From positions 16,439 to 80,438 of the forward strand of contig JAFXJP010000038.1 in the NCBI GenBank assembly GCA_017532155.1: a stretch of DNA of 64,000 nucleotides, written 5' to 3'. The first letter of the stretch is position 1. Every line of letters starts with the position of its first letter. Of the stretch, positions 1-64,000 are shown piece after piece. Source of the stretch: Clostridia bacterium (lineage in GTDB: Bacteria; Bacillota; Clostridia; Christensenellales; Aristaeellaceae). The position numbers and the translations under genes are program-made. The notes under the pieces were generated by a model. It had not been told where the DNA came from. It saw only the letters and a list, made by a program, of their open reading frames with translations, and made no database searches.

Positions 1-2080
1 CTGGCAAGATGCCCAGCGGCAGGGCGCTGCTTTGCAGCGTGCGCATGCTGCCGCCGGAGATGAGGATGGACGGGCAGGCGCCTAATTTATAGAGCGTGGC
101 ATGCTCCAGCCACAGATCGGAAACGCACAGATCGACAGTGGCGTACTGCTCGCCGTCGGTAGCGGAAAGCATGATGCAGTTGATGGCTTTAAGCGCATTT
201 TCTACGCTGTAGCCGGAATCAAGGCAAAGAGAGAGCAATTCCAGCGTTTTTTCACTTTCTTCGTGCGCCTGCGCGCCATGGCCCATGCCATCGCTGAGCA
301 TGCCCAGTTCGATGCCTCCGCGGCCTGTGCGCAGCAGGATGGAATCTCCGTTTTCACTGCTGCCGTCGCCGGAGGAGGCAGACAGATGAAAGCATTCAAC
401 GGTGATGGGCGGCGCTTCCTCAATGAGAATCAGATCCTTGCTGCGCTGGGAAATGCGCAGCGGGCGATTGAGGCGGGAGGAGAGCTCGCTCAAATATCTG
501 TCTATTTGCTTTTGCCGCGTGATGGGCGGCTCATAGCGCAGAGCAATGGTGATGTGCTGCGATACGCGTAGCGCATACACGATTCGCCCTGCAATATGCA
601 TCTGGCGCAAAAGATAGGCGGCTTCGCCGAACAGGTGGTCATCATCCCGATCGCATTTAAGACTTTCAAAGGAGAGCTGTGTCATGGCCTGGGCGATGGC
701 GTGCAGATGTGTGCGTGTTGCTTCGCGCTCACGGTTGGCATAGGCGTTGCGCAAAAGCGCCTGCTGGTCACTGCGCTCATAATCCAGTGCCAGCGCCGGC
801 CAGGCCTGCTTGCGCTGACAGGTATCAAGCACGGCGCTGCGGTCGCTGCCGATAAAGTAATTGCACATGCTTTGGGCGGTATCCTGCGCTTGCTCATTCC
901 AGCAGATGGGCCTCAGATCACAGCCGGCGCACAGTCTTTCCATCAGATCATCCAAGCGCTCCTGTACGTTGGTTTCGGGCGGACGGACTTCGGGAAGCAT
1001 TTGCGAGAGCAGCTGCAGATTGCCTGCCCATTGTGCGCGCATATGCTGAGCGTAGGCATTTTCGTTATCGGTGGCGTCAGGCGACAGGCGTCGCGTGAGG
1101 GTAAAAGCATGCGCCAGGTAGCGACGTGGGATGAGATAAAAGGCGCAGACGGCGGTCAGGGAAGAGGAAAGATAGGCAAAATCAAATTGAAAATGGACGG
1201 CGTAAGAGGTAAATGCGCTGCAGAGCAGATAAACAAAGCACAGCAGCAGGCGCTTATGCCCGTACAGCAGGCCGGATACGATGCCGGAGAAAGCAAAGCA
1301 GACGACATATCCGTCGGCGTGACCACAGATGGCAAGGGACAAACCGCTGACCAGGCCTGCACATACGGCAGCTGTGCTGCCGCCGACAGCTGCACACAGC
1401 AGAATGGAAAAACCGGCGATGACAAAGCCGATATTCACGCTGCCGATGACCACGCGCCCGGCGCCGGACAGCAGCACGGCGCACAGTACCAGACAGCAGA
1501 GCAGATCATCCATGCCCATGCGCGCCAGCCTGCGCTGCGTTAAAAGCGCGACGTGACAGAAGGCGGGCGTGCACAGTGCGCCGACGAGCAGCGATACCAG
1601 GCACAGCACCAGTTCCTTTTGTGTGGAGGGCGAGAAGATCAGGGCAAAAATGCGCAGCGATAGCGCGGCTGTGACGGCTGCAGAAACGGCGGTGATGCTG
1701 CGCGGCGGCCGCAGAGACAAAAACAAGAGCATTCCGCAGCCAATATACTGCCAGATATCCGGCTCCACCTGCCACATCAGGCGCAGCGTCAGGCTGCCAA
1801 TCAGCCCGACACAGGGCCAAAGCAGCGACTTTTTGCTGAAAATGAAGGCGCCGATCGCACAGACAGCAAAAGGCGAGGGTAATTCAAAGCACTCGCTGAG
1901 ACTCAGGAAGAAAAATGAAAGCGCCTGTAACAAATGCAGGGAAAAGGAAGGCGCATTTTCGTGAAGCAGAAAGCGTATCTTGCTCCGGGCGCTGCTGCGG
2001 CGGCCGGCGCGTTTTCTGCGGGATGCGATATGCAGAGGCTCTTGCACGCGTGTCACGCTCCGTATCAGTTGATCATACAT
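1..2080 (-). CDS. spoIIE: Stage II sporulation protein E (5' part; C-terminus lies beyond the window edge)
   Basis: Membrane-bound PP2C-type serine phosphatase that dephosphorylates SpoIIAA to activate sigma-F in the forespore and takes part in asymmetric division. Reading the minus strand from ATG 2080 gives about 693 residues before the edge. The first ~330 residues contain about ten hydrophobic helices. A central cytoplasmic region follows, then the phosphatase domain with the metal-binding motif SDGMGHG (Asp near residue 597; Asp610 in Bacillus subtilis) followed by AHEES. The last visible part, around ATVDLCVSDLWLEHA and SSALPLGIL, is typical of SpoIIE. Roughly 100 residues are missing to the left. 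No strong Shine-Dalgarno precedes ATG 2080; GTG 2047, which has a GGAG upstream, is an alternative start. The gene follows a terminator, so it has its own promoter, possibly under Spo0A control. It implies a spore-forming host. Confidence 0.93.
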   Translation of the reverse strand, partial: MYDQLIRSVTRVQEPLHIASRRKRAGRRSSARSKIRFLLHENAPSFSLHLLQALSFFFLSLSECFELPSPFAVCAIGAFIFSKKSLLWPCVGLIGSLTLRLMWQVEPDIWQYIGCGMLLFLSLRPPRSITAVSAAVTAALSLRIFALIFSPSTQKELVLCLVSLLVGALCTPAFCHVALLTQRRLARMGMDDLLCCLVLCAVLLSGAGRVVIGSVNIGFVIAGFSILLCAAVGGSTAAVCAGLVSGLSLAICGHADGYVVCFAFSGIVSGLLYGHKRLLLCFVYLLCSAFTSYAVHFQFDFAYLSSSLTAVCAFYLIPRRYLAHAFTLTRRLSPDATDNENAYAQHMRAQWAGNLQLLSQMLPEVRPPETNVQERLDDLMERLCAGCDLRPICWNEQAQDTAQSMCNYFIGSDRSAVLDTCQRKQAWPALALDYERSDQQALLRNAYANREREATRTHLHAIAQAMTQLSFESLKCDRDDDHLFGEAAYLLRQMHIAGRIVYALRVSQHITIALRYEPPITRQKQIDRYLSELSSRLNRPLRISQRSKDLILIEEAPPITVECFHLSASSGDGSSENGDSILLRTGRGGIELGMLSDGMGHGAQAHEESEKTLELLSLCLDSGYSVENALKAINCIMLSATDGEQYATVDLCVSDLWLEHATLYKLGACPSILISGGSMRTLQSSALPLGILP

Positions 2081-2107
2081 ATGATACGGTATAAATGCAG
2101 GATGGAT

Positions 2108-2114
2108 TGTCGCA
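2108..2114 (+). promoter_or_regulatory. Possible Spo0A box upstream of spoIIE
   Basis: The heptamer TGTCGCA matches the 0A-box consensus TGTCGAA at six of seven positions and lies 28 bp upstream of the proposed spoIIE start, between the gene and the preceding terminator. Spo0A-P activation of spoIIE is established in Bacillus. A seven-base match can arise by chance, so the call is tentative. Confidence 0.3.
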
Positions 2115-2123
2115 TGAGCGCGC

Positions 2124-2166
2124 AAAAAAAGACGCTGACAGGCTTATTCTGTCAACGTCTTTTTTA
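2124..2166. terminator. Bidirectional-looking hairpin terminator between the zinc-ribbon gene and spoIIE
   Basis: A 12-bp stem (AGACGCTGACAG pairing with CTGTCAACGTCT) is flanked by an A-run on the left and a T-run on the right, so it could terminate on either strand. On the minus strand it lies just after the stop codon of the gene ending at 2170. Confidence 0.85.
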
Positions 2167-2169
2167 TGT

Positions 2170-2670
2170 TTACAGCAATTCTTCCATTCGGGCGAATCGC
2201 AAAAGCAGTTTGCCGATTGCAAGCGTCCACACGCCGGGCAGCAGCGAAAGAAGCACGGCGCCCAGCGAAAAGAGCACATAGACGGCGATCAGCGGTACAG
2301 AGGCCTCGGTTGCGACGCTGCCAAAGAGCAGCACGGACAGCTGGATCAGATAGCCGTCAAACTTGAGATAGCACACGAGTGCGGTGAGAAGGGGAAAAAG
2401 TAGCATCAGCAGTCTGCCGAAGAAGCGTACGCCGCCGCCGGCACGAACTTTATCGGGCTGGGGAACATACAGCTGCTGCACGGGAGCGGGCGCTGCCGTT
2501 TTGGGCGCGGTATCGTTGGGACGCGGCTGGGCAGGCGTTTCCTGCGGGAAGGAGGCATTTTTTACCGGTGCGGCAGAGCCAAATCTGCCAACGCCGCGGC
2601 TGGCGCCGCATTTGGGGCAAATGGGGTAGAGATCTTCATTGACGGTGTTGCATTTGGTGCAATTCCACAT
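2170..2670 (-). CDS. Zinc-ribbon membrane protein of unknown function
   Basis: Predicted 166-residue protein. The N-terminus has two CxxC pairs (CTKC near residue 4 and CPKC near residue 18), the usual four-cysteine zinc ribbon. A Pro/Ala-rich linker follows, then two or three hydrophobic segments in the C-terminal half, so the ribbon probably sits in the cytoplasm at the membrane. The start at 2670 gives the common MWxCxxC opening and has a GGAG upstream. ATG 2688 is an in-frame alternative that adds six residues. It lies 61 bp downstream of ispDF on the same strand and is followed by a terminator. I do not recognise a specific function. Confidence 0.7.
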   Translation of the reverse strand: MWNCTKCNTVNEDLYPICPKCGASRGVGRFGSAAPVKNASFPQETPAQPRPNDTAPKTAAPAPVQQLYVPQPDKVRAGGGVRFFGRLLMLLFPLLTALVCYLKFDGYLIQLSVLLFGSVATEASVPLIAVYVLFSLGAVLLSLLPGVWTLAIGKLLLRFARMEELL

Positions 2671-2749
2671 TCGTACATCACGCTCCATGTCGCTTTCTGT
2701 CTATATAACGCGATGGAACGATGATTTCTTGCACAAAAATGGAAAAATT

Positions 2750-3895
2750 TTATAGCGGCCTGGCGGCTTTGAGCAGCGCTACAGCATGCGTGCTGATGCC
2801 GCTTCCTTCGCCTTCATAGCCCATGCCCTCGGTGGTGGTGGCTTTGACGGACACGCAATCAAGCGGCAGGCCGCAGGCGCGGGCAATATTTTCACGCATG
2901 GCGGGAATATGCGGCGCAAGCTTGGGACGCTGGCACAGGACGGTTGCGTCAATATTCAGCGGTTCAAAGCCCTTTTCGCGCAGGAGGGAGACGGCATTTT
3001 CCAAAAGAAGCAGGGAAGAAATGCCTTTGTACTTAGGATCGCTGTCGGGAAAGTGCTTGCCGATATCACCCAGCGCTGCTGCGCCAAGCAATGCATCCGT
3101 AATGGCGTGAAGCAATACATCGGCGTCACTGTGGCCGAGCAGACCTTTTTCATAGGGGATATCAACGCCGCCCAGGATCAATTTGCGGCCTTCGACCAGA
3201 CGATGCGCATCAAAACCGTGGCCGATGCGCGGAAATACATTCAGATAATGCTCTGCCATCAGGACATCCTCCGGAGTGGTAAGTTTAATATTGCTGCGGC
3301 TGCCTTCGCACAGATGAACCTTTACGCCCAGCGCCGAAACCAGCGCGGCGTCATCCGTGCAGCGCTCGGTTACTTCGCGATGCGCGCGCAAAAGCAAATC
3401 CTTTTTAAATCCCTGCGGCGTTTGCACGGCGCGCAGATAATTGCGATCTGGCGTCGCGAGGGCGATGTTGTCTTTATCAACCTGCTTGAAGGTATCGGTA
3501 ACGGCGGTGGAGGCGATACCGCTGCCATAAGCGGCGACGGAAGAAATAACGTTTTGCACCGTCTGATCATCCAGAAGCGGTCGCGCACCGTCGTGAACAA
3601 GCACGATATCACAATCCTCAGGCAGGGACAGAAGGCCGTGATAGACCGATTCCTGCCGGTCAGAACCGCCGTATACGATGTGCTCAACAGAAAGCTTTGA
3701 GAGGCGCAGCGCCTGGCGGATTTCGGGCTCGTCAACTGGACGAATGACGAGCACTACACCCTGACAATGGCGGCGGAGCGTGCGCAGCGCATGACAAATT
3801 GCGCTTTCACCCATCAGGGGCAAAAGCGTTTTATTGCTGGCGCAGCCCATGCGCGTACCGCTGCCGCCGGATAACAGAATGGCCCAGGTGCTCAT
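2750..3895 (-). CDS. ispDF: Bifunctional MEP cytidylyltransferase / MEcPP synthase (IspD-IspF fusion)
   Basis: Two enzymes of the methylerythritol phosphate isoprenoid pathway in one 381-residue chain. Residues ~1-220 are IspD: an N-terminal nucleotide-binding loop SGGSGTRMG with a downstream Lys, and the VHDGARP motif, consistent with CTP-dependent activation of MEP. Residues ~223-381 are Isp[10 protein letters not shown] (metal-binding Asp and His), [17 protein letters not shown] and the C-terminal TTTEGMG. IspE, which acts between the two steps, is not in the window. The ATG overlaps the stop of the upstream DUF4364 gene by 4 bp, which points to translational coupling. Such fusions are known in Alphaproteobacteria, Campylobacterota and some Clostridia. 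Confidence 0.95.
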
Positions 3896-4428
3896 TGGTC
3901 TTCACCCAGCTTGTTCATCAGATACATATAAATATCGCCGGCGTTCTTTTCCCAGCGGGAGGCCATTTTTTCGGCCAGGGAGCGGTCCGGGATGGGGGCA
4001 TCGATACTGAGCATGGAGGTGAAGCCATCCATGAGATTCAGATGCAGGATATATTCGCCGCTGGCATTTTGCGTAACTTTGGAGACAAATTGCTTTTCGC
4101 GCGTAAAGCGCTCGCGCCAGGCCGGCGCCTGCTCGGTAATCAGCTTTACCTTGCTGTGGGGCATGCGATTAGCAAAGAAAGACAGCAGCTCTTTTCCGGC
4201 TTCGGTGATGGTATAAAGACTGTCGGCGGGATGCGCCATCTTGGCGGCCTGACCGTCGTCTACCAATTCACCCAGCGCCAGGGAGAGATCAAAAAAGGTC
4301 ATGATATCATTTTCAAACATGAAATAGAGCAGCTGCATGTGCGTGCAGCTCCCCAGCTCCTGAAGCGCAAGCAGCGTATAGAGCTTGCGATCCTGTTCAT
4401 CCATCATAGCATGCGGTAAAGGCAGCAT
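3892..4428 (-). CDS. DUF4364 family protein
   Basis: Predicted 178-residue cytoplasmic protein. The N-terminal half resembles a winged helix-turn-helix fold (helices around [18 protein letters not shown], then [12 protein letters not shown] and a hairpin ending in [11 protein letters not shown]). The C-terminal half is an alpha/beta domain. This layout matches DUF4364, a family found mostly in Clostridia with no settled function, possibly a transcriptional regulator. The start at 4428 has a perfect AGGAGG seven to eight bases upstream; the frame is open further upstream but only antisense to nothing useful. It lies 25 bp after the helicase gene and overlaps ispDF by 4 bp, so the three are probably co-transcribed. 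Confidence 0.8.
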
Positions 4429-4453
4429 AGTTTCCTCCTGATCAGGACAATCA

Positions 4454-6763
4454 TTATATAATTCCATGCGCGCGCCAAAAATCCTTTGTGCGCGCATGAA
4501 TTTCGTGACAATCGGCAACGGATTGATACTGATAATGCGCGGGCAGCAGCCGGGCATAGGCAAATTCGCGGTACCGCTCATCCAATAGCAGGATAACGCC
4601 TTTATCCTCTTCGCTGCGGATGACGCGGCCGGCAGCCTGCAGCACCTTATGCATGCCGGGATAGCGGTAGGTAGAGGAGAAGCCATCCTGCAGGGTTTGG
4701 TCATAATAGCGGCGCAGACGGTTTTGCTCATCATTGATTTGCGGAAGGCCTACGCCGATGACGGCTGCGCCGATCAGCTGAGCGCCAGGCAAATCGACGC
4801 CCTCTGAGAATACGCCGCCCAGCACGCACAGCGAGAGCAGCGGCTGCTGCGCGCTGCGAATGCGGTCAAGAAACTGATCGCGGGTGGATTCATCCATGCC
4901 GCGCTCCTGCGTATTGAGCGGGATGTCCGCCCGCAATTCTGCCAGCTTTTCCGCTGCAAGTGCAAGATAGGCATAGCTTGGGAAAAAGGCGATGTAATTG
5001 CCGCCTTTTGCGTCAAACATGGCGGCCAGACAGCGGACGATCTCATCGATGGAGGCGGCGCGCTTTTCATAGCGCGTATCTACGCTGCGCTGGAGGATCA
5101 AAAGGTTTTCTCTGGGAAAGGGCGAAGGCAGCGCAAAGAGCGCGTCCGCCTCCTCACCGCCCAGCATTTGCTTCATGGCAGGCAATGGATCAAGCGTGGC
5201 GGAAAAGAAAACGCTGCCCAGCATGCGCCGGGTACAGGCTTTCAGATGCTCGGCAATATCCAGCGCGAGCAAATGCACATGCTTTTCCTTTCCGGCTTCT
5301 GTGAGGAGCAGCGCATAGCGGTCAGGCGCTGCGCCGTAGCGCTCAAGCGCTGCACGGAAAGCCAGCAGATCACGGAAAGACTCGATGAGAAAGGCGTTTT
5401 TCGCGTTGGAAAGGTGTGCAGAGAGCGTATCAAGCAGCGCAGAAATACATGCGTGCAATTCTTCTATTGGGAAATTATCCTGCGATACGCTGCGCAGCAG
5501 GTCGATCAGCGGTTTGAAGGCTTTGTAGAGCGGATCGCGGCGGCTGCCGGTTTTGCCGACCTCACGGCGCAGAAGCGCTACCGACTGGCTGGATAGCGCG
5601 GCGGACAGCATGCCGCGTACGCGGGAAGGCAGATTATGCGCTTCGTCGATTAAAAGCGTGACGCGCAGACCGCGTTCAAATATGCGCTGCAGTCGCACGG
5701 CGGGATCAAAGGCATAATTATAATCGCAGATGACCACATCGGCAATTTCACACAGCGCCAGCGATAATTCAAAGGGGCAGACGGAATACGCCTGGGCGGT
5801 TTTTATAATGCGCTCGCTTGTCCAGTCATCGCTTTCCTGCATGAGCGCAATGATTGCGGCGCGCTCTCGGTCATAGTGGCCTTTGGCGCGCAGGCAATGA
5901 TCGGGATGGCAGCGCTTGAATTCCAGCGGACAGATTTTTTCTTTGGCAGTTAAAACGACGCTGCGGGCTTTAAGTCCCTTGGCGCGCATGAGAGCAAGGG
6001 CGTCGGTGGCCGCCTGGCGCGCGGTACCGCGGGCAGTCAGATAAAAAATCTGCCGGGTTTTTCCTTCGCCCAGCGCCTTGAGGGCAGGATAGAGCGTGGC
6101 TGCGCTTTTGCCGGTGCCGGTGGGCAGGGTGGCGAAAAGACGCTTTTGCAGCCGGATGGCGGTATACACCTGCGCAGCCATTTCACGCTGGCCGGGACGA
6201 TAGGCCGCAAAGGGAAAGGGCAGTGACTGCAAAGACGTATCGCGCAGTGCACGGAAGGTGCGCAGCTGCTTTTCCCATACGGCAAAGGGCGTGAGCATGG
6301 AGAAAAAGAGCGCTTTGGCTTCGTCCTGCGTCAGAGTTTCGGGGAAGGCTGCGCGCACGAGGCCTTCTTGGGTGACATAGGTTATCTGCACGCGGATGGC
6401 AGGATAGAGGCATTCTTCGCACAGCATGTGCGCATAGCAGACAGCCTGCATGCGGTGGACGGGAAGGGCAGCCTCCGGCAGCGGCGCAGAGGGAGAAATC
6501 AATTTGATTTCTTCAATCAGCGGGTCGGCGTGTGATGTGTGGAGAATATCAATGCGGCCGCTGATATCAAAGGCGACGCCTTCGCAATCGCCCTGCCAGC
6601 GGACGGTGCGTTCGCTTTCTTCGTTGATCTGGGCTTGCCGCGCTTTATGACCGCGCGCGCCTGCCTGCATGGCGGAAAGCGATGCAGGCGCGATATCGCC
6701 GCCCTGCAGGGAAAATTCGACAATACGCCGAACGGATACATGTAAAATATCCTGCTTTTCCAT
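4454..6763 (-). CDS. XPD/DinG-type Fe-S DNA helicase with N-terminal PD-(D/E)XK-like domain
   Basis: Predicted 769-residue superfamily 2 helicase related to Rad3/XPD/DinG, expected to unwind DNA 5' to 3' in repair. The Walker A motif LPTGTGKS is at 213-220. Four cysteines (KICPLEF, KRCHPDHC, SVCPFE) are spaced as in the XPD 4Fe-4S domain. A DEAH box follows (LLIDEAHNLP), and the C-terminal motor domain ends with QAAGRVIR. Residues ~60-110 show RID (Asp72), EEIK (Glu85, Lys87) and HRMQAVCYAH (Gln106), the order of a Cas4/AddB-like PD-(D/E)XK nuclease. The start at 6763 has AGGAGGTG at ideal spacing. It is the first gene of an apparent operon with the DUF4364 gene and ispDF. Confidence 0.88.
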   Translation of the reverse strand: MEKQDILHVSVRRIVEFSLQGGDIAPASLSAMQAGARGHKARQAQINEESERTVRWQGDCEGVAFDISGRIDILHTSHADPLIEEIKLISPSAPLPEAALPVHRMQAVCYAHMLCEECLYPAIRVQITYVTQEGLVRAAFPETLTQDEAKALFFSMLTPFAVWEKQLRTFRALRDTSLQSLPFPFAAYRPGQREMAAQVYTAIRLQKRLFATLPTGTGKSAATLYPALKALGEGKTRQIFYLTARGTARQAATDALALMRAKGLKARSVVLTAKEKICPLEFKRCHPDHCLRAKGHYDRERAAIIALMQESDDWTSERIIKTAQAYSVCPFELSLALCEIADVVICDYNYAFDPAVRLQRIFERGLRVTLLIDEAHNLPSRVRGMLSAALSSQSVALLRREVGKTGSRRDPLYKAFKPLIDLLRSVSQDNFPIEELHACISALLDTLSAHLSNAKNAFLIESFRDLLAFRAALERYGAAPDRYALLLTEAGKEKHVHLLALDIAEHLKACTRRMLGSVFFSATLDPLPAMKQMLGGEEADALFALPSPFPRENLLILQRSVDTRYEKRAASIDEIVRCLAAMFDAKGGNYIAFFPSYAYLALAAEKLAELRADIPLNTQERGMDESTRDQFLDRIRSAQQPLLSLCVLGGVFSEGVDLPGAQLIGAAVIGVGLPQINDEQNRLRRYYDQTLQDGFSSTYRYPGMHKVLQAAGRVIRSEEDKGVILLLDERYREFAYARLLPAHYQYQSVADCHEIHARTKDFWRAHGII

Positions 6764-6793
6764 GCTTTCCACCTCCTTTGCTGCGCTTATTCC

Positions 6794-6822
6794 ATTGTAT
6801 CCGCTGGACAAGGGAAAGTAAA
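6794..6822 (-). promoter_or_regulatory. Predicted sigma-A promoter of the helicase operon
   Basis: On the minus strand: TTTACT at 6822-6817, a 17-bp spacer, TACAAT at 6799-6794. It precedes the helicase start by about 30 bp and overlaps a divergent promoter on the other strand. Confidence 0.55.
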
Positions 6823-6833
6823 GGCGTTATAAT
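6805..6833 (+). promoter_or_regulatory. Predicted sigma-A promoter of the polyol-dehydrogenase-like gene
   Basis: TGGACA at 6805-6810, a 17-bp spacer, TATAAT at 6828-6833. The gene starts at 6872 with GGAGG in between. The two divergent promoters share DNA, so polymerase binding at one should exclude the other. Confidence 0.6.
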
Positions 6834-6871
6834 AAAATATGTATGATTTTGCTGTTAACGGAGGCATTTAA

Positions 6872-7909
6872 ATGGAGCATACGATGCTTTTTGAAGATAA
6901 AAAGGAACTGAAATTTTTCGAGGCTGCGTCTGCTTGGCTGATTGTTTGCGACACGGTCAAAATGGCGGCGGATGTGGAGCAGGCATTGTTTGCGCGGTAT
7001 GAAAGGAAGGAGGCGGCGTATGTGATCTGCTGCGAGAAGGTGGATCACAGCGGCGAGCGTCTCAAGGAAAAAGTAATCATGCGGGCGATGGAGCGTGCGC
7101 GCGGCAGCGAGTATCTCAAATGGCTGGTGGAAAAGAATCATTTTGTTTCCATGCTGATTTGCGCGCCTGACCGGGCGGTGCTGGAATCATGCGAGGGAAT
7201 TGAAGCGCTGTGCGACTGGAAAAAGCAGGGCGTGACGGTGAGCGACAATATGGAGGCGCATCTGCAGGCCTATCTTTGCATGCACGAGGGCGCGCGGGCT
7301 GTTTTGCCTGCGGCGGGGTATCTGTGCGGCCTGAACACGGTGGAAGACTGCCTGAAGGATGAATTTGCGCGCGATTATCTGGCGCATGCGCTGGCAGACG
7401 AAATGGCGCCGCTTTTGCCGCTTTCCCGCGAAGAAGCGCTGCGATATGCGGCGGATGTGTTCATCGACTATGAAAAAGACGGCAGCGAAAAGCTGACCGA
7501 TATGGCGGAAAATCTTGTTGGTCGCTATGCCAAATATGCTTTGCCGCTACTGGCGCGCCATGTGCAGGAGAAAAAGGCCATTGCGCCCTGCCTGTGCTTT
7601 GCGCTCAGCGCGCTGATTATGTTTTATGCCGGCGCCCGTCCTGACGGTAAGGGCGGGTATCAGGGCGTGCGCGAGGAAGAATACTATCCTGTGCGCGACG
7701 ATGATGAAGTGATGCATACCTTCTCCCGCATGAGCTGCGATATGGATTGCGATTCGCTGGCCTATGCTGTGCTTTCTGACTGGGAGATGTGGAATAACGA
7801 TCTGCGCAATGTGCCCGGCCTTATGGATGGCGTAACGGGTCAGGTGCGCGATATTCAGCTGCTGGGCTCCAAGACGGCCATGAAAGTGGCGGTAGAACAG
7901 CACGACTGA
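6872..7909 (+). CDS. Degenerate tagaturonate reductase / mannitol dehydrogenase-like protein
   Basis: Predicted 345-residue protein. Its C-terminal ~150 residues (KYALPLLARHV, LCFALSALIMFYAG and following) resemble the helical C-terminal domain of tagaturonate reductase (UxaB) and mannitol dehydrogenase. Upstream, the segment around VICCEKVDHSGERLK matches the family's conserved Cys/Asn-Gly-Leu-Lys region. Active enzymes are ~480 residues, with an N-terminal Rossmann NAD site and a catalytic Lys/Asn/His set in a LNGAH-like motif. Here the GxGxxG region is absent and the equivalent position reads LCMHEGARAVL, so neither cofactor binding nor catalysis is obvious. It is a single gene between a promoter and a terminator, with no uronate-pathway neighbours. 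It may be a non-enzymatic paralog. Assignment is from recalled family motifs. Confidence 0.55.
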   Translation: MEHTMLFEDKKELKFFEAASAWLIVCDTVKMAADVEQALFARYERKEAAYVICCEKVDHSGERLKEKVIMRAMERARGSEYLKWLVEKNHFVSMLICAPDRAVLESCEGIEALCDWKKQGVTVSDNMEAHLQAYLCMHEGARAVLPAAGYLCGLNTVEDCLKDEFARDYLAHALADEMAPLLPLSREEALRYAADVFIDYEKDGSEKLTDMAENLVGRYAKYALPLLARHVQEKKAIAPCLCFALSALIMFYAGARPDGKGGYQGVREEEYYPVRDDDEVMHTFSRMSCDMDCDSLAYAVLSDWEMWNNDLRNVPGLMDGVTGQVRDIQLLGSKTAMKVAVEQHD

Positions 7910-7915
7910 AATGAA

Positions 7916-7943
7916 AAAGACCGTGCCTTGCGACACGGTCTTT
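7916..7943. terminator. Hairpin terminator between convergent genes
   Basis: Perfect 10-bp stem AAAGACCGTG / CACGGTCTTT with an 8-base loop, A-rich on the left and T-rich on the right. It lies between converging stops at 7909 and 7952 and probably serves both. Confidence 0.85.
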
Positions 7944-7951
7944 GATGTGCT

Positions 7952-8866
7952 TTACTTCCAGAGGGGCGAGGGATATTCGCCGGATTGGATCATGCCCTGA
8001 AGCGCTTCTTTGACGCTGGGCAGATCCTCCTGATAGGTAACGCCGTACCATTTGCTGGAGGTATGCAGAAGCTTTGCGGTAGCCTGGCCGTCATGCAGCG
8101 TATCATTGACGACAAAGGGCAGGAAGTATTCGCCCTTGAGGGGATTATTCTTCATCGCATCCTGATAGAAGGCAGGGAAGCGATCCCACAATTGCTGCAT
8201 GAATTCCGGCGTAAAGCCCCAGAGATTCATGGAGACAGGGGTATCGGACGACAGGCGGGTGTAATGCTCTCCGTCCTCTGTGAAGAGCGGGCCGTCGCAG
8301 GTGGAAATGATATGCGTGCGCTCGATGATGCTTTCAAGATTGCCGGCTGCATTCGCTGTGCATACGCCGCGGGAAACATAGCCGTTTTCAGAGAGCGTGT
8401 TCTTTACTTCAAAGCCCACCATGGCGTACTGGCCCTGAGCGGTAGTGGAGGTCAGGAAATCATAGATCTTCTGGAAAGCGTCGCGGCCGTAGAAGTCATC
8501 GCCGTTGATGGCGGCAAAGGGCGCGTCGATCACATCCTTGCAGCACATGACGGCATGGCCGGTGCCCCAGGGCTTTACGCGCTCGCCGGGCACAGTGCAG
8601 CCTTCGGGCAGCGTTTCGGGGCGCTGGATGACGTAATGCACTTCCATCAGGGGCTCGACATGGCTGCCGATCTTTTCGCGGAAGGTATCGCAGATTTTTT
8701 CATTGACGATGAATACCACGCGGCGGAAGCCTGCGCGGTAGGCGTCAAACAGCGAGTAGTCAATGATGCATTCGCCGTATTCGCCGAAGGAGGCCATTTG
8801 CTTGATGCCGCCAAAACGGCTGCCAAGACCGGCGGCCATGACGACAAGAATGGGGGATTTATTCAT
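7952..8866 (-). CDS. Sugar-phosphate nucleotidyltransferase family protein
   Basis: Predicted 304-residue cytosolic protein of the NTP_transferase (GT-A fold) family. The N-terminal AAGLGSRFGGIKQM is the nucleotide-binding signature Gx(G)xRxxxxxK. The INGDDFYG segment around residue 115 supplies the metal-binding Asp. The family activates sugar phosphates as nucleotide sugars, or regulates such reactions. The substrate cannot be read from sequence, and no dedicated sugar pathway lies nearby. The start at 8866 has AAGGAGAT at good spacing. Some members of this subgroup are annotated only as nucleotidyltransferase. It stands alone, with a strong promoter upstream. Confidence 0.85.
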   Translation of the reverse strand: MNKSPILVVMAAGLGSRFGGIKQMASFGEYGECIIDYSLFDAYRAGFRRVVFIVNEKICDTFREKIGSHVEPLMEVHYVIQRPETLPEGCTVPGERVKPWGTGHAVMCCKDVIDAPFAAINGDDFYGRDAFQKIYDFLTSTTAQGQYAMVGFEVKNTLSENGYVSRGVCTANAAGNLESIIERTHIISTCDGPLFTEDGEHYTRLSSDTPVSMNLWGFTPEFMQQLWDRFPAFYQDAMKNNPLKGEYFLPFVVNDTLHDGQATAKLLHTSSKWYGVTYQEDLPSVKEALQGMIQSGEYPSPLWK

Positions 8867-8924
8867 GAAGATTATCTCCTTATGCGTCTGATTTGGAAAT
8901 ATGTATCTTAAAAGACACGCTATC

Positions 8925-8952
8925 ATTATAACATAACAAACCAGCTTTTCAA
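8925..8952 (-). promoter_or_regulatory. Predicted sigma-A promoter of the nucleotidyltransferase gene
   Basis: On the minus strand: TTGAAA at 8952-8947, a 16-bp spacer, TATAAT at 8930-8925. This leaves a ~50-base untranslated leader before the start at 8866. Confidence 0.7.
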
Positions 8953-8973
8953 GTGATAAAGGGAGATAGAAAT

Positions 8974-9489
8974 ATGCATATTGTTTTGTACGCGCCTGAG
9001 ATTCCGCAGAATACCGGCAACATTGCCCGCACGTGCGCGGCGACGGGCAGCGTTTTGCATCTGATTGAGCCGCTGGGCTTTCAGCTCAGCGATAAGTATC
9101 TCAAGCGCGCCGGACTGGACTACTGGCATTTGATGGAATTGCATGTGCATTCTGATTTTGATACAATGATGCAGGAGTACCCGGATGCAGTGTATCATTT
9201 TGCTACCACCAAGGCGCCCAGAAGCTATCATGAGGCAAGCTACGGCGAAAATGATTTTATTGTATTTGGGTGCGAAACCAGGGGCTTGCCGGAATCGCTA
9301 CTCAGCCGCGTATATGACCGCTGCATCCGCATTCCCATGCGGGAGGAGGCCAGATCGCTGAATCTGAGCAATTCTGTGGCGATTGTGCTTTATGAAGCGC
9401 TGCGTCAGCAGGAATTTAAGGGCCTGAAGGGCGAGGGCAGCCTGACAGGGCGTGAGGATGCTGTGTCGCCCTGGATGGATTATGTATAA
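8974..9489 (+). CDS. trmL: tRNA (cytidine/uridine-2'-O)-methyltransferase TrmL
   Basis: SPOUT-class methyltransferase that 2'-O-methylates the wobble nucleotide (position 34) of certain leucine tRNAs using S-adenosylmethionine. The 171-residue product opens with IVLYAPEIPQNTGNIART, the family signature. It has FGCETRGLP (motif 2), and RIPM with SLNLSNSVAIVLYEALRQ (motif 3), which form the trefoil knot. It is slightly longer than the usual ~155 residues because of a C-terminal tail. The start at 8974 follows GGGAGA. It begins a plus-strand run; the next gene starts 14 bp downstream. Confidence 0.95.
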   Translation: MHIVLYAPEIPQNTGNIARTCAATGSVLHLIEPLGFQLSDKYLKRAGLDYWHLMELHVHSDFDTMMQEYPDAVYHFATTKAPRSYHEASYGENDFIVFGCETRGLPESLLSRVYDRCIRIPMREEARSLNLSNSVAIVLYEALRQQEFKGLKGEGSLTGREDAVSPWMDYV

Positions 9490-9503
9490 ATGCGGAGGGA
9501 AAT

Positions 9504-9728
9504 ATGTATCAGGAACCGCAGGATGATTATTATATCCGGAAGGAAGAGGAACGCGAGGAAAGACTGGACCGGCTGCGCATGACGGCGGGGCTGATGGAGT
9601 TTTTCGGCGTAGTGCTGGGCGTGATTGCCATCTTTGTGCTGGTGGTGCTGATTGTCAGCCTGTGCAACTGGCTGTATCGCGATATGGAAAGCATTTTTTC
9701 TGTTGTGTTTTCAATCTTCAAAAGCTAA
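9504..9728 (+). CDS. Small single-pass membrane protein of unknown function
   Basis: Predicted 74-residue protein. Residues 1-28 are strongly charged (RKEEEREERLDRLR). Residues ~34-56 form one hydrophobic helix rich in Val, Leu and Ile. A short tail has a Phe-rich end. A GGAGGG lies at the right distance from the ATG, and it sits tightly between trmL and the uracil-DNA glycosylase gene, 12 bp from the latter, so I take it as real. No family is recognised. Confidence 0.65.
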   Translation: MYQEPQDDYYIRKEEEREERLDRLRMTAGLMEFFGVVLGVIAIFVLVVLIVSLCNWLYRDMESIFSVVFSIFKS

Positions 9729-9740
9729 GGAGGCGCTGCT

Positions 9741-10328
9741 ATGCGCGTGTCGTGGCAAGGGCTCTATGATGAGATTTATGCCTGCGAAAAATGCGGCTTG
9801 TGCCGGAACATCCACAATAAGGTGCCTGGTCAGGGCGATGTGAATGCGAGCCTTATGTTTATTGGCGAGGGACCCGGCGCAGATGAGGATCTGCAGGGTC
9901 TGGCGTTTGTTGGCGCGGCCGGACAACTGCTGACGAAGATGATCTCAGCGATGGGCATGACGCGGGAGAAAGTGTACATCTGCAATATCGTCAAGTGCCG
10001 TCCGCCGCAGAATCGTGTGCCTGATCCTGCGGAAGCGGCGGCATGTCTGCCGTATTTGAGGCAGCAGGTAGCGCTGGTGCGGCCCAGGGTCATTGTACTG
10101 CTGGGATCGACGGCGGCAAAAACGCTTCTTCGCGAGGACTTTCGCATCACGCGCGAGCGCGGGAAATGGATCGAGAAAAAGGGCGTATGGTTTATGCCGA
10201 CCTACCACCCGGCGGCGCTGCTGCGCGATGAAAGCAAAAAGCGGGACGTTTGGAATGACTTGAAGCTTGTCATGGCAAAACTAAAGGAGCTGGAGGCGAT
10301 CGCGCATGGCGGACCTGAGAATGCTTGA
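9741..10328 (+). CDS. Uracil-DNA glycosylase, family 4 (Fe-S type)
   Basis: Predicted 195-residue base-excision repair enzyme that removes uracil from DNA. Cys15, Cys18, Cys86 and Cys102 match the four cysteines that hold the 4Fe-4S cluster in family 4 UDGs. Motif A is GEGPGADED (42-50), and the C-terminal motif is TYHPAAL with His156. The start at 9741 has AAGGAGG seven bases upstream. The gene overlaps the next glycosylase by 23 bp, so the two are translationally coupled. Confidence 0.92.
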   Translation: MRVSWQGLYDEIYACEKCGLCRNIHNKVPGQGDVNASLMFIGEGPGADEDLQGLAFVGAAGQLLTKMISAMGMTREKVYICNIVKCRPPQNRVPDPAEAAACLPYLRQQVALVRPRVIVLLGSTAAKTLLREDFRITRERGKWIEKKGVWFMPTYHPAALLRDESKKRDVWNDLKLVMAKLKELEAIAHGGPENA

Positions 10329-10893
10329 ACGCGAGGTGGAGGCGTTTTTCCGCCCGCTGTTTCCGGGCGAGGATAAAATACTGGTGTTTGGCGACGGAAA
10401 GAGCGATCAGCCGCCGCTTATGCTGATTGGTGAAGCGCCTGGCGAACAGGAGACGATCAAACGGCGGCCTTTTGTGGGCAAGGCGGGAAAGAATCTGGAT
10501 GAGTTTCTGCAATTGATGGGCATGCAGCGTGAGGAAATCTTCGTAAGCAATGTGGTCAAAATTCGTCCGACGGCTGTGGGCCCCACAGGCCGAATCCGCA
10601 ATCGTCCGCCGAGCAAGGAGGAGATTGCGCTGTTCAGACCGTATCTGATGAAAGAAATTGATTTGGTTCAGCCGCGCGCGCTGGTAACGCTTGGCAATGT
10701 GCCGCTGCAGGCGCTGATGGGCAAGGTGACCGTTGGCGATATGCACGGCAAGTGGCATACGGCCTGCAACGGGCTGCCGCTGTTTGCTCTGTATCATCCG
10801 GCTGCGATCATTTACCGCAGGGAATTAAAGGAAGTTTATGAGCAGGATGTGTGCTCTTTGCGCGACAGCTTGACAATTCAGACGCAAAAATGA
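10306..10893 (+). CDS. Uracil-DNA glycosylase superfamily protein lacking the Fe-S cysteines
   Basis: Predicted 195-residue paralog of the preceding glycosylase. It keeps GEAPGEQE (42-49) and LYHPAA with His164, so the fold and pocket are probably preserved. It has no N-terminal CxxC, and the two inner cluster cysteines are replaced (Ile86 and Phe110), so it should not bind 4Fe-4S. GGAGG lies nine bases before the ATG, inside the upstream gene. Its substrate may differ from uracil. Overlap with the upstream gene suggests roughly equal production. I am confident of the superfamily but not of the specificity. Confidence 0.82.
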   Translation: MADLRMLEREVEAFFRPLFPGEDKILVFGDGKSDQPPLMLIGEAPGEQETIKRRPFVGKAGKNLDEFLQLMGMQREEIFVSNVVKIRPTAVGPTGRIRNRPPSKEEIALFRPYLMKEIDLVQPRALVTLGNVPLQALMGKVTVGDMHGKWHTACNGLPLFALYHPAAIIYRRELKEVYEQDVCSLRDSLTIQTQK

Positions 10894-10975
10894 GGTTTTC
10901 GGCAGAAAAACGAGACGAATGAAATAAATTATGTTATGATGACAGCGTCATAAAACAGGAAAGGAGGAATTGCAA

Positions 10976-11458
10976 ATGGAGTGGCTGATTCCGATTGTTA
11001 TCTGCATGCTGGTGGGTGTGATTCTCCTGCTGGTTGAAGTGTTTATGCCTGGCTTTGGCATTCCCGGCATTTCGGGCTGCGCGCTGCTGGGCGCCGGCAT
11101 TATCATGACGTGGATTCAGTTTGGCGCCAAGGTGGGCCTGGGTGTAACGGTGATTGTTCTGGCGCTGCTGGCGATTCTCATTTCCGTTGCGATGCGCTCT
11201 GTCGCCAAGGGCAAACTGGGCAAATCCGAGTTTGTGCTCAACGGCGATATGAGCAATGAGCGCAGCGATGCGAGCGAGGATATGCAGTCTCTGATTGGCG
11301 AGGTGGGCGAAGTATCGACGGTGCTGCGTCCGGTAGGCATGGCTGAGTTTGAGTGCGGCCGGCTGAATGTCATGACGGAGGGCGAGTATATTGAACGCGG
11401 CGCCAAGGTGATGATTACCCGCGTGGACGGAACAAACGTATTCGTTAAGAAGGTCTGA
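10976..11458 (+). CDS. NfeD-like membrane protein
   Basis: Predicted 160-residue protein with three hydrophobic segments in the first ~75 residues ([41 protein letters not shown]). A C-terminal soluble OB-fold typical of NfeD follows ([31 protein letters not shown]). NfeD proteins are partners of flotillin/SPFH proteins in membrane microdomains, and floA follows directly 20 bp downstream. The ATG at 10976 with AGGAGG upstream is preferred over the in-frame TTG six bases earlier. Confidence 0.9.
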
Positions 11459-11478
11459 GGACTGAAAGGAGAGGGAAT

Positions 11479-12474
11479 ATGGATCCTATTTCTAGTGTAA
11501 TGATTATCGTGTTGCTGATGCTGGCGGTCATTCTGGTGCTGGTATTCCTGCGCTATGTGCCGCTGGGACTGTGGGTGCGCGCGCTGTCTTCGGGCGTGAA
11601 GCTGAAGGTTTCCACGCTGATTGGTATGCGTCTGCGCCGCATTTCTCCCCATCGCCTGGTGGATACCTTCATCATGGTGCGCAAGGCGGGCCTGGATCTG
11701 ACGATCGACCAGCTGGAAAAGCATTTCCTGGCTGGCGGTAACATTGAGCGTGTGGCCAAGGCCATGATTTCCGCTCAGCAGGCGAGCATTGGCCTGACCT
11801 TCTCGCAGGCTTGCGCTATTGATCTGGCGGGCCGCGACGTGCTGCAGGCTGTGCAGATGAGCGTTATCCCCAAGGTGATTGAGACGCCTCCCATTGCGGC
11901 TGTGGCCAAGGACGGCATTGAGCTGCGCGCCAAGGCTCGCGTGACGGTTCGTACCAACATCACCCGCCTGGTGGGCGGCGCCGGCGAAGAGACGATCATC
12001 GCCCGCGTTGGTGAAGGCATTGTTACCACCATTGGTTCTTCCGAGACGCACAAGGCGGTGCTGGAGAATCCCGATTCTATCAGCCAGAATGTGCTTAACC
12101 GCGGTCTGGATAACGGCACTGCCTTCCAGATTCTGTCCATCGACATCGCTGACGTGGACGTTGGCCGCAACATCGGCGCGCAGCTGCAGATGGATCAGGC
12201 TGAGGCCGACCGCCGCATTGCGCAGGCCAAGGCTGAAGAGCGCCGCGCTATCGCCGTTGCCCGTGAGCAGGAAATGATCGCTGCTGTGCAGGAGATGCGC
12301 GCCCGCGTGGTCGAAGCTGAGGCTCAGGTGCCTCTGGCTATGGCTGAAGCGCTGCGTACCGGCAAGCTGGGCGTGATGGATTACTACCAGATGAAGAATG
12401 TGATTGCCGATACCGAAATGCGCAATGGCATTGCTACCGCTGCCAATCCCAAGCCTGCGGATGATAATAACTGA
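11479..12474 (+). CDS. floA: Flotillin-like protein FloA
   Basis: Predicted 331-residue membrane-microdomain scaffold. One hydrophobic segment (residues ~5-26) inserts from the cytoplasmic side. An SPFH-like domain follows ([22 protein letters not shown]), and then a long charged Ala/Glu-rich coiled coil ([19 protein letters not shown]). Length and sequence match Bacillus FloA/YqfA closely. It pairs with the upstream NfeD protein and has a strong AAAGGAGAG site. The third-codon GC is high and uniform, in keeping with good expression. Confidence 0.95.
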
Positions 12475-12537
12475 TCACCGCTGCATGTCCCGCGCCTGCT
12501 ATGGCGGGCGCGGGAATAAAGGGAAAGGAGGGTGCAG

Positions 12538-12960
12538 ATGGAAGATTTGATTGGCGTCCTTTTTGCAGCATTGATCTTTGCTATTTCTACGGCTTCCAAA
12601 AGCAAGAAAAGGCAAAAGAAGAGCGCAGCAGCGCGGGCATATGAGCCTATTCGCGCAGAGCAGTTTGAAAAGCCAATTGAGCCTGAACTCAAGGCTGTGG
12701 CGCCCAAAGCGGTACCGAAGACTGTTAATCAGAAGCCTGAACCAGTAAATAGAATGACTTCGGAATTTGAGCACATGCACGAGGGCAAGGCTGAAGCGCC
12801 CTGCCCGGCAGAGGAAGTTCGTCCAGCGCAGAGAGTGGCTGAACAGCCTGCTGCGCCCGGCATTCCGGGACTCAATTTGAAGTTCGATCGCAATGCTGTA
12901 TTGCAGGGCTTTGTGATGAGTGAAATACTGAATCGCCCGCGTCCGGGCATGAGGAGATAA
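12538..12960 (+). CDS. Hypothetical membrane-anchored protein in the floA cluster
   Basis: Predicted 140-residue protein. An N-terminal hydrophobic helix (residues ~4-19) is followed by a Lys/Arg cluster. A long Pro/Ala/Glu-rich, probably disordered stretch follows, and then a short conserved-looking end (LKFDRNAVLQGFVMSEIL). ATG 12538 has GGAGG five bases before it. A GC-rich hairpin (arms CCCGCGCC and GGCGCGGG, 12488-12513) lies between floA and this gene but has no T-run, so it looks like an mRNA-processing or partial-attenuation element rather than a full terminator. No family is recognised; position suggests a role with FloA. Confidence 0.6.
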   Translation: MEDLIGVLFAALIFAISTASKSKKRQKKSAAARAYEPIRAEQFEKPIEPELKAVAPKAVPKTVNQKPEPVNRMTSEFEHMHEGKAEAPCPAEEVRPAQRVAEQPAAPGIPGLNLKFDRNAVLQGFVMSEILNRPRPGMRR

Positions 12961-12969
12961 GCTTTTCTG

Positions 12970-13734
12970 ATGAACGAGATGGAGAGAATCCGGGTGCTGC
13001 TGGCTGATGACGAGCCGGGCATGCGCATGATTCTGAGAAAGATGATTGCGCGCGTGGAGGGCTTTGAGCTGATCGGCGAGGCCACAAACGGCGCCGAACT
13101 GATGGAGATGTATCAGAAGCTCCATCCGCAGGTGGTATTTCTGGATGTGGATATGCCGGAAATGAACGGTGTGGAATGTGCCAATCGCATTGAGGATGAG
13201 GATCCTTCCTGCATTCTGATCTTTGCGACGGGGCATGAGGAATATCGCCGCGACGCCTTTGACGTGTATGCCTTTGACTATCTGGTGAAGCCTTTCCGTG
13301 TGGAGCGCGTAACGGAGACGCTGATGCGTATCCGCGAGCGCATGGCGGCGCTGCGCGACAGGCCGGCTCTGAAGAAGGAAGAGATGGCGGCTAAGAGCAA
13401 GTCGACTGCCCGCATGATGCTCAAACATCGCGACGGTGTAACGTTTGTCAATAAGGCGGATATTGTGCTCGTGCAGCGTGAAGAGCGTTCTACGGTGATC
13501 TATACGGTTGACGGCGGCAGTTTCTATACCAGCGATACGCTGGCAGAAACGGCGGAAAAGCTGGACGAAGGGCATTTCTTCCGCAGCCATCGCAGCTATA
13601 TTATCAACCTGAACTACATTCATGACATCACGCCCTATGGCCGCTGGACCTATGTGGTGCGGCTGAAGGGCACGGAGCATGACGCGCTGATCACGCAGGA
13701 TAAATACGAAGAATTGGAAAAGCTTTACGAATAA
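12970..13734 (+). CDS. LytTR-family response regulator
   Basis: Predicted 254-residue DNA-binding response regulator. The receiver domain (residues ~7-125) has acidic Asp13/Asp14, the phospho-acceptor Asp59 in VVFLDVDMPEMNG, a Thr at FATG and Lys in LVKPF. The LytTR domain (residues ~148-250) has the usual HRSYIINLNYI core. LytTR proteins bind direct repeats near promoters. No histidine kinase gene is adjacent, so the partner lies elsewhere or the protein works differently. The first ATG has no close Shine-Dalgarno; the AGGAG of the previous gene end is ~14 bases away. A terminator follows. Confidence 0.9.
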   Translation: MNEMERIRVLLADDEPGMRMILRKMIARVEGFELIGEATNGAELMEMYQKLHPQVVFLDVDMPEMNGVECANRIEDEDPSCILIFATGHEEYRRDAFDVYAFDYLVKPFRVERVTETLMRIRERMAALRDRPALKKEEMAAKSKSTARMMLKHRDGVTFVNKADIVLVQREERSTVIYTVDGGSFYTSDTLAETAEKLDEGHFFRSHRSYIINLNYIHDITPYGRWTYVVRLKGTEHDALITQDKYEELEKLYE

Positions 13735-13737
13735 GCG

Positions 13738-13763
13738 AAAAGGCGGCTTAAGTCGCCTTTTTT
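13738..13763 (+). terminator. Hairpin terminator after the LytTR gene
   Basis: Stem AAAAGGCGGC / GTCGCCTTTT with one G-T pair, a short TTAA loop and six T's. It directly precedes the Shine-Dalgarno of the next gene. Confidence 0.8.
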
Positions 13764-13776
13764 GCATGGAGGACAG

Positions 13777-14277
13777 ATGCAGTACGAAACGCATGCGCAT
13801 CCATTTGCGCCGGTGATGGATGAAAACTGCCGGGTGCTGATCCTGGGCAGCTTTCCGTCTGTCAAATCACGTGAGAATGCTTTCTATTACGGGCATCCGC
13901 AGAATCGATTCTGGAAAGTGCTTGCAGCAATATTGAATGAGGATGAGCCGAAAACAATAGAAGAAAAGAAATCGGTTTTACTCAGGCATCATATAGCGCT
14001 GTGGGACGTGATTGCGCACTGTGATATTGTGGGATCGGGGGACAGCAGCATTAAAAATGCTGTGCCCAATGATCTGCGCGTTGTGCTTGATAAGGCGCAG
14101 ATCAGGCATGTATTTCTCAATGGTCAGACGGCGGCGAAGCTATATCAAAAGCACCATGCTGATTTGAGCATTGCCTACGATGTTTTGCCCTCTACGAGCC
14201 CTGCCAACGCTCAGTGGCGCCTTGACAGGCTGATTGCAGCCTGGCGGGAGCAGATCCTGCCCAAGATAGCGGAATGA
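13777..14277 (+). CDS. DNA-deoxyinosine glycosylase (UDG superfamily family 6 type)
   Basis: Predicted 166-residue enzyme resembling hypoxanthine-DNA glycosylases, which excise deaminated adenine. Near the N-terminus is GSFPSVKSRENAFYYGHPQ with the NRFW that follows, the characteristic pocket motif. Near the C-terminus is VLPSTSPANA, the leucine-loop motif. The ATG at 13777 has TGGAGGACAG upstream; an in-frame TTG 15 bases earlier is less likely. It is the third UDG-fold enzyme within 4.5 kb. It lies between a terminator and the rplU promoter, and I see no clear promoter of its own, so it may depend on read-through. Confidence 0.88.
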   Translation: MQYETHAHPFAPVMDENCRVLILGSFPSVKSRENAFYYGHPQNRFWKVLAAILNEDEPKTIEEKKSVLLRHHIALWDVIAHCDIVGSGDSSIKNAVPNDLRVVLDKAQIRHVFLNGQTAAKLYQKHHADLSIAYDVLPSTSPANAQWRLDRLIAAWREQILPKIAE

Positions 14278-14332
14278 GTGGAAAAACAGACACAAAATAT
14301 CGGAAAAATCCAGTAAAAATGTACTTTTTCTA

Positions 14333-14361
14333 TTGACTTGTAACTGGCAATTTGGTATATT
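14333..14361 (+). promoter_or_regulatory. Sigma-A promoter of the rplU-prp-rpmA operon
   Basis: TTGACT, a 17-bp spacer and TATATT, a near-consensus match. The predicted start near 14368 leaves a leader of about 100 bases before rplU. Confidence 0.8.
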
Positions 14362-14365
14362 ACTA

Positions 14366-14471
14366 GGGTAGCCGCTCGGGAGGGGCTTCTAAACGCGTGC
14401 TTGCACGCTGCCTCAAGGCTGAAAGACGCCTGTGAATGCCCGGCGAGTTTGAAATAGGAGGTGCTGCCAGA
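14366..14471 (+). promoter_or_regulatory. Structured leader of rplU (candidate L21-type ribosomal protein leader)
   Basis: About 100 untranslated bases separate the promoter from rplU. They contain paired GC-rich segments such as GCGTGC TTGCACGC near 14394-14408 and end with AGGAGGTG. Firmicute rplU operons commonly carry an L21 leader RNA for autoregulation. Position and size fit, but I could not verify the consensus fold by eye. Confidence 0.5.
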
Positions 14472-14777
14472 ATGTACGCGATTATTGCTACCGGCGGCAA
14501 ACAGTACCGTGTCTCTCAGGGAGACGTCATCTATGTTGAGAAGCTGAACAACGAAGTGAACGACGAAGTCACCTTCCCCGTGCTGATGCTGGGCGGCGAG
14601 ACTGTCGAAGTCGGCAATCCCGTTGTGACCGGCGCTTCTGTTGTGGGTAAGGTCCTGCAGCAGGGCAAGGGTCAGAAGATCCACATCCTCAAGTATAAGA
14701 GCAAGAAGAACTATCGCCGCAAGGCCGGTCATCGTCAGCCTTTCACCAAGGTTGAGATCGTTGCGATCAACGGCTAA
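14472..14777 (+). CDS. rplU: 50S ribosomal protein L21
   Basis: Complete 101-residue L21, a large-subunit protein that binds 23S rRNA. It opens with [14 protein letters not shown] and ends with the basic [16 protein letters not shown] segment and TKVEI. AGGAGGTG lies at the right spacing. The stop codon shares one base with the start of prp (TAATG), giving tight coupling. Order rplU-prp-rpmA is the standard Firmicute arrangement. Confidence 0.99.
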
Positions 14778-15091
14778 TGACCACTGTAACGCTGCTGCAT
14801 AGCGAGGGAAAGCTTTCTGGCTTTCTGTGCAAGGGCCATGCGGGCTTTGCCAGGGCCGGCAAGGATATCGTCTGCGCTGCCGTTTCCGTTCTTTCCACCA
14901 CCTGTGCCAATGCACTGGAAAGTGTGGCGGGCATTGTGCCTGAAATTGAAGTGGACGACGGCTATATGAAAGTGATGCTGCCTGACGGCTGCGACAATCA
15001 TGACGCGATGGTTATCCTTCGCACATTCGAGCAGGGCGTGCGCGATATCGAAGCATCTTATCCCAAGTATATTCACATCACCACCCGGTGA
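14777..15091 (+). CDS. prp: Ribosomal-processing cysteine protease Prp
   Basis: Predicted 104-residue protease that removes the N-terminal extension of ribosomal protein L27, a step needed for ribosome assembly in Firmicutes and relatives. The catalytic pair is in GHAGFA (His21) and DIVCAAVS (Cys33). It is encoded between rplU and its substrate rpmA, as in Bacillus (ysxB). The ATG overlaps the rplU stop by one base. Confidence 0.96.
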
Positions 15092-15108
15092 GATCGGAGG
15101 AAAACACA

Positions 15109-15393
15109 ATGATGAAGCTGAATCTTCAGTTGTTCGCTCATAAAAAAGGTATGGGTTCTACCCGCAACGGCCGTGACAGCGAATCCAAGCGTCTTGGTCC
15201 GAAGCGTGCCGATGGTCAGTTCGTGCTGGCTGGCAACATCCTGGTTCGTCAGCGCGGCACCCGCATCCATCCCGGCAAGAACGTAGGCATCGGCAAGGAT
15301 GACACCCTGTTCGCCAAGGCCAACGGCATCGTTCGTTTCGAGCGTCTGGGCCGCGACAAGAAGCAGGTCTGCATCTATCCCGTCGAGCAGTAA
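15109..15393 (+). CDS. rpmA: 50S ribosomal protein L27 with Prp-cleaved N-terminal extension
   Basis: Predicted 94-residue precursor. The first residues MMKLNLQLF precede AHKKGMGST, which is the true mature N-terminus that reaches the peptidyl-transferase centre. The LNLQLF-A site is the one recognised by Prp, encoded just upstream. The start at 15109 follows CGGAGGAAAA; a second ATG follows directly. A strong terminator ends the operon. Spo0B and Obg, usually next in Bacillus, are absent here. Confidence 0.98.
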
Positions 15394-15404
15394 GAGACAA
15401 AAAG

Positions 15405-15437
15405 AGATCGCCTTGCATATGCAGGGCGGTCTTTTTT
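15405..15437 (+). terminator. Terminator of the rplU-prp-rpmA operon
   Basis: A 13-bp stem AGATCGCCTTGCA / TGCAGGGCGGTCT with two wobble pairs and a two-base apical gap, followed by six T's. Confidence 0.92.
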
Positions 15438-15472
15438 GTGCGGTTTTTGTATTTTAATTGTACTTTTGCTCG

Positions 15473-15501
15473 TTGATTTCAAGAAAAACTCGGTGTATAA
15501 T
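15473..15501 (+). promoter_or_regulatory. Sigma-A promoter of the DUF554 gene
   Basis: TTGATT, a 17-bp spacer and a perfect TATAAT, followed by ~35 bases to the gene start. Confidence 0.8.
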
Positions 15502-15539
15502 AGACGGGCACGTTTGAATGAAAGGAATTTTTTGCATTT

Positions 15540-16223
15540 ATGATTTCTGCTGTTGTCAATGCGCTGGTGGTGATTATCGGCTCTTTGATTGGCATGGCGT
15601 TTCGGCAAAAGCTGTCCAAACGCTACTCCAAAACCATTACACAGGGCCTTGGTCTGTGCGTGATTGTGATCGGTGTATCGACCGCGCTGGAAAGCGCCAA
15701 TATGATTGTGGTGATCGTCTGCGTGGCACTGGGCTCGCTGATTGGCACATGGATCGATATTGAGCGCCGCCTTGAGCATATGGGCGATCAGCTGCAGGCG
15801 CGTTTTGCCAAGGACGATGAAAATGGCAACTTTGCCAAGGGTTTTGTGACGGCTTCGCTGATGTTCTGCGTAGGCGCGATGGCGATTGTGGGCAGCATGG
15901 ATTCCGGCCTGCGCGGCGATCATTCGACGATTTATGCCAAATCTGTACTGGACTTTATCACTTCCATTTTCTTTGCGGGCACATATGGTATTGGCGTAAT
16001 GGCTTCGGCGGTATCCGTGCTTTTGTATCAGGGCGCGATTGTGCTTTTATCCGGCGTGATTGAACCCATCCTGACGACGGCTGTGATTACCGAAATGGGC
16101 GCTGTCGGCGGCGTGCTGATCATTGGCGTTGGTATGAATGTGCTGCGCCGTGAGCATACGTTTGTAGGCAATATGCTGCCCGCCATTCTGTTGCCAATGG
16201 TGATTATGCCTTTCCTTGCATGA
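15540..16223 (+). CDS. DUF554 family membrane protein
   Basis: Predicted 227-residue integral membrane protein with about seven hydrophobic helices. It shows the typical DUF554 features: VVNALVVIIGSLIGM at the N-terminus, ALGSLIGTWIDIE in the second third, and FCVGAMAIVGSMDSGLRGD in the middle. Members such as YdfK/YqgA are conserved, and a transport role is suspected but not shown. The start lacks a canonical Shine-Dalgarno apart from AAAGGAA about 14 bases upstream. The stop overlaps the start of the L,D-transpeptidase gene by 4 bp. Confidence 0.88.
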   Translation: MISAVVNALVVIIGSLIGMAFRQKLSKRYSKTITQGLGLCVIVIGVSTALESANMIVVIVCVALGSLIGTWIDIERRLEHMGDQLQARFAKDDENGNFAKGFVTASLMFCVGAMAIVGSMDSGLRGDHSTIYAKSVLDFITSIFFAGTYGIGVMASAVSVLLYQGAIVLLSGVIEPILTTAVITEMGAVGGVLIIGVGMNVLRREHTFVGNMLPAILLPMVIMPFLA

Positions 16224-16684
16224 TGAATACGATTGTGATAGAAAAAGAAACACGCTGCCTTTCGGTGTATGACGCCGAGGGGCGGCGTTTGCTGCATTGC
16301 CGGGCTGCGCTGGGCAAAGCGCCTGTGGGGCATAAGCAGTGCGAGGGCGACGGAAAGACGCCGGAAGGGGCATATTTTGTGTGTCTCAAGCGTGAAAAGG
16401 GAAAATACGGTCAGTCACTTGGCATCAGCTATCCGTCGCTCACAGACGCAAAAAACGCCGTTTCTGAGGGCCGGCTTTCTGCGGAGCTTTTGCATCTTTT
16501 TGAAGAGGCAGAAAGAGAAATAAAAAGGCCGCCCTGGGGTACGAGCCTGGGCGGCGAGATTTACATTCATGCGGGCGGCAGCGACCGTGACTGGACAGCC
16601 GGGTGCATTGCGCTGGATGAAAAAGATATGGAAAATCTTTTTGCCATGATCGAGCATGGCGACCGGGTAGAGATTATTCGCTGA
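16220..16684 (+). CDS. Small L,D-transpeptidase (YkuD/YafK-type) without signal peptide
   Basis: Predicted 154-residue protein with a YkuD catalytic domain. The motif runs IHAGGSDRDWTAGCIAL, giving His ~117 and the active-site Cys ~128 in the HxxG...(S/T)xGC pattern. Enzymes of this family make 3-3 peptidoglycan cross-links or attach proteins to the wall. No signal peptide is visible, which is odd for a wall enzyme: it either acts from the cytoplasmic side, is secreted differently, or has another substrate. It overlaps DUF554 by 4 bp at its start, and its tail overlaps the convergent VanW gene by 11 bp, with no terminator between them. Confidence 0.85.
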   Translation: MMNTIVIEKETRCLSVYDAEGRRLLHCRAALGKAPVGHKQCEGDGKTPEGAYFVCLKREKGKYGQSLGISYPSLTDAKNAVSEGRLSAELLHLFEEAEREIKRPPWGTSLGGEIYIHAGGSDRDWTAGCIALDEKDMENLFAMIEHGDRVEIIR

Positions 16685-17687
16685 CGCGGTAAATGGCCAG
16701 GAACAGCGCGCCATCCTGCGCATGCGCTTCAAAGCGCACAGGGAAATCATAATCGTTGCGGTAAATCAGGTTGATGCCCTTGCTTTCGTTGCCGACGGCC
16801 GCATCCATATCGATGGGCAGGTATTCGGCAGAGCTGGGGCCGTGGGAGCGGCGCAGCAGAATGTTGATGCCGGGTACCTGCAGCAACAGGTTATACATGG
16901 TGCTGGACACCTGACATACGCCGCCGCCATAGCCAAGGCCTTTACCGGTCTCGATGTAGACAGGGCCTTTTACATAGCCTTTGTTGGCGGTGAAGGGGCC
17001 GTAATCGTTGTTATAATCGAGCTTCTCGCCGGGAGAGAGAATGTGATTATTGATCTGGCCGCAGTTGACCTCGATATTGATTTCTTTGCCGCCTTCAAAC
17101 ACATCATCGTCCATATCGGCGTAATAGTAGGTGGTGAAGGTAGCGATGGGCGCGTTATCCGTGCCGGTAAAGGCGTCCTGCCAGACGGGCAGAATTTCGC
17201 TCAGCTGATTGGTATCCACATAGCCGTACTGGCGCTTGAAGGGCAGGTATGCCCAGCCATCCTGAAAGCTGATGATGGAGATCTTCGCGCCCTCGGTGAG
17301 GGAGATCAATTTTTCGCTTTCGTGATCGGGGGAGGCATAGATGGTGAGGCCGTCTGCACCGGCGACGCCGACATACTGATGAAACTCGACACCCCAGGGC
17401 GGGGTGTTTTCTTTATCTACAGGCTTGCCTTCCTGCAGATAATTGCGCGGTACAAAGCCGTCGTCGCCATTGCTGCGCACATAGGCCCAGCCGGGGGTAA
17501 GATAATAGACCTTGACGGTGCCGCCGTCATAAATGGTGCCAACGCGCTGACTTTCCTTATCCATTTCGGCATACATGGGGCCGGAAAGATCACCGCGGGT
17601 GGTGTAGAGCACTTCCATTTCTTCGGCCCATGCCGGGAGAACGGGAAGCAGGCAGAGAATCAGCAGCAGGGAAAGGGCTTTTTTCAT
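16674..17687 (-). CDS. Secreted VanW-domain protein with SH3-like repeats
   Basis: Predicted 337-residue exported protein. Residues 1-22 are a signal peptide (KKALSLLLILCLLPVLPAWA). Two SH3-like modules follow (GDLSGPMYAEMDKESQRVG and DGLTIYASPDHESEKL regions, residues ~30-165). The C-terminal third is a VanW domain with LSPGEKLDYN, GYGGGVCQVSSTMYNLLL and the RSHGPSSAEYLP segment. VanW proteins occur near wall-modifying genes, but their activity is unsettled. TGGAGG precedes the start at 17687, and the start overlaps the upstream Nudix reading frame by 4 bp. It is the last gene of a six-gene operon running from 21803. Confidence 0.9.
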   Translation of the reverse strand: MKKALSLLLILCLLPVLPAWAEEMEVLYTTRGDLSGPMYAEMDKESQRVGTIYDGGTVKVYYLTPGWAYVRSNGDDGFVPRNYLQEGKPVDKENTPPWGVEFHQYVGVAGADGLTIYASPDHESEKLISLTEGAKISIISFQDGWAYLPFKRQYGYVDTNQLSEILPVWQDAFTGTDNAPIATFTTYYYADMDDDVFEGGKEINIEVNCGQINNHILSPGEKLDYNNDYGPFTANKGYVKGPVYIETGKGLGYGGGVCQVSSTMYNLLLQVPGINILLRRSHGPSSAEYLPIDMDAAVGNESKGINLIYRNDYDFPVRFEAHAQDGALFLAIYRVSE

Positions 17688-18174
17688 TTTAAGTCCTCCA
17701 GGACAGCTTTGGTAATATCTTGCCCGTTCAGGGCGCAATGAATGAGCGTATCGCCCTGGTAGCTGAGCTTCAGGGAGAAAAACGCCTCGGACTGCAGCAA
17801 AAGGCTGAGGAACACGCGGTCGCCCTGCCAGAGATTGAGCGAGGGAACATCCTGGACGGGCACCCAGCGCAGCACGCCTTCGTCGCAGTCGGGACGGACG
17901 GCGCCCTGCGCGTTACCGGTGTAAAGGAACATGATTTCATCATCCCAGCCGGCAGAAATAAAGGTGATGACGCCGCGCATACGGGGGGAGAAAGCGTAAG
18001 GCCGGTTTCTTCCAGCACCTCTCGGCAGACGCATTCGTCAGGGGATTCGCCGGGCTCAAGCTTTCCGCCTACGCCAATCCACTTGCCGGCGTTTACATCC
18101 TGTTCCTTTTTGATGCGGTGCAGCATCAGATAGCAGCCCTCGCGCTCAATATAGCAAAGCGTAGACAGCTTCAT
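17684..18174 (-). pseudogene. Nudix hydrolase (8-oxo-dGTP type) broken by a frameshift at a G6 tract
   Basis: The first ~58 residues from ATG 18174 are a Nudix protein: VGGKLEPGESPDECVCREVLEETGL is a good Nudix box spread over residues ~35-58. After this the frame degenerates. The expected continuation (MRGVITFISAGWDDEIMFL, then ending LEDLK) lies in the neighbouring frame and ends at 17684. The switch falls at six G's (17983-17988, C's on the coding strand); a seventh base would restore one ~163-residue protein aligned with the family. This is either a real mutation or a homopolymer sequencing error. The 4-bp overlap with the VanW gene and the adjacent DUF896 stop suggest that the gene was recently intact. 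Confidence 0.85.
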
Positions 18175-18384
18175 TTATTGCTCCTTTTTGAGGCTCAGTT
18201 TTTCGCGGTGGCCATCCTCATACTGGATATAGGTGTTATCCAGCTGCTGACGCAATCCTTCGCGGAAATCCTTGAGATATTCGGCGCGCAGGGCGGCCTG
18301 TTCTTCTAATTCAGCGGCGGTGAGGCCGACGGTCTTTTTTTTACGCGCCAGTTCATTGATGCGCGCGACTTTTTCCTTGGTCAT
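18175..18384 (-). CDS. DUF896 protein (YnzC family)
   Basis: Predicted 69-residue helical protein. ARINELARKKKTVGLTAAEL followed by EEQAALRAEYLKDFREGLRQQL is the DUF896 signature, a helical hairpin found in Firmicutes. Bacillus YnzC lies in the SOS regulon next to yneA, but the biochemical role is unknown. Here it sits inside an envelope-protein operon, overlapping the Lgt-like gene by 4 bp and abutting the Nudix start, whose Shine-Dalgarno AAGGAG is within this gene's end. Confidence 0.92.
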   Translation of the reverse strand: MTKEKVARINELARKKKTVGLTAAELEEQAALRAEYLKDFREGLRQQLDNTYIQYEDGHREKLSLKKEQ

Positions 18385-19331
18385 ACATGGCTCCTTTTGT
18401 AGAAAATGCAGCCGGCAGCAGCAGGGACGCAGAGTACCAGCACATACAGCGCATAGAGAATCAGGCGACTGATGCCCGAACGGTCAATCATAAATTCCAG
18501 CACGACGGCGAGAATCACAGAAAGAAGCAGGATCAGCAGTGCGGCGATCAGCGGTTTTTTGCTATGCTGCTTTTTGCCATAGCGCAGAGAGAAGAGAACC
18601 AGCGGTACGGCCATGATGACGGCAAAGAGCAATTGCTGCATGCTGATGAAGGAGCGGCGCATGTGCGCGTCAAAGCGCAGAGAATAAAACAGCGTTTCGG
18701 TGCAGCCGATAAGCAGCATGCCCATCAGCAGAATATCGCCGCCTTTACGCTCCTTTTTGCCAAATACCAGCAGGAAACCGGCAATGATCAGGCAGCAGAC
18801 GGCCTGCAGCGCGTAGGTGCGCAGGTAGGAATCATATTCATCGCCGATGGCAAGAAAGCTGTTCTTAAAGCCTTCGGACACCAGCGGACGGCTGCGGCCC
18901 AGAAGCTCTGTATAAGGCTCGCCCAGACGCTCACAGGCCATGAACAGCAGCATGCCGATGATGGCGACATCCATGATCTTCAGCGGGCATACCTTCATCA
19001 TCCGGCCTGTAATATATGCGCCCAGCGCAAAGCCCATCAGCGCGCCGACCATGGAAAAGCCGCCGCCCCAGAAGGACAGGAGCGCGCGCAGCGAAAATAC
19101 GCTGTGGAAATTGAAATCCAGCGCGCAGAACAGCAGGCGCGAGAGGAAAAGTGCGCAGGGGAGGGCGATTACGCCAAATACCAGTACGGTATCATCGCTG
19201 AGCTGGCGGCGCTTGCGCAGAAGATACGTTGCGGCAAGCATCAGCGCAAGGCCAACGGCGATGAACAGCCCGTAATAGAACACCTGCAGCTTGCTGCCGG
19301 TATCAATCAGGCTCAGAGAATCTTCAAACAT
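18381..19331 (-). CDS. Lgt-like membrane protein with altered active-site residues
   Basis: Predicted 316-residue protein with about seven membrane helices, resembling prolipoprotein diacylglyceryl transferase. The segment FWGGGFSMVGALMG corresponds to the Lgt GGMSFHGG loop, and ERLGEPY corresponds to GRIGNF. The histidine of the first loop is replaced (Val), and the Asn/Phe of the second are changed, although the Arg is kept. It may be a diverged paralog with another lipid or sugar-lipid role. It lies 2 bp after the glycosidase gene and overlaps DUF896 by 4 bp. The Lgt relation is inferred from topology and two short motifs. Confidence 0.65.
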   Translation of the reverse strand: MFEDSLSLIDTGSKLQVFYYGLFIAVGLALMLAATYLLRKRRQLSDDTVLVFGVIALPCALFLSRLLFCALDFNFHSVFSLRALLSFWGGGFSMVGALMGFALGAYITGRMMKVCPLKIMDVAIIGMLLFMACERLGEPYTELLGRSRPLVSEGFKNSFLAIGDEYDSYLRTYALQAVCCLIIAGFLLVFGKKERKGGDILLMGMLLIGCTETLFYSLRFDAHMRRSFISMQQLLFAVIMAVPLVLFSLRYGKKQHSKKPLIAALLILLLSVILAVVLEFMIDRSGISRLILYALYVLVLCVPAAAGCIFYKRSHV

Positions 19332-19333
19332 GC

Positions 19334-20311
19334 TTATTCACTCCAGGTGGCAGGATCAACGGCGGTGGCAAAGTAGATGATGTCGCTCTGCGCGCGCTCG
19401 TTATTGACGGTCTTTTCCTGATAGTAGCCGCCGTTAAAGACCATGGTGGCAGTATTGCCGCCGTCCAGGTTGAAGGCTTCCAGGCAGCCCAGGTCAAACA
19501 TGAAATCTGCCAGGCCCTGGTGGGTTACACCCTGGGAATCGTCGGTGCGGCCTTCCGCCAGCACCAGCACGTAGCTGAGCGTATCCATCTGGCCGATAGC
19601 CATGCGGGGCTCACGGCCGGTGGGATTATAGCCGTAATCCTTGTCCATTTCCAGCAGATTGCCATCCTTGACCAGCGCGGGGCCAAAGGTGAAGGCATGA
19701 AGAATTTCAAGGCCGCTCTTGTCAAATTCCTTCATTTCAGCTTCATTGGATTTGACAAAGAGATGGAAATCACCGTTTTCGTCGATGATGAGAATATCCT
19801 TTTTGCGGTTACGCTTATTGCGGATCTTCTGGCCCATGCGATATTCATAGCTCGTCTTGGCGGGATCGTTGGCGTAATAGTCGCCGCTGATGGCGATGAC
19901 CGCGTTATACTTTTCGGCCATGGCAGAGGGCAAAGCAACGCGGGAAGAGGTGACCTTATTGCCGGCAATGCCCGTGCGCAGCTGGGAGGCGTCCTTGATG
20001 GTGACATAGGCAATGCGCCAGACAACGCCGTTCTCCTCGCGGGTTTCAAGCTTTACGGTGATGGAATCATCGCTGTAGCCATCCTCAGCATAGCCGGCGG
20101 GATTGGGCGTCATGCCGGGGGTAAAATCGATGGGCAGCGCGTAGGAGACTTCCTCGCCCTCGGCATTGGCTACGGGCAGGAAGCCCCAGGAGTAGTCCAT
20201 CCATTCGTACATATAATCGCCCAGCATTGCGCCGGAGGGAATAAGCACGGCAGAGGAGAGGATCATCAGCGCCAGCAGCGCGCACAGAAGGATGCGGGTG
20301 TTCTTTTTCAT
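19334..20311 (-). CDS. Secreted phosphodiester glycosidase (NAGPA domain)
   Basis: Predicted 325-residue exported or membrane-anchored protein. The N-terminal hydrophobic stretch (residues ~6-24) is a signal sequence or anchor. The rest is a NAGPA-like domain: SGDYYAND near residue 145, FGPALVKDG, PRMAIGQ and the hallmark AFNLDGGNTATMVFNG near the C-terminus. The family is named after the enzyme that uncovers mannose 6-phosphate. Bacterial members such as YomE-like proteins cut phosphodiester-linked sugars and are thought to act on wall polymers. The gene lies 19 bp after the M1 peptidase gene in the same operon. Confidence 0.9.
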   Translation of the reverse strand: MKKNTRILLCALLALMILSSAVLIPSGAMLGDYMYEWMDYSWGFLPVANAEGEEVSYALPIDFTPGMTPNPAGYAEDGYSDDSITVKLETREENGVVWRIAYVTIKDASQLRTGIAGNKVTSSRVALPSAMAEKYNAVIAISGDYYANDPAKTSYEYRMGQKIRNKRNRKKDILIIDENGDFHLFVKSNEAEMKEFDKSGLEILHAFTFGPALVKDGNLLEMDKDYGYNPTGREPRMAIGQMDTLSYVLVLAEGRTDDSQGVTHQGLADFMFDLGCLEAFNLDGGNTATMVFNGGYYQEKTVNNERAQSDIIYFATAVDPATWSE

Positions 20312-20330
20312 GTCTTTCTTCTCCGTATGA

Positions 20331-21803
20331 TTAGTTCATGTAGGTGTCGATATAATCCAAAATGAGGGGCGAAAGATCGCTTCCGCTCCAGGCATTGAGG
20401 CAATGGGAAAAATCTTCGCGCGAGGCGAGCGAGAAGGCGAATTGATCACAATAGGCACGAAGGAAGTGATCGGCCTGGCCGGTCATTTCTTCGATCGCCT
20501 GCATCAGCGCTGCGCCGCGGCCGTAAACGACGGCGGAATAATCCGCGTAGCTGCCAAAGTGATCAAGCGGAGATCCGGGCGTGACAGGGGAAAGGATGCG
20601 CTCCTGCATGGGCGCGTGAATGCGCGTGGCTGCCAGATTTTCATAGGCGGATTGCCCATAGCGTGCTTTGACATAGCGCAGCGCAGCCCATTCGCACAGC
20701 GCTTCATCCTGCCAGGGCGCGTTATACTGATCGCTGCCCACCATGCCGTAGAACCATTGATGCGCTGTTTCGTGAGCGATCAGCAGCTCCAGCGTGTCTT
20801 CCCAATCCTTGAAATAGTAGGTATCGTCTATCAGGATGAAGGCAGGGTATTCCATGCCGCCGAGCGGAAAATCGGCCTGACAGAGCGTGAGCGTTTCGTA
20901 GGGATAATCGCCGTAGAGCGTGCTGTATGTTTTGACGGCCTGCGCAGCGAAGCGTGCGGCGCGTCTGGCGGCAGCGGAATCTGCGGCATAAGACAGCACC
21001 TTTACGCCGTTTGCGCTGGCGGAGGCAGTATGCCAGTCCTTGCTGAGAGCAAAGGCGAAATCCCGGACAGCCAGCGCACGGATACGGAAAACGCCGTTTT
21101 CCTGCGCGACAGCGCCGGAGGCGGCACACTGCCAGCCTTTGGGCGCGGTGATGGTGACGGAGTAATTGGCGCATTCGGAGACAAATGGATCACCAATGGC
21201 GCAATAGGGATCCTGCCGCCAGCCATTCTCAGCATAGACAGAAAGAATGGGCAGGGCATTGCCAAACTGCCAGACGCCGTTTGAATACCCAAATCGGTGC
21301 GCGCAATGCGGGATGGTGAGCACGCCGTGAAGCGCCAATTGACCGCTTTGTCCGGGTGCAAGCGCGGGAATGGGAATAGACAGGGCGGTTTGGGCCTTAT
21401 CCAAATAGGAGGCCGTGACCAGCTGATCGTTCCACCAGACGCCCTCCAGCGTGAAGCTGCCGATAGAGAAGCCCTCCGGATAGCAGGCCTCATAAAGCTC
21501 GTCAATCGCGGCGGGACTGTACTGCGCGTCGGCATATGCATTGGCATAAGTGCGCAGGACGAGAGAGGAAAGTGCTTCCTTTGCATCGTTTCGGTAATGG
21601 AGCGTCATGGAGAGAAAGAGCTTGCTTTCCTCGGGAACGAACCGCAGGTCGAACACGTATTCATTGAGCTGCTGTGCTGCCTGCGCGGCGCGAAGGCCGG
21701 CAGTATTGCCAGACGGCAGATAAAGCATCAGGGCGATGATCAGCACGGCGGCGCAAAGAACCGCAATAACACAGCGGCCTTTTATTATACTACGTTTTGG
21801 CAT
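20331..21803 (-). CDS. M1-family zinc metallopeptidase, membrane-anchored
   Basis: Predicted 490-residue aminopeptidase-like protein. One hydrophobic segment (residues ~10-30) anchors it with the catalytic part outside. The zinc site is HETAHQW with a downstream Glu in DEALCEWAA, fitting the HExxH-x18-E pattern. FPLGGMEYP is the exopeptidase (GAMEN-like) motif. The protein is shorter than classical M1 enzymes and lacks the large C-terminal helical domain. GGGGGTGAC precedes the ATG. It is the first gene of the six-gene operon ending with VanW. The substrate is unknown. Confidence 0.9.
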   Translation of the reverse strand: MPKRSIIKGRCVIAVLCAAVLIIALMLYLPSGNTAGLRAAQAAQQLNEYVFDLRFVPEESKLFLSMTLHYRNDAKEALSSLVLRTYANAYADAQYSPAAIDELYEACYPEGFSIGSFTLEGVWWNDQLVTASYLDKAQTALSIPIPALAPGQSGQLALHGVLTIPHCAHRFGYSNGVWQFGNALPILSVYAENGWRQDPYCAIGDPFVSECANYSVTITAPKGWQCAASGAVAQENGVFRIRALAVRDFAFALSKDWHTASASANGVKVLSYAADSAAARRAARFAAQAVKTYSTLYGDYPYETLTLCQADFPLGGMEYPAFILIDDTYYFKDWEDTLELLIAHETAHQWFYGMVGSDQYNAPWQDEALCEWAALRYVKARYGQSAYENLAATRIHAPMQERILSPVTPGSPLDHFGSYADYSAVVYGRGAALMQAIEEMTGQADHFLRAYCDQFAFSLASREDFSHCLNAWSGSDLSPLILDYIDTYMN

Positions 21804-21916
21804 GTGCTGTCACCCCCTGAATGTAAAATCTCTACTAATTTATGCATCGAAAAGCGTGTCGCTTTGCGATACTGCTATCATACAATAAAAACAGCAGTGC
21901 TGTAAAGCGTCTGCAC

Positions 21917-21945
21917 TTGCGATAGCAAAAGGTTTACAGTATAAT
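21917..21945 (+). promoter_or_regulatory. Sigma-A promoter upstream of the pyridoxamine kinase gene
   Basis: TTGCGA, a 17-bp spacer and TATAAT, 42 bp before the gene. The ~110 bp to its left, up to the M1 peptidase start at 21803, must hold the divergent promoter; I see no clear match there. Confidence 0.65.
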
Positions 21946-21986
21946 AAAAAAGGTTTTACAATTTAGCGGGATGATGGAGGATGAAA

Positions 21987-22859
21987 ATGAACTGTGCGCA
22001 AAGATTGCCCCGCGCGGCGGCAATTCATGATATTTCTGGCTTTGGCAAGTGCTCGCTGACGGTGGCGCTGCCCATTCTATCGGCCTGCGGTGTGGAGGCT
22101 GCCTGCATGCCTACGGCGGTGCTTTCCACGCACACGGGCGGCATCAAGGGCTATACCTTCCGCGATCTGACGGAGGATATGCGCGCAATCTGGCAGCATT
22201 GGAAAAGCCTTGGCATTCCTTTTGATGCGATTTATTCGGGATATATGGGAAGCGTTGAGCAGACGGAGATTATTGGCGAGATGTTTGACGCCTTCCGCAA
22301 GGATACGAAACTGATTCTGGTGGATCCGGCCATGGCGGATAACGGAAAGTTTTATGCGATGTTTGATGCGCGAATGGCGCAGGGACAGGCAGCGCTGTGC
22401 GCGCGGGCGGATGTGGCAGTGCCGAACCTGACAGATGCGGCGCTGATGACGGGACAGGAATATCACGCCGGCCCATACACGGAGAGCTATCTGAGGGATA
22501 TGTGCAGGCGGCTGTGTGATCTGGGCGCTAAGAATGTTGTCCTTACGGGGGCGAGATATCACGACGGTCAGCTGGGCGCGTGCTGCTATCAGGGAGAAAA
22601 GGAACAGTTTGACGTCTATTTCACCCAGCGCGTGCAGGGCAGCTATCATGGTACGGGCGATGTGTATGCAAGCGTTCTGACGGCGGCGCTGCTGAATGAT
22701 TTTTCCCTGCCAGAGGGAATGCAGCTGGCTGCGGATTTTGTGTATGAATGCCTGGAGCGCACGCGCCTTCAGGAAACGGATTCGCGATACGGTGTGGACT
22801 TTGAGCGCGGGTTGCCGCGCCTTGGGATGAAAATGATGCGGATGGAGGCGGAAAAATGA
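21987..22859 (+). CDS. Pyridoxamine/pyridoxal kinase
   Basis: Predicted 290-residue ribokinase-fold enzyme that phosphorylates B6 vitamers for PLP salvage. Motifs: HDISGFGKCSLTVALPIL at the N-terminus, the B6-binding STHTGG, VDPAMADNG in the middle, and GSYHGTGDVYAS with the catalytic Asp in the anion hole near residue 230. The second of two in-frame ATGs (21987) has GGAGG six bases upstream and is preferred over 21981, which has no spacing. The stop overlaps the acetyltransferase start by 4 bp. Confidence 0.92.
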   Translation: MNCAQRLPRAAAIHDISGFGKCSLTVALPILSACGVEAACMPTAVLSTHTGGIKGYTFRDLTEDMRAIWQHWKSLGIPFDAIYSGYMGSVEQTEIIGEMFDAFRKDTKLILVDPAMADNGKFYAMFDARMAQGQAALCARADVAVPNLTDAALMTGQEYHAGPYTESYLRDMCRRLCDLGAKNVVLTGARYHDGQLGACCYQGEKEQFDVYFTQRVQGSYHGTGDVYASVLTAALLNDFSLPEGMQLAADFVYECLERTRLQETDSRYGVDFERGLPRLGMKMMRMEAEK

Positions 22860-23989
22860 CGGAATATCGCAAAGCGCTTGCGCATGAGGAAGCGGACATT
22901 CTCGATTTTATCAATTATGTATTCAGCCAGGCGCACCAGCCGCATGACTTCAGGCGGTTGATTCCCAAGGTGTATGCGCATGCGGGCTTTTTTCGCTATC
23001 ATTATGTAGCGGTGCAGGAAGGACGTATTCGCGGCACGGTGGCTGTGCTGCCGGTGGAAATGCCGCTTGCCTCGGGAGATACGCTGAAAATTGGTTATGT
23101 GGGATCGGTATCGGCGCATCCATACGACCGCGGCGCAGGACATATGAAACAGCTTATGCAGCTGATGCTTAAGGAGGCGCAGGGAAAATTTGACTTGCTG
23201 GTGCTGGGCGGACAGCGGCAGCGGTATCAATACTTTGGCTTTGAATGCGCAGGCGCCAGGCTGCGCTTTACTGTGAATAAAAACAATGTGCGCCACGCGC
23301 TTGGTCATGTCGATTGCCGCATGCAGCTGCGCGAGATTACAAAGAACGATGATCCCGTGCTGGATGATATTTACGCGCTGTGCAGCCAGAAAATGATGTG
23401 CTGCAAACGCGACAGGCAGCGCTTGCTGGATATTATGCACAGCTGGGAAGGAAAGCTGTTTGCGCTGGAGGATGAAAAGGGACTGCAGGGATACCTGTAT
23501 GCAAAGGATCGTGATTTCCTGGCGGAAATCGGCCTGGTGGATGAAAGCCGCATGGGAGAGTTGATCAAGGCCTATATGCTGATGACGGCGGCCAGGGAAG
23601 TGACTGTGCGGGTGAATCCGCTGAATCGCGTGCGGGCGTATTATATCAAGAGCTTTGCAGAAAAATGGCAGCTGTCTGATAATCAGATGCTGCATGTGCT
23701 TTCCTGGCAGCGGACGCTGGAGGCGCTCATGGCGGTCAAGGCAGATTGTCAGCCGCTGATGGACGGCAGGTTTGTATTTGAAGTGGAAGGCGCGGGGAGC
23801 TATGCGATTGAGGTGAAGGATCACGGCGTGCGTGTAACGGAAACGGACGATGCGCCGCTGATGGTGATGACGGCGCAAAAGGCGGTGGAATTCTTCTTCT
23901 CGCCCTACACTGCGATGACGGTGACTTCGCCCATGCTGAAATCCTGGCTGCCCGTGCCCTTTGGCATGTATCCGGCGGATGAATTCTGA
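22856..23989 (+). CDS. GNAT acetyltransferase with C-terminal sterol-carrier-like domain (Eis-like)
   Basis: Predicted 377-residue cytosolic protein. The N-terminal ~150 residues form a GNAT domain with the acetyl-CoA loop in GSVSAHPYDRGAGHMKQLM. A second GNAT-like half and a C-terminal ~110-residue domain (FVFEVEGAGSYAIEV, TAQKAVEFFF) give the three-domain layout of Eis-type enzymes. The natural substrate is unknown. Its start overlaps the pyridoxamine kinase stop by 4 bp, and a nucleoside phosphorylase follows. Confidence 0.85.
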   Translation: MTEYRKALAHEEADILDFINYVFSQAHQPHDFRRLIPKVYAHAGFFRYHYVAVQEGRIRGTVAVLPVEMPLASGDTLKIGYVGSVSAHPYDRGAGHMKQLMQLMLKEAQGKFDLLVLGGQRQRYQYFGFECAGARLRFTVNKNNVRHALGHVDCRMQLREITKNDDPVLDDIYALCSQKMMCCKRDRQRLLDIMHSWEGKLFALEDEKGLQGYLYAKDRDFLAEIGLVDESRMGELIKAYMLMTAAREVTVRVNPLNRVRAYYIKSFAEKWQLSDNQMLHVLSWQRTLEALMAVKADCQPLMDGRFVFEVEGAGSYAIEVKDHGVRVTETDDAPLMVMTAQKAVEFFFSPYTAMTVTSPMLKSWLPVPFGMYPADEF

Positions 23990-24004
23990 TGAGGGAAATG
24001 CTTT

Positions 24005-24775
24005 ATGCTTTTGCATGAGTTTGACGAAAATAAAAGCGCGGTGATCAATCCGCAGGACTGTGTGCAGCCCGTTGCAGGTTTTCCGCAGGTGGTTGTTTCC
24101 TGCTTTGCGCATACCACGTTTGAACGTCTGGTGGAGGCAGTGCATGCAAAGCCGATTGACAGCGTGCATATTGCGCACATGGAAATTCCTGTGTACGAGG
24201 CGGAATACAAAGGCAGGCGTATTGCTTTGGCGCAAAGCTGTGTCGGCGCGCCGGCAACCTGTGCGATTCTGGAGGATCTGTTTGCAAAGGGCGCTGAAAA
24301 GGCTGTGATTTTCGGCACCTGCGGCGTGCTGGATAAAAGCATCGCCGACTGCTCGGTGATTATCCCTGATGCAGCCATGCGCGACGAGGGCACGAGCTTT
24401 CATTATGCGCCGCCGTCGGATGAAATTCAGGTGAACAAACAATACGGAAAAGACTTTGAGGCGCTGCTGAAGGAGATCGGCTGTTCTTATACGTGGGGCA
24501 AAGTATGGACAACAGACGCTGCATACCGCGAAACGCGCGACAAGGTAAACCGCAGAAAGGCAAGCGGCTGTATCTGCGTAGACATGGAGTGTTCTGCGGT
24601 GGCTGCGCTGTGCGATTTCCGCGGGAAGGAAGCGCTGCATTTTTTCTATGCAGCAGATAATCTGGACGGCGAAAACTGGGATAAGCGCAGCCTCGGCAAC
24701 GAGGAAAACCTGCTTGAAAAGGACCGTGTAGCGCTGCTTGCCATGGAAATGGCGTCGCGCATGACAAAGGAATGA
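24005..24775 (+). CDS. Nucleoside phosphorylase (uridine phosphorylase-like)
   Basis: Predicted 256-residue PNP_UDP_1 family enzyme that splits a nucleoside with phosphate. QSCVGAPATCAILEDLFAKG is the phosphate/ribose region, FGTCGVL follows, and VDMECSAVAALCDFRG near residue 197 holds the MExA/S ribose-binding motif. An Asp in AADNLDG is in the base-recognition area. Sequence order is nearer to uridine phosphorylase than to hexameric PNP, but base specificity is not certain. It ends the three-gene unit started by pyridoxamine kinase; a terminator follows. Confidence 0.85.
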   Translation: MLLHEFDENKSAVINPQDCVQPVAGFPQVVVSCFAHTTFERLVEAVHAKPIDSVHIAHMEIPVYEAEYKGRRIALAQSCVGAPATCAILEDLFAKGAEKAVIFGTCGVLDKSIADCSVIIPDAAMRDEGTSFHYAPPSDEIQVNKQYGKDFEALLKEIGCSYTWGKVWTTDAAYRETRDKVNRRKASGCICVDMECSAVAALCDFRGKEALHFFYAADNLDGENWDKRSLGNEENLLEKDRVALLAMEMASRMTKE

Positions 24776-24782
24776 CAGACAC

Positions 24783-24808
24783 AAAAAAGGAGCCGATGGG
24801 CTCCTTTT
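24783..24808. terminator. Hairpin terminator between convergent nucleoside phosphorylase and XRE genes
   Basis: Stem AAAAGGAGCC / GGCTCCTTTT with a GATG loop, T-rich on both strands when read outward. Confidence 0.85.
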
Positions 24809-25176
24809 CAGTATTTGATGATGTAGTAAATGACATAAAACCAGTTGAGCATTCCGTGCAGAATGGCCCAGCCGATGGATTGCCATTTTGCATAGGAAAT
24901 AACAACGGCAAGTATGGAGCCGAGGGAGATTGTTTGCTCGGGCATAAACTTTACGACAAAGTGAAGCTTTCTTTTTTTCTTTCCATAGAGCAGGCGCTCG
25001 ACAGAAACGTCAAATACTTCGGCTATGTGTTTCAGCGTTTCCAGGTCGGGCTGGTTTTTGCCGTTTTCCCAGTTAGATACGGCCTGGCGCGTGACGTACA
25101 GCTTTTCGGCCAACTGATCTTGTGATAGATGATTCTCTTTTCGGAGCGTTTTAATGCTGTTGCTGATTTCATTCAT
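24808..25176 (-). CDS. XRE-family transcriptional regulator with C-terminal membrane segments
   Basis: Predicted 122-residue protein. Residues ~4-60 are a Cro/C1-type HTH (LRKENHLSQDQLAEKL, TRQAVSNWENGKNQPDL). A basic linker and two hydrophobic stretches (ISLGSILAVVISYA and ILHGMLNWFYVIYYIIKY) follow, suggesting a membrane-tethered regulator. The start at 25176 has GAGGTGAT upstream. Target unknown. It is monocistronic. Confidence 0.85.
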   Translation of the reverse strand: MNEISNSIKTLRKENHLSQDQLAEKLYVTRQAVSNWENGKNQPDLETLKHIAEVFDVSVERLLYGKKKRKLHFVVKFMPEQTISLGSILAVVISYAKWQSIGWAILHGMLNWFYVIYYIIKY

Positions 25177-25245
25177 TTTTGTATCACCTCGAAAAGAAGA
25201 ATACGCCGGCAGGGGCGAAAAAGCAAGCAAAAGCCCGCGCAAGAG

Positions 25246-25274
25246 TTGCTTGCACGGGGAATTTGTGATATTCT
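25246..25274 (+). promoter_or_regulatory. Possible sigma-A promoter of the Nudix gene
   Basis: TTGCTT, a 17-bp spacer and TATTCT, 30 bp upstream of the start at 25304. Moderate match. Confidence 0.45.
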
Positions 25275-25303
25275 GAGTAAAATTCCGCTCAAAGAAGGTA
25301 AGA

Positions 25304-25864
25304 ATGATGCGTTTGTTTCAAGAGATTGCCAATTATCAGCCTGCGTGCGAACAGGAAGAAAAAGATCAAAAGGTGATGCTGGATTTTATCTGCAAGAATC
25401 CGGATTGTCTTTTGCGCAGCAATCTGATTGCGCATTTTACAGCGTCTGTATGGGTGGTGAATCCTGCGCGCACAAAGACACTGATGGTATATCACCGCAT
25501 TTATGATTCCTGGTCCTGGATTGGCGGCCATGCGGATGGCGAGGAGGAGTTAAAGACTGTGGCGCTGCGCGAGCTGCGGGAGGAGACGGGCGTGAAGAAT
25601 GCACGTCTGGTGAGGGATGATATATTCAGCCTGGAAGTGCTGACTGTGGATGGGCATATCAAGCATGGGCAGTATGTGCCAAGTCATCTGCATTTGAATG
25701 TGACTTATCTGGTCGAGGCGGATGAGGATGAGGAGCTTAAGATCAAGGCGGATGAGAATAAGGGCGTGCAATGGTTTGAGCATGAAGAGGCGCTCAAAGC
25801 CTCGACTGAACCGTGGTTTGTCGAAAACATATATAAAAAACTCATTAAAAAAAGCACCCGATAA
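25304..25864 (+). CDS. Nudix hydrolase
   Basis: Predicted 186-residue cytosolic hydrolase. The Nudix box GHADGEEELKTVALRELREETGV spans residues ~75-97 (GHADGEEE then REETGV), with the metal-binding Glu residues present. Substrate not predictable; the N-terminal ~40 residues are an extra helical region. Distinct from the broken Nudix gene at 17.7-18.2 kb. AAGGT precedes two adjacent ATGs. The stop lies within the terminator stem. Confidence 0.88.
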   Translation: MMRLFQEIANYQPACEQEEKDQKVMLDFICKNPDCLLRSNLIAHFTASVWVVNPARTKTLMVYHRIYDSWSWIGGHADGEEELKTVALRELREETGVKNARLVRDDIFSLEVLTVDGHIKHGQYVPSHLHLNVTYLVEADEDEELKIKADENKGVQWFEHEEALKASTEPWFVENIYKKLIKKSTR

Positions 25865-25875
25865 GGGTGCTTTTT
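25847..25875. terminator. Hairpin terminator between convergent Nudix and phosphoribosyltransferase genes
   Basis: Stem AAAAGCACCC / GGGTGCTTTT with a GATAA loop and T-runs on both strands. The left arm overlaps the last Nudix codons. Confidence 0.85.
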
Positions 25876-25884
25876 GATGTTTGA

Positions 25885-26439
25885 TTATTCCTTGACCGTG
25901 CCGTCGGGGTTGAACAGCGGCAGCTTTTCCAGATAGATGATGTCATCGCGCTGCTGCGCATCGCCCTCGGCCAGAATGGCCATCTTGGCGACGATATTGC
26001 CGCCGGCCTGCTCGACCAGCTTTTCAACTGCGGCGAGGGATTCGCCGGTGGAGATGACGTCATCCACGATCACAACGCGCTTGCCTTTCATGAAGGCGGC
26101 GTCATCGCCATCGATGCACAGGGTCTGTTCCTTGGCGGTGGTGATGGAATTGACGGTGGTGGAGAAAATATTCTTCATATACAGCTTGGGCGCTTTGCGG
26201 GCGATCAGATGACGGGCTTCGTTATTCTGACGGGCCATGGCGTATACCAGAGGAATACCCTTGGATTCGGCGGTAATCAGCACGTCATGCTCGGGCGCCA
26301 GCTTCAGCAGCTCGCGGGCACAGGCTTCGGTCAGCTCAACATCACCGAAAATGACGAAAGCGCCGATGTAGAGATTCTCATTGACGGGGCAGAGGGGCAG
26401 ATTGCGTTCGCAGCCGGCGATGTTCATCGTATAATGCAT
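25885..26439 (-). CDS. Phosphoribosyltransferase (adenine phosphoribosyltransferase-like)
   Basis: Predicted 184-residue type I phosphoribosyltransferase. The PRPP motif is VVIVDDVISTGES near residue 120. LITAESKGIPLVYAMA resembles the Apt/Xpt/PurR N-terminal part. It may salvage a purine base or act as a regulator; the base is not clear. AGGAGG lies ~9 bases before ATG 26439, which is preferred over an upstream in-frame start that would run into the promoter. Confidence 0.85.
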   Translation of the reverse strand: MHYTMNIAGCERNLPLCPVNENLYIGAFVIFGDVELTEACARELLKLAPEHDVLITAESKGIPLVYAMARQNNEARHLIARKAPKLYMKNIFSTTVNSITTAKEQTLCIDGDDAAFMKGKRVVIVDDVISTGESLAAVEKLVEQAGGNIVAKMAILAEGDAQQRDDIIYLEKLPLFNPDGTVKE

Positions 26440-26491
26440 GGATATAGCCTCCTGTATTTCTGTATCAAAAATGTAGGAAATACCTATGATT

Positions 26492-26520
26492 ATTATAGCG
26501 CGGGTAAATTTTCCTGTCAA
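26492..26520 (-). promoter_or_regulatory. Consensus sigma-A promoter of the phosphoribosyltransferase gene
   Basis: On the minus strand: TTGACA at 26520-26515, a 17-bp spacer, TATAAT at 26497-26492. Both hexamers are perfect. The -35 is next to the recG terminator. Confidence 0.85.
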
Positions 26521-26523
26521 TGC

Positions 26524-26544
26524 AAAAAGCGCTTAATTAAGCGC
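26524..26544 (-). terminator. recG terminator that contains the recG stop codon
   Basis: A perfect 16-bp palindrome GCGCTTAATTAAGCGC (26529-26544) followed on the minus strand by five T's. The recG stop TAA (26535-26533) lies in the middle of the palindrome, so the last codons form the hairpin. Confidence 0.7.
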
Positions 26545-28536
26545 GACTTGCTTAAGATGCGCCTGGAAAAGCACGCGCGCGCTTGCCTGGATAAGCGATA
26601 GATCTTCGGCGCGGGCGGGGTCTTTTTCCAGCGTGCGGATGCATTTTTGCGTTTCCTCAATGAGCGGGGCGTCCATTTGCATGCCGGCAAACATGCTGTC
26701 GCCATGCTGGCGGGTGCCCAAAAATTCGCCGGGGCCGCGCATTTCAAGATCCTTGCGGGCGATGACAAAGCCATCGTTTGTTGAACACAGTGTCGTCAGG
26801 CGCTCATTGGGCTCGGCCATGAGGAAGCACCAGCTTTCCTCGGCGCCCCGGCCTACGCGTCCGCGCAATTGATGCAGCTGAGACAGACCGAAGCGATCGG
26901 CGTTTTCGATGATCATGACGGTGGCGTTGGGGACGTTGACGCCGACTTCGATGACGGTGGTACTGACAAGCACGTCAATATCGCCGGCGGAGAAGGCAGC
27001 AAGCGTTTTTTCTTTTTCCATGGCGTCCTGCGCGCCGTAGGTGAGGCCGATGCGCAGCGAGGACAGCGGACCGTTGACGAGATCGGCATACATTTCCTGC
27101 GCGCTGACGGCATTGATCATTTCGCTTTCCTCGACCAGAGGACAGACGATATAGGTTTGCCGACCGGCGGCGGCCTGTTCTTTGACAAAGCTGTACAGAC
27201 CGTCGCGCTTGCGTTCCGGAACAATGCGCGTTTTAACCGGCGTGCGTCCGGGCGGAAGTTCATCAACGACGGAGAGCTCCAGATCGCCGTAGAGAATCAG
27301 CGCCAGCGTTCGGGGAATAGGCGTGGCGGACATCACCAGCACATGCGGCTCACGGTCGCCAAGCGCCTTTTGAGAAAGCAATTGGCGCTGACGCACACCG
27401 AAGCGATGCTGTTCATCCGTAACAGCGAGGGCGAGATTTTGATAGACTACCCCTTCAGATAAAAGCGCGTGCGTGCCGATGACCAGCTGCCAATCGCCGT
27501 TTGCGATGGCGGCAAGCGCTTCACGGCGCTCTTTTGCTTTCATGCCGCCCAGCAGCAGACCACATTTGACGCCAAGCGGCTCAAGGAGCTTCTGCGCGCT
27601 TTCAAAATGCTGACGGGCGAGAATTTCTGTGGGCGCCATCAATGCGCTTTGCTTGCCGGCGCGAGCGGAAATATAAATGGCTCCCATGGCGATGGCGGTT
27701 TTGCCGCAGCCAACGTCGCCCTGCACCATACGGCGCATAGCGGTGGGCTGCTGCATGTCGGTGAGGATTTCCTTCAAGACACGGCTTTGCGCGCCGGTAG
27801 GCGGATACGGGAAGGCTTGCCAGAAGCGCTGGATATCATTTTCTTTATGCGCGATTGGTATGGCGTTGCCCGGTGTGCCGCGCAGGATGGACAGGGCAGC
27901 TTGATAGAGCAGCAATTGTTCAAAGGCCAGACGGCGCTGGGCTAAGGTCAGCATTTCGGGATTCTCCGGCGCATGGATCTGCCGCAGAGCAAAATTGCGC
28001 TCGCACAGATGATACTGCATGCGAATGCTTTGCGGCAGCGTTTCAGGGCAGCAGGCTTCCAGCTCGGAAAGCGCTTGCTGAATAAGATCGGCAAATACCT
28101 TGGCGGGAAAACCGGCGGGCGGGGCATACTCCGGGATCAGTGCGCGCTCTTTTTCACGGCGCGGGCTGTTCATCATTAGTTTGCCAGCCTTATTGCGCTC
28201 GGGCTTACCGAAAAGCAAAAGCAATTCTTCGTCAGAAAGCTGATCCTTCATCCAGGGCTGATTATACCAGATCAGCGGGAGCTTGCCGCTTTCATCACAG
28301 ATGGTGGCGGTAACACGGCTGATACCGCGAAAATGCGCAAGCTTCGGCTTATCCTTAAGATAGCCTGAGATACAGCAGGGCTGGCCTTCCTGAATCTCTG
28401 CGATGGGCGTAATAACACTGGTGTCGCGATAGGCGCGCGGGAGCGTCATCAGCAGATCGGTAAGCGAAAGAATGCCGGCTTTATTCAACGCTTCCAGACG
28501 CACCCGGCCCAGGCCCTTGAGATCTTTCAGTTCCAT
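26533..28536 (-). CDS. recG: ATP-dependent DNA helicase RecG
   Basis: Predicted 667-residue branch-migrating helicase that rescues stalled forks and processes Holliday junctions and R-loops. The N-terminal ~220 residues hold the wedge/OB domain (PCCISGYLKDKP). Walker A is VQGDVGCGKTAIAMGA near residue 275, motif II is DEQHRFGVRQR, and the C-terminal motor includes STTVIEVGVNVPNA and QLRGRVGRG. The end LGTRQHGD is typical of RecG. It lies downstream of asp23-fakA as in Bacillus (yloU-yloV-recG) but is separated from fakA by a hairpin. Confidence 0.97.
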   Translation of the reverse strand: MELKDLKGLGRVRLEALNKAGILSLTDLLMTLPRAYRDTSVITPIAEIQEGQPCCISGYLKDKPKLAHFRGISRVTATICDESGKLPLIWYNQPWMKDQLSDEELLLLFGKPERNKAGKLMMNSPRREKERALIPEYAPPAGFPAKVFADLIQQALSELEACCPETLPQSIRMQYHLCERNFALRQIHAPENPEMLTLAQRRLAFEQLLLYQAALSILRGTPGNAIPIAHKENDIQRFWQAFPYPPTGAQSRVLKEILTDMQQPTAMRRMVQGDVGCGKTAIAMGAIYISARAGKQSALMAPTEILARQHFESAQKLLEPLGVKCGLLLGGMKAKERREALAAIANGDWQLVIGTHALLSEGVVYQNLALAVTDEQHRFGVRQRQLLSQKALGDREPHVLVMSATPIPRTLALILYGDLELSVVDELPPGRTPVKTRIVPERKRDGLYSFVKEQAAAGRQTYIVCPLVEESEMINAVSAQEMYADLVNGPLSSLRIGLTYGAQDAMEKEKTLAAFSAGDIDVLVSTTVIEVGVNVPNATVMIIENADRFGLSQLHQLRGRVGRGAEESWCFLMAEPNERLTTLCSTNDGFVIARKDLEMRGPGEFLGTRQHGDSMFAGMQMDAPLIEETQKCIRTLEKDPARAEDLSLIQASARVLFQAHLKQVALN

Positions 28537-28553
28537 TCATTCGCTCCTTTCTG

Positions 28554-28588
28554 CAAAATGAAAGAGGCTATCGCGCCCGATAGCCTCT
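28554..28588 (-). terminator. Terminator between fakA and recG
   Basis: Stem AGAGGCTATCG / CGATAGCCTCT with a four-base loop, followed on the minus strand by a T-rich run TTTCATTTT. The interrupted T-run may allow some read-through into recG. Confidence 0.75.
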
Positions 28589-28602
28589 ATATGGGAATCC
28601 AA

Positions 28603-30243
28603 TTACTCTACGGACAGCAGGTAGTAGTACAGCGGCTGGCCGCCGGAATGCACTTCCACGTCGCAGTCGGGGAACATATCGGCAATTTCCTCGCTCAGCG
28701 CTTCGGCGTCTTCCTTCTTGGTGTCGGCACCATAGTACACGGTGATCAGGCTGTCGTCCTCGGTGACCATCAGCTCCATCAGATTGATGGCGACTTCGTG
28801 CACATCCTGGCTGCGCATGGTGACGCGGCCGTTGTGCAGGCCGATGATATCGCCCTCGGTGATGTGCAGATCTTCGAATTCACTGTCGCGCACGGCGTAG
28901 GTGATCATGCCGGTGCGTACACGCTGCGCGGCTTCATCCATGTTGACCTGGTTGTCTTCGGGGGAGAGGTCAGGCTGGAAGGCGACGACGGCGGCGATAC
29001 CCATGGCTACGTTCTTGGTGGGCAGGACGATGACGTTCTTGTCAGAGAGCGTGGCGGCCTGCTGAGCAGCCAGGATAACGTTGCCGTTGTTGGGCAGCAC
29101 GAAGATGTTCTTGGCATTGATAGAAGAGATGGCCTTTTCCAGATCCTCGATCGCGGGGTTCATGGTCTGGCCGCCTTCAACGATCACGTCAACGCCCAGA
29201 TCCTTGAGAATCTGCGCGAAGCCTTCGCCCTGGGCAACGGATACCATGCCGTATTCCTTGGGCGGGGTTTCCTTGGCCTTGCGCGCCAGGTTTTCACGGC
29301 GCTGCTCGACCATGTTTTCAATCTTGAGGTTGACCAGCTCGCCCAGACCCAGACCGTACTGCAGGGCCTTGCCGGGGTCATTGGTATGCACGTGAACCTT
29401 AACGAGGGAAAGATCGCCAACAACCAGTACGCAGTCACCGATACGGTTGAGATGACGGCGGAAGGTGGCGATATCGCTCATCTTGGCGTCCATGCGCAGA
29501 TTCTGGATGAGGAATTCGGTGCAGTAGGCAAACTTGATTTCTTCCATGGCGTCGTGATCGTCCACGAAATCAGCCACAGGCGCGGAGGAACCGCCGCCAA
29601 CGGCAGAGAAATCAATATGCTCGCCGCCAAGAGCTGCTGCATAACCGGCGTAGATGTGCAGCAGGCCTCTGCCGCCGGCGTCCACAACGCCTGCCTGCTT
29701 GAGCGCGGGCAGCATGTCGGTGGTCTTGGCGAGGATGGCTTCGCCGCTCTTGAGGACGGTGGTCATCAGTGCGTCAAAATCCTCGGGTGCGGCTTCCGCC
29801 TGCTTGATGGCTTCATCAGCAATGACGCGGGCCACGGTGAGGATGGTGCCTTCCTTGGGCTTCATGACGGCCTTATAGGCCATATCGGCGCCGGACTTGA
29901 GGGCCTTGGCAAACTGCACGGGGGTGATCTTCTCCACGCCGTCCAGGGCCTTGGCAAAGCCGCGGAAGAGCTGGGAGAGGATAACGCCGCTGTTGCCGCG
30001 CGCGCCGCGAAGCGCGCCCTTGGCAGCGGCATCGGCTGCCTGGCCGGCATGGGTGAATTCCTTGCTGGAGATTTCGCGCGAGGCGCTCATCATCGTCAGG
30101 CTCATGTTGGTGCCGGTATCACCGTCGGGAACAGGGAAAACGTTGAGCGCGTCAACCTTTTCGCGGTTCTTTTCCAGATGCGCAGCGCCGGCTACGATCA
30201 TTTCCCGAAGGAGCAGACCGTCTATCTGTTGAACTTGAATCAA
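28603..30243 (-). CDS. fakA: Fatty acid kinase subunit A (DAK2/DhaL domain; YloV family)
   Basis: Predicted 546-residue ATP-binding subunit of fatty acid kinase, which with a DegV-type FakB phosphorylates exogenous fatty acids. The N-terminal DhaL domain has NVFPVPDGDTGTNMSLTM with the Mg-ATP-binding Asp residues and ALRGARGNSGVILSQ. The C-terminal domain contains VEGGQTMNPAIEDL and VLPNNGNVILAAQQAA. The start is a TTG at 30243: GGAGG lies exactly eight bases upstream, and the resulting N-terminus (IQVQQIDGLLLREMIVAGA) aligns with YloV. No FakB gene is in the window. Confidence 0.93.
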   Translation of the reverse strand: MIQVQQIDGLLLREMIVAGAAHLEKNREKVDALNVFPVPDGDTGTNMSLTMMSASREISSKEFTHAGQAADAAAKGALRGARGNSGVILSQLFRGFAKALDGVEKITPVQFAKALKSGADMAYKAVMKPKEGTILTVARVIADEAIKQAEAAPEDFDALMTTVLKSGEAILAKTTDMLPALKQAGVVDAGGRGLLHIYAGYAAALGGEHIDFSAVGGGSSAPVADFVDDHDAMEEIKFAYCTEFLIQNLRMDAKMSDIATFRRHLNRIGDCVLVVGDLSLVKVHVHTNDPGKALQYGLGLGELVNLKIENMVEQRRENLARKAKETPPKEYGMVSVAQGEGFAQILKDLGVDVIVEGGQTMNPAIEDLEKAISSINAKNIFVLPNNGNVILAAQQAATLSDKNVIVLPTKNVAMGIAAVVAFQPDLSPEDNQVNMDEAAQRVRTGMITYAVRDSEFEDLHITEGDIIGLHNGRVTMRSQDVHEVAINLMELMVTEDDSLITVYYGADTKKEDAEALSEEIADMFPDCDVEVHSGGQPLYYYLLSVE

Positions 30244-30339
30244 GGCTATAACCTCCGAATTTGCCGCCTGAAAGGGGCAAGAATGGATTGTGTCGTGGAG
30301 GATGATCCCCACGGGAAGGGCATGCGAAAGCCGCACCCC

Positions 30340-30693
30340 TTACTGTACGCGGATGCCCTCCACGGAAATGTTCACCTTGCGCACCTTTACGCCGGTCATG
30401 CTTTCCAGCTTGTACTTGACGACTTCGACGATGGTCTTGCACACCACGGAAACGGAGATGCCGTATTCCACGACGATGTACAGATCAACATCCAGCATGT
30501 CATCGACCATGCGCAGCTGCACGCCCTTGCTCAGATTCTCGCGGCCCAGCCACTCCACGATGCCATCCTTGGCGCGGCGGGAGCTCATCGCAACAATGCC
30601 GTAGCATTCAAGCACAGCATAGCCCACGACCTTGAGCATGACGTCCTCAGCAATGTAGACGGTGCCAATATCATTCTTGATTTTGCATTCCAT
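30340..30693 (-). CDS. Asp23/Gls24 family protein (YloU-like)
   Basis: Predicted 117-residue cytosolic protein of the Asp23/Gls24 envelope-stress family. Recognisable segments are GTVYIAEDVMLKVVGYAVLECYGIVAMS and VDLYIVVEYGISVSVVCKTI. It almost always precedes fakA in Firmicutes, and some members associate with the membrane through a partner. GGGAGG lies ten bases before ATG 30693. A 96-bp gap without a terminator separates it from fakA. Confidence 0.93.
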   Translation of the reverse strand: MECKIKNDIGTVYIAEDVMLKVVGYAVLECYGIVAMSSRRAKDGIVEWLGRENLSKGVQLRMVDDMLDVDLYIVVEYGISVSVVCKTIVEVVKYKLESMTGVKVRKVNISVEGIRVQ

Positions 30694-30746
30694 CGAATGT
30701 GAACCTCCCAGTGTTGGTTCTGACCTTATTATATAGGTCAAACATG

Positions 30747-30775
30747 ATTATACAGGATTTTCTGCAATTGTGCAA
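30747..30775 (-). promoter_or_regulatory. Sigma-A promoter of the asp23-fakA unit
   Basis: On the minus strand: TTGCAC at 30775-30770, a 17-bp spacer, TATAAT at 30752-30747. Just downstream an inverted repeat TGACC-N10-GGTCA (30721-30740) covers the predicted transcript start and could be an operator. Confidence 0.7.
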
Positions 30776-30818
30776 GCCCAAGCCGAAATTACGTCAAAAC
30801 AAAGGCAGAACTTGCCAA

Positions 30819-32567
30819 TCAGAAGCCTCTTTCGCGGTTGATTTTGTCGATTTCGGCACGGCGCAAAGGCGGATCGCAGTAGGGACAGGGCGTCAGACGG
30901 CTGTATTCGGCCGTATCGAGATCGGCATAGGTGATTTCGCCCTTGAAGGGCAGGTAACGATCCTTAACAGAGGAGCAGCGGCTCTCATCATGATAATATT
31001 TGCCGCCGTCGGGGTTGTAGTAGATGGCGCGGTCGTCTGCGGGATAGGGCATGGGTCTGGAATCGTCATCCCAGATGAGCACTTTGGTTTTGAGGGGAAC
31101 GTTGTTCCAGATCCACAGCATATTGATGCCGTCATCGTTTTTCTTGCGCTGTACGCGCACGCAGCCGTGGCTGGCTTTTTCGCCCAGGTACTTTTCGGTA
31201 TAGGAATAATCCCTGATATCGTATTTTTCGTTAAGGATATAGGGCACTTCGTGCAGGATGCAGCCGCCGGCGATGCGCATGCCGTAGCCGCAGGTCAGGT
31301 TGCCGGCGGGGAAATCGCCCACCTTGCTGCAAAGATAGTATTCGCCGGTAACGGTTTCGTTCCAGGGCTGCTCATCGGTAGGAAAGCCTGTGGAAATGAG
31401 CAGCGTGGTCATCAGCCCTTCTTCGGTGAGTATATACAGTTGCTGTGAGTATTTATCAATCAGCAGGCCATATTCTTTGCTGGGTGTGACGGTTTCAAGC
31501 AGCTTTGTTTCCACATATCCGCGGATAAGCTCATCCGTATTGCCGTAGCCTCGGCCGCCGCGGAGGGAGGAATAATTCTTGGGGCCGTAGCTGGCGTTAT
31601 AGGTTTCAATATAAGTCCAGCCGTTGTCGAGCGTTTCCAGTACACGCACGCCCTGGGATTCAAATACAACCTCGCCGACGATGTTTTCCTTGGCGGTGGA
31701 GTCGTCAGGATCTTTGCGCAGTTTATAGGTTTTTCGCTGGTCGCGGCCCGAGATGACCGTCATATCGGCGACCATCACATCCCAGATGGCGTCCCAGTCG
31801 TAATTGCCCATTTCCATGGTCCAGTAATCGCCCGGGATGGTTTCCGTTTCGGAAAGGGAGGGGCGAATGATGGGTTCGGGGGTAGGCGTCGGAACGGGCG
31901 TGGGCGTGGGCGGCAGGGTGATGCTGAGCGAAATTACGCGGGGATTGCCGGCAAAGCCGGTATCATCGGTAAGCGTGAGATACACGCCGTAGGATGCAGG
32001 GGAGGCGGGCTGGCCGTTGATCATGCCATCCCAGGAAATGAGATTATCGCCTTCCTGCGCCGGGCCGTCGTAGAGCATTTGAACGGTCTCGTTATTGATT
32101 TTGAGCGCGGCGGTCAGCGTACCGGGCATGCTGCATTCTGCCGTCAGCTGCCAGGAATTGCCCACGCGCAGCTCCTGCGAGGAGGTGGTTACATGGGTGA
32201 TTTGCGGGGCGGCGCGGCCGATCACGAGATCTGCGATGAACATACTGCCCTCAGAATACAGATAGAGCTGATATTGTCCCTCAGGCAGCGCGTTTCCCGT
32301 CAGATCACAGCCGTTGAAGGTGAGGTTAACGATGCCCGCGGAGACGCTCATGTCCTTGCGGATGGTGTGGACTGTTGCGCCGCTTTCATCGTGCACTTCC
32401 AGCGTGACAAGGGTATCGTTTGCCACGGCAAAGCTGATGCGCTCTGCCTTACCCGGATGCAGGACGTCCGGAACAAAGGTGAAGCCGGGCTCCTCTGCAA
32501 TAGCGGGGATGGAAAAAAGCAGGGATAACAGAATGACAATACCGAAAATGCGATAACACAAACGCAT
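30819..32567 (-). CDS. Secreted L,D-transpeptidase with Ig-like domains
   Basis: Predicted 582-residue wall enzyme. Residues 1-24 are a signal peptide. Two beta-sandwich modules resembling FlgD Ig-like repeats follow (residues ~30-210). A linker repeats PTPTPVPTPTPEP. An SH3-like module (KLRKDPDDS and following, ~275-350) comes next, and then the YkuD catalytic domain: HEVPYI and ASHGCVRV with the active Cys near residue 480. A short C-terminal Cys-containing tail (CPYCDPPLRR) is unusual. It makes 3-3 cross-links in peptidoglycan by family knowledge. AAAGGAG precedes the start. Monocistronic, with its own promoter. Confidence 0.92.
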   Translation of the reverse strand: MRLCYRIFGIVILLSLLFSIPAIAEEPGFTFVPDVLHPGKAERISFAVANDTLVTLEVHDESGATVHTIRKDMSVSAGIVNLTFNGCDLTGNALPEGQYQLYLYSEGSMFIADLVIGRAAPQITHVTTSSQELRVGNSWQLTAECSMPGTLTAALKINNETVQMLYDGPAQEGDNLISWDGMINGQPASPASYGVYLTLTDDTGFAGNPRVISLSITLPPTPTPVPTPTPEPIIRPSLSETETIPGDYWTMEMGNYDWDAIWDVMVADMTVISGRDQRKTYKLRKDPDDSTAKENIVGEVVFESQGVRVLETLDNGWTYIETYNASYGPKNYSSLRGGRGYGNTDELIRGYVETKLLETVTPSKEYGLLIDKYSQQLYILTEEGLMTTLLISTGFPTDEQPWNETVTGEYYLCSKVGDFPAGNLTCGYGMRIAGGCILHEVPYILNEKYDIRDYSYTEKYLGEKASHGCVRVQRKKNDDGINMLWIWNNVPLKTKVLIWDDDSRPMPYPADDRAIYYNPDGGKYYHDESRCSSVKDRYLPFKGEITYADLDTAEYSRLTPCPYCDPPLRRAEIDKINRERGF

Positions 32568-32600
32568 GGGAAACTCCTTTGTGCAAATTTCTCCAGATAC

Positions 32601-32629
32601 ATGATACCAATTGCGGCGGATGAATGCAA
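32601..32629 (-). promoter_or_regulatory. Sigma-A promoter of the secreted L,D-transpeptidase
   Basis: On the minus strand: TTGCAT at 32629-32624, a 17-bp spacer, TATCAT at 32606-32601, 34 bp before the start codon. Confidence 0.6.
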
Positions 32630-32659
32630 GATACTTTCCTTATAAAATGGGAACAAGAA

Positions 32660-32688
32660 TTGTAAACAATGCGTCTTTGGTTTATACT
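32660..32688 (+). promoter_or_regulatory. Sigma-A promoter of the SNF2 gene
   Basis: TTGTAA, a 17-bp spacer and TATACT. The predicted transcript begins near 32695, which argues against ATG 32691 and for the downstream ATG 32721 as translation start. Confidence 0.65.
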
Positions 32689-32720
32689 GTATGGGAAATG
32701 AACGGATGTATGGGGGAAAA

Positions 32721-34919
32721 ATGATTGATCGTGTACTGGAAGCGGTAAGGGGATTGCGATGTCCTTACGCGCTGGATGAATATGATCTGCATCAGATGAC
32801 CCGCGAGGCGCTGGCCATGGCGGGTATTTCGTGCGCCCATGAAGCGGTGCTTGGCGCGCGCTGCCGCATTGACATGCTTTGCGGCGATATTGGCATTGAG
32901 CTCAAGCGCGGCAAGCCTACAAAAAGCACGCTCCTGAAACAATTAACGCGCTATGCGGAAACGGGAAAGCTCAGCCATCTGGTGGTTATAAGCGAACTGT
33001 CGGTTGATCTTCCGCAGGAGATTCTGGGTGTAAAGGTACATGGAATTGGTCTGTTCAAGCTTTGGGGCGTAGCCAATGCCGGCGCTGGGACAAGCACAGA
33101 TCCGGCGCTTCGGAATGCTATGGATGCATTGAGAAGCGCAAAGGAGGCGCTTGGAGAGCTGCAGCAGATTGCGCAGCTGCCCGATGAAACCTATGAAGAT
33201 GAAGAAGCCCCGGCTTATCTGCAGGATGCGCCGGAGGGCGGGCATTATTACGGCACGCTTTCATACAATAGTCGCCGCAAGTGCTGGACGGTGCGCGCAG
33301 AGCCCTGCGTGACGGAACTGTGCAAAAGGCTGTTTCCGGGATCGGATACCGGCAAGCGCGGCGAGGCGCGCTTTACGGCGCACAGGCGCATTATTGGCGA
33401 TATCAACTGGCTGATGCTGCGATATCCGCTGGAGGTAGCGCCGCGAGATCGGGAAAGATGGCAGAAAGCCGTGCATGAGGCGCGCGTCTATGCGGCGCAG
33501 AGAAGCAGAATGCAGGAAATGCCGCAGCGCATGGAAGTGCCGCAAGGGATGTTTTTAGGAACGCTCAAGCCCTTTCAGCAGGCGGGGCTCAGCTGGCTTA
33601 TCCATACAAAGCGCGGCTTGCTGGCGGATGAAATGGGTCTTGGAAAAACGCTACAGGCTTTGTGTGCGCTATGCACGCTGCGTGCTTTTCCGGCGATGAT
33701 TGTTGTGCCGCCGCATCTTGTGCGCAACTGGCTAAGTGAAATCAAACGTTTTATCCGTGTGAACGGTAAAGAACCGCGCGTGCACGTGATCAAGGGGCTG
33801 ACGCCTTATCAGCTGCCCGAAGCGGATATTTACATCATGCATTATCTTTTGCTGCGCGGCTGGAAGGAGATCCTACCCAATATCTCCTTCCGCGCGGTGG
33901 TATTTGATGAAATTCAGGAGCTGCGCCGCGCCGGCACTGAAAAATACAGCGCTGCCAGCCTGCTGGCGGAGAAGTGCGAGCGGGTAATGGGGCTGTCCGG
34001 CACGCCGATTTACAATCAGGGCGGCGAAATCTGGAATGTGGTCAACATCCTCGATTATCATTTCCTGGGCGACTGGGAATCCTTTACGCGCGAATGGTGT
34101 TACGGCTATGGCAATAACATCGTTATCAAGCCTGATCTGCTTGGAGAACATCTGCGCCGCGAAGGAATCATGCTGCGCCGGACAAAGGCGGAGGTGTTGC
34201 CGGAGCTGCCGGAAAAGCGCAGGCTGGTACAGGAAATTGACGCGGATGACGCCATCTATAAAAAGCTGATGGCGCCTGTATTGGAAAAGCTGCATCTACT
34301 GCGTGCAGACGGCGATATGCCGGCTTCGGCGCGGGCGCTTTTGATGGATCAGATCTGTCAGGGCGAAAGACAGGCGACGGGCGTAGCCAAGGCGGCGTAC
34401 GTTTGTCAGTTTGTGCGGGCGCTTTTGGAAAACGGCGAAAAGGTGCTGCTCTTTGCACATCATCATGCGGTGATGGATATTTACCGTAAGGAACTGAAAA
34501 CCTATGCGCCGGTATTTATTACGGGGCGCGAATCGGCTGCGCAGAAGGAACAGGCGGTTGAAAGCTTCATGCAGGAGAAAATCAGCCTTTGCTGTGTGTC
34601 GCTGCGGGCGGCGGCAGGCCTGAATTTGCAGCGTGCGACGTGTGTGGTGTTTGGCGAGATGGACTGGTCGCCGGCTGTGCATTCGCAGGCGGAGGATCGT
34701 GCGCACCGTATTGGGCAGAAGGATTCGCTTTTGTGCTATTATCTGGTGTCGCCGGGCGGCAGTGACAGCGATATTCAGGAGGCGCTGGGGCTGAAGGTGA
34801 GCCAGTTTCTGGGGCTGATGGGCGAACGGGCCCAGAGCCAGGTGCTGATGCAGTCGGAGGCTGATTTTGCCCGAAAATATGTGGAAAAGCTTTTGCAGCA
34901 GGAGCAGGGCAAGGTTTGA
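32721..34919 (+). CDS. SNF2-family ATPase with N-terminal PD-(D/E)XK nuclease-like domain
   Basis: Predicted 732-residue protein. Residues ~20-95 look like a restriction-endonuclease fold: Glu41, CRIDML with Asp51, GIELKRG with Glu60 and Lys62, and LLKQLTRYAE with Gln74. The SNF2 motor follows: ADEMGLGKT (Walker A, ~302-310), VVFDEIQEL (~393), GLSGTPIYN, and QAEDRAHRIGQKD (motif VI, ~660). SNF2 proteins move along double-stranded DNA and remodel protein or fork complexes; the nuclease part suggests DNA cleavage. The start at 32721 is chosen because the promoter leaves no room for 32691 and a G5 run lies before it. The gene is next to ruvCAB, so repair is likely, and a defence role is possible but not shown. 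Confidence 0.85.
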   Translation: MIDRVLEAVRGLRCPYALDEYDLHQMTREALAMAGISCAHEAVLGARCRIDMLCGDIGIELKRGKPTKSTLLKQLTRYAETGKLSHLVVISELSVDLPQEILGVKVHGIGLFKLWGVANAGAGTSTDPALRNAMDALRSAKEALGELQQIAQLPDETYEDEEAPAYLQDAPEGGHYYGTLSYNSRRKCWTVRAEPCVTELCKRLFPGSDTGKRGEARFTAHRRIIGDINWLMLRYPLEVAPRDRERWQKAVHEARVYAAQRSRMQEMPQRMEVPQGMFLGTLKPFQQAGLSWLIHTKRGLLADEMGLGKTLQALCALCTLRAFPAMIVVPPHLVRNWLSEIKRFIRVNGKEPRVHVIKGLTPYQLPEADIYIMHYLLLRGWKEILPNISFRAVVFDEIQELRRAGTEKYSAASLLAEKCERVMGLSGTPIYNQGGEIWNVVNILDYHFLGDWESFTREWCYGYGNNIVIKPDLLGEHLRREGIMLRRTKAEVLPELPEKRRLVQEIDADDAIYKKLMAPVLEKLHLLRADGDMPASARALLMDQICQGERQATGVAKAAYVCQFVRALLENGEKVLLFAHHHAVMDIYRKELKTYAPVFITGRESAAQKEQAVESFMQEKISLCCVSLRAAAGLNLQRATCVVFGEMDWSPAVHSQAEDRAHRIGQKDSLLCYYLVSPGGSDSDIQEALGLKVSQFLGLMGERAQSQVLMQSEADFARKYVEKLLQQEQGKV

Positions 34920-34944
34920 CAAAAGCGCACATTTGTTCTATGAT
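34916..34944 (+). promoter_or_regulatory. Consensus sigma-A promoter of ruvCAB with a LexA-like box in the spacer
   Basis: TTGACA (overlapping the SNF2 stop), a 17-bp spacer, TATGAT. Within the spacer, CGCACATTTGTTCT (34926-34939) resembles the Firmicute LexA box CGAAC-N4-GTTCG, with one mismatch in the left GAAC arm. The promoter is well supported; the LexA site is weak. Confidence 0.75.
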
Positions 34945-34982
34945 ATAAATATCTGTGCAAATGTGTAAGCTGGAGGAAAAGC

Positions 34983-35477
34983 ATGCGGATTTTAGGCATT
35001 GACCCGGGACTGGCAACGCTTGGCTATGGCGTGATTGAGGCGCAGAGCGGCCGGATGAAGCTGGTGACGGCGGGCGCGATTATTACAAAGCCCGATCAGA
35101 AAACGCCCGACAGGCTGGTGTCCATCCGCCGTGATATGCGCGATCTGCTGCTTGCCTATAAGCCTGACGAAATTGTATTTGAAGAATTGTTTTTTGCCAA
35201 GAATATTACGACAGGTATGAATGTTTCTGCTGCGCGTGGTGTGGCGCTGTGCACCTGCGCTGAATACACCGATCAGCTGTTTGAATATACGCCCATGCAG
35301 ATCAAGCAGGCGGTGGTTGGCTACGGCAAGGCAGATAAGCATCAGGTGCAGCAGATGGTTAAAATGATTCTGGGCCTTGAAAAGGTGATCAGCCCTGATG
35401 ACGCGGCGGACGCGGTGGCGGCAGCCATCACGCATGCCAATACGGGCTATTCCAAAGAACAATTCCGCATGAAATGA
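34983..35477 (+). CDS. ruvC: Holliday junction endonuclease RuvC
   Basis: Predicted 164-residue resolvase that cuts four-way junctions in recombination repair. The acidic catalytic residues are visible: Asp7 (GIDPGLA), Glu67 (FEELFF), Asp140 and Asp143 (SPDDAADA). Starts at ATG 34983 after TGGAGGAAAAGC. ruvA begins 13 bp downstream. ruvC-ruvA-ruvB appear to be one operon. Confidence 0.97.
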   Translation: MRILGIDPGLATLGYGVIEAQSGRMKLVTAGAIITKPDQKTPDRLVSIRRDMRDLLLAYKPDEIVFEELFFAKNITTGMNVSAARGVALCTCAEYTDQLFEYTPMQIKQAVVGYGKADKHQVQQMVKMILGLEKVISPDDAADAVAAAITHANTGYSKEQFRMK

Positions 35478-35490
35478 GGAAATATTGAGC

Positions 35491-36096
35491 ATGTATTCAT
35501 ATATTCGCGGGATCGTGGCCGATCGCGGCCACAACGAGCTGGTGGTTGAGGCTGGCGGCGTAGGATATCTGCTGACGTGCAGCATGAACACCATGCAGGA
35601 CGCGGCGCCGGTGGGCGATGAAATGAAGGTTTATACCTATCTTTCTGTGCGCGAGGATGCGATGGAGCTGTTTGGTTTTGCTACGCGCGAGGAAAGAACG
35701 ATGTTTCTGCGCTTGACGGGCATTTCGGGCATTGGCCCGAGAACGGCGCTGGGCATTCTGGGCTCCATGCCGCTGCGTGATCTGACGCTGGCGATTGTGA
35801 CCGGCGATACCGTGGCGCTGTCGCGTGCGCCGGGTATTGGCAAAAAGACGGCGCAGAGAATTGCGCTTGAACTGAAGGAAAAGATCACGGCCGATGACTT
35901 TGAATCGCTGCCCGAGAGCGCAAAGCCTGTGATGAATATGCAGCACATGCAGGAGGATGCGATGGCTGAGGCGCTGCTGGCGCTGCAGTCACTGGGCTAC
36001 AGCAATGGCGAAGCCACCAAAGCGCTGTCTGCGGTGCGGGATCAAAGCGATAAAGCGGATGAACTGGTGCGCCTGGCGCTGCGCAGCATGATGTAA
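35491..36096 (+). CDS. ruvA: Holliday junction branch migration protein RuvA
   Basis: Predicted 201-residue junction-binding protein. N-terminal OB-fold ([23 protein letters not shown]), two helix-hairpin-helix motifs in the middle ([16 protein letters not shown] and [17 protein letters not shown]), and a C-terminal RuvB-interacting domain ([16 protein letters not shown]). ATG 35491 is preferred over an in-frame TTG six bases upstream, since it gives the family N-terminus. Confidence 0.96.
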
Positions 36097-36106
36097 GGAG
36101 ATTGCG

Positions 36107-37141
36107 ATGGAAGAAGAAAGATTGATCGCCAGCGGCTGGCAGAGCGAGGACGGCGATATCGAAACCTCGCTGCGCCCCAAATCGCTGCGTGAATACTACG
36201 GCCAGGAAAAAGTGAAAGAGACGCTGTCGATCTATATTGACGCAGCACTGAGAAGACATGATTCGCTGGATCATATTCTGCTCTATGGCCCTCCCGGCCT
36301 GGGCAAAACATGTCTGGCCGGTATTGTGGCGGCAGAAATGGGGCAGAACATTCGCATCACCTCTGGCCCTGCCATCGACAGGCCGGGTGATCTGGCTTCT
36401 ATTCTGACAAATCTGGCGGCGGGCGATATTCTGTTTATCGATGAAATTCATCGCCTTTCCCGTGCGGTGGAGGAAGTGCTCTATTCCGCGATGGAGGACT
36501 ATGCGCTGGATATTATGATCGGCAAGGGCCCGACCGCGCGTTCGTTGCGCATCGACCTGCCGAAGTTTACGCTGGTTGGCGCGACAACGCGCGCCGGACA
36601 GTTATCTGCGCCGCTGCGCGACAGATTTGGCATCATCTTCCGCCTGGAAATGTATTCGCCGGAGGAACTGTGCCAGATAGTAGGTCGCAGCGCAAGAATT
36701 CTGGGCGTGGATGCGGACCGCGAGGGCTTGCTTGAAATTGCCCGCCGAAGCAGAGGTACGCCGCGCATTGCCAACCGTATGCTCAAGCGTGTGCGCGACT
36801 ATGCGCAGGTGCGCGGCGATGGACGCATCACGCAGGAAATCGCCAGCGAAGGACTGGATATGCTTGATGTGGATCAGCTCGGGCTTGACCGGGTGGATCG
36901 CAATATGCTGACCACGATGATCGATAAGTTCGGCGGGGGACCTGTGGGCCTTGATACGCTGGCTGCGTCAACCGGCGAGGATGCAATCACCATTGAAGAT
37001 GTGTACGAGCCCTATCTTTTGCAGCTTGGTTTTATCCAGAGAACGCCGCGCGGACGCATCTGTACGGCGGCTTGTTATGAGCATCTGGGCAGAATAAAAC
37101 CGACTGAGGATAATATAGAACAGACTACGCTTCTTGAATAA
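36107..37141 (+). CDS. ruvB: Holliday junction branch migration helicase RuvB
   Basis: Predicted 344-residue AAA+ motor that works with RuvA. Walker A is [12 protein letters not shown] near residue 66, Walker B is LFIDEIHRL, sensor 1 is [18 protein letters not shown] with the arginine finger region, and the C-terminal winged helix ends with [16 protein letters not shown] precedes the start, ten bases after ruvA. Length matches the family. Confidence 0.98.
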
Positions 37142-37182
37142 ATAGAATACAGTCTAAAAATATTAAAAAGAAGAATGATAAA

Positions 37183-38226
37183 ATGAGAACTAAGGATTTT
37201 GATTATGTACTTCCGGAGAAATTGATCGCGCAAACTCCTGTGGAGCCGCGCGATTCCAGCCGGATAATGGTTTGCAACCGAAATGACAACAAGCGCGAAG
37301 GCAGGATCTTCCGCGATATCACGGAGTACCTGCGTCCGGGCGATGTAATGGTCATCAATCAGACGCGCGTAATTCCCGCCCGCCTTCTGGGCGTAAAGGA
37401 AAGCACGGGCGTGCCGACAGAATTTTTGCTACTGAAAAGGCAGGATAAGGATACCTGGGAAGCGCTGGTGAAGCCGGGCCGCAGACTGCATGCAGGCGAT
37501 ACGGTTTCTTTTGGCGACGGCCTGCTGCGGGCGGAGATTATCGATAACACGGATGCAGGCGGACGCGTGGTGCGCTTTATATATGAAGGCGTGTTTGAAA
37601 ACCTGCTGGAAAAGCTGGGCGAAATGCCGCTGCCGCCTTATATTCATGAAAAGCTTGAGGATCCCAATCGCTATCAGACGGTGTATGCAAAGCTGGACGG
37701 CAGCGCTGCCGCGCCAACTGCGGGCTTGCATTTTACGCCGGAGCTTTTGAAAAAAGTGGAAGAAATGGGCGTCACGGTAGTGCCTGTTTTGCTGCATGTG
37801 GGCCTTGGCACATTCCGTCCGGTCAAGGAAGATGACGTTGACAACCATGTGATGCACAGCGAATTCTATGAGGTGACGGAAGAAGCGGCTGAAAAGATCA
37901 ATACTGCCCGCAAAAACGGCGGCAGGCTTTTGTGCATTGGCACTACCTCCATGCGTACCATTGAGACGGCGGCGGATGATGACGGTATTGTGCATGCCGG
38001 CAGCGGCATGACCAATATCTTTATCAAGCCCGGCGTGAAGATAAAAGCGGTTGACCTGCTGCTGACGAATTTCCATTTGCCGCAGAGTACGCTGCTGATG
38101 CTTGTTTCTGCCATGATGGGCCGCGACAATGCACTGGAAGCATATCAGCAGGCGGTGGAGGAGAGATACCGTTTCTTCAGCTTTGGCGATTGCATGCTGA
38201 TCGGAAAGGATTTGGTTAAGGGATGA
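37183..38226 (+). CDS. queA: S-adenosylmethionine:tRNA ribosyltransferase-isomerase QueA
   Basis: Predicted 347-residue enzyme that transfers the ribosyl part of SAM to preQ1 at tRNA position 34 to form epoxyqueuosine. Clear segments: [19 protein letters not shown] at the N-terminus, [26 protein letters not shown], and the C-terminal [16 protein letters not shown]. The site before the ATG is weak (AAGAAGAA). It sits 41 bp after ruvB with no terminator, an arrangement common in Firmicutes (ruvAB-queA). The stop overlaps psuK by 4 bp. Confidence 0.97.
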
Positions 38227-39062
38227 AGATCGCGGTCTTTGGCAGCGCTAATATGGACATCCTTGGCCTGACGGACGATAAACTGCTGCTGCGAGACTCC
38301 AATATTGGCACGGTTGTTTTGAAGCCTGGCGGCGTAGGACGCAATATTGCCTCGCGGATCTGCGAACATGGGGTTGAATGCATGCTCTTTACGGCCTTTG
38401 GCAGCGATATGCTGGCTGAGGGGCTTAAGGCAGAGTGCCGGCGGCTGGGAATGGATATTTCGGGGTCGCTGACAGTCGAGGGCAGATCCAATATCTATCT
38501 TTGTGTGCATGATGAAACGGGCGATATGCTGACTGCCATCAACGATATGGGATTGATGCAGGAGCTGACGCCGACATTTGCAGAAAGCATCATGCCGCAG
38601 ATCAATGCCTGCGATCTGTGCGTGCTGGACGCCAATCTCAGCGAGGAAACGCTGGCTTATGCGGCCAGTCATGCGACGGTGCCGCTTTTGATGGATGCTG
38701 TCAGCTGCGCCAAGGCCAGGCGTGCATTGGCTGCGATGCCGTATCTGGAAGGCTTTAAGCCCAATATTTATGAAGCGCAGCTGCTGACAGGCTGCGAAAA
38801 GCCGGAGGATTGCGCCGAAAAGCTCATGCAGATGGGCGTAAAGCGTGTGTTCATTTCATTGGGCGAGGACGGTATTTATTATGCCGATCAGCAGGAGCGT
38901 GGACACATCCCGGTAGCGAAGATCAGCTCCGCACCCAAAACCGGCGCGGGGGATGCGCTGTGCGCGGGTCTTGCGGTTGCTCTTGCCAATCATGAAAGCA
39001 CGCGCGCGTGCGCCGAGTACGGTATGCGCAGCGCTGCAAAATATTTAAGTCAAAATACTTAA
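38223..39062 (+). CDS. psuK: Pseudouridine kinase (PfkB family)
   Basis: Predicted 279-residue ribokinase-fold kinase. The substrate-binding [11 protein letters not shown] near residue 37 and the C-terminal [16 protein letters not shown] with the catalytic Asp are typical PfkB signatures. The specific call rests on the next gene, psuG: the pair phosphorylates pseudouridine and splits the product. The start overlaps queA by 4 bp, so degradation of a modified RNA nucleoside is co-transcribed with an RNA-modifying enzyme. Confidence 0.9.
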
Positions 39063-39078
39063 CATGGAGGATAAAACC

Positions 39079-39993
39079 ATGAATCTCAACAAATATCTCA
39101 AGATTGCGCCCAATGTACAGAAGGCTATGGACGAAGGCCGCCCGGTGATTGCGCTGGAAAGCACCATTATTAGCCACGGCATGCCTTATCCTCAGAACCG
39201 CGAGACTGCGCTTATGTGCGAGGCGGAAGCGCGCAAGCATGGCGCTGAGCCTGCGACTATTGCGGTGATCAAGGGCCAGCTGTGCGTGGGTCTGACTGAT
39301 GAGGAGTTGGAATATCTGGCTAAGACCGGTCCCAAGGTGCACAAAGCCAGCCGTCGCGACCTGCCGATCCTTGTTGCCCGCGGTGCTGATGGCGCGACCA
39401 CTGTTTCTGCCACCATGATCATCGCCGCCATGGCGGGCATCAAGGTTTTTGCTACCGGCGGCATCGGCGGCGTGCATCGCGGCGCTGAAACCACCATGGA
39501 TATCTCCGCCGACCTGGAAGAACTGGCCATGACGCCTGTGGCGGTTGTGTGTGCCGGCGCCAAGAGCATTCTGGATCTGGGCCTGACGCTGGAATATCTG
39601 GAGACCAAGGGCGTGCCCGTCATCGGCTACAAGACCGAAACGCTGCCTGCCTTCTACACCTATGAGAGCGATTTCAAGGTGGATTACCGCATGGACAGCC
39701 CCAAGGAAATTGCCGACGCCATTTCCATGCAGCGCGCTATCGGCTATCCCGGCGGTATGCTGATCACCAATCCAATTCCGGCTGAATATGCCATGCCCAA
39801 GAAGGTTATTGACCAGGCCATCGAGCAGGCCCTTGCCGAAGCCAAGGAACAGGGCATCAAGGGCAAGGAGACCACGCCCTTCCTGCTGGCCCGCGTGTGC
39901 GAGCTGACGGGCGGCGACAGCCTCAAGAGCAATATCAAGCTGGTGCTCAATAACGTGGCGCTGGCTTCTCAGATTGCGTGCGAGGTTCGCTGA
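39079..39993 (+). CDS. psuG: Pseudouridine-5'-phosphate glycosidase
   Basis: Predicted 304-residue enzyme that cleaves the C-C glycosidic bond of pseudouridine 5'-phosphate to uracil and ribose 5-phosphate. Motifs: ALESTIISHGMPYPQN, VHKASRRDLP with the catalytic Lys, ATTVSATMIIA, FATGGIGGVHRGAE and TNPIP. GGAGG lies eight bases before ATG 39079; an upstream in-frame ATG at 39064 would remove this spacing. It follows psuK by 16 bp. High third-position GC suggests good expression. Confidence 0.97.
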   Translation: MNLNKYLKIAPNVQKAMDEGRPVIALESTIISHGMPYPQNRETALMCEAEARKHGAEPATIAVIKGQLCVGLTDEELEYLAKTGPKVHKASRRDLPILVARGADGATTVSATMIIAAMAGIKVFATGGIGGVHRGAETTMDISADLEELAMTPVAVVCAGAKSILDLGLTLEYLETKGVPVIGYKTETLPAFYTYESDFKVDYRMDSPKEIADAISMQRAIGYPGGMLITNPIPAEYAMPKKVIDQAIEQALAEAKEQGIKGKETTPFLLARVCELTGGDSLKSNIKLVLNNVALASQIACEVR

Positions 39994-40034
39994 GATCAAC
40001 TGTCAAGTTTTTGCAAAAAAGTTTAAAATACCGC

Positions 40035-40063
40035 TTGACAATCAGGAGATAAGCTGATATAAT
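40035..40063 (+). promoter_or_regulatory. Perfect sigma-A promoter of the tRNA-Pro gene
   Basis: TTGACA, a 17-bp spacer and TATAAT, both consensus. The predicted start is at about 40070. Confidence 0.9.
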
Positions 40064-40067
40064 ACAT

Positions 40068-40091
40068 CCTGCGCCTGAGAAATGGCGCAGG
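40068..40091 (+). other. Perfect hairpin in the pre-tRNA 5' leader
   Basis: CCTGCGCC pairs with GGCGCAGG around an 8-base loop. It sits at the predicted transcript start, eight bases before the mature tRNA. There is no T-run, so it is not a terminator; it may protect the 5' end or guide RNase P. Confidence 0.6.
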
Positions 40092-40098
40092 AAAGTAT

Positions 40099-40175
40099 CT
40101 GGGTGTAGCGCAGCTTGGTAGCGTGCTTGAATGGGGTTCAAGAGGCCGAGAGTTCGAATCTCTCCACCCAGACCA
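40099..40175 (+). tRNA. tRNA-Pro (anticodon GGG)
   Basis: A 77-base cloverleaf. The acceptor CTGGGTG pairs with CACCCAG, followed by A and an encoded CCA. The D arm is GCGCAGCTTGGTAGCGT. The anticodon stem CTTGA/TCAAG has loop ATGGGGT, giving anticodon GGG. The T arm GAGAGTTCGAATCTCTC is standard. It reads CCC/CCU proline codons. A perfect promoter precedes it, and a terminator starts three bases after it. Confidence 0.97.
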
Positions 40176-40177
40176 GG

Positions 40178-40212
40178 AAAACCGACTTGCAATAGCAGGT
40201 CGGTTTTTCTTT
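40178..40212 (+). terminator. Terminator of the tRNA-Pro gene
   Basis: A 13-bp stem AAAACCGACTTGC / GCAGGTCGGTTTT with an AATA loop, ending in T's. Confidence 0.92.
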
Positions 40213-40213
40213 A

Positions 40214-40242
40214 TTGCACACGGCTGAAGATCATAGTATAAT
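40214..40242 (+). promoter_or_regulatory. Sigma-A promoter of the HAD hydrolase gene
   Basis: TTGCAC, a 17-bp spacer and a perfect TATAAT, 30 bp before the start codon. Confidence 0.7.
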
Positions 40243-40272
40243 GGCTGTATTATCACCGGGGAGAGGAAATGC

Positions 40273-40911
40273 ATGAAAAACTATTTGTTTGATTTTGACG
40301 GCACGCTGGTAGATTCTATGCCGATTTATGGCGGCATGATGCTCCGAATTCTGGATGAGCATGGGGTAAAATATCCTGACAATATTATCAAGATCATTAC
40401 GCCCTTGGGATATATCGGCACGGCAGAGTATTTTGTGGAGAAGATGGGGATTCAGCGCTCTGTGGATGAGCTGGTTGCGCTGATGCACAAGTATGCGGTG
40501 GAAGCATATACCAACACGGTGCCGGCCAAAAAACATGTGGTTGAGGTTGTAAAGCAATTGAAGGCGCGCGGCGACAGCCTGAATGTGCTCACGGCCAGCC
40601 CGCATGCGGCGCTGGATCCCTGCCTGAAGCGGCTGGGGATCTTTGATCTGTTTGATAACGTGTGGTCCTGCGAGGACTTTGGCACCAGCAAGGCCGATCC
40701 TATGATTTATCACATGGCGGCTGAGCGCATCGGCGCCAAGGTGGAAGATGTGCTCTTCCTGGACGATAATTACAATGCTGACAAGACCGCCAAGCAAGCC
40801 GGTATGCAGGTGTGCGCGGTGTATGATGATTCTTCTGCTGAATATGAGACTGAAATGCGCGAAGTAGCGGATCATTATATCTATGATTTTTCGGAACTGA
40901 TGGATCTGTAA
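40273..40911 (+). CDS. HAD-superfamily phosphatase
   Basis: Predicted 212-residue cytosolic hydrolase of the phosphoglycolate-phosphatase-like group. Motif I is FDFDGTLVDS with the nucleophile Asp8, motif II is VLTASPHAAL, Lys is in TSKADP, and motif IV is LFLDDNYNAD. A helical cap lies between motifs I and II. The substrate is not predictable. GAGAGG precedes the ATG. The flavin reductase gene follows ten bases downstream in the same unit. Confidence 0.88.
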   Translation: MKNYLFDFDGTLVDSMPIYGGMMLRILDEHGVKYPDNIIKIITPLGYIGTAEYFVEKMGIQRSVDELVALMHKYAVEAYTNTVPAKKHVVEVVKQLKARGDSLNVLTASPHAALDPCLKRLGIFDLFDNVWSCEDFGTSKADPMIYHMAAERIGAKVEDVLFLDDNYNADKTAKQAGMQVCAVYDDSSAEYETEMREVADHYIYDFSELMDL

Positions 40912-40921
40912 GGAGAAAATA

Positions 40922-41482
40922 ATGAGAAAGAATTTTGGCGCAAAGCCTGTGCTGTATCCGATGCCGGTGCTGATTATTGCTACATATAACGCTGATGGCA
41001 GCGCAAATGCGATGAACGCGGCCTGGGGCTGCATGGCAGATGCGGATAAGGTGTGCATTTTTGTGGCTTCGGGACACAAGACGATGGAGAATATCCGCGC
41101 GCGCAAGGAATTTACCGTGAGCATGGCGACGAAAGATCAGATGCTGGCAGCTGATTTTGTGGGCATTGTGTCTGGCAATGACGATGCAAACAAAATGGAA
41201 AAGACGGGCTGGCAGGCAGAGAAGAGCGCGTTTGTGGATGCGCCGCTGATTGCGCAGCTGCCCATGGCATTGGAATGCGAGATGCTTTCCTATGATGAAG
41301 AAAGCGAAATGCTGATGGGAAAAATACTGAATGTGTGCGCTGATGAAAGCATTTTGGGCGAAGATGGGAAGATCGATGTGCGCAAGCTCAATCCGATCAC
41401 GTATGATCCGGTGCACCATGCTTATCTGACGCTGGGAGAGAAGATTGGAAATGCGTTCAGCGATGGAAAGCAACTAAAATAA
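40922..41482 (+). CDS. Flavin reductase family protein
   Basis: Predicted 186-residue FMN-binding split-barrel protein. MPVLIIATYNADGSANAMNAAWG is the flavin-binding start, and FTVSMATKDQM followed by AADFVGIVSGND is typical of the family. Such proteins either reduce flavin with NAD(P)H or act as FMN-dependent oxidoreductases. AAGGAG precedes the ATG. A strong terminator follows. Confidence 0.88.
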   Translation: MRKNFGAKPVLYPMPVLIIATYNADGSANAMNAAWGCMADADKVCIFVASGHKTMENIRARKEFTVSMATKDQMLAADFVGIVSGNDDANKMEKTGWQAEKSAFVDAPLIAQLPMALECEMLSYDEESEMLMGKILNVCADESILGEDGKIDVRKLNPITYDPVHHAYLTLGEKIGNAFSDGKQLK

Positions 41483-41523
41483 CCAACCTGTGACAGAAAA
41501 ACAGACAGCCATTGCGCTTTATG

Positions 41524-41555
41524 GGGATGAATCTAGCGCGATTCATCCCTTTTTC
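41524..41555 (+). terminator. Terminator after the flavin reductase gene
   Basis: Perfect 10-bp stem GGGATGAATC / GATTCATCCC with a TAGCGC loop, followed by five T's. Confidence 0.92.
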
Positions 41556-41587
41556 GGTAAAAATATGTAGAAAATGTTTCAATTCAC

Positions 41588-41621
41588 TTGATTGATCGCA
41601 ACATTTGTTGTAATATATAAA
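41588..41621 (+). promoter_or_regulatory. Probable sigma-A promoter of the two-component operon
   Basis: Two overlapping readings fit: TTGATT-17-TAATAT (41588-41616) or TTGATC-18-TATAAA (41592-41621). The leader to the gene is ~60 bases. Confidence 0.5.
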
Positions 41622-41681
41622 GAGTGAGGAGCATGTAAAGAAGCGAATAGAGCATGCTTTTCGATACACAGGAAGGAATGA

Positions 41682-42380
41682 ATGACAGTGGCAAAGAGAA
41701 TTTTGCTGGTTGACGACGAGCCTTTGATTATCAAGGGCTTGAAATATACGCTGGAGCAGGAAGGCTATGAAACGCTTTCTGCAATGGATGGCGAGGAAGC
41801 GCTGAATGTGTTTTTCTCTAATGCCGTTGATATTGTGCTGCTGGATGTGATGCTGCCCAAGCTGGACGGTATTCAGGTGTGCCAGCGCATCCGTGAATCC
41901 AGCAATGTGCCGATCATTATGCTGACCGCCAAGGGCGAGGATATGGACAAGATCCTGGGCCTGGAATATGGCGCGGATGATTATATGACCAAGCCGTTTA
42001 ATATTCTGGAGGTCAAGGCGCGCATCAAGACCATTCTGCGCCGCGCCGGCCAGCCTGCCGCGAATGAGGAAAAGAAGATCGTCCGCGTGCGTGATCTGGA
42101 AGTGAACATCGTCAACCGCTCTGTCACCCTGGGCGGCAAGGACGTGCGCCTGACGGCGAAAGAATTTGATCTGCTGCAGCTGTTTATCAACAACCGCGGC
42201 AAGGTATTCAGCCGTGAAGCGATGCTGGAAACGGTATGGAAGTATGATTATATGGGCGACGCCCGCACGGTGGACGTGCATATCCGCCGCCTGAGAGAAA
42301 AGATCGAGCGCAATACCTCGCAGCCCGAGTTCATCTTTACCAAGTGGGGAGTGGGCTACTATTTTACCGATAAGGACTGA
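41682..42380 (+). CDS. OmpR/PhoB-family response regulator
   Basis: Predicted 232-residue regulator. The receiver domain has LLVDDEP, the phospho-acceptor in VLLDVMLPKLDG (Asp ~54), a Thr in MLTAKG and Lys in MTKPF. The C-terminal winged helix (residues ~130-230) shows LTAKEFDLLQLFINNRGKVFSRE and ARTVDVHIRRLREKIE. Strong resemblance to WalR/PhoP types. GGAAGG lies five bases before the ATG. The sensor kinase gene follows with overlapping or near-overlapping reading frames. Confidence 0.95.
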   Translation: MTVAKRILLVDDEPLIIKGLKYTLEQEGYETLSAMDGEEALNVFFSNAVDIVLLDVMLPKLDGIQVCQRIRESSNVPIIMLTAKGEDMDKILGLEYGADDYMTKPFNILEVKARIKTILRRAGQPAANEEKKIVRVRDLEVNIVNRSVTLGGKDVRLTAKEFDLLQLFINNRGKVFSREAMLETVWKYDYMGDARTVDVHIRRLREKIERNTSQPEFIFTKWGVGYYFTDKD

Positions 42381-42417
42381 CAACAGAATATTCTCCATTC
42401 GTTGGCAGATTACGCTG

Positions 42418-43839
42418 GTGTTTCTGCTGATTGTCGGTCTGTCTTTTTCTATCATGGCTAATTCGCTCACCAATATGGTGGGCGATTATCTCTTTGAACA
42501 GCGCATCCGCACGGACACTGTGAATGTGGAATCGCTGGCGGTGCGCATTGCGCCCATGCTGGCCCGCAAGGATACGGAAGCGCTTTATGAGGAGCTGACG
42601 AGCGCCGGCGGAGAGATTGGCGGCAGGCTGATGGTGCTGGACAGATTTGGCAAGGTGCAGGTGGATACCTATGCCGAACTGAACGGCATGCGCGTGGATT
42701 ATCCGGAGGTGGCAAGCGTGCTGGTGCGCGGCGATCTGGCGGATTACGGCGTGCATCCGCTGGATGGCAGCGGTGTGATTACAAAAACCGGCAATTTTCT
42801 GCTGTCGGATATAGATGATTTCAACTGGGTGGGATATTGCACCGCCGGCGTGATTGATCAGTCGGATGTGATTGGCGTGGTGCTTTTGTCTTCGCCGGTG
42901 CAGACCATGATGGCGAACCTGTATGAGCTGCGCGATCAGATGCTGGTCATTTTTATCGCTGTGGCTGTGATTGCTATCATTTTCTGCCTGGTGTTTTCGC
43001 AGATTATCACAAAGCCTATGACAGCGCTGACCCGAAGCATTCAGACCATGGCGCGCGGTGACTTTTCGACGCGTGTGAAAGTGCGCGGTTCGGGCGAGAT
43101 GCGAAGGCTGGCACGCACCTTTAATTCCATGAGCGAGAAGATCGAATCGCTGGATCAGGCGCGCAATCAATTTGTATCCAATGCCAGTCATGAATTGAAA
43201 ACGCCGCTTGCGACGATGAAAATCATGATTGAGTCGCTGATTTACCAGCCCGAAATGGAGGTTGGTCTGCGCACGGAGTTTATGACGGATATCAACAGAG
43301 AGATTGACAGATTGTCTTCTGTTGTAACAGATCTTTTGACGCTGGTACGCATGGACGTGAAGGATGTGAAGCTTTCGCGTGAAAATATGAGCCTGGCGGC
43401 GCTGGTCAAGGATACACGTCATTTGCTGACAACGATGATCGAAAAGCGCAAGCAGACGGTGACGCTGAGCATCCAGGACGACTGCGATATGTATGCTGAC
43501 CGTACCAAGCTGCAGCAGGTGGTTTATAACCTGATGGAAAATGCCGTTAAGTATACGCAGGAAGGCGGCGAAGTAAGCGTAACGCTGCAGCGCATAGGAC
43601 GCGATGCGGTGTTGACGGTGAAGGATAACGGCCCTGGCATTTCGGCGGAGCATTTGCCGCATATTTTTGACCGTTTCTATCGTGTAGACAAAGCTCGCAG
43701 CCGCGAGGCTGGCGGCACAGGTCTGGGCCTTGCCATTGTGCATCAGCTGGTGATGCTCCACGGCGGCGAGATTCACGTGGAAAGCGAAGAGGGCAAAGGA
43801 ACGTCCTTCATTGTGGAATTACCGCTGCATATGGGATAA
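42418..43839 (+). CDS. Membrane sensor histidine kinase (WalK/PhoR type)
   Basis: Predicted 473-residue kinase from GTG 42418. The first membrane helix, an external sensor domain (~25-165), a second helix (LVIFIAVAVIAIIFCLVF, ~172-192), and a HAMP domain follow. Then come HisKA with NASHELKTPLATMK (phospho-acceptor His ~257) and HATPase with NLMENAVKYT, DNGPGIS and GGTGLGLAIVHQL. The start is uncertain: the frame upstream encodes RIFSIRWQITL, which would complete the first helix, but has no ATG, GTG or TTG back into the regulator gene. An ATA or ATT start, or re-initiation after the regulator stop, is possible. A terminator follows. Confidence 0.93.
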   Translation: MFLLIVGLSFSIMANSLTNMVGDYLFEQRIRTDTVNVESLAVRIAPMLARKDTEALYEELTSAGGEIGGRLMVLDRFGKVQVDTYAELNGMRVDYPEVASVLVRGDLADYGVHPLDGSGVITKTGNFLLSDIDDFNWVGYCTAGVIDQSDVIGVVLLSSPVQTMMANLYELRDQMLVIFIAVAVIAIIFCLVFSQIITKPMTALTRSIQTMARGDFSTRVKVRGSGEMRRLARTFNSMSEKIESLDQARNQFVSNASHELKTPLATMKIMIESLIYQPEMEVGLRTEFMTDINREIDRLSSVVTDLLTLVRMDVKDVKLSRENMSLAALVKDTRHLLTTMIEKRKQTVTLSIQDDCDMYADRTKLQQVVYNLMENAVKYTQEGGEVSVTLQRIGRDAVLTVKDNGPGISAEHLPHIFDRFYRVDKARSREAGGTGLGLAIVHQLVMLHGGEIHVESEEGKGTSFIVELPLHMG

Positions 43840-43842
43840 AGT

Positions 43843-43876
43843 AAAAGACGATACCTGATGTTAGGTATCGTCTTTT
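43843..43876. terminator. Terminator between the convergent histidine kinase and membrane protein genes
   Basis: Perfect 14-bp stem AAAAGACGATACCT / AGGTATCGTCTTTT with a GATGTT loop. T-runs on both strands. Confidence 0.92.
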
Positions 43877-43884
43877 CATTGGGT

Positions 43885-44628
43885 TTAGCAGCCAAAGATC
43901 CAGTCGCTGACTGCGCTGATCATCAGCGTTGCCAGCATGATGGGGAGGGCCAGCATATAGGTGGCGGGATCGCTTTGCAGAAGAAGCAGTAATGCCATAA
44001 AGAAAGCGAAAAGCAGCGTGCGGATCAGCGTACCCAGTACGGGCATGAGGATTTTGCCGATGACAACGCGCGTGGCAAGGGCGGTGAGGGCGATCTTAAG
44101 CGCCAGCGTACCAATTGCTGCTGCGGAAACAAGCTGCGTAAGGAAATTGACGATGGTCAGCGTGGCCTGGTTGGTGATGTTTTCCATCAGCAGCCCTTCT
44201 ATGACAAAGCTGAAATAGAAATGGCGATAAATGATCCATGCGATGGTGACGGACACGAGATTGAGGGAAATATATAAAAACGTTTTCCAGATGGGGCCGC
44301 GGTACAGCGGCTTATACAGCAAAAAGCCCAGCAGAAGAGAAACCGGAATGCTCAGCACGGCTACCATCAAAAGCGAGGATAATTCATCCCAGAAGGTGGG
44401 GCCGATGGCATTGGTGACAATGGTAATTTCCGGCAGCACCTCGGCACGGAGCGCGGCAATCAGCTGTGAGGCGACAGTAAGACAGGCGCCAAGCAGGGGA
44501 AATTCATCCAGCCGGGCGGCGCTTAGCACTTCGTCGGGCAGGATGCCGCTAAGCAGCGAGGGGCTTAGAATCATGATCAGCACAGCAGCTGTCAGCAGGG
44601 AAATAAGCAAAATACGCAGTGTTTTCAT
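43885..44628 (-). CDS. Membrane protein of unknown function (6-7 helices)
   Basis: Predicted 247-residue integral membrane protein, rich in Leu/Ile/Ala, with six or seven hydrophobic helices and no recognisable motif. An N-terminal signal-like helix is followed by an external loop with DEVLSAARLDEFPLL. The start at 44628 has GAAGGATC upstream, though a longer in-frame start exists at 44718 that would run through the promoter. It has a perfect promoter located inside the 3' end of murA, so it is expressed independently. No family recognised. Confidence 0.7.
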   Translation of the reverse strand: MKTLRILLISLLTAAVLIMILSPSLLSGILPDEVLSAARLDEFPLLGACLTVASQLIAALRAEVLPEITIVTNAIGPTFWDELSSLLMVAVLSIPVSLLLGFLLYKPLYRGPIWKTFLYISLNLVSVTIAWIIYRHFYFSFVIEGLLMENITNQATLTIVNFLTQLVSAAAIGTLALKIALTALATRVVIGKILMPVLGTLIRTLLFAFFMALLLLLQSDPATYMLALPIMLATLMISAVSDWIFGC

Positions 44629-44658
44629 GGCAAATGATCCTTCATCGGTGATACAGGT

Positions 44659-44687
44659 ATTATAAAATCCGTTTGTTACTTTGTCAA
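44659..44687 (-). promoter_or_regulatory. Perfect sigma-A promoter overlapping the murA 3' end
   Basis: On the minus strand: TTGACA at 44687-44682, a 17-bp spacer, TATAAT at 44664-44659. The -35 box lies in the last murA codons. Confidence 0.85.
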
Positions 44688-45950
44688 CACGGGCGATGTA
44701 ACAGATGCGTGCTCGCATTGGATACAGGCGCCGAGCGCATTGAGTTTGCGTTCGAGGCCATCATAGCCGCGCGCGATATGGCTGCGCTTGTCCAGCAGCA
44801 GCGTTTCACCCTGCGCAATCAGACCTGCCAGCATTAAGGCAGCCCCGGCGCGCAGATCGGTAGCCTCCACAGTTGCGCCGATAAGGGCCTGACCGCCCTG
44901 AACAAGCGCAAGGCGGCCTTCGGTGCGGATGCTTGCGCCCATGCGGCACAGGGAAACGGCGTGCATATAGCGATTCTCGAAGATGGTTTCCATAAAAATG
45001 CTTTGCCCGCGCGTTTGACAGGCGACAGTCATCATGGGTGCTTGCAGATCGGTGGGAAATCCGGGGTAGGACAGCGTATGGACGTCAAATGCGCGTCTGG
45101 CACGGCCGCGCAGATACAATCCGCGCGCATCTTCCTGAATGATCATGCCGCTTTCGCGCAATTTGTGCAGGAGCGAGCGCATATGATCGGGACGCGCGCC
45201 GGCAAGGAAAATGCTGCCGTCTGTGATGGCGCTGGCACAGGCCAGCGTGCCGGCTTCGATGCGGTCTGGGATGGGGGTAAATTCCACGCCAGTGAGACGA
45301 TCTACGCCATCGATGACGATGGTACCCGTGCCAGCGCCCCAGATGCGTGCGCCTGCGAGGCAGAGGAAATCAGCCAGATCGACAATTTCCGGCTCTTTGG
45401 CGGCATTTTCAATGCGTGTGACGCCCTTGGTAAGCACTGCTGCCATCAATAGATTCTCTGTTGCACCGACGCTTGGAAAATCAAGATAGATATTGGCGTT
45501 TTTGATATGCCCTTGGAAAGCAACCTGATTGCTTTCAATCGTGGTTGTCATTCCCATTGCGCGAAGACCTTTCAGGTGGATGTCAATGGGGCGCTGACCG
45601 ATGGCGCAGCCGCCAGGCAGCGGAACGCTGCCTTCCTGCAGGCGTGCGCACAGCGGCCCCAGCACCAGGATGGATGCACGCAGCAGATGAAAGGGCGCGG
45701 CGTTTTCTGGTGTATGCAATGCAGCGGGGCTGATGGTCACGCTGTCGCTTTCACGCTTGATGGCAGCACCGCAGGATGACAGAACGCTGAGCATGCTGTC
45801 GATATCCGTAAAATGCGGCACGCGGCGGATGGTTACAGGCGAGGAACACAGCAGGGAAGCCGCGATAATGGGCAGCACGGCATTCTTGGCAACATCGATA
45901 TGCACTTCTCCCTGCAATGCAGGCGTTTGCTTGATGTGATACACCGGCAT
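44676..45950 (-). CDS. murA: UDP-N-acetylglucosamine 1-carboxyvinyltransferase
   Basis: Predicted 424-residue enzyme of the first committed peptidoglycan step, adding enolpyruvate from PEP to UDP-GlcNAc. AKNAVLP with Lys22, the flexible loop LPGGCAIGQRP with Cys115 (the fosfomycin target), and the six-fold inside-out barrel pattern are present. Residue numbering equals that of E. coli MurA. GGAGG precedes the ATG. The copy is more diverged than usual (for example IDVAKN for ISGAKN), so it could be the second of two MurA copies common in Firmicutes. Divergent from uvrB; no promoter is obvious to me in the ~170 bp upstream. Confidence 0.95.
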   Translation of the reverse strand: MPVYHIKQTPALQGEVHIDVAKNAVLPIIAASLLCSSPVTIRRVPHFTDIDSMLSVLSSCGAAIKRESDSVTISPAALHTPENAAPFHLLRASILVLGPLCARLQEGSVPLPGGCAIGQRPIDIHLKGLRAMGMTTTIESNQVAFQGHIKNANIYLDFPSVGATENLLMAAVLTKGVTRIENAAKEPEIVDLADFLCLAGARIWGAGTGTIVIDGVDRLTGVEFTPIPDRIEAGTLACASAITDGSIFLAGARPDHMRSLLHKLRESGMIIQEDARGLYLRGRARRAFDVHTLSYPGFPTDLQAPMMTVACQTRGQSIFMETIFENRYMHAVSLCRMGASIRTEGRLALVQGGQALIGATVEATDLRAGAALMLAGLIAQGETLLLDKRSHIARGYDGLERKLNALGACIQCEHASVTSPVLTK

Positions 45951-46121
45951 AAAAAAGCACCTCCGTTTGCTTGCCGGCGAATGCCGACAGCGTCATTGTG
46001 CGCGGAGACGCTTTTCTCATCCGTCGAAAAAACCGGGAAAAGCTGTTTCCAAGTCGATTTACGGCAGGAATACCGGGGAAAAGATGCGATTTGCGGCAGC
46101 TAAGATGGCAAATGTTTGCGC

Positions 46122-46150
46122 TTGGCAAAGCGTGGTATCTATGATACAAT
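46122..46150 (+). promoter_or_regulatory. Sigma-A promoter of uvrB
   Basis: TTGGCA, a 17-bp spacer, TACAAT. The 170 bp between it and the murA start show no further element I can support. Confidence 0.7.
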
Positions 46151-46156
46151 AAAACA

Positions 46157-46168
46157 GAACATATATTC
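46157..46168 (+). promoter_or_regulatory. LexA (SOS) box at the uvrB transcription start
   Basis: GAACATATATTC differs by one base from the palindromic Firmicute LexA core GAAC-N4-GTTC and lies six bases after the -10, where a bound repressor would block polymerase. uvrB is a classical SOS gene in Bacillus, so context supports the call. Confidence 0.65.
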
Positions 46169-46183
46169 TGTTAAGGAGAATTT

Positions 46184-48187
46184 ATGGGAAAATTTGTTTT
46201 AAAAGCGCCTTATGTGGCGCGCGGCGATCAGCCGCAGGCGATTGATGCGCTGGCAAAGGGCATCAAGGAAGGCTTGACGGGACAGACGCTGTTGGGCGTG
46301 ACGGGCTCGGGCAAGACGTTTACCATGGCGTCTGTGATTGAGCGCGTGCAGCGGCCGACGCTGGTGATTGCACATAATAAGACGCTGGCTGCGCAGTTGT
46401 GCTCGGAATTCAAGGCTTTCTTTCCGGACAGCGCGGTGGAATACTTCGTATCCTATTATGATTATTATCAGCCTGAAGCGTATATCGCCCAAAGCGATAC
46501 GTATATCGAAAAGGACGCATCGATCAATGATGAAATTGATCGACTGCGCCACAGCGCCACAGCTGCGCTGCGTGAACGCAGCGACGTTATTATCGTGGCT
46601 TCGGTCAGCTGTATTTATTCGATGGGCGATCCCAGCGAATATACCAACCAGATGATCTCGCTGCGTCCCGGCATGGAATTATCGCGGGATGAGCTGCTGC
46701 GCAAGCTGATTGATATTCAGTTTGACCGAAACGATTTTGCTTTTTCGCGCGGCACCTTCCGCGTGCGTGGCGATGTAGTGGAGATTATGCCTGCCAGTAT
46801 GCAGGATGAAGCCATCCGCGTGGAATACTTCGGCGATGAGATTGACCGCATCAGCGAATTTAACCCGACTACTGGCAAGACTGTGCACACGCTGCAGCAT
46901 GTGTCGATCTACCCGGCGACACATTATGCGACCAATGCCGTAGAGCGGGAAAAGAATATCGCTTGCATTGAGCAGGATCTGAAGCTGCAGATAGAAAAAT
47001 TTGAAAATGAAGGGAAGCTTCTGGAGGCAGAGCGCATTGCGCAGCGCACGCGATATGATATTGAAATGCTGCGAGAAATTGGCTTTTGTACAGGCATTGA
47101 GAATTACAGCCGCTATTTTGACGGAAGAGAGCCTGGCGATCCGCCTTTTTCACTGCTGGATTATTTCCCGAAGGATTTTATTGTATTCATTGACGAAAGT
47201 CATCAAACCATTCCGCAGATCCGCGCCATGTTTGCCGGTGATAAGGCCAGAAAGACGGCGCTGGTGGATTACGGTTTTCGTTTGCCGTCTGCATTTGACA
47301 ACCGCCCGCTACGGTTTGATGAATTTGAAGCGCGTATCGGACAGACTGTATTTGTTTCGGCAACACCGGGGCCCTATGAAGCGGAACATAGTCAGCAGAC
47401 GGTGGAGCAGCTGATCAGACCGACGGGATTGCTGGATCCCAAAATCATCGTGCGTCCGGCAACGGGGCAGGTGGATGATCTGGTGGGAGAAATCAATGCT
47501 GTTGTTGCGCGCAAGGAGCGCGTGCTGGTGACGACGCTGACCAAGAAAATGGCGGAAAGCCTGACGGAATATCTGGATGATATTGGTATTCGCGTCAGAT
47601 ATCTGCACAGCGATATTCAGACGATGGAGCGCATGGAGTTGATCCGTGATCTGAGACTGGGCCAGTACGATGTGCTGGTAGGTATCAACCTGCTGCGCGA
47701 AGGCCTTGACCTGCCGGAGGTATCGCTGGTGGCGATCCTTGACGCGGATAAAGAGGGCTTTTTGCGTTCGGAAACCAGCCTTGTACAGACGATCGGCCGC
47801 GCGGCGCGTAATGCCGAGGGCCGTGTGATCATGTATGCTGATGGTATGACGGACAGCATGATGCGCGCTATCGGCGAGACCAATCGCCGCCGCGCCATCC
47901 AGGAGGCGTATAACGAAGCGAACGGTATTACGCCGGAGTCGGTCAAGAATGCTGTACACGCGCTGCTGGAGATCACCGATAAGGCAGAAGAAGCGGCAGA
48001 CGGCGTGATGGATGAGGAAGAACGCGCGGCGCTGATTAAGCATTTGGAGGATCAGATGCTGGATGCGGCGGGCAGTCTGGACTTCGAAAAGGCGGCAAAA
48101 TTGCGCGATAAGCTGTTTGAAATCAAGGGCCAGCAACCGGTCAATAAACCGCAGCCGCAGCGCAGAAAGAGAAATAGAGGCAGATAA
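46184..48187 (+). CDS. uvrB: Excinuclease ABC subunit B
   Basis: Predicted 667-residue damage-verifying helicase of nucleotide excision repair. Walker A is [12 protein letters not shown] near residue 40. The damage-probing beta-hairpin region is [15 protein letters not shown] with [11 protein letters not shown]. Motor motifs include [11 protein letters not shown] and GRAARN. The C-terminal UvrC-binding UVR domain ([16 protein letters not shown]) is present. AAGGAG precedes the ATG. uvrA and uvrC are not in the window. Confidence 0.98.
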
Positions 48188-48223
48188 AAAGCACTCCCGC
48201 AAGTTTGTTGCGGGAGTGCTTTT
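48187..48223. terminator. Terminator between convergent uvrB and ddl
   Basis: Perfect 16-bp stem AAAAGCACTCCCGCAA / TTGCGGGAGTGCTTTT with a five-base loop; symmetrical A/T tracts serve both strands. Confidence 0.95.
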
Positions 48224-48234
48224 GCATTTAAGAA

Positions 48235-49461
48235 TCAACCCAGCTTTCCGCCCAGCTTACCGCCGTTCTTTGCGCCGGTTTTGCCGCCGAGGGACACGCC
48301 GTTCAAAATATCAGAGGTGAAGGCGTAATTGTTTTCATTCTTGTCGGCGTGGGCTTTCTGCGCGTATTCCACCAGCTTGTCGATGAGCTTCGGATACGGA
48401 AGGCCCGATTCATTCCACAGATAGAAGGCCATGGAGCCGGGGATGGTGTTGATTTCGGTGATGTACAGCTCGTCTTCGCCGGTGAGCATGTAGTCGATGC
48501 GCACAACGCCCTTGCAGTCCAGCGCGTTAAACACATCGCAGGAAAGCTTTTCGATGCGCTTGACCATTTCATCGCCCACGGGCGCAGGCATCACGCGCTG
48601 GAGGGAAGCCATGCCCTTGCTGCCGCCGCCACCGGAGAGGTACTTGTCGGCAAAATCCAGCAGGTCGCCGCTGGCGGTGGTGGGCATTTCGGTAACGGAG
48701 GCTTGCGTTTCGCCGTCGTAGCCGAGCACGGAGCAATTGACTTCGATGGGACGATCCAGACCTTTTTCGATCAGCACGCGGCGATCGTAGGAGAAGGCCA
48801 GATCAAGCGATTCCCTGAGGCCTTCGCGGTCATTGGCGCGGCTGACGCCGATGGAGGAGCCCAGGCACGCGGGCTTGCAGAATACGGGGTAATCCAGTTT
48901 TTCTTCCACGCGGGCGATCACGGCGTCGGGATCTGCCTGCCACTGGCTGCGCAGGGCAAAGATATCGGGCAGGATGGGGAAATTCATGCCGCGGAAAACC
49001 TGCTTCATCATGATCTTATCCATGCCGATAGCGCTGCCGCCAACGCCCGTGGAGGAATAGGGGATGTTCGCCAGTTCCATCAGGCCCTGAATGGTGCCGT
49101 CCTCGCCGTGCAGACCGTGCATGACAGGGATGACGCAATCAAGCTTGCACACGGTAACGGGCGTTACGCCCTTATTGAAAAGACCATTGTTCTGTTGATA
49201 GCTGATCAACGCGCCGGAGCCCGCCGTCAGATCGAGCGTCACGCGGGTGATGCCTTTGGCGTAGGGGTCAAAGGGTGTGTAGGTCTTGATATCCAGCAGC
49301 TTGTCGCCGGTGTACCAACGGCCGTCCTTATCGATATAAATGGGCCAAACGTCGTATTTTTCGCGGTCCGCTGCGCGTGCCAGCTGTACGCCGCTGATGA
49401 TGGATACTTCGTGCTCGCAGGTGCGGCTGCCAAACATAACGCCCAGTTGAATCTTTGCCAT
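48235..49461 (-). CDS. ddl: D-alanine--D-alanine ligase with Gly/Lys-rich tail
   Basis: Predicted 408-residue ATP-grasp ligase that makes D-Ala-D-Ala for peptidoglycan. HEVSIISG near the N-terminus, VMHGLHGEDGTIQG, KPACLGSSIGVSR, and the C-terminal ITEINTIPGSM (metal-binding Glu/Asn) are conserved. The family is usually 330-370 residues; here the end adds a short repetitive GGKTGAKNGGKLGGKLG tail, likely flexible. GGGAGG precedes the ATG at 49461. It lies 16 bp after the MurF-like gene, so both halves of the D-Ala-D-Ala branch are co-expressed. Confidence 0.95.
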   Translation of the reverse strand: MAKIQLGVMFGSRTCEHEVSIISGVQLARAADREKYDVWPIYIDKDGRWYTGDKLLDIKTYTPFDPYAKGITRVTLDLTAGSGALISYQQNNGLFNKGVTPVTVCKLDCVIPVMHGLHGEDGTIQGLMELANIPYSSTGVGGSAIGMDKIMMKQVFRGMNFPILPDIFALRSQWQADPDAVIARVEEKLDYPVFCKPACLGSSIGVSRANDREGLRESLDLAFSYDRRVLIEKGLDRPIEVNCSVLGYDGETQASVTEMPTTASGDLLDFADKYLSGGGGSKGMASLQRVMPAPVGDEMVKRIEKLSCDVFNALDCKGVVRIDYMLTGEDELYITEINTIPGSMAFYLWNESGLPYPKLIDKLVEYAQKAHADKNENNYAFTSDILNGVSLGGKTGAKNGGKLGGKLG

Positions 49462-49477
49462 TTTGTTGCCTCCCAAA

Positions 49478-51016
49478 TTATTCGGAATAATGATCGGGCA
49501 GATCGTTTTCGTACAGGATAAAGTCGCCCGGACGCATGAAGCCGTTCAGCCACTGCGTCGCGTCATTCAGCGAGGGGAAAACGTGGATGTCCTGCTGCGG
49601 ATAGCCGGCTTCAATCAGGCCTTCCTGAATGGGCAGCGTATGCTTTTTGCCAATCAGCACGCATACATCGGCGGCAGAGGCCATCTCGCGGCCAAATTCA
49701 CGGTTATACTTATCCTCGTCTTCGCCAAGCTCCACCATGCCGGGGGTGACGATGATGCGGCGGCCGGGGAATTTGGCAAGCACGTCCAGCGCTGCCTTGG
49801 CGCCGCGGGGATTGGAATTGAAAGCGTCATCGATGATAGTGACGCCGCCTGCGCTGCGCAGCAGCTGCAGACGATGCTCAACAGGCTGCAGCATGGCTAC
49901 GCCGCGCTGCAATTGCAGATTATTAAGCCCCAGATGGCGGCCAACGGCACAGGCAAGCAGAATATTGCTGATGTTATGTGCACCGAGCAGGCGAGTTTGA
50001 CAGGGGATGCGTGCGCCGTCCTTGAGGCACAGCGTAAAACTGCTGCCCTGCGCGGAAAGCGAGATATCTTCAGCCCAGGCGTCGGAATCCTTTCGTCCGA
50101 TGAGGGCCTTGGGCTTTTGATGCGTTTTCTCGTAGAGATCGGCGCAGATGTCGTTATCGCCGTTGAATACGGCAAAACCGTCATCGGGCACTGCGCGGAC
50201 GAGATCGTATTTAGTCTGGATGATATTGTCAAGCGTCTTGAAGGTATCCAGGTGCTGCGGGCCAACGCTGGTGAGAACGCCGATGGTCGGCTGAATAAAG
50301 TCGGTCAGCTCTTTGATATCCTTGCGGTGACGCGCGCCCATTTCAGCCAGGAAAATCTGATGCGCAGGCACGAGGCGTTCGCGGATCACGCGCGTAAGGC
50401 CCATGGGCGTGTTGAAAGATGCGGGCGTGGAAAGGACATTGTACTTCTGCGACAGGATGGTGTAGAGAATCACTTTCACGCTCGTTTTGCCATAGCTGCC
50501 GGTAATGCCGATGCGGATGAGCCCTTTGTTGGCAAAGAGCTTTTTCTGTGCATCGCGCATGTACATGCGGTTGATGGATTTTTCAATCGGCAGGGCAATC
50601 AGCGCGGCGAGCGCCACCAGCAGCGGAAGAAGCGCGAGCATTGCAGGATGAATGAGCGCGAAGACAAACAGTACGATTGCGAGAATAACGTACAGCCTCT
50701 TCATGCGCGCAGTGACGACAAAGGGCTTTTTTTCCTTGGCGGTTGCCTGCTTTTTTGCAAGAAGAAAGCCGGTGAGCAAGATGACAATCGCGGAAATGGG
50801 GCGATTGGTTATCACGCAGACAACGCCCCACACAAGCGGCAGCAGCACATTGGGCAGCAGCGCTTTATAGCGGCGCAGGCAGGTTTTGCTGTAGCCGTAA
50901 AACTGATAGCTCTCCAATTGGAAATAATGCAGCAGGCGGCGCGAGAGCATTACGCCCGCAGCGGCAGCGGCGAGCGCGGGCAGCAGCATGATAATCTGTT
51001 TGAGAAGATTCAGCAA
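49478..51016 (-). CDS. MurF-like Mur ligase with N-terminal membrane domain
   Basis: Predicted 512-residue protein. Residues ~1-150 contain four to five hydrophobic helices, where ordinary MurF carries its UDP-binding domain. The Mur ligase central domain follows with GITGSYGKTSVK (P-loop, ~170), EMGARHRKDI and SVGPQHLDTF. The C-terminal domain has PVEHRLQLL and DDAFNSNPRGAKAAL. These motifs are those of MurF, which adds D-Ala-D-Ala to UDP-MurNAc-tripeptide. Pairing with ddl supports this role. The start is a TTG at 51016, with GAGG eight bases upstream. The membrane domain suggests the ligase acts at the membrane, perhaps on a lipid-linked substrate. Confidence 0.85.
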   Translation of the reverse strand: MLNLLKQIIMLLPALAAAAAGVMLSRRLLHYFQLESYQFYGYSKTCLRRYKALLPNVLLPLVWGVVCVITNRPISAIVILLTGFLLAKKQATAKEKKPFVVTARMKRLYVILAIVLFVFALIHPAMLALLPLLVALAALIALPIEKSINRMYMRDAQKKLFANKGLIRIGITGSYGKTSVKVILYTILSQKYNVLSTPASFNTPMGLTRVIRERLVPAHQIFLAEMGARHRKDIKELTDFIQPTIGVLTSVGPQHLDTFKTLDNIIQTKYDLVRAVPDDGFAVFNGDNDICADLYEKTHQKPKALIGRKDSDAWAEDISLSAQGSSFTLCLKDGARIPCQTRLLGAHNISNILLACAVGRHLGLNNLQLQRGVAMLQPVEHRLQLLRSAGGVTIIDDAFNSNPRGAKAALDVLAKFPGRRIIVTPGMVELGEDEDKYNREFGREMASAADVCVLIGKKHTLPIQEGLIEAGYPQQDIHVFPSLNDATQWLNGFMRPGDFILYENDLPDHYSE

Positions 51017-51026
51017 GCGTATAACC

Positions 51027-51803
51027 TCACTTCAGGAAGGCTTCCAGCACCCGCACAAAGCGCGGCCACTGGCGCAGATAGGCATAATGATCGTCGTTTT
51101 CAAAGATGACAAGGCCGGCGTCGGGAATCTCTTTTTCCATTTTCTGTCCCATCCACAACGGGGTATCCTGATCATTTTCTCCCCAGACGAGCAGGGTAGA
51201 AGCCTTGATCAACGGAAGAAGCGGAGACAGATCCTCCGAAATGACTTTGACGAAGGTTTTGCGCATGTCCTCGTCCAGCGCATTGTAATCAGCAGAGCCG
51301 AATTTCTGGCGCAGCGCGTCCATGCTCTTTTCGCCGATGGCTTTGAATGGGCCGCCCAGGGAAATGATTTTTTCCAGCAGTTTTTTGCTTTTCTGATATT
51401 GGGCGGAACGTTTTTTCTGCTCTTCGGTTTGCGGCTTTTTAAGCCCCGCGCCGCCGGTCAGCACCAGACGGTTAACAAGGTGAGGCTCATGCGCCGCCAG
51501 ATACAGCGCGACGCGGCCGCCGAAGGAATGGGCAATTATATCGCAGGGCGCGATATGCAGCTGAGTGATCAGTTCCTTTACACAATTGGCAAAATCACTG
51601 ACACCCCAGGGCTCGGGCGGACGCGAGGACTGACCGTGAGCAGGAAAATCGATGACGGTTACGTGATAGTGGTCTTTTAAGGCGTTGGCGATGGGCTCAA
51701 AGTGCTTTACTTCGCAGCCCCAGCCATGCAGCATCAGCAAATGCTTGTCGCCTGAGCCGTACTGCTCATAATGAAGGGAAACGCCGCAGAGCGTGATTTG
51801 CAT
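51027..51803 (-). CDS. Alpha/beta-fold hydrolase
   Basis: Predicted 258-residue cytosolic hydrolase. The oxyanion HGWGCE, nucleophile Ser in AHSFGG (~90), acid in GENDQDTP and His in NDDHYAYL complete the catalytic triad. Substrate unknown. The start at 51803 has AAAGGAG upstream. It lies 10 bp before the MurF-like gene; such a hydrolase next to ddl/murF is a recurrent arrangement in Clostridia, but its link to wall synthesis is not shown. Confidence 0.9.
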   Translation of the reverse strand: MQITLCGVSLHYEQYGSGDKHLLMLHGWGCEVKHFEPIANALKDHYHVTVIDFPAHGQSSRPPEPWGVSDFANCVKELITQLHIAPCDIIAHSFGGRVALYLAAHEPHLVNRLVLTGGAGLKKPQTEEQKKRSAQYQKSKKLLEKIISLGGPFKAIGEKSMDALRQKFGSADYNALDEDMRKTFVKVISEDLSPLLPLIKASTLLVWGENDQDTPLWMGQKMEKEIPDAGLVIFENDDHYAYLRQWPRFVRVLEAFLK

Positions 51804-51853
51804 ACCGCAGGCTCCTTTCTGATTCATATTAGCGTATCCGCTTTTCTGCCGGG

Positions 51854-52324
51854 CTATGCCTTTGGGGGAATGCGCAGGATATAACGGCATTTTTCGGTAT
51901 CGCCCGAGCAGACATAGCGGTATTTTTCAGGAATTCTGACGATGCTTTCAAGTTCGCAGCCAATGCGTTCGCAGGTTTTGCGGGAGGGAATGTTGTCGGG
52001 ATTGGCGGTGATGCAGATGGATCTGAGCTGTAATTCCTGCAGCAGAGGCAGGATCAGTCTGCATGCACGCTCGGCATAGTGATGACCGCGATAGGGTTCG
52101 TCGATGCGGTAGCCGATATGACCGAGATAGTAAAGCTCCGGGCTTTCGCCCAGCCGCAGGCTGATATAGCCCACCTTGCGCCGCGGCTTGCGCTCATAAA
52201 TGTGGAAGGTGAAGCCGTCTGTTACGCCGATTTCACGGTTTTCTACGATTTCACCGGACAGCATCAGCAGGATTTCATCATCGCTGAACATGGGCTTGAA
52301 TGCCGAGAATAAATTCCACAACAA
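51854..52324 (-). CDS. GNAT family acetyltransferase (RimJ/RimL-like)
   Basis: Predicted ~156-residue acetyltransferase. The acetyl-CoA loop region is YRIDEPYRGHHYAERA, followed by LRSICITANPDNIPSRKTCERIGCE, the RimJ/RimL-type C-terminal pattern. Substrate unknown. The start is uncertain: a TTG at 52324 has GGAG nine bases upstream; ATG 52291 has no Shine-Dalgarno. It is 50 bp upstream of the hydrolase gene and probably heads the operon ending with ddl. Confidence 0.8.
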   Translation of the reverse strand: MLWNLFSAFKPMFSDDEILLMLSGEIVENREIGVTDGFTFHIYERKPRRKVGYISLRLGESPELYYLGHIGYRIDEPYRGHHYAERACRLILPLLQELQLRSICITANPDNIPSRKTCERIGCELESIVRIPEKYRYVCSGDTEKCRYILRIPPKA

Positions 52325-52363
52325 AGAAAAGCACTCCTTCACGCGGAGTACCGCGCACATATC

Positions 52364-52392
52364 ATAATACCATATATTTGCTTTGTTCGCAA
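52364..52392 (-). promoter_or_regulatory. Predicted sigma-A promoter of the GNAT-to-ddl operon
   Basis: On the minus strand: TTGCGA at 52392-52387, a 17-bp spacer, TATTAT at 52369-52364, about 40 bp before the TTG start. Confidence 0.55.
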
Positions 52393-52410
52393 TATGAAAC
52401 GGTTTTTGCG

Positions 52411-52445
52411 AATAAAAAGAAGCCCGCATCCGTATGGATGCGGGC
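52411..52445 (-). terminator. Terminator of the 5'-nucleotidase gene
   Basis: Perfect 10-bp stem GCCCGCATCC / GGATGCGGGC with a GTAT loop; on the minus strand it is followed by a T-rich tract. Confidence 0.9.
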
Positions 52446-52456
52446 GAGTGTGAAAC

Positions 52457-54271
52457 TTACTTCACAGAGGCTTCAAAGACGATGCGGCCAGAGCCGTTCA
52501 CAGTGCTGTAATCCAGCAGCATGCCGGGATACTTGGCCAGCAGGGGAGAATTGTCAGCGTGCACCATATGATCGGGGAAGGCAGCAACGTAGTTCGCCAG
52601 AACCATGTAGTCTTCCATCACGTAGTCCAGCACGTTGATCGCGCCGTCGAACATGGCGAAACCATCGCCCAGATCACGCAGGGTGTAGTTGTAGCCGGCC
52701 ATGTTGTAGGTGGCAGCCAGATCCAGCGCTTCATAAGCGCCAGTTTCCTTATTGTACACCTTCACGTCATGTACGCGGTAGCCGCCGGTGGGGCCAGCCA
52801 GCCAAACGCCCTTGTCATCCGCCTGAACGGTAGAGGGATATTCGCCGTCGATCTTGCAGGTGATACCGGCAACCTGCAGGAAGCCGCCGTTTTCAGCGCC
52901 GGTGCCGGCACTCTTGGCGCCCCATTCCAGCGCATCCAGGACCTGCTGGCCGGTTACGGTCTGCAGGCAGGCCACGTTGCCGAAGGTGTGGATTTCCTTG
53001 CAGGACTTGTAAGTGAGTTCGCCGGTGATGGCGCCCTTATTGCGGATGCCGCCGCCGTTCATGATAGCCAGATCGACATCCAGACCCATGTTGTCAAACA
53101 GGAAGTACAGCGCGTCGGCAGAGAAGTCGCCGCCTACGGTTTCCTGGCTGCGGACGAGGCGATTGCCTTCTGCGTCGTAGTTAGCCAGTTCGATAGTAGC
53201 AGAGCCGATGGTCTGGCCCAGGGCGGTGTCGATCTCGTTGATCCAGGCAGTCTTGATCGCGGTAACGGCTTCAACAACGGGCCATTCGGCGCCCTTGTAG
53301 AGCTCAGAAACGAGCTTGTGGCCGACTACGTTTTCAACGGTCTTGCCTTCAGCGTCGGTAGTGGTTTCGGTGATTTCTTCGAATTCGATGAAATCGGTGG
53401 TGATGGCGCCGGTTTCAGCGTCGATCACCATCATACCGATGCGGTCGAAGTATTCACCGGTCTGGGTGAGGACAACAGCGTTGCCTTCCTTATCGGCAAC
53501 TTCCTTGCCCTTCACGGTGCTGTGGGAGTGACCGTCGATGAAAGCATCCAGACCAACGGTGTTGGCGATGGTTTCTTCACTGGTCCAGGGCTTGGAAGCG
53601 GGATCGTCGCCCAGATGGCCCAGCGCGATGACGGTGGTGGCGCCGGCAGTCTTGGCGTCATTGATGGCGTCCTGCACGTCGGCGTACAGCTTGGCGCCGT
53701 CATCACCGCCGGCGATGCCGTAGATGTAGTTGCCGTTGCCGTCCTGGAAATAGGCAGGCGTGGACTTGGTGAAGGATTCGGGGGTCGTGATACCGATGAT
53801 GGCAATCACGTCATCACCAAAGGTGTAGGTGACGAAGGGATCCAGCACGTTGTCGTTACGGACATTGGCTTCTTCATGATAGAAGTTGCAAGAGGTGTAG
53901 GGGAACTCGGCCCATTCGATCACGTTCATGGTACCTTCCATGGCGTAGTCGAATTCGTGGTTGCCCAGCGTAGCCAGATCATAACCGGCGGCGTTCATCA
54001 GCTTGATGATGGTTTCGCCCTTATCCATGGAACCATAGGCAGTGCCCTGGATATGGTCGCCGGCGTCCACGAGCAGGATGTTCTTATACTGCTTGAGCAG
54101 CTCGGCCTTCACGCCCGCGATGACATCGTAGGACAGTTCCTTATCGATGTAGGTGTGAACGTCGTTGGTGTAGAGGATGACAATGTCATCAGAGAGCGCT
54201 TCGGCGGCAGCGAAGGAAGTCATGGACAGAACCATCGCCAGCGTCAGAAGCAGAGAAATGAATTTGCGCAT
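52457..54271 (-). CDS. Secreted 5'-nucleotidase / 2',3'-cyclic phosphodiesterase (UshA-like)
   Basis: Predicted 604-residue exported enzyme that removes phosphate from extracellular nucleotides. Residues 1-24 are a signal peptide. The metallophosphatase domain has ILYTNDVHTYID, LVDAGDHIQG, LGNHEFDYA and IDGHSHS. The C-terminal substrate domain has GGDFSADALYFL and MNGGGIRNKG. There is no LPXTG-type or other wall anchor, so release or a lipid-free association is likely. AGGAGGAG precedes the start. Monocistronic. It fits with the phosphorylase and phosphoribosyltransferase genes at 24-26 kb as nucleotide scavenging, though they are far apart. Confidence 0.95.
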   Translation of the reverse strand: MRKFISLLLTLAMVLSMTSFAAAEALSDDIVILYTNDVHTYIDKELSYDVIAGVKAELLKQYKNILLVDAGDHIQGTAYGSMDKGETIIKLMNAAGYDLATLGNHEFDYAMEGTMNVIEWAEFPYTSCNFYHEEANVRNDNVLDPFVTYTFGDDVIAIIGITTPESFTKSTPAYFQDGNGNYIYGIAGGDDGAKLYADVQDAINDAKTAGATTVIALGHLGDDPASKPWTSEETIANTVGLDAFIDGHSHSTVKGKEVADKEGNAVVLTQTGEYFDRIGMMVIDAETGAITTDFIEFEEITETTTDAEGKTVENVVGHKLVSELYKGAEWPVVEAVTAIKTAWINEIDTALGQTIGSATIELANYDAEGNRLVRSQETVGGDFSADALYFLFDNMGLDVDLAIMNGGGIRNKGAITGELTYKSCKEIHTFGNVACLQTVTGQQVLDALEWGAKSAGTGAENGGFLQVAGITCKIDGEYPSTVQADDKGVWLAGPTGGYRVHDVKVYNKETGAYEALDLAATYNMAGYNYTLRDLGDGFAMFDGAINVLDYVMEDYMVLANYVAAFPDHMVHADNSPLLAKYPGMLLDYSTVNGSGRIVFEASVK

Positions 54272-54304
54272 AGGGGGTCTCCTCCTTCATGCATTTGTAC
54301 TTTC

Positions 54305-54333
54305 ATTTTACACGATTTTGGCGATATTGTGAA
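54305..54333 (-). promoter_or_regulatory. Sigma-A promoter of the 5'-nucleotidase gene
   Basis: On the minus strand: TTCACA at 54333-54328, a 17-bp spacer, TAAAAT at 54310-54305. Confidence 0.65.
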
Positions 54334-54372
54334 GAGCGTTTCGCCTGTTTTTTGCCGGTTATTTGGCAGAAT

Positions 54373-54834
54373 TTATGCAATATGGCGGCCGTAGAGCAGA
54401 TAAAGACTGGATTTTATAACAACAGCGCACAACAGCAGGGCAAATGAGGCGTGGAAGGCAGCCATATTGAATAGCGCGGACGTCCAGGTGGTGATAAGCA
54501 TGCACAAAAGAAGCGCATCCAGCGCAAGGCCGCCGCTTTTTTCGTGCAGATACTGATTGCGCTCATCCTGCTCGGCAAGCATCTTTTCCTTGAGCAGCAG
54601 TTTGTTCTGCAGCAGCTTTTTATTGCTGCGAATGCGCAAGAGGATGTAGATCAATCCGCCAAAGAAGAGCACGCGGCTGATAAAATGGGCAAGGTCCGTC
54701 ATGATGCGGGAATCACCGCCGCCAATTTCGACGATAAAAACCATATAGACGATCATGAGAATAAATGTGCTCCATAATGCCCGGTTGCGGCAGCGAATTT
54801 TATCGGTAAAGGACAGCTTTTTATAGGTTTTCAT
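54373..54834 (-). CDS. Membrane protein paired with an XRE regulator
   Basis: Predicted 153-residue protein with four hydrophobic helices arranged as two pairs. A charged, helical cytoplasmic segment (NKKLLQNKLLLKEKMLAEQDERN) lies between them. It is translationally coupled to the upstream XRE gene (14-bp overlap), the common arrangement of a small HTH protein and a membrane partner in Firmicutes, whose role is mostly unknown. Not assigned to a family here. Confidence 0.75.
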   Translation of the reverse strand: MKTYKKLSFTDKIRCRNRALWSTFILMIVYMVFIVEIGGGDSRIMTDLAHFISRVLFFGGLIYILLRIRSNKKLLQNKLLLKEKMLAEQDERNQYLHEKSGGLALDALLLCMLITTWTSALFNMAAFHASFALLLCAVVIKSSLYLLYGRHIA

Positions 54835-55051
54835 AGGATTGATCCTCCAGTTTCATGTTTTCAGACAGACAGCAAAGCTCCTCCACGCTGACATGGAACA
54901 CCTGTGCAATGCGATAGGCGAGCATGAGAGAAGGATTGTACTGCTCCTTTTCAATGGAAATGATGGTTCTTGATGAGACGTGCACTTGATCGGCCAGCTG
55001 CTGTTGCGTGATGCCTGCCGCCTGACGCAATTCTTTGACAATTGTTTTCAT
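54821..55051 (-). CDS. Small XRE-family transcriptional regulator
   Basis: Predicted 76-residue HTH protein (YvaO/YozG-like). KELRQAAGITQQQLADQVHV and SSRTIISIEKEQYNPSL form the HTH, and the dimer tail is VFHVSVEELCCL. The start at 55051 has AGGAGG five to six bases upstream. Its promoter overlaps a duplicated palindrome at 55067-55098, the likely operator for autorepression. The membrane protein gene overlaps its end. Confidence 0.92.
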   Translation of the reverse strand: MKTIVKELRQAAGITQQQLADQVHVSSRTIISIEKEQYNPSLMLAYRIAQVFHVSVEELCCLSENMKLEDQSYENL

Positions 55052-55066
55052 ATGCACCTCCTGGAT

Positions 55067-55098
55067 ATGAAGCATACTTCATATGAAGCTAACTTCAT
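55067..55098. promoter_or_regulatory. Two abutting perfect palindromes: operator of the XRE gene
   Basis: ATGAAG-cata-CTTCAT (55067-55082) is followed without a gap by ATGAAG-ctaa-CTTCAT (55083-55098). Each is a perfect 6+6 inverted repeat with a 4-bp spacer. The block covers the predicted transcript start and touches the -10 box of the minus-strand promoter, and it ends 16 bp before the XRE start codon. Confidence 0.8.
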
Positions 55099-55125
55099 GT
55101 TATCATGTGGAAGAAGATTTGTCAA
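55097..55125 (-). promoter_or_regulatory. Sigma-A promoter of the XRE/membrane protein pair
   Basis: On the minus strand: TTGACA at 55125-55120, a 17-bp spacer, TAACAT at 55102-55097. Overlaps the operator by two bases. Confidence 0.75.
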
Positions 55126-55140
55126 TACCGTGGCTGTGTA

Positions 55141-55170
55141 TTGCTCTTTTGACTCAGAATGATATATAAT
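55141..55170 (+). promoter_or_regulatory. Sigma-A promoter of the DUF84/DHFR operon
   Basis: TTGCTC, an 18-bp spacer and TATAAT, 29 bp before the gene. Divergent from the XRE promoter with about 15 bp between their -35 boxes. Confidence 0.6.
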
Positions 55171-55198
55171 ATACGAAAGCATGCAAGGGGGAAGGAAA

Positions 55199-55813
55199 AT
55201 GTACATTTCCATTGGTACGCGCAGCAAGCCCAAGATTTCTGCGGTATGCGCAGCATTTGCGATGTATCCGCAGATTTGCTTTGCCAGGGAAGATGAATTG
55301 CATTTTGTGATTTTGCCGGAAGAAAAGCGCGGAGAGGCAAAAGGAGCAGATCATGTGGATCAGGTGAGCGGCGTATCGTGCAATCCCATGACGCTGGAGA
55401 GCACCATTCTGGGTGCAAAGAACCGGGCGCGGGAGGCCTATGCGCATTGCCTGGATGCGCATGGTGAATGTGCATTTGGCGTTGGAATTGAGGCGGGGCT
55501 TTTTCCGGCAGAAGGCGTGCAGACGGGATATCTTGATACCAGCATCTGCGCGATTTATAATGGTAAGGAGTATTTTGTGGGCGGAAGTCCGCTGTTTGAG
55601 TACCCGGCGGCGGTGGTCAGACGCATAAAGGCGGGTGAAGAAGCTGGCCTGATCAGCGATTTCTTTGGTGATTTCGCCAAAGGCCGATCTGGCGTGATTG
55701 GGCCGCTGTCGGGCGGGATTGTCAATCGTGATGAATTTGATCGCTATGCGGTGCTGATGGCACTTACCCGTGTGGCGGCGGCAGAGCTGTATGCAAAGGA
55801 TGAGAATGCATGA
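55199..55813 (+). CDS. DUF84 family NTPase (inosine/xanthosine triphosphatase, YjjX-like)
   Basis: Predicted 204-residue house-cleaning enzyme that hydrolyses non-canonical purine triphosphates. IGTRSKPKISAVCAAF at the N-terminus is the nucleotide-binding start. ESTILGAKNRAREAYAH, FGVGIEAGL and VIGPLSGGIVNRDEF are family features. The start at 55199 follows GGGGGAAGGAAA. The stop overlaps the dihydrofolate reductase fusion by 4 bp. Confidence 0.88.
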   Translation: MYISIGTRSKPKISAVCAAFAMYPQICFAREDELHFVILPEEKRGEAKGADHVDQVSGVSCNPMTLESTILGAKNRAREAYAHCLDAHGECAFGVGIEAGLFPAEGVQTGYLDTSICAIYNGKEYFVGGSPLFEYPAAVVRRIKAGEEAGLISDFFGDFAKGRSGVIGPLSGGIVNRDEFDRYAVLMALTRVAAAELYAKDENA

Positions 55814-56946
55814 TCGCAGCAGTTGTAGCGGTGGATGAAAATTTCGCAATCGGCCATCAGGGCGGGATGCTAACCAGTATTCGCGGGGATTTGAAAATGT
55901 TCCGTGAGCTGACGAGCGGACATGCGGTGATTATGGGCCGGAAAACATTCGATGCTTTGCCCAATGGCGCACTGCCGAACAGGCGCAATATTGTTATATC
56001 TTCTCGCGCAAAAGGTGGGTTTGTTCCCGTATCGGATCATAGGGGCGAATATGTGCTGTCCTCGATGGAAAAGACAAAGGAATTGCTTGAAAACAGCGGG
56101 GATGAGACATTGTTTGTGATTGGCGGCGGCGTGATTTACAGCGAATTGCTTCCGTACTGTCAGCGGGTGTATCTGACGAAAATCCATAAGGCGTTTGATG
56201 TAGCGGATACCTATTTCCCAAGGATTGATCGGATGAAGGAATGGCATGAAATCCGCTGTGGGGAAATACAGGAAGAAAATGAACTGAAATATCAATTCTG
56301 CATCTACGAAAGACAAATTAACAATTCTTTTTGGGATCAATCCTGGAATGAGATTGATCAGGAGAGAATCATTCAGTATGCAAATCAATTGGATATGAAG
56401 AAAGACTGCATTATTGAGGGTTTGCTTTCGAATGATGCGCAGCTTGTTTGCGATGCAGGCTGCGGATGCGGAGCATATACGCTGAAGCTGTGCTCCTTTG
56501 GCTTTTCCGTATCTGCTTTTGACGTGGCTGCGGGAGCGATTGATATCGCAGAAAAGCTGCTTGAAAAGGCTGGCTATGCAGCAGAATTGAAGACTGCCAG
56601 TGTGACAGATACTGGCTATGATGATGATTGCTTTGACGCGGTGGTTTCAAGAGATGTGATTGATCACATTTGCAAAAGGGATGCAATGCTGGCCATTCAC
56701 GAATTATATCGGATTGTGCGTCCAGGCGGCGTTCTGCTGATAACGCTGGATCATTTAGACGAGGAATATGAAAAAGAGCCGCATAGAATCAACCAGGACG
56801 GCGATTATCTGTTTTCAGACGGCAAATGGAAAGGGATGTGTTTTCATTCCTATGATTTGCAGGAAATCAAAGCGCTGATACCAGACGGAGCAGCGTATGA
56901 AGTGATAGATTCAGATGGGATATTGCTGAAGATCATCAAACAATAA
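55810..56946 (+). CDS. Dihydrofolate reductase fused to a class I SAM-dependent methyltransferase
   Basis: Predicted 378-residue protein with two domains in one open frame. Residues 1-165 are DHFR: AAVVAVDENFAIG, DLKMFRELT with the catalytic acid, IMGRKTFDALP, and VIGGGVIYSELLP; it reduces dihydrofolate with NADPH. Residues ~168-378 are a Rossmann methyltransferase: CDAGCGCGAYTLKLC (SAM motif I), DVAAGAID, FDAVVSRDVIDH and RIVRPGGVLLI. The second domain is visibly poorer in GC and looks imported. The join ERQINNSFW has ATT where a separate methyltransferase gene would start with ATG, suggesting fusion by loss of the DHFR stop. The methyl acceptor is unknown. Coupled to the DUF84 gene; a terminator follows. 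Confidence 0.87.
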   Translation: MIAAVVAVDENFAIGHQGGMLTSIRGDLKMFRELTSGHAVIMGRKTFDALPNGALPNRRNIVISSRAKGGFVPVSDHRGEYVLSSMEKTKELLENSGDETLFVIGGGVIYSELLPYCQRVYLTKIHKAFDVADTYFPRIDRMKEWHEIRCGEIQEENELKYQFCIYERQINNSFWDQSWNEIDQERIIQYANQLDMKKDCIIEGLLSNDAQLVCDAGCGCGAYTLKLCSFGFSVSAFDVAAGAIDIAEKLLEKAGYAAELKTASVTDTGYDDDCFDAVVSRDVIDHICKRDAMLAIHELYRIVRPGGVLLITLDHLDEEYEKEPHRINQDGDYLFSDGKWKGMCFHSYDLQEIKALIPDGAAYEVIDSDGILLKIIKQ

Positions 56947-56980
56947 AAGAATCACGGCATGAAAATCATGCCGTGATTCT
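56942..56980. terminator. Terminator between convergent DHFR-methyltransferase and fhs
   Basis: Perfect 14-bp stem AGAATCACGGCATG / CATGCCGTGATTCT with a five-base loop. The T-run is better on the minus strand, for fhs. Confidence 0.92.
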
Positions 56981-56994
56981 CTATTTGTGATGAA

Positions 56995-58671
56995 TTAGAA
57001 CAGGCCGACGATCTTGCCGTTCTCGTCCACGTCGATGCGTTCGGCGGCGGGAACCTTGGGCAGACCAGGCATGGTCATGATATCACCGGTGAGCACAACG
57101 ATGAAGCCGGCGCCGGCGGAAATCTTGACGTTCTTGATGGTTACTTCGAAGTCTTCCGGAGCACCCAGCTTGGTGGGATCATCCGAGAAGGAATACTGCG
57201 TCTTGGCGATGCAGACAGGGCACTTGTCAAAGCCCAGCTTGGTCAGATTGGCAATCTGCTTCTTGGCAGCGGGGGTGACCACGATGCCGCGGCCGCCGTA
57301 TACCTTCTTGACGACGGCTTCGATCTTTTCCTCGATGGAGCAGTCCAGATCGTAAGAGAAGGTGAAATCGCCCTTTTCTTCTTCGCACAGACGGACAACT
57401 TCCTTGGCCAGGGCTTCGCCGCCCTTGCCGCCATCCGCCCAGACGGTGGACAGAACGGTGTTGACATTAAGCTCGTGGCACTTGTCGATGATGAAGTTGA
57501 TTTCGTTGTCGGTGTCGGTGGGGAAGCGGTTGACAGCGACCACGCAGGGCAGCTTATAGACGTTCTTGATATTGCTGACGTGACGCAGCAGGTTCGGGAT
57601 GCCCTTTTCCAGCGCAACGAGATCTTCGGTGTTCAGCGCGGTCTTGGGCAGGCCGCCGTGCATCTTCAGCGCGCGGACGGTAGCGACCACAACTACGGCG
57701 TCGGGCGTGAGGCCGGCCATGCGGCACTTGATATCCAGGAACTTTTCAGCGCCCAGATCGGCGCCGAAGCCGGCTTCCGTGATGGTATAGTCGCCCATCT
57801 TGAGCGCCAGCTTGGTGGCCATCACAGAGTTGCAGCCGTGCGCGATATTGGCAAAGGGGCCGCCGTGCACGAAGGCGGGCGTGCCTTCCAAGGTCTGTAC
57901 GAGGTTGGGTTTGAGCGCGTCCTTGAGCAGAGCCGTCATGGCGCCGGCAGCCTTCAGCTGGCCGCAGGTAACGGGCTGATCATCATAGGTATAGCCCACG
58001 ATGATGCGGGAGAGGCGCTCCTTCAGGTCGGTAATGGAATTGGACAGGCACAGAACGGCCATGATTTCGCTGGCAACGGTGATGTCAAAGCCGTCCTCGC
58101 GGGGAGTGCCGTTGATTTTGCCGCCCATGCCATCCACGATGAAGCGCAGCTGGCGGTCATTCATATCTACGCAACGCTTCCAGGTGATCTTGCGTACGTC
58201 GATATTCAGCTGGTTACCCTGCTGGATGTGGTTGTCCAGCATTGCCGCCAGCAGATTGTTGGCAGCGCCGATGGCGTGGAAGTCACCGGTGAAGTGAAGG
58301 TTGATATCCTCCATGGGCACAACCTGCGCATAGCCGCCGCCGGCAGCGCCGCCCTTAACGCCAAAGACCGGGCCGAGGGAGGGCTCGCGCAGCGCGACGG
58401 TAACATCCTTGCCGATGCGCTTGAGGCCGTCGGCAAGACCGATGGTGGTGGTGGTTTTGCCTTCGCCGGCGGGGGTGGGGGTGATGGCAGTGACCAGGAT
58501 CAGCTTGCCGTCCTTGCGGTCGGTTTCGTTGAGCAGGCTCAGGTCGATCTTGGCCTTGTAGCGGCCATACTGCTCCAGGTACTTTTCGTCCACGTGGGCG
58601 ACCTTGGCAATCTCCTGAATTGGCTTCATTTCGCAGCTCTGCGCGATTTCAATATCAGACTTATACTGCAT
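56995..58671 (-). CDS. fhs: Formate--tetrahydrofolate ligase
   Basis: Predicted 558-residue ATP-dependent enzyme making 10-formyl-THF from formate. [16 protein letters not shown] is the ATP-binding loop near residue 65; [22 protein letters not shown], the [16 protein letters not shown] block and a complete C-terminus are present. It supplies the formyl donor used by the purine enzymes encoded just upstream in the same direction (AICAR transformylase in particular). It is separated from purL by 21 bp with AGGGATGG before the start. It ends with a strong terminator. Confidence 0.98.
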
Positions 58672-58692
58672 GATTTTCCATCCCTTCTTGAA

Positions 58693-61600
58693 TTATCGGA
58701 AGTAACGAACGGCGGCTTCGAACATGCGCATGTCAAATTCACCAGGCACATTCTTATACAGGCCGCTGCCGATACGCTCGCTGTGGCCCATTTTACCAAA
58801 TACGCGGCCATCGGGCGAGGTGATGCCCTCGATGGCGTACATGGAATCATTGGGATTAAAGTGTACGTCACGGGTGGCGTTGTTGTCAAGGTCAACATAC
58901 TGGGTGGCAATCTGGCCATTGGCGGCAAGCTGACGGATCAGCTCATCGCTGGCCAGGAAGCGGCCCTCGCCGTGGGAAATCGGCACGCTGTATACATCGC
59001 CGACATTGGTCAGCGCCAGCCACGGGCTCTTGTTGGAGGCGATGCGGGTGTGCACTACGCGGGACTGGTGGCGGGCGATGGAGTTATAGGTGAGGGTGGG
59101 GCAGCTTTCATCGGTATCGATGATCTTGCCGTAGGGCACCAGGCCCAGCTTGATCAGCGCCTGGAAGCCGTTGCAGATACCGCACATGAGGCCGTCGCGG
59201 TTTTCCAGCAGATCAGTTACATTTTCCTTGATGGCGGCATTGCGGAAGAAGGCAGTGATGAACTTGCCGGAGCCATCGGGCTCATCGCCGCCGGAGAAGC
59301 CACCGGGGATGAAGACCATCTGCGACTGCTTGAGCGCCTGAGCAAACTTTTCTACGCTGCGGGCGATGCCGGAGGCAGAGAGATTGTTGATGACAAAGAT
59401 CTCAGGCTCGGCGCCGGCGTCACGCATGACCTTGGCGCTGTCGTATTCGCAGTTGGTGCCGGGGAAGGCGGGGATCAGCACGCGGGGCTTGGCCACCTTG
59501 ACGGCGGGCGCAACGCGCTTTTCTGCGGTGTAGGAGAAGGTCTCCATGGCCTTTTCCTTGTGGGAGATGTTGCAGCTGTATACGCTCTCCAGCTTGTTTT
59601 CATAGGCGGTGAGCAGATCATTCTGTTGCAGCACTTCGCCGTTATAGGAGAAGGCGCCATCCGCAGTAACGGTGCCCAGCACCTGGCCGACGGCCGGATG
59701 ATCGTTCATTTCCAATACGAAGGAGGCGTAATTATAGCCGAAGATATCGTCCATGGAAACGTTGCTGTCGAAGGCAAAGCCAAGACCGTTGCCAAAGCCC
59801 ATCTTCATCACGGCTTCGGCAACGCCGCCAATACCGGGTGTGTAGCAGGCAACCGCCGCGCCGGAATGCAGCAGAGACGCAACGAGCTCAAAGTGCTTGA
59901 GCAGAGATTCAGTCGTCGGCAGGCCGTTTTCGTCAAGCTCGGGCTTGATCAGGCATACGGTATGACCGGCGGCCTTAAATTCATTGGAAACGATATCCTT
60001 TGTCTTCTGCGTGGTGACAGCAAAGGAAACCAGCGTGGGAGGCACGTCCAGATCCTCGAAGGAACCGGACATGGAATCCTTGCCGCCGATGGAGCCGATG
60101 CCCAGATTCAGCTGTGCCTTGAAGGCGCCCAGCAGCGCGCTCAGCGGCTTGCCCCAGCGAGAGCCGTCCTTGCCGGGATGTTCAAAATATTCCTGGAAAG
60201 TGAGGTAAACATCCTTGAAATCAGCGCCGGTGGCAATGAGCTTGCAGACAGATTCGACAACTGCCAGGTACGCGCCGTGGTAGGGGCTCGATTCGGTGAT
60301 GAAGGGATTGTAGCCCCAGCTCATCAGCGAGCAGTCGTCGGTATGCTTCTTTTCTACGGAGATCTTCTGCACCATGGCCTGGATGGGGGTGAGCTGATGC
60401 TTGCCGCCAAAGGGCATGAGCACAGTGCCGGCGCCGATGGTGGAGTCAAAGCGCTCGGACAGGCCGCGCTTGGAGCAGACATTCAGATCGGCAGCCAGAG
60501 CCTTGTAATTGTCGCTGAAGGAACCGGAAATCTGCTTTTCATACGCCTTGGGCGCGGCAGCGGTGATGTCGATGTGCTTTTCAGCGCCGTTGGAATTGAG
60601 GAATTCACGGCTCAGATCGACGATCTTTTTGCCGTTCCAGTGCATAACCAGACGGGGATCGGCCTGCACAGTGGCCACGGGGCAGGCCTGCAGATTTTCG
60701 GTGGCGGCCAGCGCCAGGAAAGCGTCGACGTTTTCAGGCTCGACGACCACAGCCATACGCTCCTGAGATTCGGAGATGGCAAGCTCGGTGCCGTCCAGGC
60801 CTTCATATTTCTTGGGAACCTTGTTCAGGTCAATGACCAGACCGTCAGCCAGTTCGCCAATCGCAACGGAAACGCCGCCCGCGCCAAAGTCGTTGCAGCG
60901 CTTGATCATGCGGGTAGCGGTGGGATTGCGGAACAGACGCTGCAGCTTGCGCTCTTCAGGGGCGTTGCCCTTCTGCACTTCAGCGCCGCAGGTTTCAAGA
61001 GACTGGACGGTATGGGACTTGGAAGAGCCCGTCGCGCCGCCGCAGCCGTCACGGCCGGTAGAGCCGCCCAGAAGGATGACCACATCGCCGGGAGCGGGAA
61101 CTTCGCGGCGCACGTTTTCGGCAGGAGCGGCAGCAATGACCGCGCCGATCTCCAGACGCTTGGCCGCATAGCCAGGGTGATAAAGCTCATCGACAATGCC
61201 GGTGGCAAGGCCGATCTGGTTGCCATAGGAAGAATAGCCGGCGGCTGCGGTGGTGACGATCTTGCGCTGGGGCAGCTTGCCGGGGATGGTTTCGCTGACG
61301 GGCTTCAAGGGATCGGCAGCGCCGGTGACGCGCATGGCGCCGTATACATAGCTGCGGCCGGAAAGAGGATCGCGGATCGCGCCGCCGATACAGGTGGCAG
61401 CGCCGCCGAAGGGCTCGATCTCGGTGGGGTGGTTGTGCGTTTCGTTTTTAAACAGGAGCAGCCAGGGCTCGGTTACGCCATCCACTTCTACGTCAATCTT
61501 CACCGTACAGGCGTTGATTTCTTCAGATTCATCCAGCTTATCGAGCTTGCCGTCTTTTTTGAGCTGGCGAACGGCGATGGTTGCCAGATCCATCAGGCAG

Positions 61601-62382
61601 ATGGGCTTGGTGCGGTTCAGATCCTTGCGGACCTGTACATACTCTTCATACGCTTTCTGCAGGAGAGGATCCTCAAACTTGACGCTGTCGATGATCGTCA
61701 GGAAGGTGGTATGGCGGCAGTGATCGGACCAGTAGGTATCGATCATGCGGATTTCGGTGATGGTGGGGTCACGCTGCTCGGTGCGGAAATACTGCTGACA
61801 GAAGGCGATATCATCCGCATCCATGGCCAGGCCCATATCCTTGACAAACTGTTCAAGGCCGGCACGGTCAAGGTCGATAAAGCCGTTCAGGGTAGCTACC
61901 TCGGTGGGAACGGCATAATCCATCTTGAGGGTTTCGGGCTTTTCAAGGCTGGCTTCGCGCGCTTCTACGGGGTTGATGACATACTTTTTGATTTCAGCGA
62001 TTTCGCTGTCCGTCAGCTTGCCGTAAAGAGCATACACCTTAGCCGTGCGGATGGTGGGACGCTCACCCTGGGAGATGATCTGGATGCACTGAGCGGCAGA
62101 ATCTGCGCGTTGATCGAACTGGCCGGGCAGGTATTCCACGGCAAAGACAGTAGCGCCGGTAAGATCAACATCGTCAGTGGCATGATCCAGCTGCGGCTCG
62201 GCGAAAACGGTCTTGATAGCGTAATTAAACAGCTCTTCAGACATGTTTTCAGCATCATAGCGGTTGATCAGACGGACATTTTCCAGGTTTTCAATGCCCA
62301 GCAGCGTACGCGCATCGCTCAGCAGCGCACGCGCTTCGTTATCAAGGCCGGGTTTCTTCTCAACAAATACTCTGTAAACCAT
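58693..62382 (-). CDS. purL: Phosphoribosylformylglycinamidine synthase, single-chain
   Basis: Predicted 1229-residue enzyme of purine synthesis converting FGAR to FGAM with ATP and glutamine. Synthetase domains: NETHNHPTEIEPFGGAATCIGG, SHTVQSLETCGAE, and DFGAGGVSVAIGELADG. The C-terminal ~260 residues are a glutamine amidotransferase: LIPAFPGTNCEYDSA, FIPGGFSGGDEPDGSGKF, and MCGICNGFQALIKLG with the nucleophile Cys near residue 1067. Fusion of PurL and PurQ in one chain (and no PurS) differs from Bacillus and occurs in Clostridia and Proteobacteria. It begins three bases after purD with AGAGGA within the purD end. Confidence 0.97.
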   Translation of the reverse strand: MVYRVFVEKKPGLDNEARALLSDARTLLGIENLENVRLINRYDAENMSEELFNYAIKTVFAEPQLDHATDDVDLTGATVFAVEYLPGQFDQRADSAAQCIQIISQGERPTIRTAKVYALYGKLTDSEIAEIKKYVINPVEAREASLEKPETLKMDYAVPTEVATLNGFIDLDRAGLEQFVKDMGLAMDADDIAFCQQYFRTEQRDPTITEIRMIDTYWSDHCRHTTFLTIIDSVKFEDPLLQKAYEEYVQVRKDLNRTKPICLMDLATIAVRQLKKDGKLDKLDESEEINACTVKIDVEVDGVTEPWLLLFKNETHNHPTEIEPFGGAATCIGGAIRDPLSGRSYVYGAMRVTGAADPLKPVSETIPGKLPQRKIVTTAAAGYSSYGNQIGLATGIVDELYHPGYAAKRLEIGAVIAAAPAENVRREVPAPGDVVILLGGSTGRDGCGGATGSSKSHTVQSLETCGAEVQKGNAPEERKLQRLFRNPTATRMIKRCNDFGAGGVSVAIGELADGLVIDLNKVPKKYEGLDGTELAISESQERMAVVVEPENVDAFLALAATENLQACPVATVQADPRLVMHWNGKKIVDLSREFLNSNGAEKHIDITAAAPKAYEKQISGSFSDNYKALAADLNVCSKRGLSERFDSTIGAGTVLMPFGGKHQLTPIQAMVQKISVEKKHTDDCSLMSWGYNPFITESSPYHGAYLAVVESVCKLIATGADFKDVYLTFQEYFEHPGKDGSRWGKPLSALLGAFKAQLNLGIGSIGGKDSMSGSFEDLDVPPTLVSFAVTTQKTKDIVSNEFKAAGHTVCLIKPELDENGLPTTESLLKHFELVASLLHSGAAVACYTPGIGGVAEAVMKMGFGNGLGFAFDSNVSMDDIFGYNYASFVLEMNDHPAVGQVLGTVTADGAFSYNGEVLQQNDLLTAYENKLESVYSCNISHKEKAMETFSYTAEKRVAPAVKVAKPRVLIPAFPGTNCEYDSAKVMRDAGAEPEIFVINNLSASGIARSVEKFAQALKQSQMVFIPGGFSGGDEPDGSGKFITAFFRNAAIKENVTDLLENRDGLMCGICNGFQALIKLGLVPYGKIIDTDESCPTLTYNSIARHQSRVVHTRIASNKSPWLALTNVGDVYSVPISHGEGRFLASDELIRQLAANGQIATQYVDLDNNATRDVHFNPNDSMYAIEGITSPDGRVFGKMGHSERIGSGLYKNVPGEFDMRMFEAAVRYFR

Positions 62383-62385
62383 GTT

Positions 62386-63657
62386 TTATTCCTCTGCTTG
62401 GGCCTTCAGGGCGCGCGCGCCAATATCGCGGCGGCAGAAGGCGTTTTCAAAATGAATGGTGTTGGACAGCGCATAGGCAGCGTCGATAGCGCCCTTGAGC
62501 GTGTCGCGTACGGCGGTAACACCCAGCACGCGGCCGCCGGAGGTCACGAGCTTGCCGTCCTTGAGCGCAGCGCCGGCAACATAGGTGTGCTTTTCGGCCT
62601 CTTCGCTCATGGTGATTTCAAAGCCCTTCTGGTAGCTGGTAGGATAGCCCTTGGAGGCAAGAACTACGCAGCAGGCGTGGGCATCGGCAAATTCTACGGG
62701 CGTTTCGGCCAGCTTTTCATTGGTGACGGCCTGCATGACGGTGAGCAGATCACTCTTGAGCAAAGGCAGAACAACCTGCGTTTCGGGATCGCCGAAGCGG
62801 CAGTTGTATTCGATCACCTTGGGACCGTTGGGCGTGATCATCAGGCCAAAGTACAGGCAGCCCTTGAAGGTGCGGCCTTCTGCCTTCATGGCGCGGATGG
62901 TGGGCAGGAAAATTTCTTCCATGCAGCGGTCAGCCACAGCCTTGGTATAGTAAGGATTGGGCGCGATGGTACCCATGCCGCCGGTATTGAGGCCTTCATC
63001 GTTGTCAAGCGCGCGCTTATGATCCATGGAGGAGATCATGGGCACGACGGTATTGCCGTCGGTGAAGGAAAGGACGCTTACTTCGGGGCCGGTGAGGAAT
63101 TCTTCGATAACGATCTGATCGCCGCTCTTGCCAAACTGCTTGTCTTCCATGATGGAGCGGATGGCCTGTGCGGCTTCTTCGCGGGTAGCGGCGATAATAA
63201 CGCCCTTGCCCAGGGCCAGACCATCGGCTTTGACGACAACGGGGATGGCACAGGTTTTTACATAGGAAAGCGCGGCTTCCATATCGCTGAATACTTCATA
63301 TTCGGCGGTGGGGATGCCATACTTTTTCATCAGGTTTTTGGAGAAAACCTTGCTGCCTTCGATGATGGCGGCATTTTTATTGGGGCCAAAGCAGGGAATG
63401 CCTTTTTCCTGCAGCGCATCAACCGAGCCCAGCACCAGCGGATCATCCGGGGCGACAACGGCGTAATCAATGGCATTTTCCATGGCGAATCTTACAATGC
63501 CGTCAATATCTGTAGCGCCGATGGCAACGCAGGTGGCATCTTTGGCGATGCCACCGTTGCCGGGCAGAGCGAAAATCTCCTCAACGGAGGGATTTTCCTT
63601 GATCTTTTTAATGATGGCGTGTTCGCGGCCACCGCCGCCTACAACCATTACTTTCAT
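62386..63657 (-). CDS. purD: Phosphoribosylamine--glycine ligase
   Basis: Predicted 423-residue ATP-grasp ligase making GAR from phosphoribosylamine and glycine. Motifs: VVGGGGREHAIIKKI at the N-terminus, VVVKADGLALGKGVIIA, NTGGMGTIAP and YNCRFGDPETQVVLPLL. AAGGTGAA precedes the ATG. Middle of the purH-purD-purL-fhs unit. Confidence 0.98.
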   Translation of the reverse strand: MKVMVVGGGGREHAIIKKIKENPSVEEIFALPGNGGIAKDATCVAIGATDIDGIVRFAMENAIDYAVVAPDDPLVLGSVDALQEKGIPCFGPNKNAAIIEGSKVFSKNLMKKYGIPTAEYEVFSDMEAALSYVKTCAIPVVVKADGLALGKGVIIAATREEAAQAIRSIMEDKQFGKSGDQIVIEEFLTGPEVSVLSFTDGNTVVPMISSMDHKRALDNDEGLNTGGMGTIAPNPYYTKAVADRCMEEIFLPTIRAMKAEGRTFKGCLYFGLMITPNGPKVIEYNCRFGDPETQVVLPLLKSDLLTVMQAVTNEKLAETPVEFADAHACCVVLASKGYPTSYQKGFEITMSEEAEKHTYVAGAALKDGKLVTSGGRVLGVTAVRDTLKGAIDAAYALSNTIHFENAFCRRDIGARALKAQAEE

Positions 63658-63674
63658 TTCAGTTCACCTTAAAA

Positions 63675-64000
63675 TTAATGATGGAACAGACGCATGCCGG
63701 TGAAGGCCATGGCCATGCCGTACTTGTTGCAGCAGTCGATGACCGCGTCGTCGCGGATAGAGCCGCCGGGCTCGGCCACGTACTTGACGCCGCTCTTCTT
63801 GGCGCGCTCGATGTTATCGCTGAAGGGGAAGAAAGCATCAGAGCCCAGGGCCACGCCGTCGATGGTGGCGAGATAGGCCTTGATTTCTTCGTCGGTCAGC
63901 GGTTCAGGCTGATACTCAAAGTACTTCTGCCAGTTGCCCTCGGCGCACACGTCCTCTTCATTGCGGTTGATATAGCCGTCGATGACATTGTCGCGGTCGG
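63675..64000 (-). CDS. purH: AICAR transformylase / IMP cyclohydrolase (C-terminal part; 5' end beyond the window)
   Basis: The last ~108 residues are visible, continuing past the right edge in the same frame. LGSDAFFPFSDNIERAKKSG, EPGGSIRDDAVI and AMAFTGMRLFHH match the C-terminus of the transformylase domain of PurH, which uses 10-formyl-THF from Fhs. Whether an N-terminal cyclohydrolase domain is attached cannot be seen; stand-alone transformylases exist. 17 bp upstream of purD, probably the same operon. Confidence 0.9.
   Translation of the reverse strand, partial: DRDNVIDGYINRNEEDVCAEGNWQKYFEYQPEPLTDEEIKAYLATIDGVALGSDAFFPFSDNIERAKKSGVKYVAEPGGSIRDDAVIDCCNKYGMAMAFTGMRLFHH

Follow-up and report, generated by a model that had tools for sequence, protein, structure and literature searches.

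The locus described here raises the question of how a dihydrofolate reductase (DHFR) came to share one reading frame with a SAM-dependent methyltransferase, and whether this union couples folate metabolism to methyl transfer or records the capture of a neighboring gene. The fused gene lies in the window, i.e., the whole stretch of 64,000 nucleotides that was analyzed from a Clostridia bacterium genome. Our data favor the second answer, with a probability of roughly 0.78 for a history in which a cargo methyltransferase was captured behind dfr by stop loss and is now expressed as a dfr-driven single chain.

On the forward strand, positions 55810-56946 form a single open frame from ATG to TAA, encoding 378 amino acids (aa) according to the translation and the list of open reading frames (ORFs). 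The DHFR half (residues 1-168; 55810-56313, forward strand) matches the whole of Pfam DHFR_1 (PF00186; profile positions 1-159 of 159, E = 9.4e-44, 149.3 bits against a gathering score of 25), and is followed by the methyltransferase half (residues 169-378 plus the stop; 56314-56946, forward strand), where Methyltransf_11 (PF08241) was recognized on residues 215-311 (E = 5.8e-17, 62.6 bits against a gathering score of 21.2). The preliminary description had correctly read a DHFR that continues without a stop into a complete methyltransferase, while the DHFR extent that it gave, residues 1-165, is corrected by Pfam to 168 residues. The protein gave 12 Pfam hits, none of them to a thymidylate synthase family. 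Its genome contains no second copy of the fused gene, the two other matches there being weak, confined to the methyltransferase part and 23% identical. PADLOC gave one hit, to mad2 (54.9 bits, E = 1.7e-15, residues 172-318), which we attributed to general Rossmann-fold similarity and set aside.

The second half is a predicted class I SAM-dependent methyltransferase, with a glycine-rich SAM-binding motif (DAGCGCG) and an acidic FD that are invariant in both the 6-row and the 31-row methyltransferase alignments. A profile search of the PDB with this half and five relatives returned 90 sequences (best 5wp5, E = 1.7e-15), and the best 60 of these 90 include many small-molecule methyltransferases by name. 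For the DHFR half, the closest solved structure was 8uvz (E = 1.7e-29), and D27 (in GDLKMF), which we take to correspond to the active-site acidic residue Asp27 of Escherichia coli DHFR, aligned with an Asp of 8uvz and was invariant in a 4-row DHFR alignment. A Pro21-Trp22 pair (E. coli numbering) is usual in DHFRs, being common though no Pfam criterion; in the alignment with 8uvz, the window protein has Leu-Thr at this site. Since Trp is absent from 21 of the 26 aligned DHFR rows, including 19 of the 20 from the window's own family, its loss is a trait of the clade and was not caused by the fusion. This Trp-less clade (the window DHFR at 55810-56313 together with L004, L025-L041, L051, and L052) mostly carries ML[F/Y/T/V/I]HLPGDL near the active site. 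In leave-one-out counts, from which identical rows and rows below 85% coverage were removed, the window keeps 44 of the 45 methyltransferase positions that are at least 95% conserved in the other rows (49 rows) and 15 of the 16 corresponding DHFR positions (26 rows). Both domains are therefore intact in sequence, and would be expected to fold and act, with the reservation that DHFR activity is not assumed given the missing Pro-Trp.

Evidence for the origin of the fusion comes from the genus. DHFR_1 was detected in two of 11 genus genomes, that of the window and G003, and the stand-alone DHFR of G003 shares 71% identity with the window's DHFR half and has the same two neighbors. The G003 locus runs from the NTPase through the DHFR (166 aa, ending in its own stop) and a terminator-like hairpin with a T-rich end to a convergent formate-tetrahydrofolate (THF) ligase; the window has the NTPase, then the fused DHFR-methyltransferase, a hairpin unlike that of G003, and again the convergent ligase. 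In the DNA alignment, the two genomes match up to the last DHFR codons, where the methyltransferase replaces the stop and hairpin of G003; the aligner placed the end of the ligase gene poorly, so that the downstream flank rests on ORFs. Because DHFR stands alone between the same neighbors in G003, the methyltransferase was evidently joined to dfr at its 3' end. In G002, a third member of the genus, a methyltransferase gene with 48% identity stands by itself at a different locus.

The upstream neighbor is an NTPase_I-T (DUF84) gene (55199-55813, forward strand; PF01931, E = 7.7e-28 for 55181-55810). Its ORF was listed from 55181, where the Shine-Dalgarno estimate is -0.1, whereas the ATG six codons on, at 55199, scores -10.0; this better ribosome-binding site, together with agreement with the G003 start, makes 55199 the likelier start. 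The NTPase stop overlaps the DHFR start (ATGA), which suggests that both are probably translated together. Downstream, a terminator-like hairpin with a 15-bp stem lies between the convergent genes (56948-56980, forward strand; -26.4 kcal/mol, z = -7.4); it has a weak T run on the forward strand and scores on the reverse strand also. A terminator scan of 55000-57100 gave six terminator-like sites against 1.6 expected. The formate-THF ligase follows on the reverse strand (56995-58671; PF01268, E = 1.4e-275).

At the junction, GAA AGA, the last DHFR codons, are followed by CAA ATT AAC AAT TCT TTT TGG, giving the peptide ERQINNSFW. The CAA codon (56314-56316, forward strand) stands at the expected DHFR stop site, as the G003 DHFR, one codon longer and ending in ERA and a stop, terminates within about one codon of it; CAA is one transition away from TAA. 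Next to it, ATT (56317-56319, forward strand) occupies what homologue comparison indicates as the ancestral ATG site of the methyltransferase. The start survey comprised 50 loci, i.e., 48 of the 49 from a scan of species genomes plus L021 and L023, with L083, which is without the FW motif, left out. At the fourth codon ahead of the FW motif, which is ATT in the window, 21 of the 49 usable homologues have ATG; a spacing of four codons is also the most frequent one between FW and the closest ATG before it (18/49). Several of these 49 rows are near-duplicates and do not represent 49 independent events. The Shine-Dalgarno estimate is -0.2 kcal/mol at ATT 56317, compared with -5.4 at the DHFR start and a range of -5.8 to -11.4 among seven genes nearby. 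The proposal that ATT sits where the methyltransferase's own ATG would be is thus borne out, and the insert-free relative, the ATT at the homologues' ATG site, the CAA junction codon, and the lack of a ribosome-binding site there give good support to the capture of a downstream gene through loss of the DHFR stop. Within the DHFR half, the in-frame ATG at 56233 (residue 142) has a ribosome-binding estimate of -5.3, close to that of the DHFR start (-5.4), and a shorter second product could start from it. No promoter-like site was listed by the promoter scan on the forward strand at 55562-56593. One such site, with 11 of 12 matches, was found upstream of dfr within the NTPase gene (55533-55561), in a region that gave seven sites against 2.7 expected.

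Base composition had been cited as a further sign of capture, the methyltransferase half being described as richer in AT than its surroundings. Indeed, its GC3 is 0.452, whereas 47 segments of 210 codons drawn from eight larger genes nearby all lie higher (minimum 0.538, mean 0.708, sd 0.070). The contrast nevertheless does not set it apart from its immediate neighbors, GC3 being low also in DHFR (0.530), the upstream NTPase (0.543), and the small HTH gene preceding the NTPase (0.565). Across the HTH, NTPase, DHFR, and methyltransferase genes (54821-56946), values are 0.45-0.57 against the mean of 0.71, and this whole stretch may have been acquired.

Near relatives of the methyltransferase occur in 10 of 300 family genomes (E below 1e-50) and relatives in six of 396 order genomes (E at or below 1e-30), its own genome included in both counts. 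When 84,980 species genomes were scanned, 49 loci were returned, of which 48 were good and one (L104) was a weak, 27% match; all belong to Clostridia or its subgroups by title, and most are gut or rumen metagenome-assembled genomes (MAGs). The family is patchily distributed and has probably spread horizontally. The genes upstream of these loci were varied by eye, and the profile test of four of them, chosen for their GNAT look, identified GNAT in L057 and L058, NUDIX-GNAT in L100, and DUF4317-GNAT in L081, the methyltransferase being in all four a separate gene next to the GNAT-type gene. The upstream neighbors in L081 (2340-3974, DUF4317-GNAT) and L100 (3085-3990, NUDIX-GNAT) are fusions themselves. 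The copy in L083 (4001-4561) appears to be a damaged methyltransferase gene, as the frame that matches begins only at query residue 78. Long frames in L064, L066, L086, L099, L101, and L103 were rejected as fusions, since they look like GC-rich out-of-frame readings; in L086 a genuine gene, complete with a stop, was seen in another frame, and the other five were judged by eye. A midpoint-rooted tree of 48 rows places the window methyltransferase beside L056-L059 (97/85), within a 12-row group (95/83), on a long branch (0.8 against a median of 0.24) that could reflect weaker constraint.

A second in-frame fusion was found in this family. In L073 (JAFTDT010000109.1, a goat rumen MAG), positions 3536-4633 encode a GNAT-methyltransferase protein (Acetyltransf_1 at 28-126, Methyltransf_25 at 196-291), whose methyltransferase keeps 45 of the 46 positions that are at least 95% conserved in the other rows (leave-one-out). 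Among 60 genomes around L073, its own included, GNAT stands alone in G695 and G704, ending where L073 enters the methyltransferase, and the methyltransferase stands alone in G682 and G704. As in the window, a member of the same methyltransferase family has become C-terminal to a small enzyme, with both as separate genes in relatives; the differences lie in the GNAT partner, the tree position, and an in-frame ATG 10 codons before the FW motif. L073 falls outside the window's supported 12-row group (95/83), so that, as far as a midpoint-rooted tree tells, the two fusions are separate events. Moreover, the fusion of the same family to an unrelated acetyltransferase makes the partner look incidental.

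The DHFR-methyltransferase fusion looks real and rare. Among 396 order genomes, 200 carry DHFR_1, and the longest other open frame among the matches listed has 260 aa. In the phylum, 73 of 398 genomes carry DHFR_1 and at least eight frames exceed 300 aa, the window's among them; of the seven others, five were examined (G945 and G993 were left out), and none of these five has a C-terminal partner, four having an N-terminal HPPK-like part and one a GC-rich upstream frame (by eye). A whole-protein genome scan returned no relative. Phage records gave 883 matches, none covering 80% of the protein, and plasmid records at least 5000, with none covering 80% among the matches listed. Scans of IMG/VR with the methyltransferase alignment and with the whole protein returned no relative, and a phage origin of the methyltransferase was rejected on these results; the DHFR alignment gave 89 IMG/VR relatives (80 kept; best-segment identity 26-40%). 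A search of mainly open-access literature found no DHFR-methyltransferase fusion among the papers listed.

Regarding folate metabolism, ThyX was detected in eight of the 11 genus genomes, the window genome included, and missed in three, and neither ThyA (PF00303) nor HPPK was found in any of the 11; as these genomes are incomplete (82.5% for the window's own), such absences are soft and provisional. In organisms that contain ThyX, FolA is described as not absolutely required for thymidylate metabolism (PMC9931769), and a folate-gene survey mentions that DHFR is also used in salvage of oxidized folates and that some DHFR activity is still needed in ThyX organisms (PMC1971073). In this context, with no ThyA or HPPK found in the genus, the window DHFR is most likely a low-demand accessory salvage enzyme reducing oxidized folates, rather than a useless one.

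The same observations bear on other explanations of the fused frame. The preliminary description suggested that the union might link methyl transfer to folate state. This could work, for instance, through a shared pterin substrate or NADPH/folate sensing, and in its favor one could adduce the conserved positions kept in both domains and the neighboring formate-THF ligase, also a one-carbon gene. We regard such coupling as improbable, since the same methyltransferase family occurs alone or fused to GNAT elsewhere, no DHFR ORF was found beside the 49 methyltransferase loci (blastp at 1e-8, in flanking DNA of at most 4 kb, truncated at some loci), and the ligase keeps its place in G003 without the methyltransferase. 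Furthermore, SAM, and not folate, gives the methyl group to such methyltransferase domains. Folate coupling was accordingly dropped as the leading reading, and the description's other option, a chance join with the methyltransferase riding along, is the better of the two. Still less probable is an assembly or sequencing artifact, in which dfr and the methyltransferase would really be two adjacent or distant genes: the genome is an incomplete assembly of 62 contigs and the fusion is known from one strain, but both neighbors agree with G003 in order and strand, and two errors would be required at the junction, one for the absent stop and one for the absent ATG. The fused gene and both neighbors lie inside one 80-kb contig, which, with the agreement with G003, makes a false join unlikely.

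A third explanation shares the history of capture and differs in its fate, the DHFR being dispensable and the chimera decaying without selection. In its favor are the detection of DHFR in only two of 11 genus genomes, with ThyA in none, and the long methyltransferase branch; the 378 codons without a stop or frameshift and the near-invariant positions kept (44/45 and 15/16) make it unlikely.

Under capture with continued expression, the reading that we prefer, a single-gene class I methyltransferase of gut Clostridia would have inserted between the NTPase-dfr pair and the formate-THF ligase that faces it. Loss of the stop of dfr, most simply by TAA to CAA, would have followed, and the methyltransferase start, no longer needed, would have decayed from ATG to ATT, so that translation from the dfr start now yields both enzymes in a single polypeptide. 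An ancestral stop directly adjoining the start, with both lost by point changes, appears the simplest history, and a small deletion joining the two genes would also fit; we infer the ancestral stop and start codons, and the order and kind of the mutations, from present-day codons. For its transcription and translation the methyltransferase probably relies on the gene behind which it landed, and it most likely acts on its own substrate, gaining expression from dfr without being folate-regulated. A broader proposal, in which such methyltransferases are prone to land behind same-strand genes and become C-terminal domains (of DHFR here and GNAT in L073), as a steady source of two-enzyme proteins, and in which the DHFR chimera may have folate-dependent control, is put forward only tentatively, as we find it rather doubtful.

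The locus comes near to a fusion by stop loss caught in the act, since a relative without the fusion exists, two codon changes offer a plausible history, and the family has fused in parallel to another partner. It also warns against deducing function from a fusion partner: "Rosetta stone" logic would tie folate to the methyltransferase, whereas the wider family, alone or GNAT-fused, suggests that the partner is incidental. In addition, the window dfr shows how an accessory salvage gene can serve as the carrier of cargo.

Other two-enzyme DHFR proteins help to place this one. Four HPPK-DHFR proteins (L198, L199, L200, and L202, from G920, G865, G1060, and G750) were identified in one family of the same phylum, with Pfam HPPK in L198 and L199 (E = 7.6e-38 and 5.2e-40 in these two), and an exact-phrase literature search found no paper on an HPPK-DHFR fusion. 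Like the window protein, they join DHFR to another enzyme, and their DHFR halves also are without Pro-Trp, but their partner is N-terminal and belongs to the folate pathway. In the DHFR-thymidylate synthase (DHFR-TS) of protozoa and plants, DHFR is N-terminal in a two-enzyme chain, as in the window, where the partner is instead a SAM-dependent Rossmann methyltransferase and ThyA is found in none of the 11 genus genomes. The stand-alone DHFR of G003 differs from the fused gene in having a stop and hairpin in place of the methyltransferase. In brief, DHFR-methyltransferase is a new domain pair arising from a known kind of event.
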